In this document: positions 1 to 52,679 of the stretch, piece by piece
Position numbering within the stretch: the stretch's first letter is position 1
Layout of the letters: each line of letters begins with the position of its first letter
Assembly (NCBI RefSeq): GCF_018986435.1
Contig: NZ_JAHMIN010000037.1
Location: 13,388 to 66,066, forward strand
Direction of reading: 5' to 3'
Origin: Hahella sp. HN01
Lineage (GTDB): Bacteria > Pseudomonadota > Gammaproteobacteria > Pseudomonadales > Oleiphilaceae
Length of the DNA stretch: 52,679 nt
The notes under the pieces: model-generated
Told to the model about the DNA's origin: nothing
Database searches by the model: none
The model's input: the letters and a program-made list of their open reading frames with translations, nothing else
Translations under genes and position numbers: made by a program

Positions 1-595
1 CCCTGCCCGCCATACCGCTTTGATGCATGTCCACCGGGCTCGCCACGGTCACCAGATTGCGAATATTAGGATCTTGGCTCGCCGCTGCGTACATAAGCGT
101 CAGCAGCCCGCCCATGCAGTAGGAGAAAAAGGAGACGTCTTCGCGGCCGCTATGCAGACGGATTTGCCGCAACGCATCGGGCATCCACTGCGTTACATAG
201 GTTTCCAGAGACAGGTGAGAATGATCTTCGGTCACTTCACCCCAATCGATCAGATAAACGTCAAAGCCTTTGGCCAAAAAGTAACGGACAATGCTGCGTT
301 GCGGCAAAATATCGAAAATCATCGACGTCGCCGCCAAGGGCGGAACCAGCACCAACGGCGTGTGTTGCTTCACTCTTTCGACAGGGATAGTTTCATCGCC
401 GACCTGAATTTCGTCCTCTTCCAGCGGGAGATAGTGACGCACCGACATAATGCCGTCGCGGTAGATCTCCTCATACGGACTCAGATTCGCAATGAAGAAG
501 TTCTCGGAAAACAGATAGCGCTCAAGGGCGTTAAGAGCGCCCCACATTAGTTTTTCCGACCAGGCTGGGGCTTCCGCCTTTACATCCGCGACCAT
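1..595 (-). CDS. phaC: PHA synthase-like alpha/beta hydrolase, N-terminal part (gene runs off the window)
   Basis: The minus strand is open from an ATG at 595 to the window edge, about 198 residues. The translation begins MVADVKAEAPAWSEK and contains TPLVLVPPLAATSM, YLIDWGEV and the lipase-like box SYCMGG, in which cysteine replaces the usual nucleophilic serine. That G/S-x-C-x-G box and the preceding 'IDWG' segment are typical of poly(3-hydroxyalkanoate) synthases, which polymerise hydroxyacyl-CoA at cytoplasmic granules. The catalytic Asp and His lie outside the window, so subunit class (PhaC of class I/II, III, or a PhaC-like hydrolase) cannot be decided. No strong Shine-Dalgarno precedes the ATG; a later in-frame start is possible. 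Confidence 0.75.
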   Translation of the reverse strand, partial: MVADVKAEAPAWSEKLMWGALNALERYLFSENFFIANLSPYEEIYRDGIMSVRHYLPLEEDEIQVGDETIPVERVKQHTPLVLVPPLAATSMIFDILPQRSIVRYFLAKGFDVYLIDWGEVTEDHSHLSLETYVTQWMPDALRQIRLHSGREDVSFFSYCMGGLLTLMYAAASQDPNIRNLVTVASPVDMHQSGMAGR

Positions 596-633
596 ATTTT
601 AGTGCTCTGTGCTGTTGTTATTGTATTTTCACC

Positions 634-669
634 CGCTCATTCAGGCGGTTACGCCAACCTGAATGAGCG
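634..669 (-). terminator. Hairpin between tas and phaC-like gene, probable terminator
   Basis: A perfect 12-bp inverted repeat (CGCTCATTCAGG / CCTGAATGAGCG) with a 12-nt loop lies just downstream of the tas stop on the minus strand. No clear U-run follows, so it may be a weak or processing-type 3' end for tas. Confidence 0.5.
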
Positions 670-680
670 CAGCATACCTG

Positions 681-1718
681 TTAAGGGCATGGGAAAGTGT
701 AACGCTGATGCGCCTCTTCCAGATCCTGCAACACCTCGTTACTGAGCGTCAGATTAGCGCTGTCGATATTAGAACGCAGCTGATCCATGCTGGTGGCGCC
801 AATAATGTTGCTGGTGACGAAGGGTCGAGAAGTCACGAACGCCAGCGCCATTTGCGCCGGATCCAGCCCATGCTTTTCCGCTACTTCCACGTAAGTTTGC
901 GTCGCCAGTTCGGCTTGCGCTCCCAAGTAGCGACTGAAACGGCTGAATAACGTAATACGCGCATTGGCGGGACGCTGACCGCCCAGATATTTACCACTGA
1001 GAATGCCAAAGGCCAGCGGTGAGTACGCCAACAGCCCGATGCTCTCGCGGTGCGCCACTTCCGCCAGTCCGACTTCAAAGGTGCGATTCAATAAATTGTA
1101 GGGGTTTTGAATGCTCACCGCTCTGGGCAATCCAAGTGATTCAGCATAGCTGAGATACTTCATCGCCCCCCAGGGCGTCTCGTTGGAGAGTCCGATGTGC
1201 CGAACCTTGCCGCTTTTCACCAGCTCCGCCAGCGCTTCAAGGGTTTCAAGAATGGGGACGGCGTCCTCTTCTTCTTTGTGCTCATAACCCAGCTTGCCAA
1301 AGAAGTTCGTGTTGCGGTCCGGCCAATGCACCTGATACAGGTCCACGTAGTCGGTTTGCAAACGTTGAAGGCTGGCGTCGATGGCTTCGCTTATATGGGC
1401 GACGGTCAATCGCGGCCCGCCGCGCAGATAACTGAATGAGGCGGCGGGACCGGTAACCTTCGTGGCGATAATCAATTTGTTGCGGTCACTGCGTTTTTTC
1501 AGCCAGGAACCAAGATAGGCCTCCGTGCGTCCTTGCGTATCCGCCTGAGGCGGCACCGGATACATCTCCGCCGTATCAATGAAGTTAATACCCTGATCTA
1601 CGGAGTAATTCAGCTGCTCGTGCGCTTCCGCTTCCGTATTCTGTTGCCCCCAGGTCATCGTGCCCAGACAAATGGCGCTGACGTTCAGGTCCGTTTTTCC
1701 TAACTGACGGTATTGCAT
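681..1718 (-). CDS. tas: Tas-type NADP(H)-dependent aldo-keto reductase
   Basis: A 345-residue aldo-keto reductase expected to reduce carbonyls with NADPH in the cytoplasm. The start MQYRQLGKTDLNVSAICLGTM is characteristic of the E. coli Tas branch, and the length fits that family (about 346). Catalytic tetrad candidates are visible in order: Asp and Tyr in FIDTAEMYP (about residues 48-54), Lys in IIATKV and His in QVHWPD. The cofactor-binding C-terminal segment (SNIIGATS) is also present. It is divergent from the glycosyltransferase gene with roughly 190 bp between the favoured starts. The physiological substrate is not evident from sequence. Confidence 0.88.
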   Translation of the reverse strand: MQYRQLGKTDLNVSAICLGTMTWGQQNTEAEAHEQLNYSVDQGINFIDTAEMYPVPPQADTQGRTEAYLGSWLKKRSDRNKLIIATKVTGPAASFSYLRGGPRLTVAHISEAIDASLQRLQTDYVDLYQVHWPDRNTNFFGKLGYEHKEEEDAVPILETLEALAELVKSGKVRHIGLSNETPWGAMKYLSYAESLGLPRAVSIQNPYNLLNRTFEVGLAEVAHRESIGLLAYSPLAFGILSGKYLGGQRPANARITLFSRFSRYLGAQAELATQTYVEVAEKHGLDPAQMALAFVTSRPFVTSNIIGATSMDQLRSNIDSANLTLSNEVLQDLEEAHQRYTFPCP

Positions 1719-1906
1719 GGCATCCCCTTCTGAGTAATCACATTAGCGGCGAACAGGCCCGCAGCCTGCAAAATATGGCGGTTGACCGCAAACCATAACG
1801 GTCGACTACAAAAATGGCAATCGTCACAAATCTGCAATCTCCGATTAGTTTTTCTGTAACTTTGCGGGAGGAAGGTAGTCCTAGCCAAGCCATATTTGTG
1901 AGATGC

Positions 1907-3154
1907 ATGATTTTAAAGCACAGCTTGCAGGACATTCAGGGACGAGCCGCTGAAGCGGAACGGGAACGTCCGCGCCCCAAAATAGCCATTGTGACCGAAA
2001 CTTTCTTCCCCGAAATCAATGGCGTCGCCAATACGCTGCGCTACGTCAGCGAAGGATTATCCCGCCAATACCGGGTGCAGGTGGTGCGCCCCAATCAGCC
2101 TCTCGGAGAGAGGCGCGAGCTGATTGACGCCATGGAGCATATTCTGGTGCGCGGCCGTCCGATTCCTGGATACGGTGAGCTGAAGTTCGGCCTGCCCTGC
2201 CGCCGGCGCTTATTGAAAGCCTGGCGCCAGGACACGCCAAGCGCCGTTTATGTAGCGACTCAGGGTCCTTTGGGCTGGAGCGCGGTGAGCGCGGCTACCG
2301 AGTTGGGCGTGCCGGTGGTCAGCGGCTTTCACACCAACTTCCACAGTTACAGCGCCTTTTACGGATTCGGCTGGTTAACCAAACTCATCACCCGCTACCT
2401 GACCTGGTTTCATCACCGCACGCTGCTGACGCTGACGCCGACCCGGCAAACCGCCGAGGCCGTTTCCGAGATGGGAGTGCGCAACACCCGGGTCTGGAGC
2501 CGGGGCGTGGATTGCAGTCAGTTCAATCCCTCGCTTCGCTGTCAGCATCTGCGTGAGGAATGGGGAGTGCGCGAGGAAAGCCCTGTATTCATTTATGTGG
2601 GGCGCCTCGCCAGCGAGAAAAATATTCATCTCGCGATCGCCGCCTTCCGACGCGCCCAACAACAGGTCAGCAAGGCGCGCATGGTGATGGTGGGCGGCGG
2701 CCCTTTGCGGGAACGCATCGCCGCCAAACATCCGGACATCATTCTGGCGGGCGTGAAACGCGGCGACGATCTGGCGCGCCACTACGCCAGCGCAGACATT
2801 TTTCTGTTTCCCAGCCTCACCGACACCTTCGGCAATGTCGTCCTGGAGGCGATGGCCAGCGGCCTGGGAATCGTCAGTTTCGACGACGCCGCCGCCCGTG
2901 AACACCTGGAGCACGAAGTCAGCGGCATGTTGGCGCCACAACAGGACTGCGACGCGTTCTGCCGTCACGCCCTGACGTTGGCGCTGCGTCCGAGCCATCT
3001 CAAGCGCCTTCGCGCCGCGGCGCGCGGTCGCGCACTACCGTTGGATTGGAGTCAGATTGTCGATCGTTTCGCACACATTCTTTTGTCCGGAGAAGCCAAA
3101 GGGGAGCAACAACATGAATCAGCCAAGAGCCTCAGAGCTGTTTCGCCGAGCTGA
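1907..3154 (+). CDS. GT4-family glycosyltransferase
   Basis: A GT-B fold glycosyltransferase. The N-terminal domain opens with KIAIVTETFFPEINGVANTL, the typical donor/acceptor loop of family GT4 enzymes acting on lipid acceptors such as diacylglycerol or phosphatidylinositol. The C-terminal Rossmann domain contains FIYVGRLASEKNI, a glycine-rich loop (VMVGGGPLRERI) and the retaining-GT motif SLTDTFGNVVLEAMASG with its E-x7-E-like pattern. I chose ATG 1907; the frame stays open to an ATG at 1814, but those 31 extra residues look noncoding and would crowd the tas promoter. Its end overlaps the PAP2 phosphatase gene by 41 bp, suggesting a two-gene operon for membrane lipid or glycolipid modification. 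Confidence 0.85.
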   Translation: MILKHSLQDIQGRAAEAERERPRPKIAIVTETFFPEINGVANTLRYVSEGLSRQYRVQVVRPNQPLGERRELIDAMEHILVRGRPIPGYGELKFGLPCRRRLLKAWRQDTPSAVYVATQGPLGWSAVSAATELGVPVVSGFHTNFHSYSAFYGFGWLTKLITRYLTWFHHRTLLTLTPTRQTAEAVSEMGVRNTRVWSRGVDCSQFNPSLRCQHLREEWGVREESPVFIYVGRLASEKNIHLAIAAFRRAQQQVSKARMVMVGGGPLRERIAAKHPDIILAGVKRGDDLARHYASADIFLFPSLTDTFGNVVLEAMASGLGIVSFDDAAAREHLEHEVSGMLAPQQDCDAFCRHALTLALRPSHLKRLRAAARGRALPLDWSQIVDRFAHILLSGEAKGEQQHESAKSLRAVSPS

Positions 3155-3641
3155 CGAGCTTGAGCAAAGCATCTGCCGCACCGCCATCGCCTGGGCCAGA
3201 CGCCGTCGGCTCGCGCCGTTTTTCCGTACAGTAAGTCGCCTCGGCGACGGAGTGTTCTGGTACGCCCTGATCGGCGTCGTATGCATGATTGAAGGCTGGG
3301 AAACCGGGCGCTTCATGATTGTCACCGCCCTCATCTGCACCGCGATCTATAAGCTACTCAAGCTTTGGCTCGTACGTGAACGTCCCTTCATCACCCATAA
3401 CGACATTACTTGCGACGCCAAAGTGCTGGACAAATACAGCTTCCCCAGCGGCCACACTCTGCACGCGGTATGCTTCACTCTGCTGACTGCGGAAATCAGT
3501 CCCGTTCTGGCGTTGTGCGTGCTGCCTTTTACGCTTTGTGTCGCATTATCTCGAGTAGTGCTTGGCCTGCATTATCCCAGCGACGTGCTGGTTGGCGCCG
3601 CCATCGGCTTTTCCATTGGGGCCACAGCCTTGTCCATATAG
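3114..3641 (+). CDS. PAP2-family membrane phosphatase
   Basis: A 175-residue integral membrane phosphatase of the PAP2 superfamily (phosphatidic acid, PGP or undecaprenyl-pyrophosphate phosphatases). All three active-site signatures are present: K-x6-RP as KLWLVRERP, PSGH as FPSGHTLH, and SR-x5-H-x3-D as SRVVLGLHYPSD. Several hydrophobic helices flank them. Start ATG 3114 is fixed by AAAGGGGAG seven bases upstream; longer in-frame extensions lie inside the glycosyltransferase gene. Overlap with that gene implies translational coupling. Substrate cannot be told from sequence, but a lipid phosphate is likely. Confidence 0.85.
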   Translation: MNQPRASELFRRADELEQSICRTAIAWARRRRLAPFFRTVSRLGDGVFWYALIGVVCMIEGWETGRFMIVTALICTAIYKLLKLWLVRERPFITHNDITCDAKVLDKYSFPSGHTLHAVCFTLLTAEISPVLALCVLPFTLCVALSRVVLGLHYPSDVLVGAAIGFSIGATALSI

Positions 3642-3758
3642 GCCTATAGAGCTAGAGAACAGACTGTACAAAAACAAGCCTAGAGGGCATATGACAAATA
3701 ATTAACCATCTCTCCTACGGGAACGCGCTGGAATCGGCTTCCGCACGCGTTTATACCA

Positions 3759-3788
3759 TGGACCCTGAGCGAACGATTAAAGTACAAT
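3759..3788 (+). promoter_or_regulatory. Candidate sigma70 promoter for minCDE
   Basis: TGGACC and TACAAT separated by 18 bp lie about 40 bp ahead of minC. Four of six -35 and five of six -10 bases match consensus. The rest of the 187-bp gap after the PAP2 gene shows no gene or clear terminator. Confidence 0.35.
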
Positions 3789-3828
3789 CCCGGCAACGAC
3801 AAAAAAACGATAGGGATTAACTTTTATT

Positions 3829-4584
3829 ATGCCGCAGGCGACTGCCGACCTATTTTCGTCACCTTGCTTGCAGTTCAAGGGTAGCATGGTTCCCCTAACC
3901 ACCCTGGAGCTGTTGTATTTCGAACCGGATAAATTCTCCGAAGAATTACGGGAAAAGGTGAAGCAAGCTCCCAACCTGTTTCATAACCTGCCTATCGTCG
4001 TTGGACTCGAAAAACTGGCTGAAGCCCACTCTCCTCTCGATTTCTCCTTGATTCAAACGCTTTGCGAACAAGAAGGCATTCGCCTGATCGGGGTGAGGAC
4101 AGATGCGCCGGAACAGACTTCCGCCGCACAGACTGCCGGGCTGGCGGTGTTTCAACCGTCCCGAGGAACCCGAAACGCAGAGGCGGAAACGCCTGTACAG
4201 GAGCCAGCGCCCAGCGCCGCCACTGAGACCGGGCGAGATGAAGCGCAGCCTCAGCGTGTAGCCAATCGCGTCATCACCACGCCCGTCCGCTCAGGGCAAC
4301 AGGTGTACGCCCCCGGCGGCGATCTGATCGTGTTGGCGCCGGTCAGCGCCGGCGCAGAAATTCTGGCCGACGGCAATATTCACGTCTACGCTCCATTACG
4401 TGGACGCGCGCTGGCTGGAGTGCAAGGGAACGCCAGCGCCCGCATATTCTGCCAGAGCCTGGAGGCTGAGCTTGTATCAGTAGCGGGGCAGTATAAAATC
4501 AGTGAAGACTTACAGGGCGAGCATTGGAAACAAGCGGCGCAAATATGCCTGGACGGGGAAAAGCTGACAATAAAGGCCATGTAG
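3829..4584 (+). CDS. minC: Septum-site inhibitor MinC
   Basis: MinC, 251 residues, blocks FtsZ polymerisation at the cell poles when recruited to the membrane by MinD. The N-terminal FtsZ-inhibitory domain includes LQFKGSMVPLTTLEL, and the C-terminal beta-helix dimerisation domain carries the diagnostic PLRGRALAG segment and the VYAPGGDLIVLAPVSAGAE repeat. A proline/glutamate-rich linker (about residues 110-150) separates the two. The start at 3829 keeps the upstream residues that align with Pseudomonas MinC; the internal Met at the GSM motif would delete a conserved strand. First gene of minCDE. Confidence 0.95.
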   Translation: MPQATADLFSSPCLQFKGSMVPLTTLELLYFEPDKFSEELREKVKQAPNLFHNLPIVVGLEKLAEAHSPLDFSLIQTLCEQEGIRLIGVRTDAPEQTSAAQTAGLAVFQPSRGTRNAEAETPVQEPAPSAATETGRDEAQPQRVANRVITTPVRSGQQVYAPGGDLIVLAPVSAGAEILADGNIHVYAPLRGRALAGVQGNASARIFCQSLEAELVSVAGQYKISEDLQGEHWKQAAQICLDGEKLTIKAM

Positions 4585-4671
4585 CGGCTGCAAAACAGGA
4601 TCGACGGGTTGCTTTGGGAAAGAGCTTTATAATTTTCAACTTACAGAGATTGAGTGGAAAGGGTTACCAAA

Positions 4672-5487
4672 TTGAGCAAAATTATCGTAATTACCTCAGG
4701 TAAAGGCGGTGTAGGCAAAACAACCACCAGCGCGTCGATTGCTTCAGGTTTGTCGAAGCTGGGCCATAAAACGGTAGTCATTGATTTTGATGTAGGCCTG
4801 CGCAACCTCGATCTGATTCTCAACTGCGAGCGCCGTGTTGTTTATGACTTCGTCAACGTCATCAACAATGAAGCCAGCCTTAATCAGGCGCTTATCAAAG
4901 ATAAATACACAGAGAACATGAGCATTCTGCCAGCGTCGCAGACCCGCGATAAAGAAGCCCTCTCGAAGGAAGGGGTGGAACGGGTGCTGAACGAGCTGTC
5001 CGAAACCTTTGAATACATTATCTGCGACTCCCCGGCGGGCATTGAGCACGGCGCCATGATGGCGTTGTATTACGCCGACGAAGCCGTTGTCGTCACCAAC
5101 CCGGAAGTATCCTCGGTGCGTGACTCCGACCGTATTCTGGGCATCCTGCACAGCAAATCCCGGCGCGCGGAAATGGGCCTAGATCCGGTGAAAGAGCACC
5201 TGTTGCTGACTCGCTACAATCCTGAGCGCGTGCAGAACGGTGAAATGCTGAGCGTACAGGACGTAGAAGAAATTCTGGCGGTGCCGTTGCTGGGCGTTAT
5301 TCCAGAGTCCAAATCCGTTCTGACCGCCTCCAACCAGGGCGTTCCCGTCATTCACGACCAACAAAGCGACGCAGGCCAAGCCTATGCGGACGCTGTCGCC
5401 CGTCTTTTGGGTGAAGATCGCGAGCACCGTTTTCTGGACGTACAGAAAAAAGGCTTCTTCCAGCGCGTGTTTGGAGGTAAGGCATGA
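4672..5487 (+). CDS. minD: Septum-site ATPase MinD
   Basis: MinD, 271 residues, is the membrane-binding ParA/MinD-type ATPase that recruits MinC and oscillates with MinE. The deviant Walker [10 protein letters not shown] lies at the N terminus, followed by [19 protein letters not shown] and the switch region CDSPAGIE. The C terminus ([14 protein letters not shown]) is the amphipathic membrane-targeting helix. I place the start at TTG 4672, where homologues begin ([10 protein letters not shown]), with GGAAAGGG eight bases upstream. A GTG at 4654 is an alternative adding six residues. It overlaps minE by four bases (ATGA). Confidence 0.96.
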
Positions 5488-5732
5488 GCTTCTGGGATTA
5501 TTTCCGCAGCAACAAACAGGCGACCGCTTCCGTAGCGAAAGAGCGTCTGCAGATCATCGTTGCCCACGAACGATCCCAGCGCAATCAACCGGATTACCTG
5601 CCGCAACTGCAACAGGAAATCCTGGAAGTGATCGGTAAGTACGTCAAAATCAACCGGGAAGATATCCAGGTGCAGATTGACCGCAATGATGACTGCGCCG
5701 TACTGGAGCTGAACATCACCCTCCCCGAATGA
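5484..5732 (+). CDS. minE: Division topological specificity factor MinE
   Basis: MinE, 82 residues, stimulates MinD ATPase and confines the MinCD inhibitor to cell poles. The N-terminal anti-MinCD helix/strand region includes [17 protein letters not shown], and the C-terminal dimerisation domain ends with [13 protein letters not shown]. Length is normal for gammaproteobacteria. Its ATG overlaps the minD stop, so translation is coupled within minCDE. Confidence 0.95.
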
Positions 5733-5738
5733 GTTCTC

Positions 5739-5775
5739 AGCCCGCGCATCACTCGGCTTGACGCGCGGGCTTGCA
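5739..5775 (+). terminator. Terminator-like hairpin after minE
   Basis: AGCCCGCGC and GCGCGGGCT pair as a 9-bp GC-rich stem with a 15-nt loop. It is followed by TTGCATCTT, a poor U-run, seven bases after the minE stop. Confidence 0.55.
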
Positions 5776-5807
5776 TCTTACCTTTCGTTTATACGCTTAT
5801 TTCCTTT

Positions 5808-5837
5808 ATATATCATTTCCATATATATCGTTTCCAT
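5808..5837 (+). repeat. Short 15-bp tandem repeat between minE and START gene
   Basis: Two adjacent copies of ATATATCRTTTCCAT (one mismatch) lie in an AT-rich part of the 256-bp gap between minE and the START-domain gene. Nothing else is evident in the gap apart from the minE terminator. Confidence 0.6.
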
Positions 5838-5988
5838 ATCCCGCACCTCACCCGGCGCCCTGAACTCGATTCAGTCGCCACCTGTAAATGGGCGTTTCTT
5901 ATCATTTTGACGCTGTCGCAAGTGCTAACATAACAGCCCGAAAACGGCCACCACCGCTCAGGCTTCTTATGGAGAAACAACTATAACA

Positions 5989-6723
5989 ATGCGGCGCTCA
6001 CACCTGACACACACTTCCCAAAAACATATATTCGTCGGCTTTCTGTTCAGCATCTTTTTATTGTTCACATCGATTTCCACTCAAGCAGAGATCCCAATGG
6101 ATTCTGAGCGGTGGCGACTTGAGTTCGATAAAGACGGGGTAAAAATCTTCACCATGGATTTTCCCGGGTCCGATTTCAAAGCGTTCAAAGCAGAAACGGT
6201 GCTGAATACGCCGTTGCGCTCTATTCTCGCGGTTATGGCTGACCCTACATCCTGTATGAAATGGGTGCATGGCTGCATCGCCTCAGAGGAAGTGGAGCGC
6301 GACAACTTCACCAGGCGTTACGCCTATTCCGTGAATGACTTGCCCTGGCCAGTGCGGGATCGGGACTATGTGCTGGAAATCAGCACTCAGCGCGATCCCG
6401 CCACTCAGGCAGTGACCATGGATATGTACGCCGTAGACGGTAAAGTGCCGGAAAAAGATAAGTATGTGCGCGTGCATCAACAAGAGACGCACTACCTGTT
6501 TCAACCACAGGGGGAATCGCAGACGCGCATGACCTGGCTGCAGCATACCGAACCCGCTGGAGCCATCCCCAGTTGGCTGGTGAACTCGCTGATTGTCGAT
6601 ATCCCCTACAAGTCCATGCGCGCGCTGGAGAAGCTGGCCAATAGCGATCCCTATCGCAATGCCCGCGTGCGCTACGATGACGCAGGGAATGTCGTCGCCG
6701 TGGAAACCAAAGCCGAGCAATAA
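5989..6723 (+). CDS. Exported START-domain lipid-binding protein
   Basis: A 244-residue protein with a basic N terminus and hydrophobic stretch (FVGFLFSIFLLFTSIS) ending in TQA-E, a probable Sec signal peptide, so the mature domain would be periplasmic. The rest resembles START (StAR-related lipid transfer) domains: W-x-LEFDKDGVKIFT near the mature start, CMKWVHGCIASEEVE, and NDLPWPVRDRDYVL, a hallmark stretch of bacterial START proteins. Such proteins are thought to bind lipids or other hydrophobic ligands; no specific ligand can be inferred. It is convergent with the CBS gene, only two bases apart. Confidence 0.8.
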   Translation: MRRSHLTHTSQKHIFVGFLFSIFLLFTSISTQAEIPMDSERWRLEFDKDGVKIFTMDFPGSDFKAFKAETVLNTPLRSILAVMADPTSCMKWVHGCIASEEVERDNFTRRYAYSVNDLPWPVRDRDYVLEISTQRDPATQAVTMDMYAVDGKVPEKDKYVRVHQQETHYLFQPQGESQTRMTWLQHTEPAGAIPSWLVNSLIVDIPYKSMRALEKLANSDPYRNARVRYDDAGNVVAVETKAEQ

Positions 6724-6725
6724 CC

Positions 6726-7196
6726 TTATTCGTTCAGGCTTTCTTTCAACACTTTCAGCATGTCGTAGGTGGTGATGATTCCCACCACCTTTTTATCGCG
6801 CATGACGAAAATCCGGTGCAGGTGCTCTTTCATCATCAGCTCCGCCACTTCCGACAAGGGCGTGCTTTCAGTGACATACAGCAGGATGGGAGACATGATG
6901 TCGCCCACCTCCACCGGCACTTTCACCATTTCCTCAAAAATGAACTGACGCAGACGGCGAGCTTCTTTTTGCTCCTCCGGCGTCATTTGAGCGTCGTAAT
7001 TAGTGTCGACATGGTTGAGATGGAAATCCGCGATGTCGGACAACGTGGCGATGCCGACCACTTCATTGCGGTCATTCACCACAGGACTGCCGGAAATGCC
7101 ATTCTGGGCCAGAAACGCGCCGAACTTTTGCATCGTCCAGCTGGCGGGTACGGATTTAATGTGGGGCGTCATGATGTCGCTTGCGACCAGAGTCAT
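6726..7196 (-). CDS. Two-CBS-domain protein
   Basis: A 156-residue stand-alone CBS pair. The first CBS motif runs from ASDIMTPHIKSVPAS to VVGIATLSDIADF, the second from GDIMSPILLYVTESTPL to VVGIITTYDML. Bacterial proteins of this layout bind adenine nucleotides and modulate partner proteins or act as energy sensors. A linker of charged residues (MTPEEQKEARRLRQF) separates the domains. It is divergent from the TetR gene across about 160 bp. No partner is encoded next to it. Confidence 0.85.
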   Translation of the reverse strand: MTLVASDIMTPHIKSVPASWTMQKFGAFLAQNGISGSPVVNDRNEVVGIATLSDIADFHLNHVDTNYDAQMTPEEQKEARRLRQFIFEEMVKVPVEVGDIMSPILLYVTESTPLSEVAELMMKEHLHRIFVMRDKKVVGIITTYDMLKVLKESLNE

Positions 7197-7285
7197 CGTC
7201 CAAAATCCTCTTCAGGTCGGCGGAATTATTATCGTTGCGCGAAACATTCTACTCTTCCCCCATAGCCATGCCTAGTTCACAACAC

Positions 7286-7333
7286 TTGAAGAGTGCTTCA
7301 ATGCTAGAATAACGACGTCTATCGTTTAACGAT
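7286..7333. promoter_or_regulatory. Two dyads in the CBS/tetR intergenic region, candidate TetR operators
   Basis: TTGAAG-N4-CTTCAA (7286-7301) and ATCGTT-T-AACGAT (7321-7333) are perfect dyads ahead of the divergently placed tetR gene. A -10-like TAGAAT (7305-7310) lies between them. TetR proteins commonly autoregulate from such palindromes; the assignment is inference from position. Confidence 0.4.
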
Positions 7334-7359
7334 GTAGTACTAAGCAGGTAAACGTCTCA

Positions 7360-8028
7360 GTGAAACACCCAACCCGGCGCAGCCGCGCTATTGATGAGCA
7401 AGAAAAGGCCGCGCGCCGACTCAGCATACTGGAAGCCGCTCGCGCGCTTTACTTACTGCAGCCCACACAGCTGCCGTCAGTAATCAGCATCGCCCAGCAG
7501 GCTGGCCTGGCCAAAGGAACCGTGTACCTTTACTTCAAAACCAAAGAAGAAATCTTTCTCGATCTGCTTGGCGCGTTATACCAGCAGCTACTGCAAGAAC
7601 TGGCGGAGGTCGCTGAGGACAGAGAGAAATCTAACGAAGACCTGATCGGCGGACTGATCGATCAAACGACCCAGTTTGTTCAGGAGCACCCTCATTTTAT
7701 GCCGCTGGCCTCCATGACCAGCTCCATTCTAGAACGCAATGTGGAAGCAGAGCGCGTCGCCGACTTTAAAGCGGAATTGATGGGACGCATCCAAATACTG
7801 GCCGTCGGCTTACGGCGTCATTTACCCCAACTTACCGAAACCCAGTGTCTCAACCTGCTGCTTCACACCAATGCATTGCTGTTGGGACTGTGGCAGATGC
7901 AAAGCGTTCCCGCTCAGGTGAAAGAAGTCTTAACGCAACGCAACCTGGACGCACTGGTTCCAGCATTTGAGCCCGCGTTGAGAGAATCCATGACCTTGCT
8001 ATGGCGCGGAGTCCTGCAACCAGCCTAA
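7360..8028 (+). CDS. TetR-family transcriptional regulator
   Basis: A 222-residue TetR/AcrR-type repressor starting at GTG 7360. The N-terminal helix-turn-helix is clear: LSILEAARALYLL, then SVISIAQQAGLAKGTVYLYF and KTKEEIFLDLL (about residues 20-70). The C-terminal ligand/dimerisation domain is divergent, as usual, so the ligand is unknown. Neighbours are a CBS protein and the PhoH gene, with no obvious transporter target. Two palindromes upstream may be its own operators. Confidence 0.85.
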   Translation: MKHPTRRSRAIDEQEKAARRLSILEAARALYLLQPTQLPSVISIAQQAGLAKGTVYLYFKTKEEIFLDLLGALYQQLLQELAEVAEDREKSNEDLIGGLIDQTTQFVQEHPHFMPLASMTSSILERNVEAERVADFKAELMGRIQILAVGLRRHLPQLTETQCLNLLLHTNALLLGLWQMQSVPAQVKEVLTQRNLDALVPAFEPALRESMTLLWRGVLQPA

Positions 8029-8090
8029 TCCGTTTTTTATTATTCCAAATACTTCCAAAATTACATGCGTAGGTTATTATGCAAGTGAGG

Positions 8091-8141
8091 GACGTTAAAT
8101 GACTGCTCGGTTACCGCAGAGAAACCAAGTCCTTTAACGTC
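8091..8141. repeat. 51-bp inverted repeat upstream of the PIN-PhoH gene
   Basis: GACGTTAAA (8091-8099) and TTTAACGTC (8133-8141) form a perfect 9-bp stem. Inside, CT-GGTT and AACC-AG can pair with one bulge on each side. The 263-bp gap between tetR and the PhoH gene holds nothing else I recognise. It could be a tetR 3' structure, a leader element or a REP-like repeat. Confidence 0.5.
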
Positions 8142-8291
8142 GAACAATAACCAGACATCAATGGCAGGGAGTGGGTTGTTGATTCAAACCTACATATTCC
8201 TCACACATCCTCGCATTCGACCATCAGGCGCGACCTGCGCCAACCACTCCCAGACACGTTGCTGCTCATCAACCGGCAAAGGAAATAAAGC

Positions 8292-9674
8292 ATGGCGCGA
8301 TCCCGTTCGCAATTGAAGACCTATGTGCTTGACACCAACGTCCTTATCCACGATCCAAACGCCATTCTCAACTTCGAAGAACACCAAGTCGTTATTCCCA
8401 TTACTGTGCTGGAGGAGTTAGACCGTCTGAAGACCGGCAAATCATCCATTGCCGCTGACTGCCGCCAGGCGATTCGCCTGATCGATAAATTACTGGGGGA
8501 CGCCACGCCTAAGGAAATAGAGAAAGGCGTCCCTATCGTACGCGTAGCCAAAGGCCAGCCTCTGGGAACCATTTCCATCCTGATGGACCTGGAAGGCACT
8601 CACCAGGTGCAGTTGCCTGAAACGCTGAACGACAACAAGATTATCAACGCCCTGGTGACGCTCCAGAGCAAGCATAAATCCCGCCCCACCATTCTGGTGA
8701 GCAAAGACATCAACATGCGCCTGAAGGCGAGAGCCTGCGGCGTGGAGGCGGAGGACTATCACACCGACCAGTTGATCGACGATATTGATCTGCTGCCCAA
8801 AGGCTACCAGGAGTTCAACCACAGCTTCTGGGATAACATCAACAAAGTAGAGACGCTACAGAAAGACGGACTCACCGAGCACGTTATTCCGCGCCTGCCG
8901 GAGTTGAAGGATCTGAATCGCAATGATTTCATCATTGACGAGCAAGGGTTCGTGGGACGCGTTTCCGAGTTCCGCGACGATCACATGGTGGTGCGCGACC
9001 TGTCTCGCGATAAACTGCTGCAGCAGGAAGCCTGGGGATTAACGCCTCGCGATATCTATCAGGCGGTAGCGCTGCAACTGTTGCTGGACCCGGATATTCA
9101 TCTGGTCAATCTGACCGGCGCCGCCGGCTCGGGCAAGACCATTCTGGCACTGGCCGCAGCAATCGAAATGACGGTAGCGAGCAAGCGCTACAAACGCATT
9201 ATCGTCACCCGCAGCACCCAGGGGCTCGACGAGGATATCGGCTTTCTGCCCGGCACCGAGGCGGAAAAAATGGAGCCCTGGCTGGGCGCCATTACGGATA
9301 ACCTGGAGGCGCTGCATCACGATGATGAAAACATGTCCGCCAGCGTGGAGTATATCCTGCAGAAAGTGCCGATACAGTTCAAATCACTGAACTACATCCG
9401 CGGCCGCAGCTTCCAGCACAGTCTGATCGTTATCGACGAGTGCCAGAACCTCACGCCGCATCAAGTAAAAACCATCATCACCCGAGCCGGCAACGGCAGT
9501 AAGGTGGTCTGCCTTGGCAACCTTGCGCAGATCGACACCCCTTACTTGAATGCGCCCAGCTCAGGTTTGACGTATATGACCGAACGCTTCCGCGGCTTTA
9601 AGCACGGCGCGCATGTTCATCTGCGCGGCGTGCCCAGATCCGCTCTGGCGGAGTTTGCGGAAGCCAACTTATGA
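8292..9674 (+). CDS. PIN-PhoH family ATPase/RNase
   Basis: A 460-residue fusion of an N-terminal PIN nuclease domain and a C-terminal PhoH ATPase domain (PhoH2/YlaK type). The PIN domain opens with TYVLDTNVLIHDP and keeps acidic residues such as VLEELDRLK and the later KDINMRLKA region. The PhoH part has Walker A GAAGSGKTILALA, SRSTQGLDEDIGFLPG-type region (TRSTQGLDEDIGFLP) and Walker B LIVIDECQN. Homologues are RNA helicase/ribonucleases. Start ATG 8292 follows AAAGGAAAT. The 3' end overlaps the convergent RimB-like gene by six bases. Confidence 0.9.
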   Translation: MARSRSQLKTYVLDTNVLIHDPNAILNFEEHQVVIPITVLEELDRLKTGKSSIAADCRQAIRLIDKLLGDATPKEIEKGVPIVRVAKGQPLGTISILMDLEGTHQVQLPETLNDNKIINALVTLQSKHKSRPTILVSKDINMRLKARACGVEAEDYHTDQLIDDIDLLPKGYQEFNHSFWDNINKVETLQKDGLTEHVIPRLPELKDLNRNDFIIDEQGFVGRVSEFRDDHMVVRDLSRDKLLQQEAWGLTPRDIYQAVALQLLLDPDIHLVNLTGAAGSGKTILALAAAIEMTVASKRYKRIIVTRSTQGLDEDIGFLPGTEAEKMEPWLGAITDNLEALHHDDENMSASVEYILQKVPIQFKSLNYIRGRSFQHSLIVIDECQNLTPHQVKTIITRAGNGSKVVCLGNLAQIDTPYLNAPSSGLTYMTERFRGFKHGAHVHLRGVPRSALAEFAEANL

Positions 9675-10178
9675 CCTCTTGATTTTGCCCATCAGATAGG
9701 AGGCGGCCGGATTCACTTGTATCCGGCCCGCCATAGCGGTGCGTCCGAGCAACATACGAAAGCGCATGCTGTCGCGATTGGTAAGCGTCATCTCCACGGG
9801 CCAGGCATGGCTGCCCACCTGAAGCAGAGTGCTGATCACAAAACGCATTTCCCGATGGCCGCCGGAATCCGACACCATTCGCTGATCAATGACCGCTGCG
9901 TCGCACTCAATCACTTTCTCACTATCCCCCTGAACCGGGTGAATAGCGAAGCGTACACGGGTTCCCGTCGGCGATTCATAAGACTCCAATTCAAACGCAT
10001 GCAACGCGGAAGTTCTCGCTCCGGTATCCACCTTCGCCTTGATTCTTGAGATGCCCAACTCCGGCAGCGCCAACCACTCCCGCCAGCCGACCACCAACTG
10101 CTCCTGCTTGCTCTGAGGAGCGTTTTTCACCGCCTCTTCAAGCTTGTTCACTGCGCCTTCAGTCATTCTCACATCCAC
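9669..10178 (-). CDS. RimB-like retropepsin-type protease (ATP-dependent zinc protease family)
   Basis: A 169-residue protein of the family named ATP-dependent Zn protease or retropepsin-like aspartic endopeptidase (PF05618). Diagnostic features are VVGWREWLALPELGI, then IKAKVDTGARTSALHA with a D-T/S-G aspartic-protease-like triad, RFAIHP and the end segment RFRMLLGRTAMAGRI. In Pseudomonas, RimB of this family works with RimK on glutamate tails of ribosomal protein S6. No rimK or rimA is adjacent here, but rpsF with an acidic tail lies about 23 kb away. Protease function is inferred from family. Confidence 0.8.
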   Translation of the reverse strand: MDVRMTEGAVNKLEEAVKNAPQSKQEQLVVGWREWLALPELGISRIKAKVDTGARTSALHAFELESYESPTGTRVRFAIHPVQGDSEKVIECDAAVIDQRMVSDSGGHREMRFVISTLLQVGSHAWPVEMTLTNRDSMRFRMLLGRTAMAGRIQVNPAASYLMGKIKRS

Positions 10179-10317
10179 TCAACATGCTTCACAGCCACTC
10201 CACTATTATTACGCGCCAGGAATTTTTCTTTCGAGGCGTCCATTCATAAACTTTATGCGTAAATAAAATAACCCGAGATACGCAAATCGCAAACAAATAA
10301 TCCCTGAAGGAGACCAC

Positions 10318-11763
10318 ATGCCGCGAACCCTGCACTGGTTCCGCAACGACCTGCGCACCCGCGACAACCCGGCATTATACGCCGCCGCACAACGCGCCAA
10401 AGAACAAAACTCTGAGCTGATCGCCTGCTTCATGATGAGCCCTGAACAATGGCGCGACCATGACATGGCGGATATCAAACTGGACTTCATGCTACGCAAC
10501 CTCAAAGCGCTGCAAGCTGAGCTGTCCGACTTGAGCATTCCTCTGTTTATTCTAGACGCTTCCCGCTTTGATGAGGCGCCGGACAAACTTATTTCCTTTA
10601 TGCAACAGCATCAATGCGGCGCATTAACCTTTAATGAAGAGTTCGGCGTCAATGAGAGGCGCAGAGACAAAGCCGTCAAGTCGGCATTGAACGCGGAAGG
10701 ATTGGAAGCCCTCAAGTTTCGTGATCAAAGCATTCTTCCCGCAGGCTCCATCCGCACCGGCCAGGGAACTCCCTACGCCGTTTTCACCCCCTATAAACGC
10801 GCCTGGTTTTCACAATGCCCGGAGCATATTGAACTGTGGCCGACGCCAGAGAAGCAGCCATCGTCAACGCTCTCAACCAAAGACGACATACCTGAATCCG
10901 TCTTAGGCTTTGACAAAGTTTCCTCAAAAGCTTACGCCGCTGGTGAAGACGCAGCCCTGCAGAAGCTGGACGACTTTCTGGAGCAAAAGGTTGACCGTTA
11001 TCATGAGCGACGGGACTTTCCCGCCATTGACGGCGTCAGCCAGCTGTCACCCTACCTCGCCCTGGGGGTGCTCTCCGGTCGGCAATGCTTTCACGCCGCG
11101 CAGCGGCATCGCCATGCATCGCCAAATGCAGGCGAAGGCGTAGACACCTGGATAAATGAGTTGATCTGGCGGGATTTCTACATTCATATTCTGTATGACT
11201 TTCCCCGCATCAGCATGACGAAAGCGTTCAAAGAGGAAACGGAAAACCTGCAATGGCGACATTCTGAAAAAGACTTTCTGGCATGGTGCGAAGGGAAAAC
11301 GGGAATCCCCATCGTCGACGCCGCCATGCGGCAGTTGAATCAAACGGGCTGGATGCACAATCGGCTGCGCATGATCTGCGCCATGTTTCTAAGCAAAAAC
11401 CTGCTGCTGGATTGGCGCCAGGGCGAGCGCTATTTTATGCGCAAATTGATAGACGGGCACCTCGCAGCTAATAACGGAGGCTGGCAATGGAGCGCCTCCA
11501 CCGGCGTCGACGCTGCGCCCTACTTCCGCATGTTCAATCCGGTAGCGCAAAGTGAAAGGTTCGATCCAAACGGAGACTTTATTCGTCACTATGTGCCCGA
11601 GCTGGCCGAGCTTTCGACCAAACTCATCCACCAGCCCCCGGCGGACGCCAGGAGCCGGTTGGGTTACCCTGCTCCGATTGTGGATTTGAAAGCTAGCCGC
11701 GAACGGGCGCTGCAGGCGTTTCGGGAGCTTAAAGACTCGGCCTCACCCGCACACAGCGCATGA
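10318..11763 (+). CDS. phrB: Deoxyribodipyrimidine photolyase
   Basis: A 481-residue class I CPD photolyase that uses light, FAD and an antenna chromophore to split UV-induced pyrimidine dimers. The N-terminal antenna domain begins LHWFRNDLRTRDNPAL. The C-terminal FAD domain includes LSPYLALGVLSGRQC, NELIWRDFYIHIL, GIPIVDAAMRQL-TGWMHNRLRMI and NNGGWQWSASTGVDAAPYFR, matching the strongly conserved FAD/DNA-binding region. An ATG at 10318 is preceded by GAAGGAG. The 3' end overlaps convergent moeB by 21 bp. Confidence 0.93.
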   Translation: MPRTLHWFRNDLRTRDNPALYAAAQRAKEQNSELIACFMMSPEQWRDHDMADIKLDFMLRNLKALQAELSDLSIPLFILDASRFDEAPDKLISFMQQHQCGALTFNEEFGVNERRRDKAVKSALNAEGLEALKFRDQSILPAGSIRTGQGTPYAVFTPYKRAWFSQCPEHIELWPTPEKQPSSTLSTKDDIPESVLGFDKVSSKAYAAGEDAALQKLDDFLEQKVDRYHERRDFPAIDGVSQLSPYLALGVLSGRQCFHAAQRHRHASPNAGEGVDTWINELIWRDFYIHILYDFPRISMTKAFKEETENLQWRHSEKDFLAWCEGKTGIPIVDAAMRQLNQTGWMHNRLRMICAMFLSKNLLLDWRQGERYFMRKLIDGHLAANNGGWQWSASTGVDAAPYFRMFNPVAQSERFDPNGDFIRHYVPELAELSTKLIHQPPADARSRLGYPAPIVDLKASRERALQAFRELKDSASPAHSA

Positions 11764-12507
11764 TGGGTCTTTACGCACCTTAAATTCGCGCCACTGCATG
11801 GTTTTTCCGTCGAACAACAACAGTCTGCCGGCGCAGACGTCGCCAAATCCGCTAAGGATTTTTACTGCTTCCAGCGCCTGCAGACTACCTATGACGCCCA
11901 CCAAAGGCGCAATGACTCCCGCCTCGGAGCAAGTCAGCTGCTGCTCGGACAACATGCCGTAAAGACAGTGATAACAGGGAGCATCGTCTCTGCGTGGATC
12001 AAACACCGCCAGTTGTCCTTCGGAACGAATCGCCGCTCCTGACACCAGAGGCTTGCCGTGGCGTACGCAAGCCTCGTTAACCGCTGACCGGGTAGTGAAG
12101 TTATCAGTACAATCCAGCACGACATCCACATCCGCAATCGCTGCGGACAATGACTCATCCTGCAGAGGCTGAGTAATGGTCTCTACTCTGACATCCGGAT
12201 TGATATCAGCAAGCGCGCGTCGCACGGACTCAGCCTTGTTGACGCCAACGTCCTGCTCTCTATGAGCGATCTGGCGCTGCAAGTTGGACAGATCCACCGC
12301 ATCGAAATCCGCAAGCACCATGCGTCCGCAACCGGCTGCGCCCAGATACATCGCGGCGGGACATCCAAGGCCGCCCAACCCGATAACCAGCGCGGAGCTG
12401 TTTCGCAACGCTTCCTGACCCGCGATATCGAAATCCGGCATCATGATTTGCCGGTTGTAGCGCATCAGCAGCGTATCGTTCATTTCATCCCGCATTGCAT
12501 CCTCCAT
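11743..12507 (-). CDS. moeB: MoeB/HesA/ThiF-type sulfur-carrier adenylyltransferase
   Basis: A 254-residue E1-like enzyme that adenylates the C-terminal glycine of a MoaD/ThiS-type sulfur carrier. Present are the ATP-binding GLGGLGCPAAMYLGAAG, ADFDAVDLSNLQRQI, CTDNFTTR, and two zinc-binding CxxC pairs (CYHC and CAVC). It sits directly downstream of prmC on the same strand (17-bp gap), as in Pseudomonas and E. coli relatives. The start at 12507 could also be the Met four or eight codons later. MoeB is the likely role; ThiF or HesA cannot be excluded. Confidence 0.88.
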   Translation of the reverse strand: MEDAMRDEMNDTLLMRYNRQIMMPDFDIAGQEALRNSSALVIGLGGLGCPAAMYLGAAGCGRMVLADFDAVDLSNLQRQIAHREQDVGVNKAESVRRALADINPDVRVETITQPLQDESLSAAIADVDVVLDCTDNFTTRSAVNEACVRHGKPLVSGAAIRSEGQLAVFDPRRDDAPCYHCLYGMLSEQQLTCSEAGVIAPLVGVIGSLQALEAVKILSGFGDVCAGRLLLFDGKTMQWREFKVRKDPSCAVCG

Positions 12508-12524
12508 ACCTTGGCCCGCCAGCG

Positions 12525-13355
12525 CTATACAGGCAAGCGCCCCAGGGTGATTCGGTCATGTCCCGCCAAGTCTTGGTGAGTTCGCACGCCAACGTAACCG
12601 GCATCGGAAAAAATTTCGCGCACCGCAACGCCTTGATCGTAGCCATGCTCCACCGCCAGCAAACCGCCCGCCAGCAAGTGTCGCTCGCCGCCAGCGGCGA
12701 TCACGCGTATATCCGCCAATCCATGATCTGCAGCCACCAGCGCGGAGGCAGGTTCAAAGCGCACATCCCCTTGCTTCAGGTGGACATCCAGAACATCAAT
12801 GTAGGGAGGGTTACTGACAATGGCATGGAACTGCTCGTCCTCTATTGCCTCGTACCAATTGGAACGCAGGCATTGTACGTTCGCCAGCCCAAGCGACTGA
12901 ACATTGGCCGTCGCCAATTCAACCGCATCCTGACTCAAATCCACCGCGGTCAAACGCCAGTCAGGACGTTCATGAGCCAGCGCGCAAGCAATAGCGCCGG
13001 TCCCAGTTCCCAAATCCAACAGCTTGGCTCCGTCGGGCAAGGCTTCTTCGAGGACTAGCTCAACCAGCAGTTCGGTTTCTGGTCGTGGGATCAACGTGGC
13101 GGGACTGACTTGAAACTCCAGCGACCAAAACTCCCGCGTCCCAATCAGGTGAGCCACCGGTCGGCCTGTTTCACGCTCGGCGATAAGCCGCTGATATGCC
13201 TGCAAGGCAGGTTCATCCAACAGACTGTCGTTATGACTGATCAGATATGTTCGACCTTTCCCCAATACATGAGCAAGCAGCACCTCCGCGTCCAGCTTGG
13301 GACTGTCTGTCTCAAGCCGGCTTTTCGCCCAGGCCAGGGCTTCATCTATGCGCAT
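12525..13355 (-). CDS. prmC: Release-factor glutamine methyltransferase PrmC
   Basis: PrmC (HemK), 276 residues, methylates the Gln of the GGQ motif of release factors RF1 and RF2 with SAM. The N-terminal helical substrate domain (AEVLLAHVLGKGRTYL) precedes the Rossmann methyltransferase fold with LIPRPETELLVE, LDLGTGTGAIACALA and the active-site NPPY (VSNPPYIDV). It lies just downstream of its substrate gene prfA, the conserved bacterial arrangement. Confidence 0.95.
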   Translation of the reverse strand: MRIDEALAWAKSRLETDSPKLDAEVLLAHVLGKGRTYLISHNDSLLDEPALQAYQRLIAERETGRPVAHLIGTREFWSLEFQVSPATLIPRPETELLVELVLEEALPDGAKLLDLGTGTGAIACALAHERPDWRLTAVDLSQDAVELATANVQSLGLANVQCLRSNWYEAIEDEQFHAIVSNPPYIDVLDVHLKQGDVRFEPASALVAADHGLADIRVIAAGGERHLLAGGLLAVEHGYDQGVAVREIFSDAGYVGVRTHQDLAGHDRITLGRLPV

Positions 13356-13377
13356 AAGTCCGGTCCCGGTTTATCGC

Positions 13378-14460
13378 TTATTCGCTGATGCTGGCCAGCA
13401 TCTCCGCCTGATACTCTTGCAGCAGAGGCTGGATTACCGGATCAAGATCGCCCTGCACCACTTCCTCCAGTTTGTACAAAGTCAGGTTGATGCGGTGATC
13501 TGTGATACGCCCTTGCGGATAATTATAGGTGCGGATACGTTCGGAGCGGTCGCCGCTGCCCACCAGAGATTTACGCGTCTGCGCCTGTTCCTTCGCTTGT
13601 TTTTCCTGCGCAGAGGAAAGCAGCTTGGCTTTCAGCAGCGACATGGCTTTAGCGCGGTTTTTGTGCTGAGAACGCTCGTCCTGACATTCCACAACAATGC
13701 CCGACGGCAAGTGAGTGATACGAATGGCGGAGTCGGTTTTGTTAACGTGCTGACCACCCGCCCCGGAGGCGCGGTAAGTATCTACACGCAAATCTGCGGG
13801 ATTAATGTCGACGTCGCCCACTTCTTCAACTTCTGGAAGAATCGCCACCGTACAGGCCGAGGTGTGAATGCGGCCTTGGGATTCAGTCTCTGGAACTCGC
13901 TGCACGCGATGAGCGCCGGATTCGAACTTCAGCAAGCTGAAGACATTATCGCCGGCAACGCGACTGATCACTTCTTTATAGCCGCCATGTTCGCCAGGAC
14001 TTTCGCTGACGATCTCCACTTTCCACTTTTTCAGTTCGGCGTAGCGGGAATACATACGGAACAGATCGCCTGCGAAAATAGCCGCCTCATCGCCGCCGGT
14101 GCCTGCGCGAATTTCAAGAAACACGTTGGAGCCATCACGCGGGTCGCGGGGCAACAACAGAATCTGCAGATCTTTCTCTAACTGCTCGCTGGACTCTTCC
14201 GCCGCAGCCAGTTCTTCTTTCGCCATTTCCCGCATGTCCGCATCGCTGTCGTTAAGCAACAGCTTGGACTCTTCAATGGCGTTTAACGCGTTCTGGTATT
14301 CCTGATAGCACTGCACCACCGGCTCCAGCTCCGCGTACTCTTTCGACAATTCTTTAAACTTTTCCTGGACGCTGATGATGTCCGGGTCGGAGAGCAACGC
14401 CCCTACTTCCTCATAACGATCTTTTAAAAGATCGAGCTTTAACTTAATCGATTCTTTCAT
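13378..14460 (-). CDS. prfA: Peptide chain release factor 1
   Basis: RF1, 360 residues, terminates translation at UAA and UAG. The stop-codon recognition tripeptide appears as P-E-T in [16 protein letters not shown], and the catalytic GGQ loop as [17 protein letters not shown]. The N-terminal coiled region ([16 protein letters not shown]) is normal. Position between hemA and prmC on the minus strand is the classical hemA-prfA-prmC order. Confidence 0.97.
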
Positions 14461-14538
14461 AAACCAATAACCATAGTGAAATTACGCAGTCGACCGAAAC
14501 GGGGATAGAGGTTGGCCGGATTCCGGCCTCAACGGACG

Positions 14539-15813
14539 CTAATCGTTCTTAACTTTTTCATCCGGAAGCTGAAACAGATCCCGCAACCAGCCAGTCACTT
14601 CCTGACGCCCTTCCGCAGAAGCGCGACGAACCTGAACGGTAGGATGGTGTATCAGCTTATTGGTGAGTCCATGAGCCAGCATGCGCAGGACGGATTCGGG
14701 GTCGTCCCCCCGGTTAAGCAGTCTGATGGCTTTCTGCAGCTCTCCGTCGCGGACGCCTTCCGCCTGATCGCGAAAGCGCCGCAAAACCGACACCGAATCA
14801 AGAGCGCGCAGATGATACATGAAATCCGCAGCGCCTGCCGCAATCAAACGCTCGGCTTCTTCAGCGGCGCCTTCTCGCGACTTCATGTTGTCTTCGATGA
14901 CTTGACGCAGATCGTCGACGGTATAGAGGTATACATCGGCGAGTTCGCTGACTTCTTCTTCTATATCTCTGGGAACCGCGATATCCACCATAAACATGGG
15001 TTTATGCTTGCGCCGCTTGAGCGCCTTCTCCACCGCTCCCTTGCCAAGAATAGGCAGCGGACTGGCGGTGGAAGCAATAACGATATCCGCACGGTGCAGA
15101 TATTCCGGGATGTCGGAGAGACCTATAGCGCTGCCGTGAAATTCGGCGGCCAGATCTCTGGCCCGGGAGAGCGTACGATTGGCGACAATCAGTGAACGCA
15201 CCCCAGCGCGATACAAATGACGCGCCACCAGCTCGATTGTCTCGCCTGCGCCAATCAACAGAGCGGTATTTTGCCCCATATTAGAAAAAATATGCGACGC
15301 CATACTCACCGCAGCATAGGCAACGGAGACAGGGTTTTCGCCGATCGCGGTTTCAGTCCGCACCCGCTTCGCCACAGCGAAAGCATGCTGAAACAGGCGA
15401 TCCAAAGGGCCGCCCAACGAACCAGCGGCCCTGCCGGAAGCATGCGCCTCCTTCATTTGCCCAAGAATCTGAGGCTCGCCCAACACCATAGAATCAATGC
15501 CGCTGGCGACGCGCATCATATGCTGCGCAGCATCTTCATCATTATATATATTGCAGCAGGCTTTCAGTTCGGTGAGGCTGACTTGATGGTACTGCCCAAG
15601 CCACTCTATCAGGCTTATCTCATCCGGCTCTCCCGGCGTGGAGCAGTACAACTCCGTGCGATTGCACGTAGAAAGGATAGTGACTTCGTCGATATCAGGG
15701 CGGCAGCGCAGGTGCGCCAATGCATCAGCCATCTTTTCCGGGCCGAACGCCACCTTCTCCCGGATCGCAACCGGGGCGGTTTTATGATTAATACTTATAA
15801 CAAAAAGCGCCAT
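14539..15813 (-). CDS. hemA: Glutamyl-tRNA reductase HemA
   Basis: HemA reduces glutamyl-tRNA(Glu) to glutamate-1-semialdehyde, the first committed step of C5 haem synthesis. The catalytic cysteine sits in [12 protein letters not shown], the NADPH-binding loop is [16 protein letters not shown], and the C-terminal dimerisation helix region ends near DLFQLPDE. I start at ATG 15813 ([15 protein letters not shown]), where homologues begin, giving 424 residues. The frame stays open 19 codons further upstream, but that stretch has no family resemblance. Haem demand links it functionally to the FNR/hemN-like region at 26-28 kb. Confidence 0.95.
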
Positions 15814-16094
15814 AACAACCAGGACATCTCCCAAGCCGGCGACCATTTTAACGCGCTGACCGCTGCGCACAATGACTTATCTTAAAAAATATACCGAAAT
15901 CACGGCGACGAAGTTTTAATCTAAAACAAATTATAGGCGGCCAATCCTGAATTTTCCGCTTCCGCCACTCTTCCTTAGCCCCGTTGAAAACCATTGCAAA
16001 ATAAACTGCAAAGAGAAGGGTTTACCTCTCACCAATAAAGGCTTCGAGCGGTTAACAAGCTTTAATGAATAGAGCTATGCTAAGTAGGAGGTAT

Positions 16095-16124
16095 ATGCTA
16101 GCTTGTCAGCAAACCTCTCGATAA
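16095..16124 (+). other. Nine-codon ORF after a strong Shine-Dalgarno, ahead of the TPR lipoprotein gene
   Basis: AGGAGG (16086-16091) is followed by an ATG at 16095 and nine codons (MLACQQTSR) ending at TAA 16124. The same Shine-Dalgarno is 11 bases before an in-frame TTG (16103) that would extend the lipoprotein by 18 residues. A TTAACA-N18-TATGCT pair upstream (about 16052-16081) may be the promoter. The remainder of the hemA/TPR intergenic region shows no other gene. Confidence 0.3.
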
Positions 16125-16156
16125 AACGTCATAAGACCGGTAATAAGATAGTATCA

Positions 16157-17935
16157 ATGAAATATTTGCATCGAGCGCTGCTCAGCGCGGTGGTTTGTGT
16201 TGTTTTCCCCGGTTGCAGTCAGATCGCCGGCCTGCAAAAAACACAAGAAGTGACGGACCCCGTCACACAACGCCCCATCCCGGTGCTCCAAGCCTACGAT
16301 GACTCCGAGCTTGCCCCCGCCCCGGATGAACAATCTCCCTATCCGCAACAATTCAGCCGCTCCACACTGTTGGACTTGCTTACCGCCGAAGTCGCGGGGC
16401 AGCGCGGCCAAGTTGACATGTTGTTGCAGAACTATTTGAAAGTCGCCCGCGAGACTCGCGACATCGGCGTTATACGCCGGGCGCTCAATGCCGCGCAGTA
16501 TATAAAGGATGACGCGGCCATGACCGAAATGACGCTGCTGTGGACCGAAGTGGAGCCGGAGAACGTAGACGCTCACCAATTGGCCGCCTTCCAGCTCATT
16601 AAGCAAAAGCAGTATCCAGAAGCGCTGTCTCACATGGAGCAGGTGCTGGAGCTTGAAGGACCGACAACGTTCGACCGCCTCGCTGTCCACGCCAAAAACC
16701 TGACCGACGAAGAGAAGAAAGAGCTGCTCAATCTGTACAAAAAGATCCTGGAGCGTCACCCGGAGAACGGCGAACTAATGTATGGCTACGCCGTGCTGCA
16801 GGAAATCAATGGCATGGAAGAAGCCGCTCTCGCCAGCACAGATCCGCTGCTGAAGACCTCACCAGACAACCCTGCGGTGATTGCCTTACGCGCTCGCCTG
16901 CTGAAAAGCGTCAAAGGCGTTGATGTCTCCCTCACCTATTTGAAAAAGCAGTACGCCAAGCATCCCGATGAAGTTCAAGTAGGCGCCCTGTACGCTCGCA
17001 CACAAATTGAAGCGCACAATTTCGACGCCGCTCAGTCTATATATAAGGAGCTGATGAATCGCTTCCCGAATACGCCGCACCTCAAGCTCTCTTATGCGCT
17101 GGTCTCCCTTGAAAACCAACATACACAGGAAGCCCGCAAGCATTTAGAAGATCTGGTCAAGCAAGGGCAGCATCTCAATGAAGCTCATTTTTATCTGGCG
17201 CGCATCGCCGACCAGGAAGACAGAGTCGAAGACGCTATCCAGCATTACCAGAATGTGACCCGTGGCGGCCATTACTTCAACGCCCTTGCGCGCTCCGCCT
17301 ATCTCCTGATCCGATCAGGCCGCCAAAGCGAAGCGGAAGCCGCATTCACCGAAGCCCGGGAAAATTTGCCCTCCCAGGCCAGCCAGCTATGGGAACTGCA
17401 AATCAACCTTATGCTGGAGTTGGACGACCTCGACGCCGCGTTGAAACTTTCAGACCAGGCCGTAGAAGAATACCCTGAAGACCTGCAGCTGCTTTACGCC
17501 AGAGCCATGCTGAAAGACCGCATGGGATTGCTGGAAGGTATGGAAGACGATCTGCGCCACATCATTGCGCTTGATCCCGATAACGCCGTCGCACTGAACG
17601 CTCTGGGCTATACCCTTGCCGACCGCACTGACCGCACCCAAGAGGCGTACAATCTGATCAACAAGGCGCTGGAGTTGGACCCAGGCAATCCCGCCATACT
17701 TGATAGCATGGGTTGGGTGCTGTTCCGTTTAGGTAAATCTGGCGAAGCTGTCGGCTTCCTCCAGGAAGCCTACTCCAAGTTTCCCGACCCCGAGGTCGCC
17801 TCTCATTTAGGCGAAGTACTCTGGTCTCTCGGCAAACAGGACGATGCCAAAAATATTTGGCGTGAAGCGCTGAACACAAAACCCGATCACCGGCTTCTGA
17901 ATGAAACCCTGAAACGTCTGAACGTAGACCTTTAA
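16157..17935 (+). CDS. Outer-membrane TPR lipoprotein
   Basis: A 592-residue lipoprotein starting at ATG 16157 with a type II signal peptide: MKYLHRALLSAVVCVVFPGC, lipobox cysteine at about residue 20. The rest is tetratricopeptide-like helical repeats, recognisable as EALSHMEQVLELE, DAIQHYQNVTRGGHYFNALA, NAVALNALGYTLADR and AYNLINKALELDPGNPAILDSMGWVLF. This is the gene found between hemA and lolB in Pseudomonas (PA4667 type). Function is unproven; position beside lolB suggests an envelope role. A TTG at 16103 with a stronger Shine-Dalgarno is an alternative start that would lengthen the signal n-region. Confidence 0.85.
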   Translation: MKYLHRALLSAVVCVVFPGCSQIAGLQKTQEVTDPVTQRPIPVLQAYDDSELAPAPDEQSPYPQQFSRSTLLDLLTAEVAGQRGQVDMLLQNYLKVARETRDIGVIRRALNAAQYIKDDAAMTEMTLLWTEVEPENVDAHQLAAFQLIKQKQYPEALSHMEQVLELEGPTTFDRLAVHAKNLTDEEKKELLNLYKKILERHPENGELMYGYAVLQEINGMEEAALASTDPLLKTSPDNPAVIALRARLLKSVKGVDVSLTYLKKQYAKHPDEVQVGALYARTQIEAHNFDAAQSIYKELMNRFPNTPHLKLSYALVSLENQHTQEARKHLEDLVKQGQHLNEAHFYLARIADQEDRVEDAIQHYQNVTRGGHYFNALARSAYLLIRSGRQSEAEAAFTEARENLPSQASQLWELQINLMLELDDLDAALKLSDQAVEEYPEDLQLLYARAMLKDRMGLLEGMEDDLRHIIALDPDNAVALNALGYTLADRTDRTQEAYNLINKALELDPGNPAILDSMGWVLFRLGKSGEAVGFLQEAYSKFPDPEVASHLGEVLWSLGKQDDAKNIWREALNTKPDHRLLNETLKRLNVDL

Positions 17936-17950
17936 CTCCCTCATAACTCA

Positions 17951-17983
17951 TTTTCGGGCGGGAGCATCAATCCCGCCCGAAAA
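17951..17983. terminator. Strong hairpin between the TPR gene and lolB
   Basis: A perfect 13-bp stem, TTTTCGGGCGGGA pairing with TCCCGCCCGAAAA, with a 7-nt loop. The A- and T-runs at its base would suit a bidirectional Rho-independent terminator, so lolB may have its own promoter or rely on read-through. Confidence 0.65.
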
Positions 17984-18022
17984 TCAATTCAGACAAGCCA
18001 TCCATATAAACGGACGCGATAG

Positions 18023-18643
18023 ATGTCAAAAACATTTTCTGGCGGACGCCTTTTCGCCGCACTGCTTACAACACTGGTCGCTTTAAGCGGATGCCAGCTG
18101 ACGCCCCCCAAAGAAACCACCCTGAATGCGCCAGGCGACTGGTCACAACGCAAAAGCGCCCTGCTGGCGTTCGACCACTGGCGACTACAAGGCAAACTGA
18201 GCGTGCGTAGAGGAGACCGCCTGGATAGCGCCCTCATCAACGAATGGAACCAACAGGGCGATCACTTCGCCATTCACGTTTCTTCTTCTTTATTAGGGTT
18301 AGGCGCAACACAAATAGAAGGCTCCCCCAAAGGCATTCGCCTTTCACAGCCCGATAACGAGCCATTATTCTCCGAACGTCCACAACAACTACTGGAGCGC
18401 GCCCTTGGATGGTCAATTCCAATTGAATCACTCCCCTACTGGGTGCGCGGCGTGCCTGACGCGAACGAGGCCAACAAACTGACATTCAGCGTTGATGGCG
18501 AACTGGTCAGCATTGAGCAGAATGGCTGGCTGATTGAATATGGCCGCTTCACCCAGGTCGGCGACCTCTCGCTACCGGAGAAAATCACGCTTACCAGCGA
18601 AGACGCCCGCGTCAAAATGGCCATAACAGAGTGGCGCCCCTGA
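18023..18643 (+). CDS. lolB: Outer-membrane lipoprotein receptor LolB
   Basis: LolB, 206 residues, receives lipoproteins from periplasmic LolA and inserts them into the outer membrane. The N terminus is a lipoprotein signal with lipobox ALSGC ([13 protein letters not shown]). The mature domain has the family pattern [13 protein letters not shown] and [13 protein letters not shown]. The following gene is ispE, the conserved lolB-ispE-prs order. Confidence 0.93.
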
Positions 18644-18695
18644 GCGCCACCACCCCAACTCAGTAACCACCCGTTCTAACCTGCTCACACTTCCT

Positions 18696-19586
18696 ATGCA
18701 CAACGAAACACTGACACTAAGCTCTCCAGCGAAACTGAATCTTTTTCTACACATCACAGGCAGACGCCCTGATGGCTACCACGAACTGCAGACTCTGTTT
18801 CAATTACTGGATTACGGCGACAGCCTGAGCTTCACTCCCAGAGATGATCAAAGCATAACGCTGGAGCCAAATCTCCCCGGCGTGCCGGAAGCAGACAACC
18901 TCATCATCAAAGCCGCCCATCTACTAAAAGAGCATGTGGCGGCCGCAAGCCCAAATAAGGTTAAGCAAATTAGCGGAGTCTCCATCTATATAGACAAGAA
19001 GCTGCCAATGGGCGGCGGCATCGGCGGCGGCAGCTCCAACGCTGCGACGACATTGTTAGCGCTAAATAAATTGTGGAATACAGATCTCGATACTGAAACT
19101 CTGGCCGAACTGGGATTAAAACTCGGGGCGGACGTACCCGTATTCGTTCGTGGCGCGACAGCTTTCGCCGAAGGTGTGGGAGACATTCTCCACCCCGTCG
19201 ACACTCAGGAAAAATGGTATTTAGTCATCCACCCAAACCTCCATATCTCTACCGCTAAAATTTTTTCAGATAAGTGGTTGACAAGAGACACACCAAAAAG
19301 CACAATAGCGCCCGCTCTTGAGGGAGATCTCGAAAACCTCCGAAACGACTGTGAAACAGTAGTTTGCAGGATGTACCCAGAGATTCGCGAGGCGATAAAT
19401 TGGCTAGATCAATTTTCGCCAGCTAGATTAACCGGAACAGGGGCCTGCATCTTTGCAAGCTTCTCCGAAAAAAAGCGAGCGGAATATGTTCTCTCCCAAA
19501 TGCCGACAAAATATCACGGCTTTGTCGCCAAGAGCATTAATGAGTCGCCAGTTCAGTCAGAACTCAAAAAATGGCGTCATCATTAA
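18696..19586 (+). CDS. ispE: 4-diphosphocytidyl-2-C-methyl-D-erythritol kinase IspE
   Basis: IspE, 296 residues, phosphorylates CDP-methylerythritol in the MEP isoprenoid pathway. GHMP-kinase features are [13 protein letters not shown] at the N terminus, the glycine-rich ATP loop [17 protein letters not shown] and the C-terminal [12 protein letters not shown]. Start ATG 18696 gives [14 protein letters not shown]. It lies between lolB and tRNA-Gln, all on the plus strand. Confidence 0.95.
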
Positions 19587-19612
19587 AACTGATAGCAGAA
19601 ATGCGACTCCAC

Positions 19613-19687
19613 TGGGGTGTAGCCAAGCGGTAAGGCAGCGGGTTTTGATCCCGTCATGCGTAGGTTCGAATCCTACCACCCCAGCCA
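19613..19687 (+). tRNA. tRNA-Gln (anticodon UUG)
   Basis: A 75-nt cloverleaf: acceptor TGGGGTG, anticodon loop TTTTGAT in stem CGGG/CCCG, T-loop TTCGAAT, discriminator G and encoded CCA. tRNA-Gln between ispE and prs is the arrangement seen in Pseudomonas. Only 26 bp separate it from ispE, so it is probably co-transcribed. Confidence 0.97.
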
Positions 19688-19751
19688 ACTTCCAAACCCA
19701 CTCCTTTAAAAATTCATTATTTGCCTAGACGCTATTATGAAGGTACGTCCC

Positions 19752-20696
19752 GTGTCCAAGTTAATGGTTTTTACCGGCCAAGCAAACCCCGAACTAGCCA
19801 AGAACGTCGTTGATACGCTCCATATCCCTATGGGCGCCGCAGCCGTCACCCGCTTCAGCGATGGCGAAGTATCGGTGGAGATCAATGAAAACGTGCGCGG
19901 TCGGGACGTTTTCATTATTCAGCCTACTTGTGCGCCCACCAATGATAATTTGATGGAGCTGGTGGTTATGGCTGATGCGCTCAGAAGAGCTTCGGCAGGT
20001 AGAATCACCGCAGTAATTCCTTATTACGGTTATGCTCGTCAGGATCGCAGACCCCGATCTTCCCGTGTCCCTATCAGCGCAAAAGTCGTTGCGGACATAC
20101 TTACCGGCGTCGGCATCAATCGCGTACTGACTGTGGATCTTCACGCAGACCAGATCCAGGGCTTCTTCCACATTCCAGTGGACAACGCCTACGCCACTCC
20201 GGTCATGCTTGACGATATCGAGCGTCGCAATTTTGAAAACTTCGTTGTCGTTTCCCCAGATGTTGGCGGCGTTGTGCGCGCCCGCGCATTCGCCAAGCGA
20301 CTGGACGACGCAGATCTGGCGATCATAGACAAACGTCGCCCACGCGCCAACGAAGCTCAGGTCATGCACATTATCGGCGAAGTGCAAGATAAAGTTTGCA
20401 TCCTGGTCGACGACATCGTGGACACAGCAGGAACCCTTTGCAAAGCCGCCAACGCTCTAAAAGAGCACGGCGCCAGCAAAGTTATCGCTTACATCACTCA
20501 CCCTGTACTCTCCGGTCCGGCTATCGAAAACATCGAAAACTCCGTACTGGACGAGCTTGTGGTCACCGACACAATTCCATTGAGTGACAAAGCCCAGAAA
20601 TGTGATAAAATCCGCCAGCTTTCTTTGGCGGGCCTATTGGCCGAATCGATTCGTCGCGTTTGCAACGAAGAGTCGATCAGCGCCATGTTCGGATAA
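19752..20696 (+). CDS. prs: Ribose-phosphate pyrophosphokinase
   Basis: PRPP synthetase, 314 residues, makes phosphoribosyl pyrophosphate for nucleotide, His and Trp synthesis. Seen are [16 protein letters not shown], the ATP/flexible loop [23 protein letters not shown] and the PRPP-binding signature [15 protein letters not shown] choose GTG 19752 ([11 protein letters not shown]), which matches the Pseudomonas N terminus and has GAAGG eight bases upstream. ATG 19737 would add five residues. Confidence 0.95.
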
Positions 20697-20725
20697 TTGT
20701 CCCGCCATATATCGGGATAAAGCGA

Positions 20726-20757
20726 CAAAGCTTCCTTCATGGAAGCTTTGTTTGTTT
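20726..20757 (+). terminator. Terminator between prs and rplY
   Basis: CAAAGCTTCC and GGAAGCTTTG form a 10-bp stem with a 5-nt loop followed by TTTGTTT. It lies about 30 bp after the prs stop and may attenuate read-through into rplY. Confidence 0.75.
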
Positions 20758-20842
20758 AAGACACCGGCAATTTCAACCGGTAACCACAATGCCTTTCAGG
20801 TCTGGTCGCGGACCTGCCGGGTTTAAAACTGAGGAAATAATC

Positions 20843-21469
20843 ATGAGTAATGAATTTAGCTTAAACGCTGAAAAGCGTGACGTTCAGGGGAAAGGTGCGA
20901 GCCGCCGCCTACGTCGCATTGACGGCAAAGTTCCTGGAATCATCTACGGCGGCGAAACCGCTCCTGTAGCTATTTCCGTCAGCCACAACCAGCTGAGCCA
21001 CGCCCTGCAGAATGAAGCGTTCTACTCTCACATTCTGACCCTGGACGTTGAAGGAACTAGTGAGTCCGTCATCCTGAAAGATCTGCAGCGCCACCCATAC
21101 AAGCCGATCATCATGCACGCTGACTTCCTGCGCGTACAAAAAGATCAGAAACTGCACGTAAATGTTCCTCTGCACTTCATCAACGAAGACAAGTGCGAAG
21201 GCGTACGTCAAGGCGGCGGCAGCATTTCTCACCAGCAAACAGAAGTCGAAGTAGTATGTTTGCCTGCCAACCTGCCTGAGTTCATCGAAGTTGACATGAC
21301 TTCCGTACAGGTTGAGCAAATCCTGCACCTTTCCGACCTGAAACTGCCTGAAGGCGTTGAGCTGGCTGAGCTGGTAAAAGGCGCAGACCACGACCTGCCT
21401 GTTGTTTCAGTACACAAGCCGAAAGGCGCCAAGGCTGACGAAGCTGAAGGCGAAGCTGAGGCTGAATAA
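20843..21469 (+). CDS. rplY: 50S ribosomal protein L25/Ctc (long form)
   Basis: L25 of the long CTC type, 208 residues, binds 5S rRNA. The N-terminal 5S-binding domain starts SNEFSLNAEKRDVQGKGASRRL and includes GIIYGGE. The C-terminal CTC domain contains HVNVPLHFINEDKC and LPEFIEVDMTSVQ, with an acidic alanine/glutamate tail. ATG 20843 follows GAGGAAATAATC; the frame is open further upstream but those codons cover the prs terminator. The stop is six bases before pth, suggesting an rplY-pth operon. Confidence 0.95.
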   Translation: MSNEFSLNAEKRDVQGKGASRRLRRIDGKVPGIIYGGETAPVAISVSHNQLSHALQNEAFYSHILTLDVEGTSESVILKDLQRHPYKPIIMHADFLRVQKDQKLHVNVPLHFINEDKCEGVRQGGGSISHQQTEVEVVCLPANLPEFIEVDMTSVQVEQILHLSDLKLPEGVELAELVKGADHDLPVVSVHKPKGAKADEAEGEAEAE

Positions 21470-21475
21470 GGCTCC

Positions 21476-22063
21476 ATGTCGAAGCCTGTTCGCGCCATTG
21501 TCGGGCTGGGAAATCCCGGCCCCGACTATGCCCAGACCCGGCATAACGCCGGGGCTCTCTGGTTAGAGCATCTAGCCAGAAAGAAAGGCCAATTCTTAAG
21601 ACCGGACAAAAAACTTCACGGCGACTATTGCAAAATATCCATCGCTGGCGAAGACATCCACCTGCTTTTTCCCACCACGTTCATGAACCGCAGCGGTCAA
21701 TCCGTTCTGAGCCTCAGCCAGTTCTACAAAATCGAACTGGAAAATATACTGGTGGCGCACGATGAACTGGACATTGACGCCGGAACGCTTCGCCTCAAAT
21801 TTGGCGGCGGACACGGGGGACACAACGGTCTGCGCGATATCATTCGCTGTTTTGGAGGGAATAAAGAATTCCCCCGTATGCGACTGGGTATCGGCCATCC
21901 CGGAGATAAAAGCAAAGTGACAGGCCATGTCCTTGGCAGAATCAACAAAGAAGATATGGACAAGCTGGAATCTGCGTTTTATCAACTAGACTCCCACCTG
22001 GAGGCAATCGTTTCCGGCCAGTGGGACACTGCGATGAACCGCCTGCACAGCTTTCGCGCCTGA
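21476..22063 (+). CDS. pth: Peptidyl-tRNA hydrolase
   Basis: Pth, 195 residues, releases peptide from stalled peptidyl-tRNA. The N-terminal VGLGNPGPDYAQTRHNAG carries the catalytic His and the ligand-binding Asn; FMNRSGQSV, DELDIDAGTLRLKFGGGHGGHNGL and MRLGIGHP are the other conserved blocks. The gene follows rplY by six bases. Confidence 0.96.
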   Translation: MSKPVRAIVGLGNPGPDYAQTRHNAGALWLEHLARKKGQFLRPDKKLHGDYCKISIAGEDIHLLFPTTFMNRSGQSVLSLSQFYKIELENILVAHDELDIDAGTLRLKFGGGHGGHNGLRDIIRCFGGNKEFPRMRLGIGHPGDKSKVTGHVLGRINKEDMDKLESAFYQLDSHLEAIVSGQWDTAMNRLHSFRA

Positions 22064-22084
22064 CGCATTTCCTTCCCTGCCAAC

Positions 22085-22113
22085 TGGCTCACGCCTCTCC
22101 GAATGCGTATAAT
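22085..22113 (+). promoter_or_regulatory. Candidate promoter in the pth-ychF gap
   Basis: A perfect -10 TATAAT (22108-22113) lies 17 bp after a poor -35 (TGGCTC) and is followed by TTGCGCC, a GC-rich discriminator. Transcription would start near 22120, well ahead of the ychF ATG at 22306. Confidence 0.45.
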
Positions 22114-22160
22114 TTGCGCCCACTAACGCGCCTAAAGCGCACCGGTTTCAAGATTACCAC

Positions 22161-22197
22161 CCGCAGCCCTCAAAATTTGAGCCTGCGGTTTAGTTTT
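22161..22197 (+). terminator. Hairpin with U-run in the pth-ychF gap
   Basis: CCGCAG/CTGCGG and CTCAA/TTGAG stack into one hairpin with a small internal loop (22161-22188), followed by TTTAGTTTT. It can end the pth transcript, attenuate ychF, or terminate a short RNA begun at about 22120. Confidence 0.55.
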
Positions 22198-22305
22198 CCG
22201 CCCTCCACACCAGACAGCAAATTTGTTGCATTGTCTGCCCAGGCTGGGCCGCCGAGACTTTATAGAGACCTAATTACTTAAATTTCCGAGCTTTGAGGAC
22301 ATATC

Positions 22306-23397
22306 ATGGGATTTAATTGCGGCATAGTCGGACTCCCTAACGTAGGCAAATCAACTCTATTCAACGCACTCACCCAAGCGGGCATCGACGCCGAAAACTT
22401 CCCTTTTTGCACCATTGAGCCCAACTCAGGCATCGTCGCCATGCCCGACCCTCGTTTGCAAAAGCTGGCGGAAATCGTCAAGCCGCAGAAAGTCATCCCC
22501 ACCACCATGGAATTTGTCGATATCGCAGGCTTAGTGGCCGGAGCCTCCAAGGGCGAAGGCTTGGGCAACCAGTTCCTGGCGAACATCAGACAGACTGACG
22601 CTATTGCACACGTAGTGCGCTGCTTTGCTGATGAAAATGTGGTTCACGTGGCGAATAAAGTCGATCCAGCCGCCGATATTGACGTCATCAATACAGAGCT
22701 GGCTCTCGCCGACCTGGACACAGTAGAAAAAGGCATCAAGCGGATCTCGCGCATCGCCAAAGGCGGAGACAAATTCGCCAAACAGCAAATTGAGGTGATG
22801 GAAAAATTACTGCCACACCTAAACGAAGCCAAGCCTGTACGCGCCTTGAATCTCAGCGCGGATGAAATGCTGGCGATCAGAGAGCTTTGCCTGCTTACCG
22901 TAAAGCCAACCATGTACATAGCCAACGTTGCCGAAGACGGCTTCGAGAACAACCCTCACCTTGACGTGGTGCGAGCCATCGCCGAAAAAGAAGGCGCTAT
23001 CGTCGTTCCCATCTGCAACAAGCTGGAATCCGAAATCGCAGAACTGGAAGACGAAGAGAAAACCGAATTCCTGGCCGACCTGGGCATGGAAGAACCCGGG
23101 CTCGATCGCGTCATTCGGGCCGGCTACAAACTGCTGGGCCTGCAGACTTATTTTACCGCTGGCGTAAAAGAAGTCCGCGCATGGACCGTTAAGATCGGCG
23201 CAACGGCTCCTCAGGCAGCAGGCGTCATCCACTCCGATTTCGAGCGCGGATTCATTCGGGCGGAAATCGTCAGCTATGACGACTTCACCTCCTTCAATGG
23301 AGAACAAGGAGCCAAAGAAGCTGGCAAATGGCGCCTGGAAGGCAAGGATTACATCGTTCAAGACGGCGACGTAATTCATTTCAGATTTAACGTATAA
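22306..23397 (+). CDS. ychF: Obg-related ATPase YchF
   Basis: YchF/OLA1, 363 residues, is a universally conserved P-loop ATPase that binds ribosomes. The N-terminal [18 protein letters not shown] is Walker [23 protein letters not shown] is the G3/switch segment, and NKLESEI corresponds to the altered G4 (N-x-x-E) responsible for ATP preference. The C-terminal TGS domain includes [18 protein letters not shown] and DGDVIHFRF. The pth-ychF order is conserved across gammaproteobacteria. Confidence 0.96.
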
Positions 23398-23414
23398 ACT
23401 GATGATTTTTAGGG

Positions 23415-23443
23415 TTGACAAGCCCACCAAAAAACAACAGAAT
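23415..23443 (+). promoter_or_regulatory. Promoter of tRNA-Met
   Basis: TTGACA, a 17-bp spacer and CAGAAT precede the tRNA by 18 bp. The following ACGCGCC discriminator resembles that of the tRNA-Leu promoter at 37036 and fits stringent control. Confidence 0.55.
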
Positions 23444-23461
23444 ACGCGCCTCAAATGAGAC

Positions 23462-23538
23462 GGCAAGGTAGCTCAGTTGGTTAGAGCACAGCACTCATAA
23501 TGCTGGGGTCGGCGGTTCAAATCCGCCCCTTGCTACCA
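23462..23538 (+). tRNA. tRNA-Met (elongator, anticodon CAU)
   Basis: A 77-nt cloverleaf: acceptor GGCAAGG with a G1-U72 wobble, D-arm TAGCTCAGTTGGTTAGAGC, anticodon loop CTCATAA, T-loop TTCAAAT, discriminator A and encoded CCA. The D-arm and variable loop match elongator tRNA-Met, and there is no initiator-type C1-A72 mismatch. Confidence 0.93.
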
Positions 23539-23545
23539 AGTTTCG

Positions 23546-23573
23546 AAAGCCCGCTTTTAAAGCGGGCTTTTTT
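23546..23573 (+). terminator. Rho-independent terminator after tRNA-Met
   Basis: AAGCCCGCT and AGCGGGCTT pair around TTTAA and are followed by a T-run. The remaining roughly 190 bp before the next gene hold only a small GGATAG/CTATCC dyad (23720-23736). Confidence 0.85.
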
Positions 23574-23767
23574 GTTTCTACCCCCTATTTCCTGCACCGC
23601 CACCCCGCACCCAACGACCAAAACGCATAAAAATAAAGCACATCCACTTTCAGTGTGTACTTTTGTTAATAAAATCAACAAAATAACAAAAAAAATTCTC
23701 GGCATACCGTGGATTTTTCGGATAGACGGACTATCCTTAATGGGGTAGCTACATTCGAGGTTAAGAC

Positions 23768-24511
23768 ATGTATTATTTTCGCTCCCTTCTTTTGGCGTTA
23801 TGCGCCACTCTCTGCTTATCAGCAAATGCGGAAGAGGTAACTTTCAATCTGGTTACCGAGAACTTCCCTCCCTACAACATGAGCGTAAATGATGCTGAGT
23901 ATGAACACAGACCCGAGGATATCACCGGTCTGATTACTGATGTTGTTAAACAGATTTTTACTAAGGCGAAAATCGGTTACACCATGAAGCTGCGTAATTG
24001 GAGCTACGCATACAACTACGCTCAGCGCAAAGAGTTCCGAGGAGTATTTGGAACCACTCTCACCGACGCCCGCAAACCGCTTTTCAAATGGGTTGGCCCT
24101 ATCGCATCAGACGGATGGGTGCTGTACGCCAAGGGAGGCTCCACCATTAAAATCAACTCTATTGAAGACGCCAAGAAGTACAAGATAGGCGCGTATAAAG
24201 GGGACGTTAGAGAACAGTGGCTTCTTTCCAATGGCTTTGAGACTTCCAGTCTCGACGACGACGCCCTGAACCCCAAAAGACTGCAAAACGGCCAAATCGA
24301 CCTCTGGATATCCGGCCCCGTATCCGGCCCATACTATGCTGCGAAGAATGGCGTCACCAACATCAAGCCTGTATTCACAGTTAAAGAGACACAGCTCTTC
24401 TTAGCGGTTAACAAGGAAACGCCAGATGAGTACGTTAACAAACTGAACGAAGCCCTGGAAAAAATTCGCTCCAGCGGCGAATTAGACAAAATTACCGCCA
24501 GATACAGATAG
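23768..24511 (+). CDS. Orphan periplasmic substrate-binding protein (family 3), first of a tandem pair
   Basis: A 247-residue exported protein with signal peptide MYYFRSLLLALCATLCLSANA and a solute-binding family 3 (amino-acid type) fold: TENFPPYNMS, ITGLITDVVKQIF, FKWVGPIASDGWVLYAK and FLAVNKETPDEYV. Such proteins deliver ligands to ABC importers or sensor proteins. No permease or ATPase gene is nearby. It is about 60 percent identical by eye to the next gene, clearly a tandem duplication. Start ATG 23768 follows GAGGT. Confidence 0.85.
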   Translation: MYYFRSLLLALCATLCLSANAEEVTFNLVTENFPPYNMSVNDAEYEHRPEDITGLITDVVKQIFTKAKIGYTMKLRNWSYAYNYAQRKEFRGVFGTTLTDARKPLFKWVGPIASDGWVLYAKGGSTIKINSIEDAKKYKIGAYKGDVREQWLLSNGFETSSLDDDALNPKRLQNGQIDLWISGPVSGPYYAAKNGVTNIKPVFTVKETQLFLAVNKETPDEYVNKLNEALEKIRSSGELDKITARYR

Positions 24512-24532
24512 ACAACAGAGTCTTACAAAGAC

Positions 24533-24560
24533 TGCGAAGCCCCATTTGACGGGCTTCGCA
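24533..24560 (+). terminator. Hairpin between the two binding-protein genes
   Basis: TGCGAAGCCC and GGGCTTCGCA form a 10-bp stem with an 8-nt loop, followed by GAGACTTT rather than a pure U-run. Probably a weak terminator for the first paralogue. Confidence 0.5.
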
Positions 24561-24695
24561 GAGACTTTCCCACCCGTTTCTTTTTACTTATCCGGAAAAC
24601 TACTTATTCGGAAGTCACCTACTCCAGCTGTTTAATAAGCAGCCAGACTATTCGTTAGTCAGAACACTATCCGCCCAGCCGTTTGAGGTGATTTA

Positions 24696-25430
24696 ATGAT
24701 CGCTAAGAAGCTATTGTTGGTTTCTGTTCTCTTTCTGTCCGCCATTGCTCGTGGCGAAACCTTTAACCTGGTCACGGAAAATTTCCCGCCTTTTAACATG
24801 GGCGAGGAAGACCACAAATACGAACACAAAGCTGACGCTATCAGCGGCATCAACGTAGACATTGTAAAAGAGCTCTTCAAACGCTCGGGTTACGACTACC
24901 GCATGAAGCTCAGAAACTGGAATTACGCTTACAACTTTGCACAACGCAAGGAATTTCGTGGCGTATTCGGCACTACATTGACTGACGCGCGCAAACCACT
25001 GTTCAAGTGGGTCGGCCCCCTCGCCAAGAATGACTGGGTCTTCTTCGCAAGGAATGACACAACAATCAAAATAAACTCTGTAGAAGACGCCAAGCCCTAT
25101 TTGATTGGCTGCTACAAGGATGACTCCAGAGCGCAGTTTTTGAAGAACAACGGCTTCAACGCTTCAGAGCTGGAAGATGACAGCCTCAACCCAAAGAGAC
25201 TGCAGCAAAGACAAGTTGATCTCTGGATCTCCAGCACCGCATCAGGCTATTACTACGCCAAGCTGGCCGGAGTTTCCGACATCAAACCTATCTTTACCAT
25301 AAGAGACACCAGTTTATATCTGGCGATGAACAAGGACACACCTGACGAAAACATTGAGCACCTCAACAAAGTGCTCGATAAGATGCGTACTGAAGGCTAT
25401 TTGGACAAAGTGTACTCAAACTACAAATAG
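24696..25430 (+). CDS. Orphan periplasmic substrate-binding protein (family 3), second of a tandem pair
   Basis: A 244-residue paralogue of the preceding gene with signal peptide MIAKKLLLVSVLFLSAIARG. It shares NLVTENFPPFNMG, MKLRNWNYAYNFAQRKEFRG, VFGTTLTDARKPLFKWVGP and PDENIEHLNKVLDKM. The family 3 fold implies binding of an amino acid or related small polar ligand; differences cluster around WVFFARNDTT and WISSTASGYYYAK, so ligand preference may have diverged. Start ATG 24696 follows GAGGTGA. It is convergent with the PlsC gene, seven bases apart. Confidence 0.85.
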   Translation: MIAKKLLLVSVLFLSAIARGETFNLVTENFPPFNMGEEDHKYEHKADAISGINVDIVKELFKRSGYDYRMKLRNWNYAYNFAQRKEFRGVFGTTLTDARKPLFKWVGPLAKNDWVFFARNDTTIKINSVEDAKPYLIGCYKDDSRAQFLKNNGFNASELEDDSLNPKRLQQRQVDLWISSTASGYYYAKLAGVSDIKPIFTIRDTSLYLAMNKDTPDENIEHLNKVLDKMRTEGYLDKVYSNYK

Positions 25431-25437
25431 AGAGTTC

Positions 25438-26160
25438 TTACGCCTGGCTTAAGGCGGCTGAAGTCCGCCTTATCCACTCTTCCATTTCCCTGTGAACTTC
25501 GTCAGTAGCTCGGCCGCTGGTTTCAATTGGCGCGCCGACTTTCACCTTTATCAAACCTGGACGCTTACTAATACTGCCGGCAGGCCAGCAATCTCCAGCG
25601 TTGTGCGCCACAGGCAGCAAAGGGACGCCGGCGCTGACAGCCAACAAAGCGCCGCCCTTGTTGTATTTACCAACCTGCCCAGGACGAACGCGCGTCCCTT
25701 CAGGATAAATCACAACCCAATACCCTGAGGTCAGACGCTCCTTTCCCTGCTTAAGCAATTGCTTAAGCGCCGCTGACGGCTTACTCCGGTCGATGGCGAT
25801 GGGTTTCAATCTCTTTAGCGCCCAACCAAAAAATGGCACTTTCATCAACTCTTGCTTAAGTACAGTACACTGAGGACGAAATATGACGCCCAATAAATAA
25901 GTCTCCCAAGCGCTCTGATGATTGCTGACAACCACACAGCTCGTCTTTGGAATGTTCTCCAGCCCTTCGATCTCATAACGTATACCGCAGACAATACGCG
26001 CCCACCAAAGTGCGAACACATTAAACCGGGAGACGATGTAGTAACGCTTTTCAAAATTGACGTAAGGACCTACCAGCATCCCAACCAAAGATGTGATGAT
26101 GACGCCCCAAGCATACCCAATGTAAAAAACGAAAGACCGAAATAGCTGAAATGCCTGCAC
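25438..26160 (-). CDS. 1-acyl-sn-glycerol-3-phosphate acyltransferase (PlsC family)
   Basis: A roughly 240-residue membrane-associated acyltransferase that would convert lysophosphatidic acid to phosphatidic acid. The catalytic HX4(D/E) motif appears as NHQSAWETYL, with the acceptor-phosphate motif YPEGTRVRPGQ and VPLLPVAHNAG following. An N-terminal hydrophobic helix (SFVFYIGYAWGVIITSLVGML) anchors it. I prefer GTG 26160 (VQAFQLFRS); the frame is open to a TTG at 26211, but the added residues are not family-like. It may be one of several PlsC paralogues. Confidence 0.85.
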   Translation of the reverse strand: MQAFQLFRSFVFYIGYAWGVIITSLVGMLVGPYVNFEKRYYIVSRFNVFALWWARIVCGIRYEIEGLENIPKTSCVVVSNHQSAWETYLLGVIFRPQCTVLKQELMKVPFFGWALKRLKPIAIDRSKPSAALKQLLKQGKERLTSGYWVVIYPEGTRVRPGQVGKYNKGGALLAVSAGVPLLPVAHNAGDCWPAGSISKRPGLIKVKVGAPIETSGRATDEVHREMEEWIRRTSAALSQA

Positions 26161-26309
26161 TTTTGCCCGCCTTTTTTCAATGCCCGCAAAGGATATCAAC
26201 TCCCCGCCCAAAGCTGCAATGAATGTTATCCCTCAACGTCCCAGAAACCCATTGTTTGAGGGATATTGCGACTAAAGTACACCCTCTCAGACAGTCACCC
26301 GCTCACCCC

Positions 26310-26350
26310 TTGATCAATATCAAGACTCCCTTTCGGGAGCTGGATACACT
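26310..26350 (+). promoter_or_regulatory. FNR/Anr box with -10 element, class II promoter for the hemN-like gene
   Basis: TTGATCAATATCAA (26310-26323) is a perfect FNR/Anr site (TTGAT-N4-ATCAA). A -10-like TACACT sits at 26345-26350; a start near 26358 would put the box centre at -41.5, the class II activation position. The leader to the ATG at 26471 is about 113 nt and includes a CACTTG-CCAA-CAAGTG hairpin (26373-26388). The site lies between divergent plsC and the hemN-like gene. Confidence 0.8.
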
Positions 26351-26470
26351 GACCATGGAGAGAGGGGGGATCCACTTGCCAACAAGTGTGACAGCAGGCG
26401 CGCGCGCTAAATCGCGGACAATGAGAGTCAAACGCGCGCAGATGTTTTCTTACCTGGTTGGAGACCCAAT

Positions 26471-27487
26471 ATGCCAGTTGGAAAGGTTGTCGAACAAGCG
26501 AAACAAAATGGGGGTAATGATAGCTGGGTTTATTTGCTCAACTCCCCCCCCAAAGAGTTCTCCAGTGAGAACTGGAGCGCCTTGGACGAGGGAGCCTATG
26601 AAGCGGATTATCGCAACAGCTCCCTGGCTCGATATTATGAGGGCGGGTTCGCATTGAGCGTTCAAGCGCCTTGCTTTAATACACTTGTCAGTGCGGAAAA
26701 TTACGCCCGCCGACTCCCATCCATGAATGCTAATTTGCAGAAGTACATCGACTATATCGTGAAAGAAGTGAGACTACTCAAGCAAAACCTTCCCGCCGGC
26801 AGCCAGGTTAAGTACCTGCATTGGTTCGGCGATCTGGTTCGCCAGCTCACTCCCGCGGCGCAGACTCAGGTGATGTACTATTTGGGCAGGGAGTTCAAAC
26901 TAAACTTCGACGCCGATGCTCGCCATGTTATCGAGCTGGACGCTCGCCCTGACTCCGAGGAAGCGCTAGCCCTGATTAAAGGGTTGGGCTTTAACATTGT
27001 CTGCATCAATGATCCTGGTGAATACGCACAGTCCTTCCCTATTGAGAGTCTTAGGGATTGGCTGCAGACCATTCGAGCATTCGACTTCAAAGCCGTTTAT
27101 CTGCGCCTGAAAGTGACTCCTGCGACCGTCACCGCACTATCCGAGCACCTTGAGGAAATTCTGACAGAGAGACCGCAAGGCATCCTACTCTCCAGCCATA
27201 AAATGGAATCCGCCGGCACAGCAGGCCTGGAAGCGGCGCTAAAAGATTTCAAGCGGCGTATTAAGTCCGCATCGTTTATTCCTATCACGCAAGACTTTTT
27301 CGCACTACCTTGGACAGGCTTGATTAGCCAGGGAGTCAGCTGTCTACATGGCGTTGGGCTGGGCGCATTTTCTTACACACCTCATTACCAGTTGCGCAAC
27401 GCCACACAGTTGGACGACTACTACAAAGCTCTGGACAACAGCGAGCTTCCAGCAAGAGCAATTCGTTACACTCAAACCCAGTTGTAA
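26471..27487 (+). CDS. HemN-like protein lacking the radical-SAM cysteine motif (probable pseudoenzyme)
   Basis: A 338-residue protein that I recognise as a degenerate relative of oxygen-independent coproporphyrinogen III oxidase HemN (about 457 residues). Correspondences in order: LARYYEGGFALSVQAP against the HemN PLSLYVHIPF region; VKYLHWFGDLVRQLTPAAQ against QLHWGGGTPTYL; REFKLNFDADARHVIELD against the FNADAEISIEVD segment; SQGVSCLHGVGLGAFSY and LDDYYKALD near the end. The CxxxCxxC cluster motif is gone (APCFNTLVSAENY remains) and the GGGTP SAM loop is altered. The HemN C-terminal domain is absent. The reading frame is intact, has a GGAG Shine-Dalgarno, and an FNR-type promoter. It precedes anr, the same neighbourhood hemN has in Pseudomonas. 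Confidence 0.7.
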   Translation: MPVGKVVEQAKQNGGNDSWVYLLNSPPKEFSSENWSALDEGAYEADYRNSSLARYYEGGFALSVQAPCFNTLVSAENYARRLPSMNANLQKYIDYIVKEVRLLKQNLPAGSQVKYLHWFGDLVRQLTPAAQTQVMYYLGREFKLNFDADARHVIELDARPDSEEALALIKGLGFNIVCINDPGEYAQSFPIESLRDWLQTIRAFDFKAVYLRLKVTPATVTALSEHLEEILTERPQGILLSSHKMESAGTAGLEAALKDFKRRIKSASFIPITQDFFALPWTGLISQGVSCLHGVGLGAFSYTPHYQLRNATQLDDYYKALDNSELPARAIRYTQTQL

Positions 27488-27631
27488 CAAAAGGTGAAAA
27501 CTATGTAAAAACAAAGGCGAGCGCAGGTTTTCCCTGTAAATTTCCCATTGTAGGGATTTGCTTTTAAATAGCTATTGGCTATCCTAGAAGCCTCTTTAAG
27601 CAGTTTCACTCATCCAGCCACGAGGCAACCG

Positions 27632-28411
27632 ATGGAAAGCAAGCATATAGCAACCTCCTCTCCTTTTAGCTTACACAGAGGCTGCCACGAATGTAATTTG
27701 AGCAAGCTTTGCATTCCTATCGCGGTCGGGGCTGAAGATATTGATCGTCTGGAAGAAATCATTCGCCAGGGCAAAATGCTCAATCGCGGCGAATATATCT
27801 TTGAGCAACACACCCCATTCCGCTCGTGCTTCGCAGTTCGTAGCGGCGCGATCAAAACATTCACCGTATCTGAGGAAGGCGAGGAACAGGTCACTGGTTT
27901 CTATCTGCCTGGCGAGATTATCGGTCTGGACAGCGTTAGCATGGAAAAATATTCCTGCTCCGCCGTCGCCCTTGAACGCACCAGCGTGTGCGAAATTCCT
28001 CTGGAGAAGTTTGAGGACCTTGCCTCAGACATCCCCAGCCTGCAACACCACTTTTTCTCATTAATGAGCAAAGAGATTCAGGAGAGCAGGCAGCTCACTA
28101 TGCTATTAAGCAAAAACTCGGCTGAAGAACGCATTGCCTCGCTTCTACTGTCCCTGTCGACTCGCTTTAGCCGTCGCCGACTGTCCGGCACAAACTTCAG
28201 ACTTCCTATGCCACGAAGCGACATAGGCAACTATTTAGGCTTGGCCGTCGAAACTGTCAGCCGGGTCATTACCCGCTTCCAGAACAATGGCATTATTAAA
28301 GTCCAAGGAAGGGAAGTTCAGATATTGCAATTAGAAGAGCTGCAGAAAATTCTTCGCCACGACACCAAGTGCCTGGATCACCAGAAGGAATCAGCCCTTA
28401 ACGCCCGTTAA
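27632..28411 (+). CDS. anr: FNR/Anr oxygen-sensing transcriptional regulator
   Basis: A 259-residue CRP/FNR-family activator of anaerobic genes. Four cluster ligands are visible: three cysteines in RGCHECNLSKLC and the fourth in EKYSCSAV, sufficient for an O2-labile [4Fe-4S] cluster. The C-terminal helix-turn-helix includes DIGNYLGLAVETVSRVITRF, whose E-x2-SR pattern reads the TTGAT half-site. Start ATG 27632 has GAGG upstream; an ATG-like extension from 27575 adds 19 unrelated residues. A matching FNR box lies upstream of the adjacent hemN-like gene. The stop overlaps the convergent reductase gene by four bases. Confidence 0.93.
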   Translation: MESKHIATSSPFSLHRGCHECNLSKLCIPIAVGAEDIDRLEEIIRQGKMLNRGEYIFEQHTPFRSCFAVRSGAIKTFTVSEEGEEQVTGFYLPGEIIGLDSVSMEKYSCSAVALERTSVCEIPLEKFEDLASDIPSLQHHFFSLMSKEIQESRQLTMLLSKNSAEERIASLLLSLSTRFSRRRLSGTNFRLPMPRSDIGNYLGLAVETVSRVITRFQNNGIIKVQGREVQILQLEELQKILRHDTKCLDHQKESALNAR

Positions 28412-29325
28412 CGGGTCTCTTCCAAGCAGTTTTCAGCCGGCTTTACACCTCCACGCTGCTGACATTGCTCAATCAACGCAGGTAGATAACGACGCCAGGG
28501 AAGCTGCTTGACGCCAAAGGTGTTACGCAGCTTGATGCACCCTAACGCGCCATTCGCCGGAAGCGCCACCCCAGGCAATACATCCGCGCCCTTTTTCTCG
28601 ATAAGGGCCTGCAACATTTCTTCTTGTCCAAACGCCTGCAGCACAATCGCTTTCAACAGCTCATAGTGGGTAACAGCTTCGGCGCCAGCATAATGGTAAA
28701 CACCCCACACAGAGATATTACAACTCAGCTGCTTGATAACAGCGTCCACGACTCTCGCCACATCATCCACCGCAACAGGAGTCAGCTGCATATCAGTGCT
28801 GGCGTTTAGGCGCTTCCCTGAAGACAGCGCGGAAAGCATGGTCTGCAGCCAGCCTTGGGCGCCAGCCTCCAGCAACCAGCCCACCCTCAAGATCAGATGC
28901 TTGCTATAGTTTTCCTGAAGCCATTGTTCGCTCTGCAGTTTTGTCCGCCCATACACAGAAAGAGGACGTCCTTTGTTCGCGGATATATAAGGATTCTTTT
29001 TGACGCCATCGAAAACAAGATGACTGGAGAGATGAATAATCGGAGCCTTCCATAAAGCCGCCACCTCCGCTACCGCCTCACAAGCGGAGACATTAACCTG
29101 ATAGGCCAAATCCGGATGCTGCTCCGCCTTGAACAGGTCAGCCATCTCCGCAGCATGAACCACGAAATCCGCAGACGGCATCGCCCTCATTGCTCGCACG
29201 ATCGCATCATTGGTCATCAGAAACTGCTCGTAGGGAACGCCCTCCACTGCTATGCCGCTCTGCTGTAAACGCTGAGCTATAGCCTTACCTAATGGCGAAT
29301 CAATTCCCGTCACACAAACAATCAC
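28408..29325 (-). CDS. RmlD-like NAD(P)-dependent sugar-nucleotide reductase/epimerase
   Basis: A 305-residue extended short-chain dehydrogenase resembling dTDP-4-dehydrorhamnose reductase RmlD. The nucleotide-binding start is VTGIDSPLGKAIAQRL, then VVHAAEMADL, the serine region IHLSSHLVFDG, the YxxxK pair in VYGRTKLQSEQW and LILRVGWLLE. No other rhamnose-pathway gene (rmlA, B, C) is adjacent, so the actual substrate is uncertain. About 150 bp separate its start from the alr 3' end, with no gene there. Confidence 0.78.
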   Translation of the reverse strand: MIVCVTGIDSPLGKAIAQRLQQSGIAVEGVPYEQFLMTNDAIVRAMRAMPSADFVVHAAEMADLFKAEQHPDLAYQVNVSACEAVAEVAALWKAPIIHLSSHLVFDGVKKNPYISANKGRPLSVYGRTKLQSEQWLQENYSKHLILRVGWLLEAGAQGWLQTMLSALSSGKRLNASTDMQLTPVAVDDVARVVDAVIKQLSCNISVWGVYHYAGAEAVTHYELLKAIVLQAFGQEEMLQALIEKKGADVLPGVALPANGALGCIKLRNTFGVKQLPWRRYLPALIEQCQQRGGVKPAENCLEETR

Positions 29326-29479
29326 TCATGCCCCCCTTAAAATGTGTCTCGTAGCCTTTAGCGCCCCCAGAATGCGGGCCGTCTGAAGATATTATGTTAA
29401 CAATATTGGCTGCTTGATGGGATTTTCGCAAACCCGATACCCCGGACTCTATCCCCATCATCCAGCTTAACGCTGCGCT

Positions 29480-30604
29480 TTAACCCCCTTCCGAGCGATT
29501 AAGGTATACCCTGGGGACACGCGAGGTCATGCCCGTAAATAAAGTATAGGAGATTGTTGACGCATATCCTGCAACCTCATCAGCGGAAACAGCTCCGCCC
29601 CACAGCTCCACCTCCGACCCAATACGCGCTTCTGGAATGTGAGAGATATCCACCGTCAGCATATCCATGGACACCCGCCCGATAATCTTTGTCCGCTTAC
29701 CGCACACGGCGACAGGCGCACCATTTTGCATTTGTCTTGGATATCCATCGCCATACCCTACCGCAACCACTCCCATTCTTGTTGGGCCGTTCGCAGTCCA
29801 GGCGGCGCCATAGCCAATAGAGTCTCCAGCTTGCAGCTCCCGAGTAGCAATCAAGCGCGACTCAAAGGTCATTACCGGCTTCAAGCCAAAATCCGCCCCG
29901 GTCTTATCCGCCATAGGAGAAGCGCCGTACATCGCAATACCTGGGCGCACCCAATCCAAGTGAGTTTCCGGATACTGCAACAAAGCGGCCGAATTAGCCG
30001 ATGAGTAACTCCAGCCACCCGATCCCGCCGCCTGCATACCAGCTTGAAACGCCCGCCACTGCTCCTGTTGCAGCAAACTATCCAGCTCATCGGCGCATGC
30101 GAAGTGAGTCATCAGCCCAATAACAGAAAGCCCGGGAAACTGCCCCAGCATCTCAGCGACGCCAGCCAGTTTATTTAACGGCAAACCCAACCGGTTCATA
30201 CCTGTATTCAACTTGATCCAGGTTTGCATCCGGGCGGAACCAGGACCTGTTTTACGCAAAGGAGCCACTTCGGACAGCATGTCCAATTGCTCCATATCAT
30301 GCACAACCCACTCTATATCGCGCCAACGGGTAGAGTCAGCCAACTCCTCTGAGCTATAAAATCCTTCCAGCACTAATAGCGGCGTCGTAATACCCGCTTC
30401 ACGCAAACTCACCGCCTCATCGTAACAGGCCACCGCCAGCTTGGGAGCCTCCGCTTTCAGGGCGCGTGCGATTTCCACTGCGCCATGGCCGTATGCATCA
30501 GCTTTAATTACCGCCGCACAACGGGCGTTTTTAGCAATGGAATTCAGCAAACGAATATTGTGACGCAAGGCGTCCAGATCAATAAGAGCGCGGGATGGAC
30601 GCAT
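29480..30604 (-). CDS. alr: Alanine racemase
   Basis: A 374-residue PLP enzyme that makes D-alanine for peptidoglycan. The PLP lysine is in AAVIKADAYGHGAVEIA near the N terminus and the catalytic tyrosine in SIGYGAAWTA. The C-terminal beta domain holds GRVSMDMLTVDIS. Its ATG overlaps the dnaB stop (TAATG), and dnaB-alr is a conserved order in gammaproteobacteria. Confidence 0.95.
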   Translation of the reverse strand: MRPSRALIDLDALRHNIRLLNSIAKNARCAAVIKADAYGHGAVEIARALKAEAPKLAVACYDEAVSLREAGITTPLLVLEGFYSSEELADSTRWRDIEWVVHDMEQLDMLSEVAPLRKTGPGSARMQTWIKLNTGMNRLGLPLNKLAGVAEMLGQFPGLSVIGLMTHFACADELDSLLQQEQWRAFQAGMQAAGSGGWSYSSANSAALLQYPETHLDWVRPGIAMYGASPMADKTGADFGLKPVMTFESRLIATRELQAGDSIGYGAAWTANGPTRMGVVAVGYGDGYPRQMQNGAPVAVCGKRTKIIGRVSMDMLTVDISHIPEARIGSEVELWGGAVSADEVAGYASTISYTLFTGMTSRVPRVYLNRSEGG

Positions 30605-32034
30605 TACTCGTAGTCTCCCCCGCCATAATCGTGAGCCAAATCTTCAAACCTTGTGAATTTACCCATGAACGCCAAGCGCACCGTTCCGATAGGGCCGTTA
30701 CGCTGCTTACCGATAATAATTTCCGCAATACCTTTGTCCGGGCTGTCTTCGTGATAGACCTCATCCCGGTAGATGAACATGATCAAGTCAGCGTCCTGCT
30801 CAATCGCTCCAGATTCCCGCAAGTCAGAGTTAACTGGCCGCTTATTGGGTCGCTGCTCCAAACTACGGTTAAGCTGGGACAAGGCGACCACAGGACAGTT
30901 CAGCTCCTTCGCCAATGCTTTCAAGCCTCGCGAAATTTCTGAAATTTCGGCCGTACGCCCTTCGGTCATTCCCGGCACCCTCATCAACTGAAGGTAGTCC
31001 ACCATGATCAAGCCAATTTCACCATTATGATCCCGCGCCACCCTTCTCGCCCGGGAGCGCATTTCCGTCGGACTTAACGCCGCGGTATCGTCGATGTATA
31101 ACGGCTTGTCTTTCAACATGTTAACGGCTGATGTAAGACGCGGCCAGTCGTCCTCATCCAGCTTTCCACTTCTTACTTTAGTCTGATCAATTCGCCCCAG
31201 AGATGACAGCATACGCATAACGATAGAGTCGGAAGGCATCTCCATACTGAATACCAGGACGGGCTTACCCCCCAGTATCAGCGCGTTCTCAACCAGGTTC
31301 ATCGCAAATGTGGTCTTACCCATGGAAGGACGGCCGGCAACGATGATCAGGTCTGAAGACTGCATCCCCGAGGTGCGATCATCCAGGTCACGAAATCCAG
31401 TTGTAACACCTGTAATGGCCCCGTCTGAGTGGAACAACTCATCAATTTTCTTAAGGGTCTTAGTCAGAATCGGATTAACCGATTCAGGCCCGCCCTGATT
31501 GGGCCGGGATTCCGCTATCTGAAAAACTCGCCGCTCTGCGTCATCCAACACCTCTGTGCTGGTGCGCCCCTCCGTCTGGTAGGCCTCATCGGCGATTTCA
31601 TTAGCGACTGTAATCAACTGACGCAATACGGAACGCTCGCGAATGATTTCCGCATAGGCGCGAATATTGGCGGCGCTAGGAGTATTTTTGGCCAGCTCAC
31701 TCAGATAGGCCAACCCACCCGCAGAGTTCAACTCGTTGCGATTATCCAGCTCTTCCGAGACAGTGATGGCGTCCAGTGGACTGCCGAGATTCGCCAATCG
31801 GGAAATTGAGCCAAATATCAGACGGTGATCCAGACGATAAAAGTCTTTTGCTGTAATGATGTCGGAAATCTTGTCCCAGCTGGCGTTATCCAGCATCAGA
31901 CCGCCCAGAACAGACTGCTCCGCCTCAATCGAATGGGGCGGAGCCTTTACCACAGAGGAACCAACCAGGGCGGCGCTTGGGCCCTGCCCTTCCGAAGACT
32001 TGGCCGAATCTTTACGTATTACTGACTCATTCAT
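30604..32034 (-). CDS. dnaB: Replicative DNA helicase DnaB
   Basis: DnaB, 476 residues, is the hexameric helicase of the replisome. The N-terminal domain starts APPHSIEAEQSVLGGLMLD; the RecA-like motor has Walker A GRPSMGKTTFAMN (about residue 235), Walker B IMVDYLQLM and the sensor stretch VVALSQLNRSLEQR followed by DLRESGAIEQDADLIMFI. The first 30 residues are serine-rich and variable. It follows rplI at a distance of about 140 bp, separated by a terminator. Confidence 0.97.
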   Translation of the reverse strand: MNESVIRKDSAKSSEGQGPSAALVGSSVVKAPPHSIEAEQSVLGGLMLDNASWDKISDIITAKDFYRLDHRLIFGSISRLANLGSPLDAITVSEELDNRNELNSAGGLAYLSELAKNTPSAANIRAYAEIIRERSVLRQLITVANEIADEAYQTEGRTSTEVLDDAERRVFQIAESRPNQGGPESVNPILTKTLKKIDELFHSDGAITGVTTGFRDLDDRTSGMQSSDLIIVAGRPSMGKTTFAMNLVENALILGGKPVLVFSMEMPSDSIVMRMLSSLGRIDQTKVRSGKLDEDDWPRLTSAVNMLKDKPLYIDDTAALSPTEMRSRARRVARDHNGEIGLIMVDYLQLMRVPGMTEGRTAEISEISRGLKALAKELNCPVVALSQLNRSLEQRPNKRPVNSDLRESGAIEQDADLIMFIYRDEVYHEDSPDKGIAEIIIGKQRNGPIGTVRLAFMGKFTRFEDLAHDYGGGDYE

Positions 32035-32122
32035 AATGACTTGCAGAGCTTTTAAGAGTAGCGCTTATTATCGCTAATTTGCGGGCATGGACAACACGAC
32101 TATCGTGAAGTCTTGAGAGCAT

Positions 32123-32160
32123 AAAAAAAGGCAGTGCGCATGGAGCGGACTGCCTTTTCT
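32123..32160 (-). terminator. Rho-independent terminator after rplI
   Basis: On the minus strand, AAAGGCAGT pairs with ACTGCCTTT around a 14-nt loop and is followed by a T-run. It ends the rpsF-rpsR-rplI transcript before dnaB. Confidence 0.8.
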
Positions 32161-32174
32161 TGTATGACCGGAGA

Positions 32175-32621
32175 TTACTCGCCGACTACGATTACCTTAA
32201 CGGTAGCAGTAACGTCGGTGTGCATCTGTACGTCTACTTCGTACTCACCTGTGTTGCGCAGAGCGCCTTCAGGCAAGCGAACTTCGCTTTTCTCAACTTC
32301 AACGCCCAAAGCAGTCACGGCGTCAGCAATGTCTTTAGTACCAACAGAGCCGAACAACTTACCTTCGTCGCCAGATTTAGCAACGATGGTCACTTCTTTA
32401 CCGTTGATAGCTTCTGCACGAGCCTGAGCTTCGGACAGCTTCTCGGCAGCCGCTTTTTCAAGCTCTGCGCGACGAGCTTCGAACTGCTCTACATTCGCTT
32501 TAGTTGCAGGAACAGCTTTGCCGTAAGGCACCAGAAAGTTACGGCCATAACCAGCGCGAACCTTAACTTTATCGCCAAGGTTTCCGAGGTTGGCTACTTT
32601 TTCGAGAAGAATAACTTCCAT
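32175..32621 (-). CDS. rplI: 50S ribosomal protein L9
   Basis: L9, 148 residues, with the N-terminal RNA-binding domain [19 protein letters not shown] and KAGYGRN-like [15 protein letters not shown], the long connecting helix rich in Ala/Glu (about residues 40-75), and the C-terminal domain containing [16 protein letters not shown] 32621 is preceded by GAGGTAAACAAG; the frame is open upstream but that is not L9 sequence. Third gene of rpsF-rpsR-rplI. Confidence 0.96.
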
Positions 32622-32746
32622 CTTGTTTACCTCAAATCTTGTAACAATCGGAAGCCTCTTAGCTTCCGATTGGCAAACCTTTAAGAACCTGATTGTTCTA
32701 CGCCACTTCACTAACAATGAGGAAATAGCGGAAATTTTTCAGGCGC

Positions 32747-32977
32747 TTAGTCGTCGTGGCGATCAGTGTAAGGCAGCAGAGCCAGGTAACGCGCACGCTT
32801 GATAGCAGTGGCGAGCTGACGCTGGTAACGCGCCTTGGTGCCGGTGATGCGGCTTGGCACGATTTTGCCAGTTTCAGTGATGTAGCCTTTCAATACTTCT
32901 ACATCTTTGTAATCAATCTCTTTTACGCCTTCGGCAGTAAAACGGCAGAACTTTCTTCTGCGAAAGAAACGAGCCAT
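32747..32977 (-). CDS. rpsR: 30S ribosomal protein S18
   Basis: S18, 76 residues, a small basic 30S protein that pairs with S6. Family blocks are [59 protein letters not shown]. It lies 16 bp after rpsF in the usual operon. Confidence 0.96.
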
Positions 32978-32993
32978 GATAGCCTCCTATACC

Positions 32994-33422
32994 TTATTCT
33001 TCGTTGCTGTCTTCGTCGTCAGTATCGTCGTCAGAGTCGTCAACGTCGTCAGCAACGACGCGGGCGGGACGATCTTCGCCACGAGGAGCGCGCTGTTCGC
33101 GGGACTCAGCTGCTTTGATGGGCGACACTTCGGTCACAGCATCCTTACGACGAATAACCAAGTCACGGAGGATGGCGTCGTTAAAACGGAAGTTGTGCAT
33201 CAGTTCGTCGATGACTTCTTGAGAACACTCAATATTCATCAACACATAGTGCGCTTTGTGAATTTTGTTGATGGGATAAGCCATGTGACGGCGACCCCAG
33301 TCTTCCAGACGGTGAACTTTACCGCCGCCAGCGTTTACGCTGGAGGTGTAACGCTCAACCATTGCAGGCACCTGCTCGCTTTGATCAGGATGAACCATGA
33401 TCACGATTTCGTAGTGACGCAT
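32994..33422 (-). CDS. rpsF: 30S ribosomal protein S6 with acidic tail
   Basis: S6, 142 residues, begins [18 protein letters not shown] and contains [29 protein letters not shown], the S18-binding core. The C terminus is extended to a strongly acidic tail ([18 protein letters not shown]) ending in two glutamates, the position where RimK adds further glutamates in E. coli and Pseudomonas. A RimB-like gene is present at 9669-10178. First gene of the S6-S18-L9 operon. Confidence 0.96.
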
Positions 33423-33444
33423 TGTAGCTCCCTTCGGTTTAACA

Positions 33445-33469
33445 GCCTTACGTTGCGTTTTCGTAAGGC
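33445..33469 (-). promoter_or_regulatory. Hairpin in the rpsF leader
   Basis: GCCTTACG and CGTAAGGC pair over a 9-nt loop, ending 22 nt before the rpsF start codon on the minus strand. ACCGAAGGGAG follows, containing a CCG next to the ribosome-binding site. S6-S18 feedback leaders in other bacteria use a hairpin with an unpaired CCG; the match here is suggestive only. Confidence 0.4.
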
Positions 33470-33548
33470 AAGGAGTTGATGGTGGTTTTAAGAGGGCAGC
33501 ATTCTATGCCTGTTCAGCAAGACTTGCAAGCCCGTAAACGAACACAAA

Positions 33549-34292
33549 CTAACCAAACTGACGCTGTCGCACCGCCTCAAACAGGCATACGCCTGTGGCG
33601 ACGGACACATTCAGGCTGCTGACCTCGCCCAGCATGGGAATATTGACGAGACTGTCGCAGTTTTCGCGAGTAAGGCGGCGCATCCCTTTATCTTCAGCTC
33701 CCATCACGATGGCGACCGAACCCTTGAAGTCCGCCTGATACAGACTTTGCTCCGCCTCGCCGGCTGCGCCAACCAGCCAAACGCCATAAGTTTGGATGTG
33801 CTTTAAGGTACGAGCCAGATTCGTGACGCGAATCAGAGGCGTCACTTCCGCAGCGCCGCACGCCACTTTTCTGGCGGCCGCATTCAACGGAGCGGATTTA
33901 TCTTTGGGCACGATGACGGCGTGTACGCCCGCCGCATTGGCGGAGCGCAAACAAGCTCCAAGGTTATGAGGATCAGTGACGCCATCCAGGACGAGCAACA
34001 GCGCTGGCTCCTCCAACTTCTCCAGCAACTCCTCCAAATCGGTCTCATTGCTCATTCGGTCCGCCTTCAGATAGGCCACAACCCCCTGATGCGCGCCATC
34101 AGCAGCCTTATCCAGCGCTGACTTACCCACTTGAGTAAAGGGCACCCGGCGCTCTTGAGCCAGCTGAGCTATCTCCTGCAAGCGATGGTCATGACGCTGC
34201 TCCGATAGCAGTAAACGATCAATTTTACCCGGATGCTTCTGTAGCAGTGCTCTTACCGCATGCATCCCAAACACAATGTTTGATTCAGACAC
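33549..34292 (-). CDS. rlmB: 23S rRNA (guanosine-2251-2'-O)-methyltransferase RlmB
   Basis: RlmB, 247 residues, methylates G2251 in the 23S P-loop. The N-terminal substrate-binding domain has IVFGMHAVRALLQKHP; the C-terminal SPOUT knot has LLVLDGVTDPHNLGACLRSA, VMGAEDKGMRRL and IPMLGEVSSLNVSVATGV. It is followed by the ribosomal protein operon and preceded by rnr on the same strand, the common gammaproteobacterial order. Confidence 0.95.
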   Translation of the reverse strand: MSESNIVFGMHAVRALLQKHPGKIDRLLLSEQRHDHRLQEIAQLAQERRVPFTQVGKSALDKAADGAHQGVVAYLKADRMSNETDLEELLEKLEEPALLLVLDGVTDPHNLGACLRSANAAGVHAVIVPKDKSAPLNAAARKVACGAAEVTPLIRVTNLARTLKHIQTYGVWLVGAAGEAEQSLYQADFKGSVAIVMGAEDKGMRRLTRENCDSLVNIPMLGEVSSLNVSVATGVCLFEAVRQRQFG

Positions 34293-34314
34293 AGTTAAAC
34301 TCGTTCCGTACGTT

Positions 34315-34338
34315 AAAAAACCGGCATTCTACCGGTTT
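34315..34338 (-). terminator. Rho-independent terminator after rnr
   Basis: On the minus strand, AACCGG and CCGGTT pair over a 7-nt loop (TAGAATG) followed by a T-run, between rnr and rlmB. Confidence 0.75.
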
Positions 34339-34370
34339 AGTGTTTGCTTTACGCCAGCTTTTTCATACTG

Positions 34371-36797
34371 CTAAGAGCGTTTGCGGCGTCCTTTTTTTTG
34401 CGGCTTACGCAAAGGACCACTCGCCTCGGAACCCTTACCTCCCTTGGCGCCTTTCGCAGGTTGTCCGCCACCGGCTTTCTTTTCCTTTTTCCACTCTTCA
34501 TTCCATTGCGCCAGAATTTCCTTGCGCTTGTTCTTTTTACCTGGGGCCGATCGTTTGGGCTCGCCAATCATTTCCAAGTCGATCTTACGATCTTCTAGCC
34601 CAACTCGAACCACTTGCACCCTCACCTCATCGCCCAGGCGATGCGTAACGCCCGTGCGCTCACCAACAAGACGATGCTTCACCGCGTCGAATTGATAGTA
34701 GTCGCTCTTCAGGGAGGAAACATGGACAAGCCCTTCAACATATAAATCTTTAAGCTCGACAAAAAGCCCGAACGCGGTGACAGCGGCCACGATACCATCA
34801 AACTTCTCACCCACATGCTGAGTCAGATACTCGCATTTGAGCCAGCTCATCACGTCGCGCGTGGCTTCATCAGCGCGACGCTCAGTCATTGAGCATTGCT
34901 CTCCGAGAACAAGTAACGCTTGAATGTCATAATTATAACGTGCGCTTTTTGGCAAGGCTGGCGCGCCCTCCACCCGCTGCACATTTTTACAGGGCCGCTC
35001 ACTTCGAATCAGGTCTCTGATTGCCCTATGAACCAGCAAGTCCGGAAAGCGGCGAATCGGCGAAGTAAAATGCGTATACGCCTCATACCCCAAACCAAAG
35101 TGCCCCTTGTTCTCTGGCTGATATACCGCCTGGCTCAAAGAACGCAACATGACCGTCTGCAGTGTGGCGCTATCCGGCCGGCCGCGGATACTCTCCGTCA
35201 GCGCCTGATAGTCTGACGGCTTCGGATTAGAGCCGCCCCCAAGACTTAAACTCAACTCGCCAAGAAACGCGCGCAGATTCTCCAACCTCTCCGCCGTAGG
35301 CCCTTCATGCACACGAAACAACGAAGGAATTTCATACTTCTCCAGCAGCTTCGCCGTCGCGACATTAGCGCACAACATGCATTCTTCTATGAGTTTGTGG
35401 GCGTCATTGCGCACGACCGGTACGATCTTGTCGATCTTGCGGTCCGAATCGAAAAGAATTCGAGTTTCAACGGTTTCGAAATCAATGGCTCCGCGCTCTT
35501 CCCGAGCCTGTCTCAACGCCATATACAACTTATGCAGCTCGCGAATATGCGGCGCCAGATCCGCATATCTTTCCGCAAAAGCTTTACCCTCGGCAGATTC
35601 AGGGTCGTCGATGTAGGCGCCCACCTTGGTGTAGGTCAGCCGCGCCTTAGAAAGCATCAGCCCTTCATAAAACTTATAGCCGCTCAGCTTACCCTTCTGG
35701 CTGATGGTCATTTCACAGACCATACACAAACGCTCGACATCCGGATTGAGCGAGCACAGTCCATTGGATAGCACCTCGGGCAACATGGGAACCACCCGAT
35801 TGGGGAAGTAAACTGAGTTCCCGCGCTGAAAGGCCTCTTTATCCAGAGCCGTCTGCAGCTTCACATAATGCGAAACGTCGGCGATCGCCACATACAAACG
35901 CCAGCCGCCAGACTTCTTCGCTTCACAATAGACCGCATCATCAAAATCCCGCGCATCCTCGCCATCGATTGTCACTAAAGGCAGATGTCGAATATCGACT
36001 CGGTGCGCTTTATCACGCGCACTCAATTTGGACTTGAACTTGGCCGCCTCCGCATCAACCTCTTCCGGCCAACGGAATGGAATGGAGTAAGTGCGCAGAG
36101 CGACATCGATTTCCATACCCGGCGCCATGTGCTCACCCAGCACTTCTTTGACATACCCCATCGGATTAACACGCACATCGGGCTGACGCACAATCTCCAA
36201 TGTCACATATTGTCCGTGCTTGGCGCCATTAAGAGCATGCTCTGGCACCAGGATGTCCTGGGTAATACGAGGATTGTCTGGAACAACGAAGGCGACTCCA
36301 CTCTCCATATATATGCGCCCAACCGCTTCGAATGTTCGCCGTTCGACCACCTCAACGATCACGCCTTCACGCTTGCCTTTAAATTCGCGGCCTTCTGCCC
36401 GCACCAACACAATGTCGCCATCAAAGACCCGTTTCATCTGACGCGATGACAGGTATAAATCCGAACCGCCCTCTTCAGGAATAACAAAGCCGTAGCCATC
36501 TTTATGTCCCTGCACCCGACCGCGAATCAGATTCATCTTTTTCGGCAAGCCATAGGCGCCTCTACGATTGCACACCAACTGACCATCCCGACTCATGGCG
36601 ATCAATCGACGACGCAACCCTTCATAGGGCTCAGGCTGCACTACATTAAAAGAGGAAGCTATTTCTTCGATGGTCGCGGGAGCGCCGCGCTCTTCAAGAA
36701 AGGTAAGAATAAATTCGCGACTTGCGGTGGGGTGTTCATAACGGGCGGCTTCGCGCTCCGCAAAAGGATCCAAACTACTCTTTTTCTTTTTTCCCAT
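34371..36797 (-). CDS. rnr: Ribonuclease R
   Basis: RNase R, 808 residues, is a processive 3'-5' exoribonuclease able to degrade structured RNA. Order of domains: N-terminal helix-turn-helix (EFILTFLEERGAPATIEEIA), cold-shock domains (RVQGHKDGYGFVIPEEGG), the RNB catalytic domain with TIDGEDARDFDDAVYCE (the Mg-binding aspartates) and HFTSPIRRFPDLLVHR, an S1 domain (GIVAAVTAFGLFVELKDLYVEGLVHV) and a lysine-rich C-terminal tail. Start ATG 36797. The 238 bp between it and the tRNA-Leu promoter are AT-rich with no gene seen. Confidence 0.96.
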   Translation of the reverse strand: MGKKKKSSLDPFAEREAARYEHPTASREFILTFLEERGAPATIEEIASSFNVVQPEPYEGLRRRLIAMSRDGQLVCNRRGAYGLPKKMNLIRGRVQGHKDGYGFVIPEEGGSDLYLSSRQMKRVFDGDIVLVRAEGREFKGKREGVIVEVVERRTFEAVGRIYMESGVAFVVPDNPRITQDILVPEHALNGAKHGQYVTLEIVRQPDVRVNPMGYVKEVLGEHMAPGMEIDVALRTYSIPFRWPEEVDAEAAKFKSKLSARDKAHRVDIRHLPLVTIDGEDARDFDDAVYCEAKKSGGWRLYVAIADVSHYVKLQTALDKEAFQRGNSVYFPNRVVPMLPEVLSNGLCSLNPDVERLCMVCEMTISQKGKLSGYKFYEGLMLSKARLTYTKVGAYIDDPESAEGKAFAERYADLAPHIRELHKLYMALRQAREERGAIDFETVETRILFDSDRKIDKIVPVVRNDAHKLIEECMLCANVATAKLLEKYEIPSLFRVHEGPTAERLENLRAFLGELSLSLGGGSNPKPSDYQALTESIRGRPDSATLQTVMLRSLSQAVYQPENKGHFGLGYEAYTHFTSPIRRFPDLLVHRAIRDLIRSERPCKNVQRVEGAPALPKSARYNYDIQALLVLGEQCSMTERRADEATRDVMSWLKCEYLTQHVGEKFDGIVAAVTAFGLFVELKDLYVEGLVHVSSLKSDYYQFDAVKHRLVGERTGVTHRLGDEVRVQVVRVGLEDRKIDLEMIGEPKRSAPGKKNKRKEILAQWNEEWKKEKKAGGGQPAKGAKGGKGSEASGPLRKPQKKGRRKRS

Positions 36798-37035
36798 TAA
36801 AAGGACCTTAAATCTACAAAATTCATCAACATAGCGGAACCTGCGACCGATATGGTTGGTTTTCCGTCACATTAACATAATTCCCGCATTTAAAAACCAT
36901 TCGCAGATACGCCCGCCCCATGTATAAATTTAGAACAATTTGAGCATTCAGAGCACTTTAACGTTTGCTTTTTATTCAACTTTTTCAATTTAGGCGCGGT
37001 TTTAAAAAAAGTTAAAACCCAACTCAAAAAAAGCG

Positions 37036-37064
37036 TTGACAAAGATCCAAGTGACGCGTAAAGT
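37036..37064 (+). promoter_or_regulatory. Promoter of tRNA-Leu
   Basis: TTGACA, a 17-bp spacer and TAAAGT precede tRNA-Leu by 17 bp. The TCGCGCC discriminator is GC-rich, as in stringently controlled stable-RNA promoters. Confidence 0.75.
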
Positions 37065-37081
37065 TCGCGCCATCCTGAAGT

Positions 37082-37168
37082 GCCGAGGTGGTGAAATTGG
37101 TAGACACGCTAGCTTCAGGTGCTAGTGGGGGCAACCCCGTGGAGGTTCAAGTCCTCTCCTCGGCACCA
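37082..37168 (+). tRNA. tRNA-Leu (anticodon CAG)
   Basis: An 87-nt class II tRNA: acceptor GCCGAGG, anticodon loop TTCAGGT in stem CTAGC/GCTAG, long variable arm (GGGGGCAACCCC), T-loop TTCAAGT, discriminator A and encoded CCA. Confidence 0.97.
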
Positions 37169-37219
37169 TTTAATTTAAGGATAAAGACAACAAAGAGTTG
37201 AACTTCAACTCTGACAAAT

Positions 37220-37241
37220 AAGCGCCTAAGGCGCTTTTTTT
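37220..37241 (+). terminator. Terminator after tRNA-Leu
   Basis: AAGCGCC-TAA-GGCGCTT followed by a T-run. The next 230 bp, up to the convergent tRNA-like cluster, show no gene. Confidence 0.85.
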
Positions 37242-37464
37242 GTTTCTGCTCCCAGACGCCTTCCCCTCCTCTTTCGACCATAGATAGCAACCATCCAAAA
37301 CACCTCAAGAAGCTGGTTAGCACTGACAAACTTCAATCAACATTCGCCACCCCACATCCGCCAACCTCGGACTCAAACCCTAACAGGCTTACCAACAGCA
37401 GAGATCTTTCGCAAAGGGCTGCTTAAGATTTATGTCAGTTGAGCTATCTGAATTGGGCACACTT

Positions 37465-37494
37465 AAAACGCCAAGAGGCTTATTCAGTAATAAG
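37465..37494 (-). terminator. Possible 3' end of the RtcR-linked tRNA operon
   Basis: On the minus strand downstream of the UUC tRNA, a CTTAT/ATAAG hairpin is followed by GCC-TCTT-GGC and GTTTT. Stems are short, so this is a weak terminator candidate. Confidence 0.3.
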
Positions 37495-37503
37495 AGGAAG
37501 TTT

Positions 37504-37578
37504 TGGTGCGCCAGGACGGAGTCGAACCGACATTACAAGGTTGAAAACCTTGCGTCCTCACCATTAGACGACTGGCGC
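37504..37578 (-). tRNA. tRNA-Glu-like (anticodon UUC), last of the RtcR-linked cluster
   Basis: A 75-nt cloverleaf with acceptor GCGCCAG/CTGGCGC, a tRNA-Glu-type D-arm (TCGTCTAATGGTGAGGAC), anticodon stem CAAGG/CCTTG with loop TTTTCAA, and encoded CCA. Oddities: the acceptor stem is unlike the usual bacterial tRNA-Glu, the discriminator is A instead of G, and the T-stem (GTCGG/CCGTC) has a U-U mismatch. A housekeeping tRNA-Glu is presumably elsewhere (usually in rRNA operons). It lies 25 bp after the GCA tRNA on the same strand. Confidence 0.85.
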
Positions 37579-37603
37579 AATGGGAAAGTGGATATTTATG
37601 CAT

Positions 37604-37678
37604 TGGAGAGGTCGGCGGGACTTGAACCCGCGATCGTCAGTTTTGCAGACTGATGCATTACCGCTCTGCCACGACCTC
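37604..37678 (-). tRNA. tRNA-Cys-like (anticodon GCA), second tRNA of the RtcR-linked cluster
   Basis: A 75-nt cloverleaf with acceptor GAGGTCG/CGACCTC, anticodon stem TCAGT/ACTGA with loop CTGCAAA, T-arm GCGGG-TTCAAGT-CCCGC, discriminator U (a CysRS identity base) and encoded CCA. The first acceptor pairs (GAGGTCG) differ from the GGC-type start common in bacterial tRNA-Cys. It appears functional by structure. Second tRNA from the sigma54 promoter, after the structured RNA. Confidence 0.88.
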
Positions 37679-37715
37679 TTTTTTGATATTAACTTGGCAA
37701 TAATATTGGCATGTT

Positions 37716-37830
37716 AATCATCAGGCGCATGGATGCGCCAGCGCGGCGGCTAGCCGCGGGAGACAGGGACTGACATGTGCAGGCCCTGTCGTTGCAGACA
37801 AATAGAAGGAAGCTATTTGTCTGCCTGATT
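37716..37830 (-). ncRNA. Compact four-hairpin RNA inside the RtcR-linked tRNA operon
   Basis: Four consecutive hairpins fill this 115-nt spacer (plus coordinates): GGCGC/GCGCC (724-739 of the 37-kb block), CGCGGC/GCCGCG (742-758), GACAGGG/CCCTGTC (762-790) and a 12-bp perfect stem GCAGACAAATAG/CTATTTGTCTGC with 7-nt loop (794-824). The ends, AATCA (37716-37720) and TGATT (37826-37830), can close the whole as a multibranch structure. It has no ORF of note and begins three to six bases after the CAU tRNA on the transcribed strand. I do not recognise a known RNA family. Confidence 0.6.
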
Positions 37831-37835
37831 AATAG

Positions 37836-37909
37836 TGCCGCCTGTCGGACTCGAACCGACAACCTATGGCTTATGAAGCCAGTACTCTAACCGATTAAGC
37901 TAAGGCGGC
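37836..37909 (-). tRNA. Atypical tRNA with CAU anticodon (Met or Ile2), first gene after the sigma54 promoter
   Basis: Acceptor GCCGCCT pairs perfectly with AGGCGGC; anticodon loop is TTCATAA; T-arm GTCGG-TTCGAGT-CCGAC is perfect. Oddities: D-stem GCTT/GAGT relies on two G-U pairs, the anticodon stem has a C27-U43 mismatch, and after discriminator A the genome reads CTA instead of CCA, so CCA must be added or the RNA is not charged. It lacks the initiator GGG/CCC anticodon-stem pairs. Elongator Met and lysidine-type Ile2 are both possible; the CCTTAGCT junction resembles Ile2. Confidence 0.75.
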
Positions 37910-37915
37910 GTAAAG

Positions 37916-37970
37916 CGGCTCTCTTTCGCAGACGAGCCGGATTCTGAAGGTATGGCTGCCAGCCAGAATC
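37916..37970 (-). other. Structured 5' leader of the RtcR-linked tRNA operon
   Basis: Between the predicted sigma54 start site (about 37972) and the first tRNA, two hairpins fold: GATTCTG/CAGAATC (37940-37970, with an inner GGC/GCC stem) and CGGCTC/GAGCCG (37916-37939). They nearly fill the leader, leaving only a few bases before the tRNA 5' end at 37909. Confidence 0.5.
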
Positions 37971-37982
37971 TGTAACTGTTAT

Positions 37983-37999
37983 AGCGAGCTGCGTGCCAA
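37983..37999 (-). promoter_or_regulatory. Sigma54 (-24/-12) promoter for the tRNA-like operon
   Basis: The minus strand reads TTGGCACGCAGCTCGCT. This matches the TTGGCACG-N4-TTGC(A/T) consensus with a perfect -24 block and one mismatch in -12 (TCGC), and the GG and GC dinucleotides have the required spacing. Transcription would start near 37972, about 60 nt before the first tRNA. rtcR, a sigma54 activator gene, is divergent immediately upstream. Confidence 0.8.
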
Positions 38000-38027
38000 C
38001 TTATTTTCACCCCACCAAATAGAATCA

Positions 38028-38040
38028 TAAGCAATTGTTT
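38028..38040 (-). promoter_or_regulatory. IHF-like site between the sigma54 promoter and the candidate enhancer
   Basis: On the minus strand AAACAATTGCTTA matches WATCAANNNNTTR at all but one position. IHF bending between enhancer and promoter is usual for sigma54 systems; the location fits. A 13-bp match with one mismatch can arise by chance in AT-rich DNA. Confidence 0.4.
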
Positions 38041-38099
38041 TATAAATGCTTATAGAATTACCGAGCAAAAATACAGTATTGGACGTAGCTTATACGCGC

Positions 38100-38135
38100 A
38101 GCAATAAATATCATGTTTGATATCAAAATATTGCT
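38100..38135. promoter_or_regulatory. Nested dyad upstream of rtcR, candidate RtcR enhancer site
   Basis: AGCAATA/TATTGCT (outer) and ATATCA-TGTT-TGATAT (inner) form nested inverted repeats just before rtcR. The centre is about 145 bp upstream of the predicted start of the tRNA-like operon, a normal enhancer distance, and close enough to the rtcR start codon for autoregulation. Confidence 0.45.
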
Positions 38136-38156
38136 TTGGATACGCCCCAAATTTCG

Positions 38157-39806
38157 ATGAACAGCAAAAATATCGTCCTATCCATTCTCGGCACGACTTT
38201 GGATGTCGTGTCCAAGCGTCGCGGTAAGTTTGAGAAGCGCTGGGAGCGCTGGCGGCCGAACGTCTCCATCACTCAACGCGCCGAGGTCTTCCCGGTGGAT
38301 GAGCTGCATTTACTCAGCGCTGGTAAAGACATGGCGCTTGCCGAAGAAGTCTCTGCGGATATCAATGTCGTCAGCCCGGAAACGCATGTCGCCATCCACG
38401 ATGTCAGCTTTACCTCCCCGTGGGAACTGGAGATCACCTATCTGCAGTTGCGAGACTTTCTTTCCGACTTCAGGTTTGACCCCAGCGCTAATTATTTTTT
38501 CCACATCACGACCGGCTCGCATATTCAGCAGATCGTTATCTTCCTGTTGCACGAATCGCGACTTTTTCCCGGCAAGCTGTTGCAAACAGCGCCACCGAAG
38601 GAAGGTTCGACTGAACCGCGCCACCAAATCATCGACCTGGATCTTTCCAAATACGACGCAATTGCAGAGCGTTTTCGCAAAGATCATCTTGAAGGTGAAG
38701 ACTTTCTGAAATCCGGCATTCAGACTCGCAACCCGGCGTTCAACCGGATGATTCAGCAAATCGAGCTGGTCGCACAGCGCTCTATCGCGCCCATGTTGAT
38801 CACCGGTCCGACTGGCGCCGGCAAGTCCCATATCGCACGCCGCATCTACGAGCTGAAGAAAAAACGCAATCTGGTGAGCGGCGATTTTGTGGAGACCAAC
38901 TGCGCCACGCTGGTGGGCGACAACGCTATGTCCACCTTGTTCGGCCATAAAAAAGGCGCATTCACCGGGGCAGTGGATAAGCGGGACGGCTTACTGAAAC
39001 GTGCGGATAAAGGCATGGTGTTTCTTGATGAAGTCGGCGAGCTGGGTTTGGATGAACAGGCCATGCTGTTACGCGCCATCGAAGACAAATGCTTTCTGCC
39101 CATGGGCGCGGACCTGGAGGAGAAAAGCGACTTTCAGCTGATCGCCGGCGCCAATAAAGATCTTCGCAAAGAAGTGAAAGAAGGTCGCTTCAGAGAGGAC
39201 CTCTTTGCGCGTATCAATTTATGGACTTACCGCCTCCCCGGACTGGCGGAGAGGAAACAGGACGTCGAACCCAACATCGAGTACGAACTGGATCGATTTG
39301 AGCGCAATCATGGCGAGAGAGTGGCGTTCAACAAAGAAGCCCGCGCCCGCTATCTTGAGTTCGCATTGTCTCCCGAGGCGCTTTGGCCCGCCAATTTCCG
39401 CGACCTCAACGCCAGCATCGTGCGCATGGCGACCCTGGCGGACAAAGGACGGATTAAGACGGATCATGTGGACGAGGAGCTACAGCGGTTACGTTATCTG
39501 TGGTCGCACGCGGAATCGCCGGCGATGGCGAGCAGCTTATCTCTGGATGATTTTCTGGCCCAATATCTCGACCTCGAACAGCTTGAGCACGTTGATTATA
39601 TTGAGAAAGTGCAACTGAAAGCCGTCATCGAAGTGTGCAGAAACTGCCGGGACGGCGCAGAGGCGGGACGCACCATTTACAATGCATCCCGGCTTCGCAA
39701 AAAACAGACAAACGACTCCCATCGATTACGTCAATATCTGGCCAAGTACGGCCTTCACTTTGACAGCATCAGTCAATTCAGTCTGAATGGAAATAGCGCC
39801 AGCTAG
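38157..39806 (+). CDS. rtcR: RtcR, sigma54-dependent activator with CARF sensor domain
   Basis: A 549-residue bacterial enhancer-binding protein. The N-terminal CARF domain (about residues 1-180; NIVLSILGTTLDVVSKRRG, FFHITTGSHIQQIVIFLL) senses RNA-damage products in E. coli RtcR. The AAA+ domain has Walker A TGPTGAGKSHIARR, the sigma54-contacting GAFTGA loop in HKKGAFTGAVDKR and Walker B GMVFLDEVGEL. The C-terminal segment (ASRLRKKQTNDSHRLRQYL) is the DNA-binding end. ATG 38157 matches the E. coli start; a TTG at 38136 is alternative. In E. coli, RtcR activates rtcBA, absent here; instead a sigma54 promoter drives the divergent tRNA-like cluster. Its stop overlaps that of the convergent protease gene. 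Confidence 0.93.
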   Translation: MNSKNIVLSILGTTLDVVSKRRGKFEKRWERWRPNVSITQRAEVFPVDELHLLSAGKDMALAEEVSADINVVSPETHVAIHDVSFTSPWELEITYLQLRDFLSDFRFDPSANYFFHITTGSHIQQIVIFLLHESRLFPGKLLQTAPPKEGSTEPRHQIIDLDLSKYDAIAERFRKDHLEGEDFLKSGIQTRNPAFNRMIQQIELVAQRSIAPMLITGPTGAGKSHIARRIYELKKKRNLVSGDFVETNCATLVGDNAMSTLFGHKKGAFTGAVDKRDGLLKRADKGMVFLDEVGELGLDEQAMLLRAIEDKCFLPMGADLEEKSDFQLIAGANKDLRKEVKEGRFREDLFARINLWTYRLPGLAERKQDVEPNIEYELDRFERNHGERVAFNKEARARYLEFALSPEALWPANFRDLNASIVRMATLADKGRIKTDHVDEELQRLRYLWSHAESPAMASSLSLDDFLAQYLDLEQLEHVDYIEKVQLKAVIEVCRNCRDGAEAGRTIYNASRLRKKQTNDSHRLRQYLAKYGLHFDSISQFSLNGNSAS

Positions 39807-41488
39807 GGTTTGCGCCAGCTGGCGGTAACGCTGACGCCGCGATAACTGTGGCGTCCGCGCAACCCGATAAACCATACGCCGGGTTCGGGATTGGGAAACA
39901 CACATTGCTCTTCATTGCCGTCTACAAAAGGGCGGCAGTCATATTTATTCGGCGTGGGACGCACATCGTCGGCGACATAGAGGTCCACATCCCCCGTCCC
40001 ACCAAAGCTCCTGACCACCATTTCGATAGCGCCGCGCGGTACCTCAAAGCGATAGTAGTCCCATTCATTCTCACCTCCTCGCAGATTCTCCAGCCTTAAC
40101 ACGCCCCGCTCCGGCAGCGGCAGATCGCCATTCAGCGCCGCCAGCGCCCGCGCTGCGTCAGCGATGCCTGCGCCGCATCCACCATCACAATCCCCGGGCA
40201 AGGGTCTCGCTCCCAGTTTTATAGCGCTTTCGATCCGTCCCGGCGTCGCTCCTGGGTCAGCTTCATACAGGAGAGCCGCTATCCCCGCCACATGGGGCGT
40301 CGCCATACTGGTGCCTTGATAGAACTGATAGGACTCCTCCCCCGGCACGGTCAGGCCGGTATTCCATATAGACAACACCCCGTTACCGAGCACATCAGTT
40401 TCACCACCCGGCGCAGAGACGTCGACTTTGCGACCGAAATTGGAGTACCAGGCGCGTGCGCCCGCCTTGTTATTTGCAGCAACCGCTATAACGCCTTTGC
40501 AGTTGGCCGGTAGAAAGTGGCGAACATCCGCATTAGCGTTACCAGCGGCGACAACCACCGTGACATTGCGCTGACGCACCATGTTGATGGCTGACTGCAT
40601 GGTCCCGCCACAACGCCCTTCCCCTGTCAGGCTCATATTAATGACCTTGGCGGGGTGCAGATTCTCAGGCGCGCCATCCACCGGCACGCCCGCAGCCCAG
40701 ACCAGAGCGTCCGCAATATCCGACAGATAACCTCCGCATTTGCCCAGCACACGAACTGGCAAAATACGGGCGTTAAACGCCACTCCTGCAACTCCAATTT
40801 GGTTGTTAGTGACGGCGGCGATTGTCCCAGCCACATGCGACCCATGCCAACTGGAGTCTTCCGCCTCCGCTCCGTCGTAACATTCGTTTTGCGCCACCCA
40901 ATCCCCGGGATCACTGGCGTCAGCGTCACGCCCATCGCCATCATTGGCGACAACTGGGTCGCTGATAAAGTCATATCCGGTGACGACATTCGCGTCCATA
41001 TCCGAGTGGGCGACGATTCCCGTATCCAGCACCGCCGCCACGACGCCTGAACCGGTCGCCACGCTCCATGCAGCGGGCGCATTGATGCCCGCGACTTCGT
41101 CAAAATATCCCCATTGCTCGACATAACGCGGGTCATTAGGCGCAAGCGTCTTATGCAGCAATATGTCTTCCTCCACATCAAGAACGCTGGCGTCACTGAG
41201 TAAATCTTGTTTCAACTGCGCCAGCTCAGTCTGAGTCAGCCGGCGTTTTGCCTGATATAAGCGGCGAGAGCCAACAGCGAGAGGGCGTAGATAATCGATG
41301 CTTTGCAAAGCGCTGCGCGCAGCGGGAGAAATTAAAGAGAAGGAGAAAGAGGATGGAGGCGTCGCGGTATCGCCAGCATAGTGAATAATAAATCGTTGCG
41401 GTCGGTAAGCGACATCTTGCGCTAAAGCGCGCGCCCCTTGAAGTCCTGTCAATACTACTACCGTCATCAACAACAAAGCTAATCTCAT
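39803..41488 (-). CDS. Secreted subtilisin-family (S8) protease with C-terminal PPC domain
   Basis: A 561-residue exported protease. The signal peptide is MRLALLLMTVVVLTGLQGARALA, followed by an I9-like propeptide (RFIIHYAGDT to LDVEEDILLHKT). The S8 catalytic triad is complete: Asp in VAAVLDTGIVAHSD, His in SSWHGSHVAGTIAA and Ser in YQGTSMATPHVAGIAAL. The C-terminal 90 residues (WDYYRFEVPRG, DVDLYVADD, GVWFIGLRGRHSYRGVSV) form a PPC domain typical of secreted bacterial proteases. Start ATG 41488 has AAGGA nine bases upstream; an ATG three codons earlier is possible. Probably an extracellular nutrient-acquiring enzyme. Confidence 0.92.
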   Translation of the reverse strand: MRLALLLMTVVVLTGLQGARALAQDVAYRPQRFIIHYAGDTATPPSSFSFSLISPAARSALQSIDYLRPLAVGSRRLYQAKRRLTQTELAQLKQDLLSDASVLDVEEDILLHKTLAPNDPRYVEQWGYFDEVAGINAPAAWSVATGSGVVAAVLDTGIVAHSDMDANVVTGYDFISDPVVANDGDGRDADASDPGDWVAQNECYDGAEAEDSSWHGSHVAGTIAAVTNNQIGVAGVAFNARILPVRVLGKCGGYLSDIADALVWAAGVPVDGAPENLHPAKVINMSLTGEGRCGGTMQSAINMVRQRNVTVVVAAGNANADVRHFLPANCKGVIAVAANNKAGARAWYSNFGRKVDVSAPGGETDVLGNGVLSIWNTGLTVPGEESYQFYQGTSMATPHVAGIAALLYEADPGATPGRIESAIKLGARPLPGDCDGGCGAGIADAARALAALNGDLPLPERGVLRLENLRGGENEWDYYRFEVPRGAIEMVVRSFGGTGDVDLYVADDVRPTPNKYDCRPFVDGNEEQCVFPNPEPGVWFIGLRGRHSYRGVSVTASWRKP

Positions 41489-41778
41489 AACAATCATTCC
41501 TTGACTGAAGTTGCATAAAGTACTGCAGTGAGCAGCCAGCGCTTCCCTACTTCCAAGGATGTACAGAAAACCCGACGCCCGGAAAAGCTGACAGTTCGTT
41601 GACTCTACGAAAAACTTATGACGCGCTCAAGGCGACGTCTGAACGCTTGGCCAGGACAGGAAATATAAGGATCTGTTTTTGCGTCAAATATTTCTTTATG
41701 ACCTTAAAACGGCATAGCTTATAACCGAAACAGAGCTCCCGATCACGATAAATTATTAGAGATTAATTTTCCGTTACC

Positions 41779-41784
41779 TATAAT
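41779..41784 (+). promoter_or_regulatory. Perfect -10 hexamer upstream of the antiporter gene
   Basis: TATAAT at 41779-41784 with a poor -35 (TTAGAG, 17 bp upstream). The 376-bp gap between the divergent protease and antiporter starts shows no other recognisable element. Confidence 0.35.
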
Positions 41785-41864
41785 CTTTCGCCTTTTTATA
41801 GTCAGCGCCCTGTATCTGTACCGAACGGGGTGGCTCTTAATCATTCGTGGAATACAGAAGTAAT

Positions 41865-43184
41865 ATGTCCCAAGCATCTCCCTTAGCTTTGCTTCCGCTG
41901 GCGCTGTTTCTGGCGCTGTTTGTCGGCAGCGGCCTCTGGTATCAGTCAGAGGGCGTTGAGTACGCCTTTTATCAAATCTCCGCGCCAGTCGCGATCCTGC
42001 CCGCTATTCTATTAGCGGTAATGATGGCGCGCGGAACCTTGAATGAGCGCATAGAAACCTTTATCAAGGGCGTCGGCGACAACACAATCATCACCATGGT
42101 TCTGATTTATCTGCTGGCGGGCGGTTTCGCCAGCGTCGCCAAAGCCGTAGGCGGCGTGGATGCTACCGTTAATTTCGGACTCAGCGTGATACCGCCTTCT
42201 CTGGTATTGCCAGGACTGTTCATCATCACCGCTTTCGTCGCTACCGCCATGGGCACCTCCATGGGCACCATCGCCGCTATCGCCCCTATCGCGGTGGGCG
42301 TCGCTGACGCAACGGAACTCCCCATGCTGCTGACTATCGGCACAGTAGTGGGGGGCGCTATGTTCGGCGACAACCTGTCTATTATTTCCGACACCACCAT
42401 CGCCGCCACTCGCACCCAAGGCTGCGAAATGCGCGACAAGTTCAAACTGAACTTCATGATCGCAGCGCCAGCGGCGGTGCTGACCTTAATCTGGTTGTAC
42501 TTCCAGAGCAGTAACGCCGTAGTGGAAGCGCCTAAGGACTATGAATTGATCCGCATCCTGCCCTATGTCGCGGTGCTGGCGCTGGCGGTATTGGGCGTCA
42601 ATGTCATGCTGGTGCTGTTCAGCGGCATTGTGCTGGCGGGTGGAATTGGCTTGTTCATGCAGCCTGACTACAGCGTAGCGTCCTGGTCCAAGGACATCTA
42701 TGCCGGCTACACAGGCATGCAGGAAATTCTGATCCTATCGCTGCTGATCGGCGGCCTGGGCGCCATGATGAAGTCTCAAGGCGGCCTGGACTGGCTGGCG
42801 AAAACCATCGACCGTATCAGCAGACTGGGCGGCGCCAAGCAGCACACCAGCCGCGCGGGCGAATTGAGCATCAGCGCTACCGTCGCCCTGACCAATGTCT
42901 GCACCGCCAATAACACCGTCGCGATTCTTCTGTCCGGCAGCCTGGCGAAAGATATCGCCGACCGCTATCAGGTCGACCCACGCCGCAGCGCCAGCCTGAT
43001 GGACATTTTCTCCTGCGTCGTCCAAGGCGTTATCCCCTACGGCGCACAGGCCCTGCTGGCCTCGTCCCTGGCCAAAGTCTCTCCAGTAGAACTGATCGGC
43101 AACATCCAATATTGCTGGCTACTGGGACTCATGGCGCTGATATCAATTGTCATCGGACTGCCGAAAGGCAAAGTCCAAAGTTAA
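41865..43184 (+). CDS. NhaC-type Na+/H+ antiporter family membrane protein
   Basis: A roughly 439-residue polytopic membrane protein with about ten or more hydrophobic helices, beginning MSQASPLALLPLALFLALFVGSG. Family landmarks of the NhaC/YuiF group include IIAMGTSMGT-like ATAMGTSMGTIAAIAPIAVG, GGAMFGDNLSIISDTTIAATR and ALTNVCTANNTVAILLSG. These proteins exchange Na+ for H+, or amino-acid/dicarboxylate in some cases, across the inner membrane. ATG 41865 is preferred; a GTG at 41847 would add six residues. Substrate is inferred from family only. Confidence 0.85.
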   Translation: MSQASPLALLPLALFLALFVGSGLWYQSEGVEYAFYQISAPVAILPAILLAVMMARGTLNERIETFIKGVGDNTIITMVLIYLLAGGFASVAKAVGGVDATVNFGLSVIPPSLVLPGLFIITAFVATAMGTSMGTIAAIAPIAVGVADATELPMLLTIGTVVGGAMFGDNLSIISDTTIAATRTQGCEMRDKFKLNFMIAAPAAVLTLIWLYFQSSNAVVEAPKDYELIRILPYVAVLALAVLGVNVMLVLFSGIVLAGGIGLFMQPDYSVASWSKDIYAGYTGMQEILILSLLIGGLGAMMKSQGGLDWLAKTIDRISRLGGAKQHTSRAGELSISATVALTNVCTANNTVAILLSGSLAKDIADRYQVDPRRSASLMDIFSCVVQGVIPYGAQALLASSLAKVSPVELIGNIQYCWLLGLMALISIVIGLPKGKVQS

Positions 43185-43197
43185 TGACTTGAATTGG

Positions 43198-43221
43198 AAG
43201 CCCGCTGTTGCGGGCTTTTTT
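43198..43221 (+). terminator. Rho-independent terminator after the antiporter gene
   Basis: AAGCCCGC-TGTT-GCGGGCTT followed by a T-run, 14 bp after the stop. Confidence 0.88.
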
Positions 43222-43248
43222 GATGCAAATAACGGCGCTTATCAGCGC

Positions 43249-44442
43249 TTAGTTTTGAAAAAATACTGAGCGTACTTTTTCCCGCTGCCAGTCCTGAGTT
43301 ATAAAACTATAACGAGACGCTATTCCTTGTGCGCACTCAGAATAGGACACCTCATCCAGAAGCCGTTTAAAAGACTCCTCACATTCCTCAAGATCAGCAT
43401 TTTCCACAACCAAGCCTGCTCCCAGGTCCTGAAGCTTAGACGCATTTAAATGCTGTTCCTGGTGATTTGGCGCAAGTAGCTGAGGCTTACCTTTTAATAA
43501 GGTTTGGCACAAAAGCCCATTCCCGCCATGATGGACGACTATGTCCGCACCCTCTATCAACGAGACTACATCCACTGGGCTTGAAAAGACTTTCATAGTG
43601 TCACTGACATATTCAGAGGCGGCGACTCTTTTATCAGACTTAGGGACGTAAGCGATCACGTTACATCCCGAACGCGACAGCATTAGCATCAAAGCTTCGA
43701 AGAACATAGAGTCTGGCTTAACGTAAGCCAGAACTTTGGGTTTATCATGCTCAGTCCAGCAGATTTCAGATTCACCAAGCGTCATGGATAAAGGACCAAG
43801 ATAATCTCCATCCACCCTTCTCTGGTAAACATCAAGTTCTGGCAAGGTTGTTAGCAACGTTCCCTTTACTCTGAAGAGTTCATCCAGAGACTCCAGCGTC
43901 GCCATTTTTAAGCGGGATAAGACCCGATTAATATTGTCTTGCACCGCCATATGAAGATCGATGTCCTCAGGCTTTTCAGCTTCGCCTGTAATTTTGAGTC
44001 CATAGCGGTTGGGGTCAGGTTCAGCAAAGCTGCTCCCAACAGCAACAGTATCAATACCCAAGCCATAAGCCGCGACTTGTAGCCCTGGCGCAAATTCACA
44101 AACAACTACCTGAGGCTGGTAATTTTGAAGCACTCTCTTCCAACCGCTGACGCAGTCATATAGACAAGCAAGATCCGTAAATCCAAAGTTATATAAAACT
44201 GTTGAAAAGCTAGATACATCATGAACAATCGACCTAGCTCTTCGTCTCCATGCAGGAGCCTGAATGAGTTTAATATTCGGCTCACGAATAAGCTTAGATG
44301 CCGCAACCTTATCTCTTACTGCAACAACAACCTCATATCCGGATTCCTGCAACGACTCAGCAAAGAATAACAAATTACTTAAATGCCCTAAACCTTCACC
44401 CCACTCCCAGGCTAGTAGGATAGTTTTTTTATTAAGCTGCAT
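43249..44442 (-). CDS. UGT-like (GT1-type) glycosyltransferase
   Basis: A 397-residue GT-B fold glycosyltransferase. The N-terminal domain starts KKTILLAWEWGEGLGHLSNLL, whose G-x-GH loop is typical of MurG/UGT-like enzymes. The C-terminal domain carries the donor-site stretch GADIVVHHGGNGLLCQTLLKGKPQLLAPNHQEQHLNA compressed as VVHHGGNGLL and LLAPNHQEQHLNA, matching the HGG...P...EQ pattern of GT1. Acceptor and sugar unknown. It stands alone between the antiporter gene and the Rhs locus; GC content appears lower than in the core genes. Confidence 0.8.
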   Translation of the reverse strand: MQLNKKTILLAWEWGEGLGHLSNLLFFAESLQESGYEVVVAVRDKVAASKLIREPNIKLIQAPAWRRRARSIVHDVSSFSTVLYNFGFTDLACLYDCVSGWKRVLQNYQPQVVVCEFAPGLQVAAYGLGIDTVAVGSSFAEPDPNRYGLKITGEAEKPEDIDLHMAVQDNINRVLSRLKMATLESLDELFRVKGTLLTTLPELDVYQRRVDGDYLGPLSMTLGESEICWTEHDKPKVLAYVKPDSMFFEALMLMLSRSGCNVIAYVPKSDKRVAASEYVSDTMKVFSSPVDVVSLIEGADIVVHHGGNGLLCQTLLKGKPQLLAPNHQEQHLNASKLQDLGAGLVVENADLEECEESFKRLLDEVSYSECAQGIASRYSFITQDWQREKVRSVFFQN

Positions 44443-44758
44443 AATCTATTCAACACACTATTGAGCACAAGGAAACCTCTGAACCATCCATAGTTATCGG
44501 AATATTTCTCTCCGACAGGGAGCTTGAACAACTATAAACTTTTTTCCCGACACCTTTTGCCCCTCGAAGAGCAAAATTAAGGTTTATAAGCCTTAATCAG
44601 CAGTCTGTCCTTGCGATTAAAAGGTCACTGAATGCCAAAAATAGATTTAATCACCCCCTCTACTTGGACAGTCTTCACTCACCGCTCATCCCAGTCTAAT
44701 TCAGAGAAGAGAAAACGATAGCATTCGTTAGCATCAAAGCCACATTTACGTTTTTAGG

Positions 44759-44884
44759 CTAAATGCAGAAGTCTGTAGCACCCCCAAATATATAAGAACG
44801 ATTTGCAGGAGTTTCTGTAGCGGGTATGTTGAACGCCTCAAAAGATGAGCACACGGCTACCAAGGCACCCTCGCAGTTGTCAGT
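44759..44884 (-). pseudogene. Coding remnant downstream of the Rhs/immunity genes
   Basis: An open stretch of 41 codons ending at TAG 44759 (minus strand) reads like protein (NCEGALVAVCSSFEAFNIPA, then FGGATDFCI) but has no start codon and is preceded by a stop. It looks like the tail of a disrupted gene. The rest of 44443-44900 is AT-rich and shows no intact gene, only short open stretches such as one ending at about 44699. Confidence 0.35.
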
Positions 44885-44900
44885 TCACTTTGAGGGAATG

Positions 44901-45014
44901 TTAGATATTCACATTAACCTGCAACTTTTCAGACACAGAGTTTCGAGTCCTGCCAGATTTAAAACTTGCTTTCCCTAGCAAAATTTTAAGAGCACCATTT
45001 ACAGACCGCCACAT
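44901..45014 (-). CDS. Small 37-residue ORF coupled to the immunity gene
   Basis: Its ATG overlaps the immunity-gene stop (TGATG) and the frame runs 37 codons (MWRSVNGALKILLGKASF..., basic in the middle, ending LQVNVNI). The overlap would permit translational coupling. I recognise no family. It could be a genuine small protein of the toxin cluster or the start of a gene later truncated, given the remnant that follows in another frame. Confidence 0.35.
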   Translation of the reverse strand: MWRSVNGALKILLGKASFKSGRTRNSVSEKLQVNVNI

Positions 45015-45880
45015 CAAACAACTATTTCTTCCCTGTTAAAAACAACTCTACAACGCTTCCTATTTCTTTTAAACTCAGCCATTACACCCCTAACTTCTGG
45101 CCGAACATCTCGAACATCAATAGACTCAAGACTCTTCAACTCTAAAAAGCTTAAAATTCCTTCCATTGAAATAGAACTATCATCCAGAACTATACTAGAC
45201 ACATGCTGATACCCGCTAGCTTGTTTTAGGTAGCTAAGCAACTTATCATCTGCAGCATCCCCCATTATCGCCAAACGAGTAGATATACTTTGCATTTCAA
45301 ACCATTCCCACCCCTTCCACAAATCAAAACTAACCCGCCCCTGTAAAGAGTTTGCTTTTTCGAAGTAGTTTCCATTCGCTAGAATAGCGTAAACTCTCCC
45401 GGTGTCACCAACCCCAACTCTATACTTAAAATTATCTTCACTATATAACTCCAATGATACAGGCACACCATTCCGCCATTCATACTCTTGTGAAAGATCA
45501 TTTTCTTGAATAACAAGAAACTCTATATCCCCGTGATACGTCCAATTAGCCTCATGCAGAAGAACTCCTCCATTATAATATTTTTCAGCAACACAGACAT
45601 CTTTATCAAACTCAAAAACGGTACCATTAAACGGCTCACCTTTATAAGAAACAGGCTCACTACCAGAATCTAAAAACGTTTCTTCTATACATATATCCGA
45701 AAGAGAAATCTTTGACCAATAACAATTTTTATATTCATTCTCGATACATCCATTAACTATTACGTCGCCTCTCAATCGCCCTTCTGGCAGCAGAAAAAAA
45801 GCCAAACCCGTGAATATTTCTTCTTTATAAAAGAACACCCCTCCATTATTAGTTAGCCTCTCAGCTTTAATTCTCAGCAT
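45014..45880 (-). CDS. YwqK-like immunity protein for the Rhs deaminase toxin
   Basis: A 288-residue protein without signal peptide. Its N-terminal half has MORN-like beta-hairpin repeats as in YwqK-type antitoxins: NNGGVFFYKEEIFTGLAF, VSYKGEPFNGTVFEF and CVAEKYYNGGVLLHEANW. The C-terminal part (VSSIVLDDSSISMEGILSFL, LKSLESIDVRD) resembles a few leucine-rich repeats. The ATG overlaps the rhs stop by one base (TAATG), so toxin and immunity are translationally coupled. YwqK is the partner of the YwqJ deaminase toxin in Bacillus, matching the toxin domain upstream. Immunity function is inferred. Confidence 0.72.
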   Translation of the reverse strand: MLRIKAERLTNNGGVFFYKEEIFTGLAFFLLPEGRLRGDVIVNGCIENEYKNCYWSKISLSDICIEETFLDSGSEPVSYKGEPFNGTVFEFDKDVCVAEKYYNGGVLLHEANWTYHGDIEFLVIQENDLSQEYEWRNGVPVSLELYSEDNFKYRVGVGDTGRVYAILANGNYFEKANSLQGRVSFDLWKGWEWFEMQSISTRLAIMGDAADDKLLSYLKQASGYQHVSSIVLDDSSISMEGILSFLELKSLESIDVRDVRPEVRGVMAEFKRNRKRCRVVFNREEIVV

Positions 45881-48800
45881 TATTCTGCTCCTTTATTAGT
45901 TAATATTTCAAAAATGGAAGAGGGTAGTATTCCACTGCAATTCTGGCAAGCCTCAAAATCTTTCCCTTTCTTAGCAGGATTAGTAGTGATATTAACAGTC
46001 GCCACCTGAATTTTTTCTTTCAAGGTTAGAGAATGTTTGCTAAGTTGATTGAACAAATCATTGGCGGCTCTCACTTCCGCGTGAAGTCCAGGCAGTCCAT
46101 TATCTGTACTGAATATCTTCTCGCCTGCTGAGCCAATATATTCTCTTATAAGAATTTCAGCATTAGTGCTAAGAGGCGCAGGATTCTCCTCTGCCAATTC
46201 ATACAGCTTACGGACTTCATAAATGTATTTATCTACATCTGTAATCTTAAATAACGTAGTCTCCCCCTCAATCAAGCTTGCTCCTTTAAGGCCCTTTACA
46301 TTTCCCTTTAAATTCGTAAAAAAGTCACTAAATACCCCTAACTCTGGTAAGCCTACTTTTGCAACAGCCGCCAATCTACCACGAGCTGATTTAGTATGAG
46401 CAGCCATCAACTCATACGCCTTATCCCTAACACTCTCGACCAATTTTTTACCAAACTCTGACCTTAAGAGAGATACAGCTTCACTTGTCGTAGTCTCTAT
46501 TCCTTCTTTAATCGATTTACGAGAGGGAAGCCCCGATCCGCCACCTTTACTTTTAATATCACCAATCGAGCCGATTTGATTTCCAGATGAAATTGACCCA
46601 GAACCCTTAAACTCGACTTTTCCTACTCCAGACCTCTTTGCGCCCGCGAACATCATGAAAAGATTGCCAAATGCCTCTCCAGCTCTTTCGCCATCCCCAG
46701 TAATAACGCCGGTCCCCAGCTCATACCCAAACGTATAAGGTGCAAAAATAATCCCCGCAGCCATCTCGAGCAGTATGTCGCCAGTACCGGCGCCACCCGC
46801 TACAGATTGCCCCATAGCGCTGGTGTAGTTGATATCTTCTGGTGCATTTCCTGTCAGTAATGACTTCCCAAAATTCCAGGCCACCTGCTCTATGTCATAC
46901 ACCATTGCTAATGGTTCATACACTGCGGAACCTAGCGCCTTCGCAAAACCAATTCCGAACTTACCAACTTCTCCTAGAACGCCTCCGCCCTGCTCGTCGC
47001 CAATTACGCGCCCCTTATCTATCACTACAGTGGTACCCAGCTGCGATGGCCTTTTTAATACATCAAAAGCAGAGCTCGGCAAAGGATCGTCAATATTTTC
47101 CAGACCGTTGTATAAAGCCTTTAACTCAAACTCGTAATCCGTCCCTTTAATTGACTCACTAACTTGGTTTGAAGTTTTTACACCACCACTAGATACTCCG
47201 ATTAGAGCTAAATCTCCTAAAGCACTCCCAACAACCCCCGCTATCATCCCCACATAGTCAGGACGATAGTCTTCGCTGTCATAAACAGCGGTCCTCACTG
47301 CTTCAGACACGACTCCCGACGTTATTCCGCTTATCGCTGAATAGGATAGAGGTGTGCTCAGGGGGCTCGGCATCCAGCTTTGCGCTTCCAGTCCACTGTG
47401 AAGAATGCTGCCTGTTTTACCAAGTCCGGTTCCTCCCATAATGGCGCTCGTCGCCAGACTCGCGGCGACATCTCGCCATCTGAAGTGGGTCTCTTGGTCG
47501 ACGAGTTTGCCTGCGGCGTAGTTTGCGCCTACCGCCGTTAAAGCTTTGCCGGCGGTTGCCGACCAAGATATATCTTTCCCCCACCCCATGTACTGGCTGA
47601 TCCCGGCTGTAGCGGCGGCGGTAAGCCCTCCGCGTAGCGCAGACCGGAGTGAAAAGTGGTCCTGAAGGTCCAGCTCTTTTGCCGCAAGCTGAGAAACAGC
47701 ACTGCCGGCAAGGCCGCCGACAAATGCCCCCGCCGCTGTTGCAAAAGCGCTTGCGCCCGCTGTTAGCGTGGTTATGGTAGCGCCGCCTGCGCCTATGCTG
47801 GTAACGGTAGTCATGCCGGCAGTGAACAGCGCATCACCAACGACGCCCGCCAATGCCGGAGCCACTATAGCGGTTACGGCGATTGCGATAATCATTACAA
47901 ATATCGCAGCGCCAGCGCATTTGCCCTTCTTGGGCGGAGGCGGCGGTTCAGGCAGTGTCGGCGTCGTATCCCCCAACGCCAGACCAGGATCGTAAGGCCT
48001 GAACGTTGACGCATTATTGTGGATGTTCGTTACCACGTTCGGGACGACCAGATTCAGGTCTGCTTTTAGATCCTGATCTCCTGACAACCCATTCGCGTCA
48101 GCAATCAGATACCAAAGGCTGGCGTCGCCCCAGAGTCTTGAAGCAATCGTCGCCAAAGTGTCGCCACTGTTTACGCGATAATATGTCGGCGCCTTACCCG
48201 GATAGTTCGAGTTTATAGGCTGGAAGTTTTGATCGAAGTCCGCAGAGGTAACAGGGACTATTCGCTTCAGATTTGAGTACCCAATCTTACGCTTAACATC
48301 CCGATTGAAGGTAAAGTGCCCCTCTTTTCCAACCGGGATCGTCACCTGCTCCTGGCCAACAACGTGTTCTGTATCCGGCATGTTAGCCAAATGCTGAACA
48401 TAGTCAGTGCGAGATGGAACATCATCACTCCCCATATCGCCTCGAACAATACCGTTCAGATAGAAGAATTTGCGTCGGACCGGCGCCTTACCTCCTTTTT
48501 CCTCCCAGTCCACTTCATCCCGGAAAAGTATTTGCCCATTATGATTATTGACGTAACTCAGGCTACGGTCCGCTGCATGGTCGTATACAAACAGATTATG
48601 GCCGTTGGCGTCGTATGCGTAATACGAAGTTCCTGGTTTCCAGTTATCTACGCCACTCTTTGTAGCCGTGATGGTAACTTTACTTTCCTTATAAGTATCC
48701 CAGCGGTCTTGAGAATCATAGAAATAGTCAGTAACACTATTCGCATCATCGCCACTTCCTTTAAACTCCGTTTGACGCAGAGTCTGTCCGTCATTTAGAT

Positions 48801-51800
48801 AGTGATATTTAATACTTCTATCGACAGCGCGGCTATCAGCGACAGTAATCTTACTTTCTAATAGACGGTTATCAGCATTATAATCATAGGATTCTTCACT
48901 GACTTTGAACGTCTGAACGTTTCCATTATATTTTTCGTACTTATACTCGGTCTTCTTTTTCGTTCTTCCTAACGGATCAATGTTCTCTCTCCGTGAGATT
49001 AAAACATACCCACCATCAAAGTTTGCGCCAGTAGCATCTTTAAATTTTTCGTCATATAACCAGATGGTTTCCAGGTTGCCTCTTTCGTCATAGCCGTATT
49101 TCTGCCGAACCTCTTGTGGAGAACCGCTATTTTCGGATAGTTGCGCGCTATCGCTACTGAGGCGACGCCCCATAGCGTCATACTTAATAGAATATCCCGT
49201 ATTCCCGGCGCCTATCGTCCGCACGCCATTAGCAGCTTGATTTAACGCCCCCATGGTAACCAGGAAGCGATTCTCTTTATCGTAGAGATAAAAGAAATCC
49301 TGCGTTAGCTTATTTTCTCCATATTTATCGCTTGAAATAGCCGCATTGTCATATTCAGCTTTCACCCGGCGACGATTGCCTACCGCGTCATAAAAGTAAT
49401 TGAGCTTGTAGTCATAATCATCAATTTCATAGACACGATTTAGCGCATCATATTTAGCCGTCACATTTTGATAAGGAAGCGTGTCGTTTTCGAGCCCACC
49501 CGCCAAATCAGAAAATGGCTTACTACGATAGGTTTCTCCAACGACATTTCCATTGGCGTCATACCGAAATTCAGTAAAGCTTTTAGCCCCCTCATCAAGT
49601 ACTTGATGCAAACTTCCATTTGCATAGTACTTATACTCAATCTTTTGTGACTTACGCTGCCTCACCCTATCGGCAATTCCTGTGTCTGTAGGAATGATGC
49701 TATCAGAGTAGTTAAATGCTGTATTGCTGGTTTGCTTTGTTAACCAGCCAGCTTGGTTATACTCATAATAGAATTCATGCCCCCCCAGGTCCTTGTGGTA
49801 GCGAATTTTTCCAAAATAATCGACATCATCGGTTAAAAGGTGATTCGTTCTATAGTTAGCGTTGGTTTCTGTATTTAGACCATTTTCCGTCGTTTTTCTG
49901 AAACCGCCAATGCCGCCAATTTCAGCGTCATAGGAATATTTATAATAAGTTTCTCTTCTTTCCCATTTGGCGCTGTTGTTGGAGATATCGCCATCGTCGA
50001 AGCTGATATGCTTAGTGATACGTCCTTCACCGTCATAAAAATACTTCTGTTGAAAGTTCGCCGCATTAGTATGAGTGATCCTATTGCCAGCTTCGTCATA
50101 ACTATAACGCTCACTGGAATATGACGAGCCCTGGAGATAGTTGCTGAGAGAGCTAAATTGACGAACCTCCTGCAAACGGTTCGCTTTATCATAAATGAAA
50201 GAATGATAGCGACCCAACTCATCGATCATTAAACGCTTATTGCCTAACTGATCGTACTTATAAGTCTTCTTCGCTCCCATCGCATCTACTTCAGACGCGA
50301 CTTGTCCTGCAGCGTACTCCTGACCACGATAAAATGCTGTATCGCCTTTCCATTCATTGGAATACCCCGATTTCTGTTGATGCAGATAGCTGTTCGCATC
50401 TTGACTTGCGACGAGGTTATTCTGACCGTCGTAATAGTATTTAGTTACAGGATGGGCGTTTAGCGACTTCAATGAACTATTAGAATCGCTTGCGGACTCA
50501 GGCCCATGATCCTGATATACAGCCACTTTCGGATCAACTTTATAAGTAAGTCTGCCTTGAGCGTCATAGGCCATGTGAGTGGCGTTACCGTTACCATCCA
50601 CCTCCTTTACAATCTCGCCAAACGCGTTGTATCTCTGACTGCGGTGAATTTGATAACTTGACTGTTCACCTAACAACCAACTAACGCGGTAATTTTGGAT
50701 TACACTTCTCTGCTCAGGGCTCTCTAACTTCCAGGAGCCGCCTATATTTTCTGACGATGTTGTCTGGGCTGACTCTGTGTGTGTTTTCTTAGTTACTACG
50801 TAATTATGAATAAACTCATACTTATAGCCATCTACATTACCAGATCCCATTCCTACATAAACGCTGGCTGAAGCTCTATTTTGAACTCCCCCTTGTGCGT
50901 TACGTGTTTCATAATCTAACTGATATGCCCCTTCAGAAAGCGCAAAGTAAAATCTCTCTTTATATTTTATAGCCCGCCCGCCTAACTCTGCGGATTCAAC
51001 AAAACTAGTACTTGTAGCTGAACCAGTTTTTCTCCCTTCCTGAAGAGAATAGTTATATACGCCATCAAAAACTTTAACATTACTTATGCTTGGAACATAA
51101 ATACTAAAACCTACTGTCTGACCAGGAAAGTCATTACGACCAGACCTTTCGACCCGCCCTACATGGGTGAAAACAATACTTTGCTGCCCCGGATTAACTA
51201 TCTTTTCCTCAACCTTCTCAGAACTGGAAAACTTTATTTTTAGCGGAACCCCAAGCCGTTTAAGCTCAGGAGGAATTTCAACTGTATATGAGTTACTCCA
51301 TCTTGCGGTAGTTGGCCAACCGTATTTTTCATCCGCATATACAACATCTTCTTTTCCGTTGATTGTGACTGTGGTTTTACTTGGAAGCCCATGATCTTTT
51401 GGAGCAGAAAGCGAGCCCACTATTGAATCTAGAGTATTTGGCTCACCGATAATCAACATACCAAACTCAGTAGATTTAGATACCTTCGTCGTTCGTCGCC
51501 CTTGATTTAACGAAAAACTATAACTACCTTCAAATAACTTCAAACCACCGAGTGATGGAACATAAATTTTAAAGGAGACAGTTTGATCATGAATCCCCCC
51601 CTTCCCGACACTCCCATTATGTTGAAACTCAACATAGTCAGAAATATTGGTCGGCACCCCTGTGTCAACCAGCTTAGATCCGTAATAAAAGTCGACTTTT
51701 AATGGGAGCCCTAATTCTCTAAGTTGCTGTGGAATTTTTACTTTATATAAATTTTTCCATATTGCCGCAGTAGCTTGACCATATGTTCCTATAGCATGTG

Positions 51801-52679
51801 TTACATCTATCACTCCTTCTATTTCCACCACATCCCTGCCAATAGCCTTGGCCTCTCCTTTTTTTCCGCCCACCTTCACATACTCATCAACAACACTTCT
51901 TTCAAGCCTGACTCTCTTAGTGTCATGAGTGGTTTTCATAGGGGCCGTCACTGTCACAGTTCCGCCACGCTCATAACTGATCAATACGTGATAACTGTTT
52001 TCCTTCTCCTCGATTTTAAGACTTGAAAGCGCCTCCGCGTCCAACTCAAGATCGGATTTGAAGGTAAATTCCTGTGTCTGTACATCACGATAGATATAAT
52101 AATTGTGGGTTGCCCCTACTGGCTCAGCGGCTCGCCAGATACGAACAGTTGTTTTGACATATTTATTTTCATTTGCAGGATCTTTTTCCACCCTCTGCGC
52201 TTGCCAGGCGGAGTCATAGCTATTGGTAGCGTTACTTAATGCAACGTCACTTAAGCCTTTACCTACTTTTGTTAATTCATACTGCAACGCCAGGGCAGAT
52301 TCGACCTGAGTCAAATCAAAGCCATCAAATCCAATCGGAGTAGTAGAAGAACTTGTGCCTGGAGCACTGGAATAATACCCAACATTCTTTTCGTTATACT
52401 CTACCGTCGTTTCCTCTTTGACATCCTCCCAAGCTGTAAGCCCAGGCTGAGGCGCCTGCGTTCCCAGCAGTCGTTGCCTGTACTCCTCAAAGTCGACGGT
52501 TGAACTCCAATTCTTATCAACCTCCTCTTCCGTCAAGGAAGCGCTCAACTGGCTGTAATCATGAGGCGCCTCAAAGGTGTCCGTCTGGCGGTTGCGTTCG
52601 TCATACACGCTGACTTTCATCTGCGTCTGCAGCACGCCCAGCGCCTTCACCTGCTCCGGCGACGTCAGCGTCGCCAGGT
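45880..52679 (-). CDS. Giant Rhs/YD-repeat polymorphic toxin with C-terminal YwqJ-like deaminase (5' end outside window)
   Basis: More than 2,260 residues, open to the window edge; a GTG at 52650 is only an internal codon. From N to C: beta-rich segment with two paralogous blocks (VYADEKYGWPTTARW-type, about residues 280-560); many YD repeats (YDAQGRLTYKVD, YDQLGNKRLMIDELGRYHSF; about 660-1380); a LysM domain (YYRVNSGDTLATIASRLWG, about 1490); a proline stretch; hydrophobic segments (AAIFVMIIAIAVTAIVAPAL) about 1575-1640; helical pre-toxin region; and a toxin domain whose GLHAEVRAAND (about 2189) and ACQNCSG (about 2233) supply the H-A-E and C-x2-C zinc site of the deaminase superfamily, closest to YwqJ. 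No PAAR or VgrG is visible here. It is followed by its immunity gene. Confidence 0.85.
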   Translation of the reverse strand, partial: LATLTSPEQVKALGVLQTQMKVSVYDERNRQTDTFEAPHDYSQLSASLTEEEVDKNWSSTVDFEEYRQRLLGTQAPQPGLTAWEDVKEETTVEYNEKNVGYYSSAPGTSSSTTPIGFDGFDLTQVESALALQYELTKVGKGLSDVALSNATNSYDSAWQAQRVEKDPANENKYVKTTVRIWRAAEPVGATHNYYIYRDVQTQEFTFKSDLELDAEALSSLKIEEKENSYHVLISYERGGTVTVTAPMKTTHDTKRVRLERSVVDEYVKVGGKKGEAKAIGRDVVEIEGVIDVTHAIGTYGQATAAIWKNLYKVKIPQQLRELGLPLKVDFYYGSKLVDTGVPTNISDYVEFQHNGSVGKGGIHDQTVSFKIYVPSLGGLKLFEGSYSFSLNQGRRTTKVSKSTEFGMLIIGEPNTLDSIVGSLSAPKDHGLPSKTTVTINGKEDVVYADEKYGWPTTARWSNSYTVEIPPELKRLGVPLKIKFSSSEKVEEKIVNPGQQSIVFTHVGRVERSGRNDFPGQTVGFSIYVPSISNVKVFDGVYNYSLQEGRKTGSATSTSFVESAELGGRAIKYKERFYFALSEGAYQLDYETRNAQGGVQNRASASVYVGMGSGNVDGYKYEFIHNYVVTKKTHTESAQTTSSENIGGSWKLESPEQRSVIQNYRVSWLLGEQSSYQIHRSQRYNAFGEIVKEVDGNGNATHMAYDAQGRLTYKVDPKVAVYQDHGPESASDSNSSLKSLNAHPVTKYYYDGQNNLVASQDANSYLHQQKSGYSNEWKGDTAFYRGQEYAAGQVASEVDAMGAKKTYKYDQLGNKRLMIDELGRYHSFIYDKANRLQEVRQFSSLSNYLQGSSYSSERYSYDEAGNRITHTNAANFQQKYFYDGEGRITKHISFDDGDISNNSAKWERRETYYKYSYDAEIGGIGGFRKTTENGLNTETNANYRTNHLLTDDVDYFGKIRYHKDLGGHEFYYEYNQAGWLTKQTSNTAFNYSDSIIPTDTGIADRVRQRKSQKIEYKYYANGSLHQVLDEGAKSFTEFRYDANGNVVGETYRSKPFSDLAGGLENDTLPYQNVTAKYDALNRVYEIDDYDYKLNYFYDAVGNRRRVKAEYDNAAISSDKYGENKLTQDFFYLYDKENRFLVTMGALNQAANGVRTIGAGNTGYSIKYDAMGRRLSSDSAQLSENSGSPQEVRQKYGYDERGNLETIWLYDEKFKDATGANFDGGYVLISRRENIDPLGRTKKKTEYKYEKYNGNVQTFKVSEESYDYNADNRLLESKITVADSRAVDRSIKYHYLNDGQTLRQTEFKGSGDDANSVTDYFYDSQDRWDTYKESKVTITATKSGVDNWKPGTSYYAYDANGHNLFVYDHAADRSLSYVNNHNGQILFRDEVDWEEKGGKAPVRRKFFYLNGIVRGDMGSDDVPSRTDYVQHLANMPDTEHVVGQEQVTIPVGKEGHFTFNRDVKRKIGYSNLKRIVPVTSADFDQNFQPINSNYPGKAPTYYRVNSGDTLATIASRLWGDASLWYLIADANGLSGDQDLKADLNLVVPNVVTNIHNNASTFRPYDPGLALGDTTPTLPEPPPPPKKGKCAGAAIFVMIIAIAVTAIVAPALAGVVGDALFTAGMTTVTSIGAGGATITTLTAGASAFATAAGAFVGGLAGSAVSQLAAKELDLQDHFSLRSALRGGLTAAATAGISQYMGWGKDISWSATAGKALTAVGANYAAGKLVDQETHFRWRDVAASLATSAIMGGTGLGKTGSILHSGLEAQSWMPSPLSTPLSYSAISGITSGVVSEAVRTAVYDSEDYRPDYVGMIAGVVGSALGDLALIGVSSGGVKTSNQVSESIKGTDYEFELKALYNGLENIDDPLPSSAFDVLKRPSQLGTTVVIDKGRVIGDEQGGGVLGEVGKFGIGFAKALGSAVYEPLAMVYDIEQVAWNFGKSLLTGNAPEDINYTSAMGQSVAGGAGTGDILLEMAAGIIFAPYTFGYELGTGVITGDGERAGEAFGNLFMMFAGAKRSGVGKVEFKGSGSISSGNQIGSIGDIKSKGGGSGLPSRKSIKEGIETTTSEAVSLLRSEFGKKLVESVRDKAYELMAAHTKSARGRLAAVAKVGLPELGVFSDFFTNLKGNVKGLKGASLIEGETTLFKITDVDKYIYEVRKLYELAEENPAPLSTNAEILIREYIGSAGEKIFSTDNGLPGLHAEVRAANDLFNQLSKHSLTLKEKIQVATVNITTNPAKKGKDFEACQNCSGILPSSIFEILTNKGAE

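What the first reader, a model, noticed from the sequence alone, without database searches (positions are those of the whole stretch)
37504..39806. RtcR-linked, sigma54-driven operon of tRNAs instead of RNA-repair enzymes
Seen: rtcR is divergent from three minus-strand tRNA-like genes (CAU, GCA, UUC) preceded by a TTGGCACG-N4-TCGCT promoter with exact sigma54 spacing. No rtcA or rtcB is nearby. Known: RtcR is a sigma54 activator with a CARF sensor that responds to RNA damage and in E. coli turns on rtcBA. Inference: damage to tRNA or rRNA induces replacement or decoy tRNAs here. The atypical sequences could make them resistant to the damaging nuclease, or bait for it. sigma54 control of tRNA genes is very unusual.
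Basis: partly seen in the sequence, partly recalled or inferred. Interest (0 to 1): 0.92.

Follow-up and report, generated by a model that had tools for sequence, protein, structure and literature searches.

The report
Damage-sensor-linked spare tRNA operon
In a marine bacterium, a sensor known elsewhere for detecting broken tRNAs sits next to, and probably switches on, a small operon of spare, unusual tRNA genes instead of RNA-repair enzymes, which suggests that cells may replace damaged tRNAs rather than only mend them.

Summary
The linkage is conserved and recurrent. Of 58 genomes searched, the complete trio occurs in exactly the four that carry this RtcR. The same four have another extra RtcR and a six-tRNA array; in two of them inserted DNA parts the two, yet the moved array has its own sigma54-type site. 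Two congeners have an RtcR with 9-10 tRNAs, and another family has one with six. Eleven of the twelve RtcRs that I labelled tRNA-only lie on one branch of the RtcR tree. The linked tRNAs are 57-77% identical to the genome's own same-anticodon tRNAs: a second set, not dosage copies. Canonical RtcR-rtcBA is also present in this genome. Best reading: tRNA damage activates RtcR and sigma54, which make replacement tRNAs. Induction, sigma54 dependence and nuclease resistance are inferred. Nearest precedents are RtcR-rtcBA, Anabaena's stress-induced trn operon, and phage tRNAs thought to evade anticodon nucleases. My searches, with capped listings, showed no published RtcR-tRNA-array link; one key review could not be read.

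The parts
38157..39806 (+). rtcR (here RtcR2): CARF (PF06956) + AAA+ sigma54-activator domain with GPTGAGKS and GAFTGA, 549 codons from ATG 38157
37983..37999 (-). sigma54 -24/-12 promoter-like site TTGGCACGCAGCTCGCT, reading towards the tRNA genes
   Evidence: the three orthologous loci L035, L038, L045 have such a site too
37910..37982 (-). 5' leader of the tRNA operon, two predicted hairpins, 90.5-95.9% identical in pairwise comparison of four genomes
37835..37909 (-). spare tRNA-Met(CAU); gene-encoded CCA absent here, encoded in G001
37684..37834 (.). inserted repeat (about 150 bp) between tRNA-Met and tRNA-Cys, absent from three congeners; 38 matches in this genome, partial ones included
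37604..37678 (-). spare tRNA-Cys(GCA)
37504..37578 (-). spare tRNA-Glu(UUC)
38000..38156 (.). rtcR-promoter spacer where an RtcR enhancer site would lie; inverted repeat at 38027-38053 is a candidate only, not found as such in L035

Best explanation
This is an RtcR-controlled spare-tRNA operon. Steps taken from published work on the family: tRNA fragments, made when tRNAs are cut, activate RtcR through its CARF domain, and RtcR as an AAA+ activator lets sigma54-RNA polymerase open the promoter. Steps shown here by sequence: a diverged RtcR lineage is fixed beside divergent tRNA arrays, a -24/-12 element faces the tRNAs, and the tRNAs are well formed but a different set from the housekeeping ones. 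Steps inferred: when tRNAs are cleaved by an anticodon nuclease (toxin, colicin or phage-defence nuclease) or by oxidation, this RtcR fires and makes fresh tRNA-Met, tRNA-Cys and tRNA-Glu. Their different sequences let them be charged yet escape the nuclease that cut the normal tRNAs, so that translation restarts. A sister RtcR does the same for Ser, Ser, Asp, Leu, Trp and Gln, and the canonical RtcR induces rtcBA for repair.
For: Linkage: the trio is complete in 4 of 58 genomes (G001 100%, G005 97%, G002 95%, G000 in two pieces of 97 and 99% around the insert), exactly those with an RtcR2. The six-tRNA array is whole in the same four (95-100%), those with RtcR3. In G001 and G005, where inserted DNA separates array and RtcR3, the array has its own TTGGCACGCGTAGTGCT site (score 25 of 27; best on the other strand 20) about 420 nt before tRNA-Ser, with a weak leader match and, in G001, a homologue of the 57-codon ORF (43%). 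An order sample (34 of 390 genomes matched) gave L265, an RtcR without rtcBA near by and with Ser, Ile, Leu, Pro, Trp, Gln; the tree puts it in the same branch (97% SH-aLRT, 133 rows; branch 100/98 in the 24-row tree without it). Strand control: 98 tRNA or tRNA-like genes in 39 of 122 loci read away from rtcR within 5.5 kb upstream, against 13 in 6 loci on the other strand, and 1 and 2 downstream. Sigma54-like score at least 23 of 27: 87 of 121 loci, against 3 of 121 on the opposite strand; E. coli rtcBA scores 26. rpoN present. tRNA genes 95.8-100% identical among four congeners, the rtcR-promoter spacer 81.6-88.2%. Identity to same-anticodon housekeeping tRNAs 57-77%. Literature: PMC7790460 (abstract start and passages), PMC9650030 (passages), PMC10272220 (passages), PMC10264068 (abstract).
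Against: No expression data. PMC9650030 reports that tRNA fragments bound the E. coli CARF domain but not full-length RtcR, did not activate transcription in vitro, and that RtcAB were required; whether RtcR2 needs RtcAB is unknown. Branch and context do not match fully: L147 (Phycisphaerales, tRNA-like Arg and Leu, only 2.5 kb upstream held) lies outside; three rtcB-containing Ketobacter-type loci and L050 (no ARAGORN tRNA near by) lie inside. Eight tRNAs of L156 lie on the opposite strand. The window array has neither the leader RNA nor the HNH gene of the larger arrays. No anticodon-loop change is common to all nine tRNAs; Ser(UGA) has the housekeeping loop (read).
Confidence: 0.65

Rival explanations
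1. Decoy or bait: the RtcR-induced tRNAs are not mainly for translation but absorb or inhibit the tRNA-cutting nuclease, or give RtcB/RtcR a substrate.
For: Other RtcR operons carry tRNA-like genes with freely varying anticodons unusual for bacteria (AAU, AAA, AUG, AAC, AGG), mostly 278-516 nt before an SPFH gene (37 of 41 loci with both, duplicates included; the other 4 at 1.1-1.8 kb). PMC7790460 suggests that YrlA's tRNA-like domain might inhibit the anticodon nuclease (passage).
Against: The window tRNAs have ordinary anticodons and full cloverleaf scores; most array tRNAs elsewhere have sense anticodons and encoded CCA. By eye, tRNA-Glu keeps U11-A24/U13-G22 and tRNA-Cys keeps U73 (identity elements recalled, sequences).
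Confidence: 0.15
2. Phage-derived or mobile tRNA array parked beside rtcR by chance or as an integration target, expressed constitutively or not at all.
For: tRNA sequences are unlike the host's. The best-ranked phage matches are adjacent tRNA-Met/tRNA-Cys genes of T4-like Acinetobacter phages, 71% over 155 nt. A segment with a phage-type integrase gene (PF00589) cut the first tRNA-Ser copy of the sister array in G001. HNH genes are common in mycobacterial and phage tRNA array units (PMC5966550, PMC12803027, passages).
Against: The spares are only a little closer to those phage tRNAs (71, 73%) than to the host's (67, 65%), and the host's housekeeping tRNA-Met is 93% identical to the phage one. 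Recurrence with different tRNA sets behind a -24/-12 site, also after displacement, is not expected of chance.
Confidence: 0.1
3. Codon or dosage compensation: extra tRNAs to match demand for certain codons under a stress, unrelated to tRNA damage.
For: The Anabaena tRNA operon responds to ribosome-targeting antibiotics (passages).
Against: The nine anticodons duplicate housekeeping ones in this genome, and the regulator is of the RNA-damage-sensor family. I did not analyse codon usage.
Confidence: 0.06
4. RtcR2 has another true target and the tRNAs only lie near by.
For: Sigma54 activators can act at a distance (recalled), and in L103 and L104 a second TGGCAC-type site lies downstream of rtcR before an HNH gene.
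Against: The -24/-12 site nearest to rtcR2 reads into the tRNAs; site, leader and tRNAs are conserved in four genomes.
Confidence: 0.04

Closest known systems
RtcR-rtcBA RNA-repair operon (E. coli, Salmonella rsr-yrlBA-rtcBA)
   Same: Same activator family and divergent sigma54-type site of the TTGGCACG kind at a similar distance (E. coli 135, window 162 nt from the RtcR match start)
   Different: Here the site faces three tRNA genes; no rtcB or rtcA in the window. RtcR lies on another branch. In the CARF alignment all 7 rows of that branch have a VSKR-type insert and G[ST]HIQQ, while the 3 rtcBA-linked rows lack the insert and have GTHVAQ
Anabaena trn operon under TrcR (PMC10272220, passages)
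   Same: A silent second tRNA set, induced by translational stress, whose regulator also controls rtcB
   Different: 26 tRNA genes on a megaplasmid, RHH repressor whose site overlaps a -10 box; that paper could identify no RtcR homologue in Anabaena
tRNA array units with HNH genes of mycobacteria and their phages (PMC5966550, PMC12803027, passages)
   Same: tRNA clusters redundant with, and diverged from, chromosomal ones; an HNH gene in most larger RtcR-linked arrays
   Different: 3-10 tRNAs beside RtcR; the window's own array has no HNH
Phage tRNAs predicted to escape host anticodon nucleases (PMC10264068, abstract)
   Same: Idea of diverged replacement tRNAs
   Different: Here the cell, not the phage, owns them, beside a damage sensor
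tRNA-like RNA + SPFH/Band-7 modules in RtcR operons (Burroughs and Aravind 2016, recalled; paper not held)
   Same: tRNA-shaped RNA gene behind an RtcR-type promoter-like site
   Different: Those mostly have odd anticodons and a following SPFH gene; the window locus has neither

Membership tests
RtcR (RNA-repair sigma54 activator) | Equivalog-level profile match over the full protein | tested here: met
   NF038308 748.7 bits, cut-off 650
RtcR (RNA-repair sigma54 activator) | CARF domain plus AAA+ domain with Walker A and GAFTGA | tested here: met
   PF06956 and PF00158; motifs read
RtcR (RNA-repair sigma54 activator) | rtcB/rtcA next to it | tested here: not met
   No tblastn match in the 52.7-kb window; present at another locus, L032
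Sigma54-dependent promoter | -24 GG and -12 GC, 10 nt apart, in a TTGGCAC-type context | tested here: met
Sigma54-dependent promoter | rpoN gene in the genome | tested here: met
   PF04552, 240.9 bits
Sigma54-dependent promoter | Transcription lost without rpoN or activator | not testable with these tools
   no expression data
Translation-competent tRNA | Cloverleaf at normal score and sense anticodon | tested here: met
   64.9-70.6 bits; the genome's 57 matches range 50.1-77
Translation-competent tRNA | Aminoacylated and used by ribosomes | not testable with these tools
   -
Stress-inducible spare tRNA operon (Anabaena trn type) | Redundant anticodons, diverged sequences | tested here: met
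Stress-inducible spare tRNA operon (Anabaena trn type) | TrcR-type repressor site | not tested
tRNA array unit (mycobacterial/phage type) | Large dense cluster with HNH gene | tested here: not met
   window array has 3 tRNAs and no HNH match; sister arrays have HNH
SPFH-linked tRNA-like RNA module | Following SPFH gene and odd anticodon | tested here: not met
   no SPFH tblastn match at the window locus; anticodons CAU, GCA, UUC

The most novel reading that the evidence does not exclude
Bacteria of this group own an inducible second tRNA set, split between RtcR paralogues each tuned to the cleavage of particular tRNAs. The spare tRNAs are nuclease-resistant, so the cell rebuilds translation by replacement while canonical RtcR-rtcBA repairs. 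A conserved terminator-like leader RNA before the larger arrays adds a second gate that reads the state of translation.
Probability: 0.3. Interest if true: 0.93.

Novelty: new variant of a known kind. Interest (0 to 1): 0.82.

Why it matters
If true, the RNA-damage sensor RtcR controls not only repair of cut tRNAs but also their replacement, and the cell itself uses the diverged-tRNA trick proposed for phages. It would be an unusual case of sigma54 control of tRNA genes. What tRNA cleavage does to a surviving cell becomes directly testable, because each RtcR paralogue comes with its own tRNA subset that may tell which tRNAs are cut in nature.

Tried and rejected
Considered and set aside: (1) Phage origin of rtcR. 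tblastn in 50,697 phage records gave 38 matches; the only two covering at least 80% are records named Acinetobacter phage MD-2021a, which I did not inspect. Three viral contigs were found; none has an ARAGORN tRNA in the stretch held. Plasmids gave 76 records; I did not examine their neighbourhoods. (2) HNH as a marker for more arrays: the family is common (173 of 370 class genomes), and of the 30 loci returned only the array already known had tRNAs. (3) Missed tRNAs at L050, L116, L125: Rfam at E up to 5 showed none; these loci keep an HNH gene. (4) A common RtcR enhancer motif: inverted repeats differ between the six loci examined, no conclusion. (5) Leader model R1 in 381 order genomes: 65 had a match at E 0.01 or less, but only G000 and G548 were strong (E 2e-26, 4e-19) and both were training sequences; the rest start at E 1e-5 and were not checked. 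(6) Anticodon loops: position 32 often C to U, but no change common to all nine tRNAs (by eye). (7) Overlap of the array tRNAs with known anticodon-nuclease targets: the target list is recalled only, so not counted. (8) No structure prediction was run. (9) Pfam scan of the C-terminal part of the Rhs-like protein failed on my frame error and was not repeated.

Rechecking showed a sigma54-type site, and in G001 a small-ORF homologue, directly before them, so that point now speaks for it. For this I moved confidence from 0.62 to 0.65 and the mobile-array and codon rivals down by 0.02 and 0.01.

The sigma54 score weights and the threshold of 23 are my own, set during the work. Weak PF06956 matches were not fetched (three places, two). 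The 133-row tree used 142 of 152 loci (at least 400 aa), then 97% identity thinning with 11 rows kept on purpose; it is a quick tree rooted at the midpoint, so 'branch' means one side of a split. L034 and L284 carry the tRNA-only label although their arrays are displaced. For the Hahella-type RtcR1 loci (L032, L036, L037, L043) the divergent side scored only 21 for sigma54; I did not look between rtcR and rtcB. L285-L304 were not examined.
Full report
What is there. The finding's coordinates are right. Three minus-strand tRNA genes, Met(CAU) 37835-37909, Cys(GCA) 37604-37678 and Glu(UUC) 37504-37578 (69.9, 70.6 and 64.9 bits by Rfam tRNA), read away from rtcR (38157-39806, plus). The protein is an RtcR by a curated equivalog model (748.7 bits, cut-off 650), with PF06956 and the sigma54-interaction domain and GAFTGA. 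TTGGCACGCAGCTCGCT at 37983-37999 has sigma54 spacing; the fitted pattern TTGGCAC-N5-YCGCT occurs once in the window, mean 0.02 in 100 shuffles. A scan of 37200-38200 found one sigma70-like site, on the plus strand, with 1.3 expected. The genome (7.13 Mb, 134 contigs) has one rpoN match. I believe it is Hahella: G002, 7,215,267 bases, matches the H. chejuensis genome as I recall it; no call names it.

Three RtcRs in one genome. A whole-genome search gave three full RtcR genes: RtcR1 in line with rtcB and rtcA (L032), RtcR2 in the window, and RtcR3 (L033), divergent from Ser(GCU), Ser(UGA), Asp, Leu(UAG), Trp and Gln. Among 58 genomes searched around the window, itself included, 12 have a PF06956 match. 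G001, G002 and G005 also have all three RtcRs. G004 and G006 have RtcR1 plus another RtcR beside ten or nine tRNAs (Tyr, Ser, Met, Lys, Asn, Cys, Arg, Leu, Gln, and His in one).

Does the linkage hold? The trio is complete in G001, G002, G005 and, in two pieces around the insert, G000; every other match among the 58 genomes was at most about one tRNA long and 73-90% identical. These four are exactly the RtcR2 carriers. The six-tRNA array is whole in the same four, the RtcR3 carriers. In G001 the array lies about 36 kb from RtcR3, and a segment with a phage-type integrase gene (PF00589) cuts the tRNA-Ser copy left behind. In G005 about 7 kb separates them, with a DUF433/DUF5615 pair, which looks like a toxin-antitoxin pair, inside. 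Yet each displaced array has its own TTGGCACGCGTAGTGCT site about 420 nt before tRNA-Ser (score 25 of 27, other strand 20) and a weak leader match (E 6e-4 and 2e-3 in 16.5 kb). The G001 one also has a homologue of the 57-codon leader ORF (43%) and the HNH gene. The promoter-like element has thus stayed with the tRNAs when the neighbourhood changed.

Wider sample. I collected 122 RtcR loci: the window, 22 around relatives, E. coli, 80 from genome contigs (best 80 of 551), 15 from a class sample (15 of 370 genomes over the cut-off) and 3 viral contigs. Within 5.5 kb upstream, 98 tRNA or tRNA-like genes in 39 loci read away from rtcR, against 13 in 6 loci on the other strand (8 of them in L156); downstream there were 1 and 2 (the downstream stretch is shorter, mean 3.8 against 4.9 kb). 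A sigma54-like score of at least 23 of 27 was reached in 87 of 121 loci on the strand reading away from rtcR and in 3 of 121 on the other. E. coli rtcBA scored 26. An order sample (34 of 390 genomes matched) gave 29 more loci and one refetched: 32 such genes in 16 of 30 on the divergent strand, 1 in 1 on the other; sigma54 score 21 of 30 against 0 of 30. Several of these repeat earlier contigs (see Tried and rejected).

Two kinds of tRNA gene. One kind is a single or paired tRNA-like gene, often with odd anticodons (AAU, AAA, AUG, AAC, AGG and others), sometimes CAU or another sense triplet. In 41 loci of both samples with such a gene before an SPFH/Band-7 gene, the distance is 278-516 nt in 37 and 1.1-1.8 kb in 4 (sequences). 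I recall this as the 'novel tRNA-like molecule' of Burroughs and Aravind 2016, a paper that is not held. The other kind is arrays of ordinary-looking tRNAs. They stand behind an RtcR without rtcBA near by (window, L033, L039, L035, L038, L045, L042, L047, L265) or follow rtcBA in line (L108, L115, L052; two tRNAs in L106 and L127 after the SPFH gene). L265 comes from another family of the order and was found without looking for tRNAs.

A separate RtcR branch. In a 24-row tree, 11 rows (8 with tRNA arrays, then L034, L044 and L050) form one side of a branch supported 100/98, against the rtcBA-linked ones including E. coli. In a 133-row quick tree the corresponding branch (97% SH-aLRT) holds 15 rows: 11 of the 12 loci labelled tRNA-only, L050, and three Ketobacter-type loci with rtcB. 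The twelfth, L147 (Phycisphaerales), is elsewhere. In the CARF alignment all 7 rows of this branch have a four-residue insert (VSKR-type) and GSHIQQ or GTHIQQ, where the 3 rtcBA-linked rows lack the insert and have GTHVAQ. This could change the ligand or the partner; that is inference.

A second tRNA set. I fetched and re-annotated the genome's tRNA genes (57 Rfam matches; loci). Each of the nine RtcR-linked tRNAs has a housekeeping gene with the same anticodon elsewhere. Identity to it is 57-77% (Trp 77, Ser UGA 67, Met at best 66, Cys 65, Leu 62, Gln 62, Ser GCU 61, Glu 59, Asp 57), whereas the housekeeping variants of Asn and of Asp are 99% identical. Against this contrast, other housekeeping same-anticodon pairs (among the CAU genes, and two Ile genes) are 60-74%. 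Among four congeners the trio is conserved (Met 95.8-100, Cys 97.2-100, Glu 97.2-100% pairwise), the leader 90.5-95.9%, while the spacer between rtcR and the promoter is 81.6-88.2% and the sequence after Glu 35-76%. This is consistent with purifying selection on the RNAs; no formal test was made. The best-ranked phage matches are an adjacent Met-Cys pair in T4-like Acinetobacter phages, but the identities (71, 73%) hardly exceed those to the host (67, 65%), and the host's housekeeping tRNA-Met is 93% identical to the phage one.

Leader and HNH. The RtcR3-type arrays start with a small ORF, a terminator-like hairpin with seven U, and a second long stem. Six sequences, four of them congeners, align at 86% mean identity; a consensus fold has 5 of 36 pairs with changes on both sides, but from only three lineages. 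Folding energies are below those of 200 shuffles (z -5.0, -4.6, -5.9). Searched over 49 chosen loci, the model matched directly before the arrays of L042 and L047, which it was not built from (E 4e-6, 1e-4). Twelve weaker matches (E 0.01-0.13; L125, L116, L275, L282, L284, L108, L103, L115 and four duplicates) lie before an array or HNH gene on the right strand; 13 more at E 0.56-4.7 I did not interpret. The window has no match. Rfam gave nothing but tRNA at gathering scores in L033, L039, L042 and L047. An HNH gene (PF14279, PF01844) follows 8 of the 9 arrays of five or more tRNAs that I examined (L033, L039, L042, L047, L108, L115, L283, L284, not L265) and the three-tRNA one of L052. HNH genes are also widespread in mycobacterial tRNA array units (PMC5966550 and PMC12803027, passages).

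How it most likely works. From print: tRNA fragments activate the RtcR operon in Salmonella (PMC7790460, abstract start and passages). In E. coli, fragments bound the CARF domain but not full-length RtcR and did not suffice in vitro, and RtcA and RtcB are needed (PMC9650030, abstract start and passages). In Anabaena a silent 26-tRNA operon and rtcB share the repressor TrcR, are relieved by translation inhibitors, and deletion of the operon reduced antibiotic resistance in earlier work cited there (PMC10272220, passages). [quoted passage not shown] Putting these beside the anatomy, I take the locus as a damage-induced replacement-tRNA operon. Shown here: linkage, promoter-like site, tRNA integrity, divergence, separate RtcR branch. 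Inferred: induction, sigma54 dependence, resistance, rescue.

Novelty. Full-text searches listed 1 of 1, 0, 3 of 3, 6 of 7, 10 of 31 and 8 of 268 papers; none of the listed titles and abstract starts reports RtcR with tRNA arrays or a sigma54-driven tRNA operon, and I read passages only of the papers cited. Most subscription papers and the 2016 review are outside the library, so priority is not proven. Each ingredient is known; the wiring, as far as I could see, is not. Hence 'new variant of a known kind'.

Noticed in passing
L033:9738-9843 (+), L265:3066-3175 (+), L050:12461-12570 (+), L042:7429-7523 (-), L047:3009-3102 (+): Conserved leader RNA (terminator-like hairpin with U7, then a long stem) before RtcR-linked tRNA arrays or, in L050, before an HNH gene; possible attenuator. 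No Rfam family but tRNA at gathering scores in L033, L042, L047, none for this element in L050 at E up to 5.
   Followed up: partly
L033 operon, about 278-451, 1055-1273 and 1530-1577 nt from the rtcR start: Small ORFs of 57, 72 and 15 codons among the tRNAs; the last ends SNN, as does a 16-codon ORF of L050 (read by eye). Function unknown; the 72-aa one has no Pfam match.
   Followed up: partly
L283:2271-2800 (-), L284:2487-3010 (-): tRNA arrays moved away from RtcR3 in G001 and G005 each have a second sigma54-type site, a diverged leader and (tested in G001) a small-ORF homologue; upstream of the site an ATTCGATTTTTCGAAT-type palindrome recalls the TTCGAAT repeat beside RtcR3, a candidate enhancer by eye only.
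   Followed up: partly
L033, L039, L042, L047, L052, L108, L115, L283, L284; L103/L104 downstream of rtcR: HNH endonuclease gene follows the larger tRNA arrays; in L103 and L104 an HNH gene downstream of rtcR has its own TGGCAC-type sigma54-like site.
   Followed up: partly
window 37684-37834: About 150-bp palindromic repeat, 38 matches in the genome (partial ones included), inserted between two tRNA genes of one operon; probably a small mobile repeat.
   Followed up: partly
L034:6530-7540; L044:5738-6303: The RtcR3 array is an insertion hot spot: a phage-type integrase gene beside a cut tRNA-Ser in G001, and a DUF433/DUF5615 pair in G005.
   Followed up: partly
L120, L122, L136, L113, L152, L255, L269 and others: tRNA-like genes with freely varying anticodons unusual for bacteria before SPFH genes in RtcR operons.
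   Followed up: partly
window 45880-52650 (-): 2256-aa YD-repeat/Rhs-like protein whose C-terminal end looks deaminase-like by eye (LHAEVRA ... CQNC), with a smaller gene downstream; the one Pfam scan tried failed on a frame error.
   Followed up: no
L108, L115, L052: rtcBA, a tRNA array, HNH and a tRNA-like gene in line behind one RtcR promoter-like site: repair and possible replacement in one operon.
   Followed up: partly
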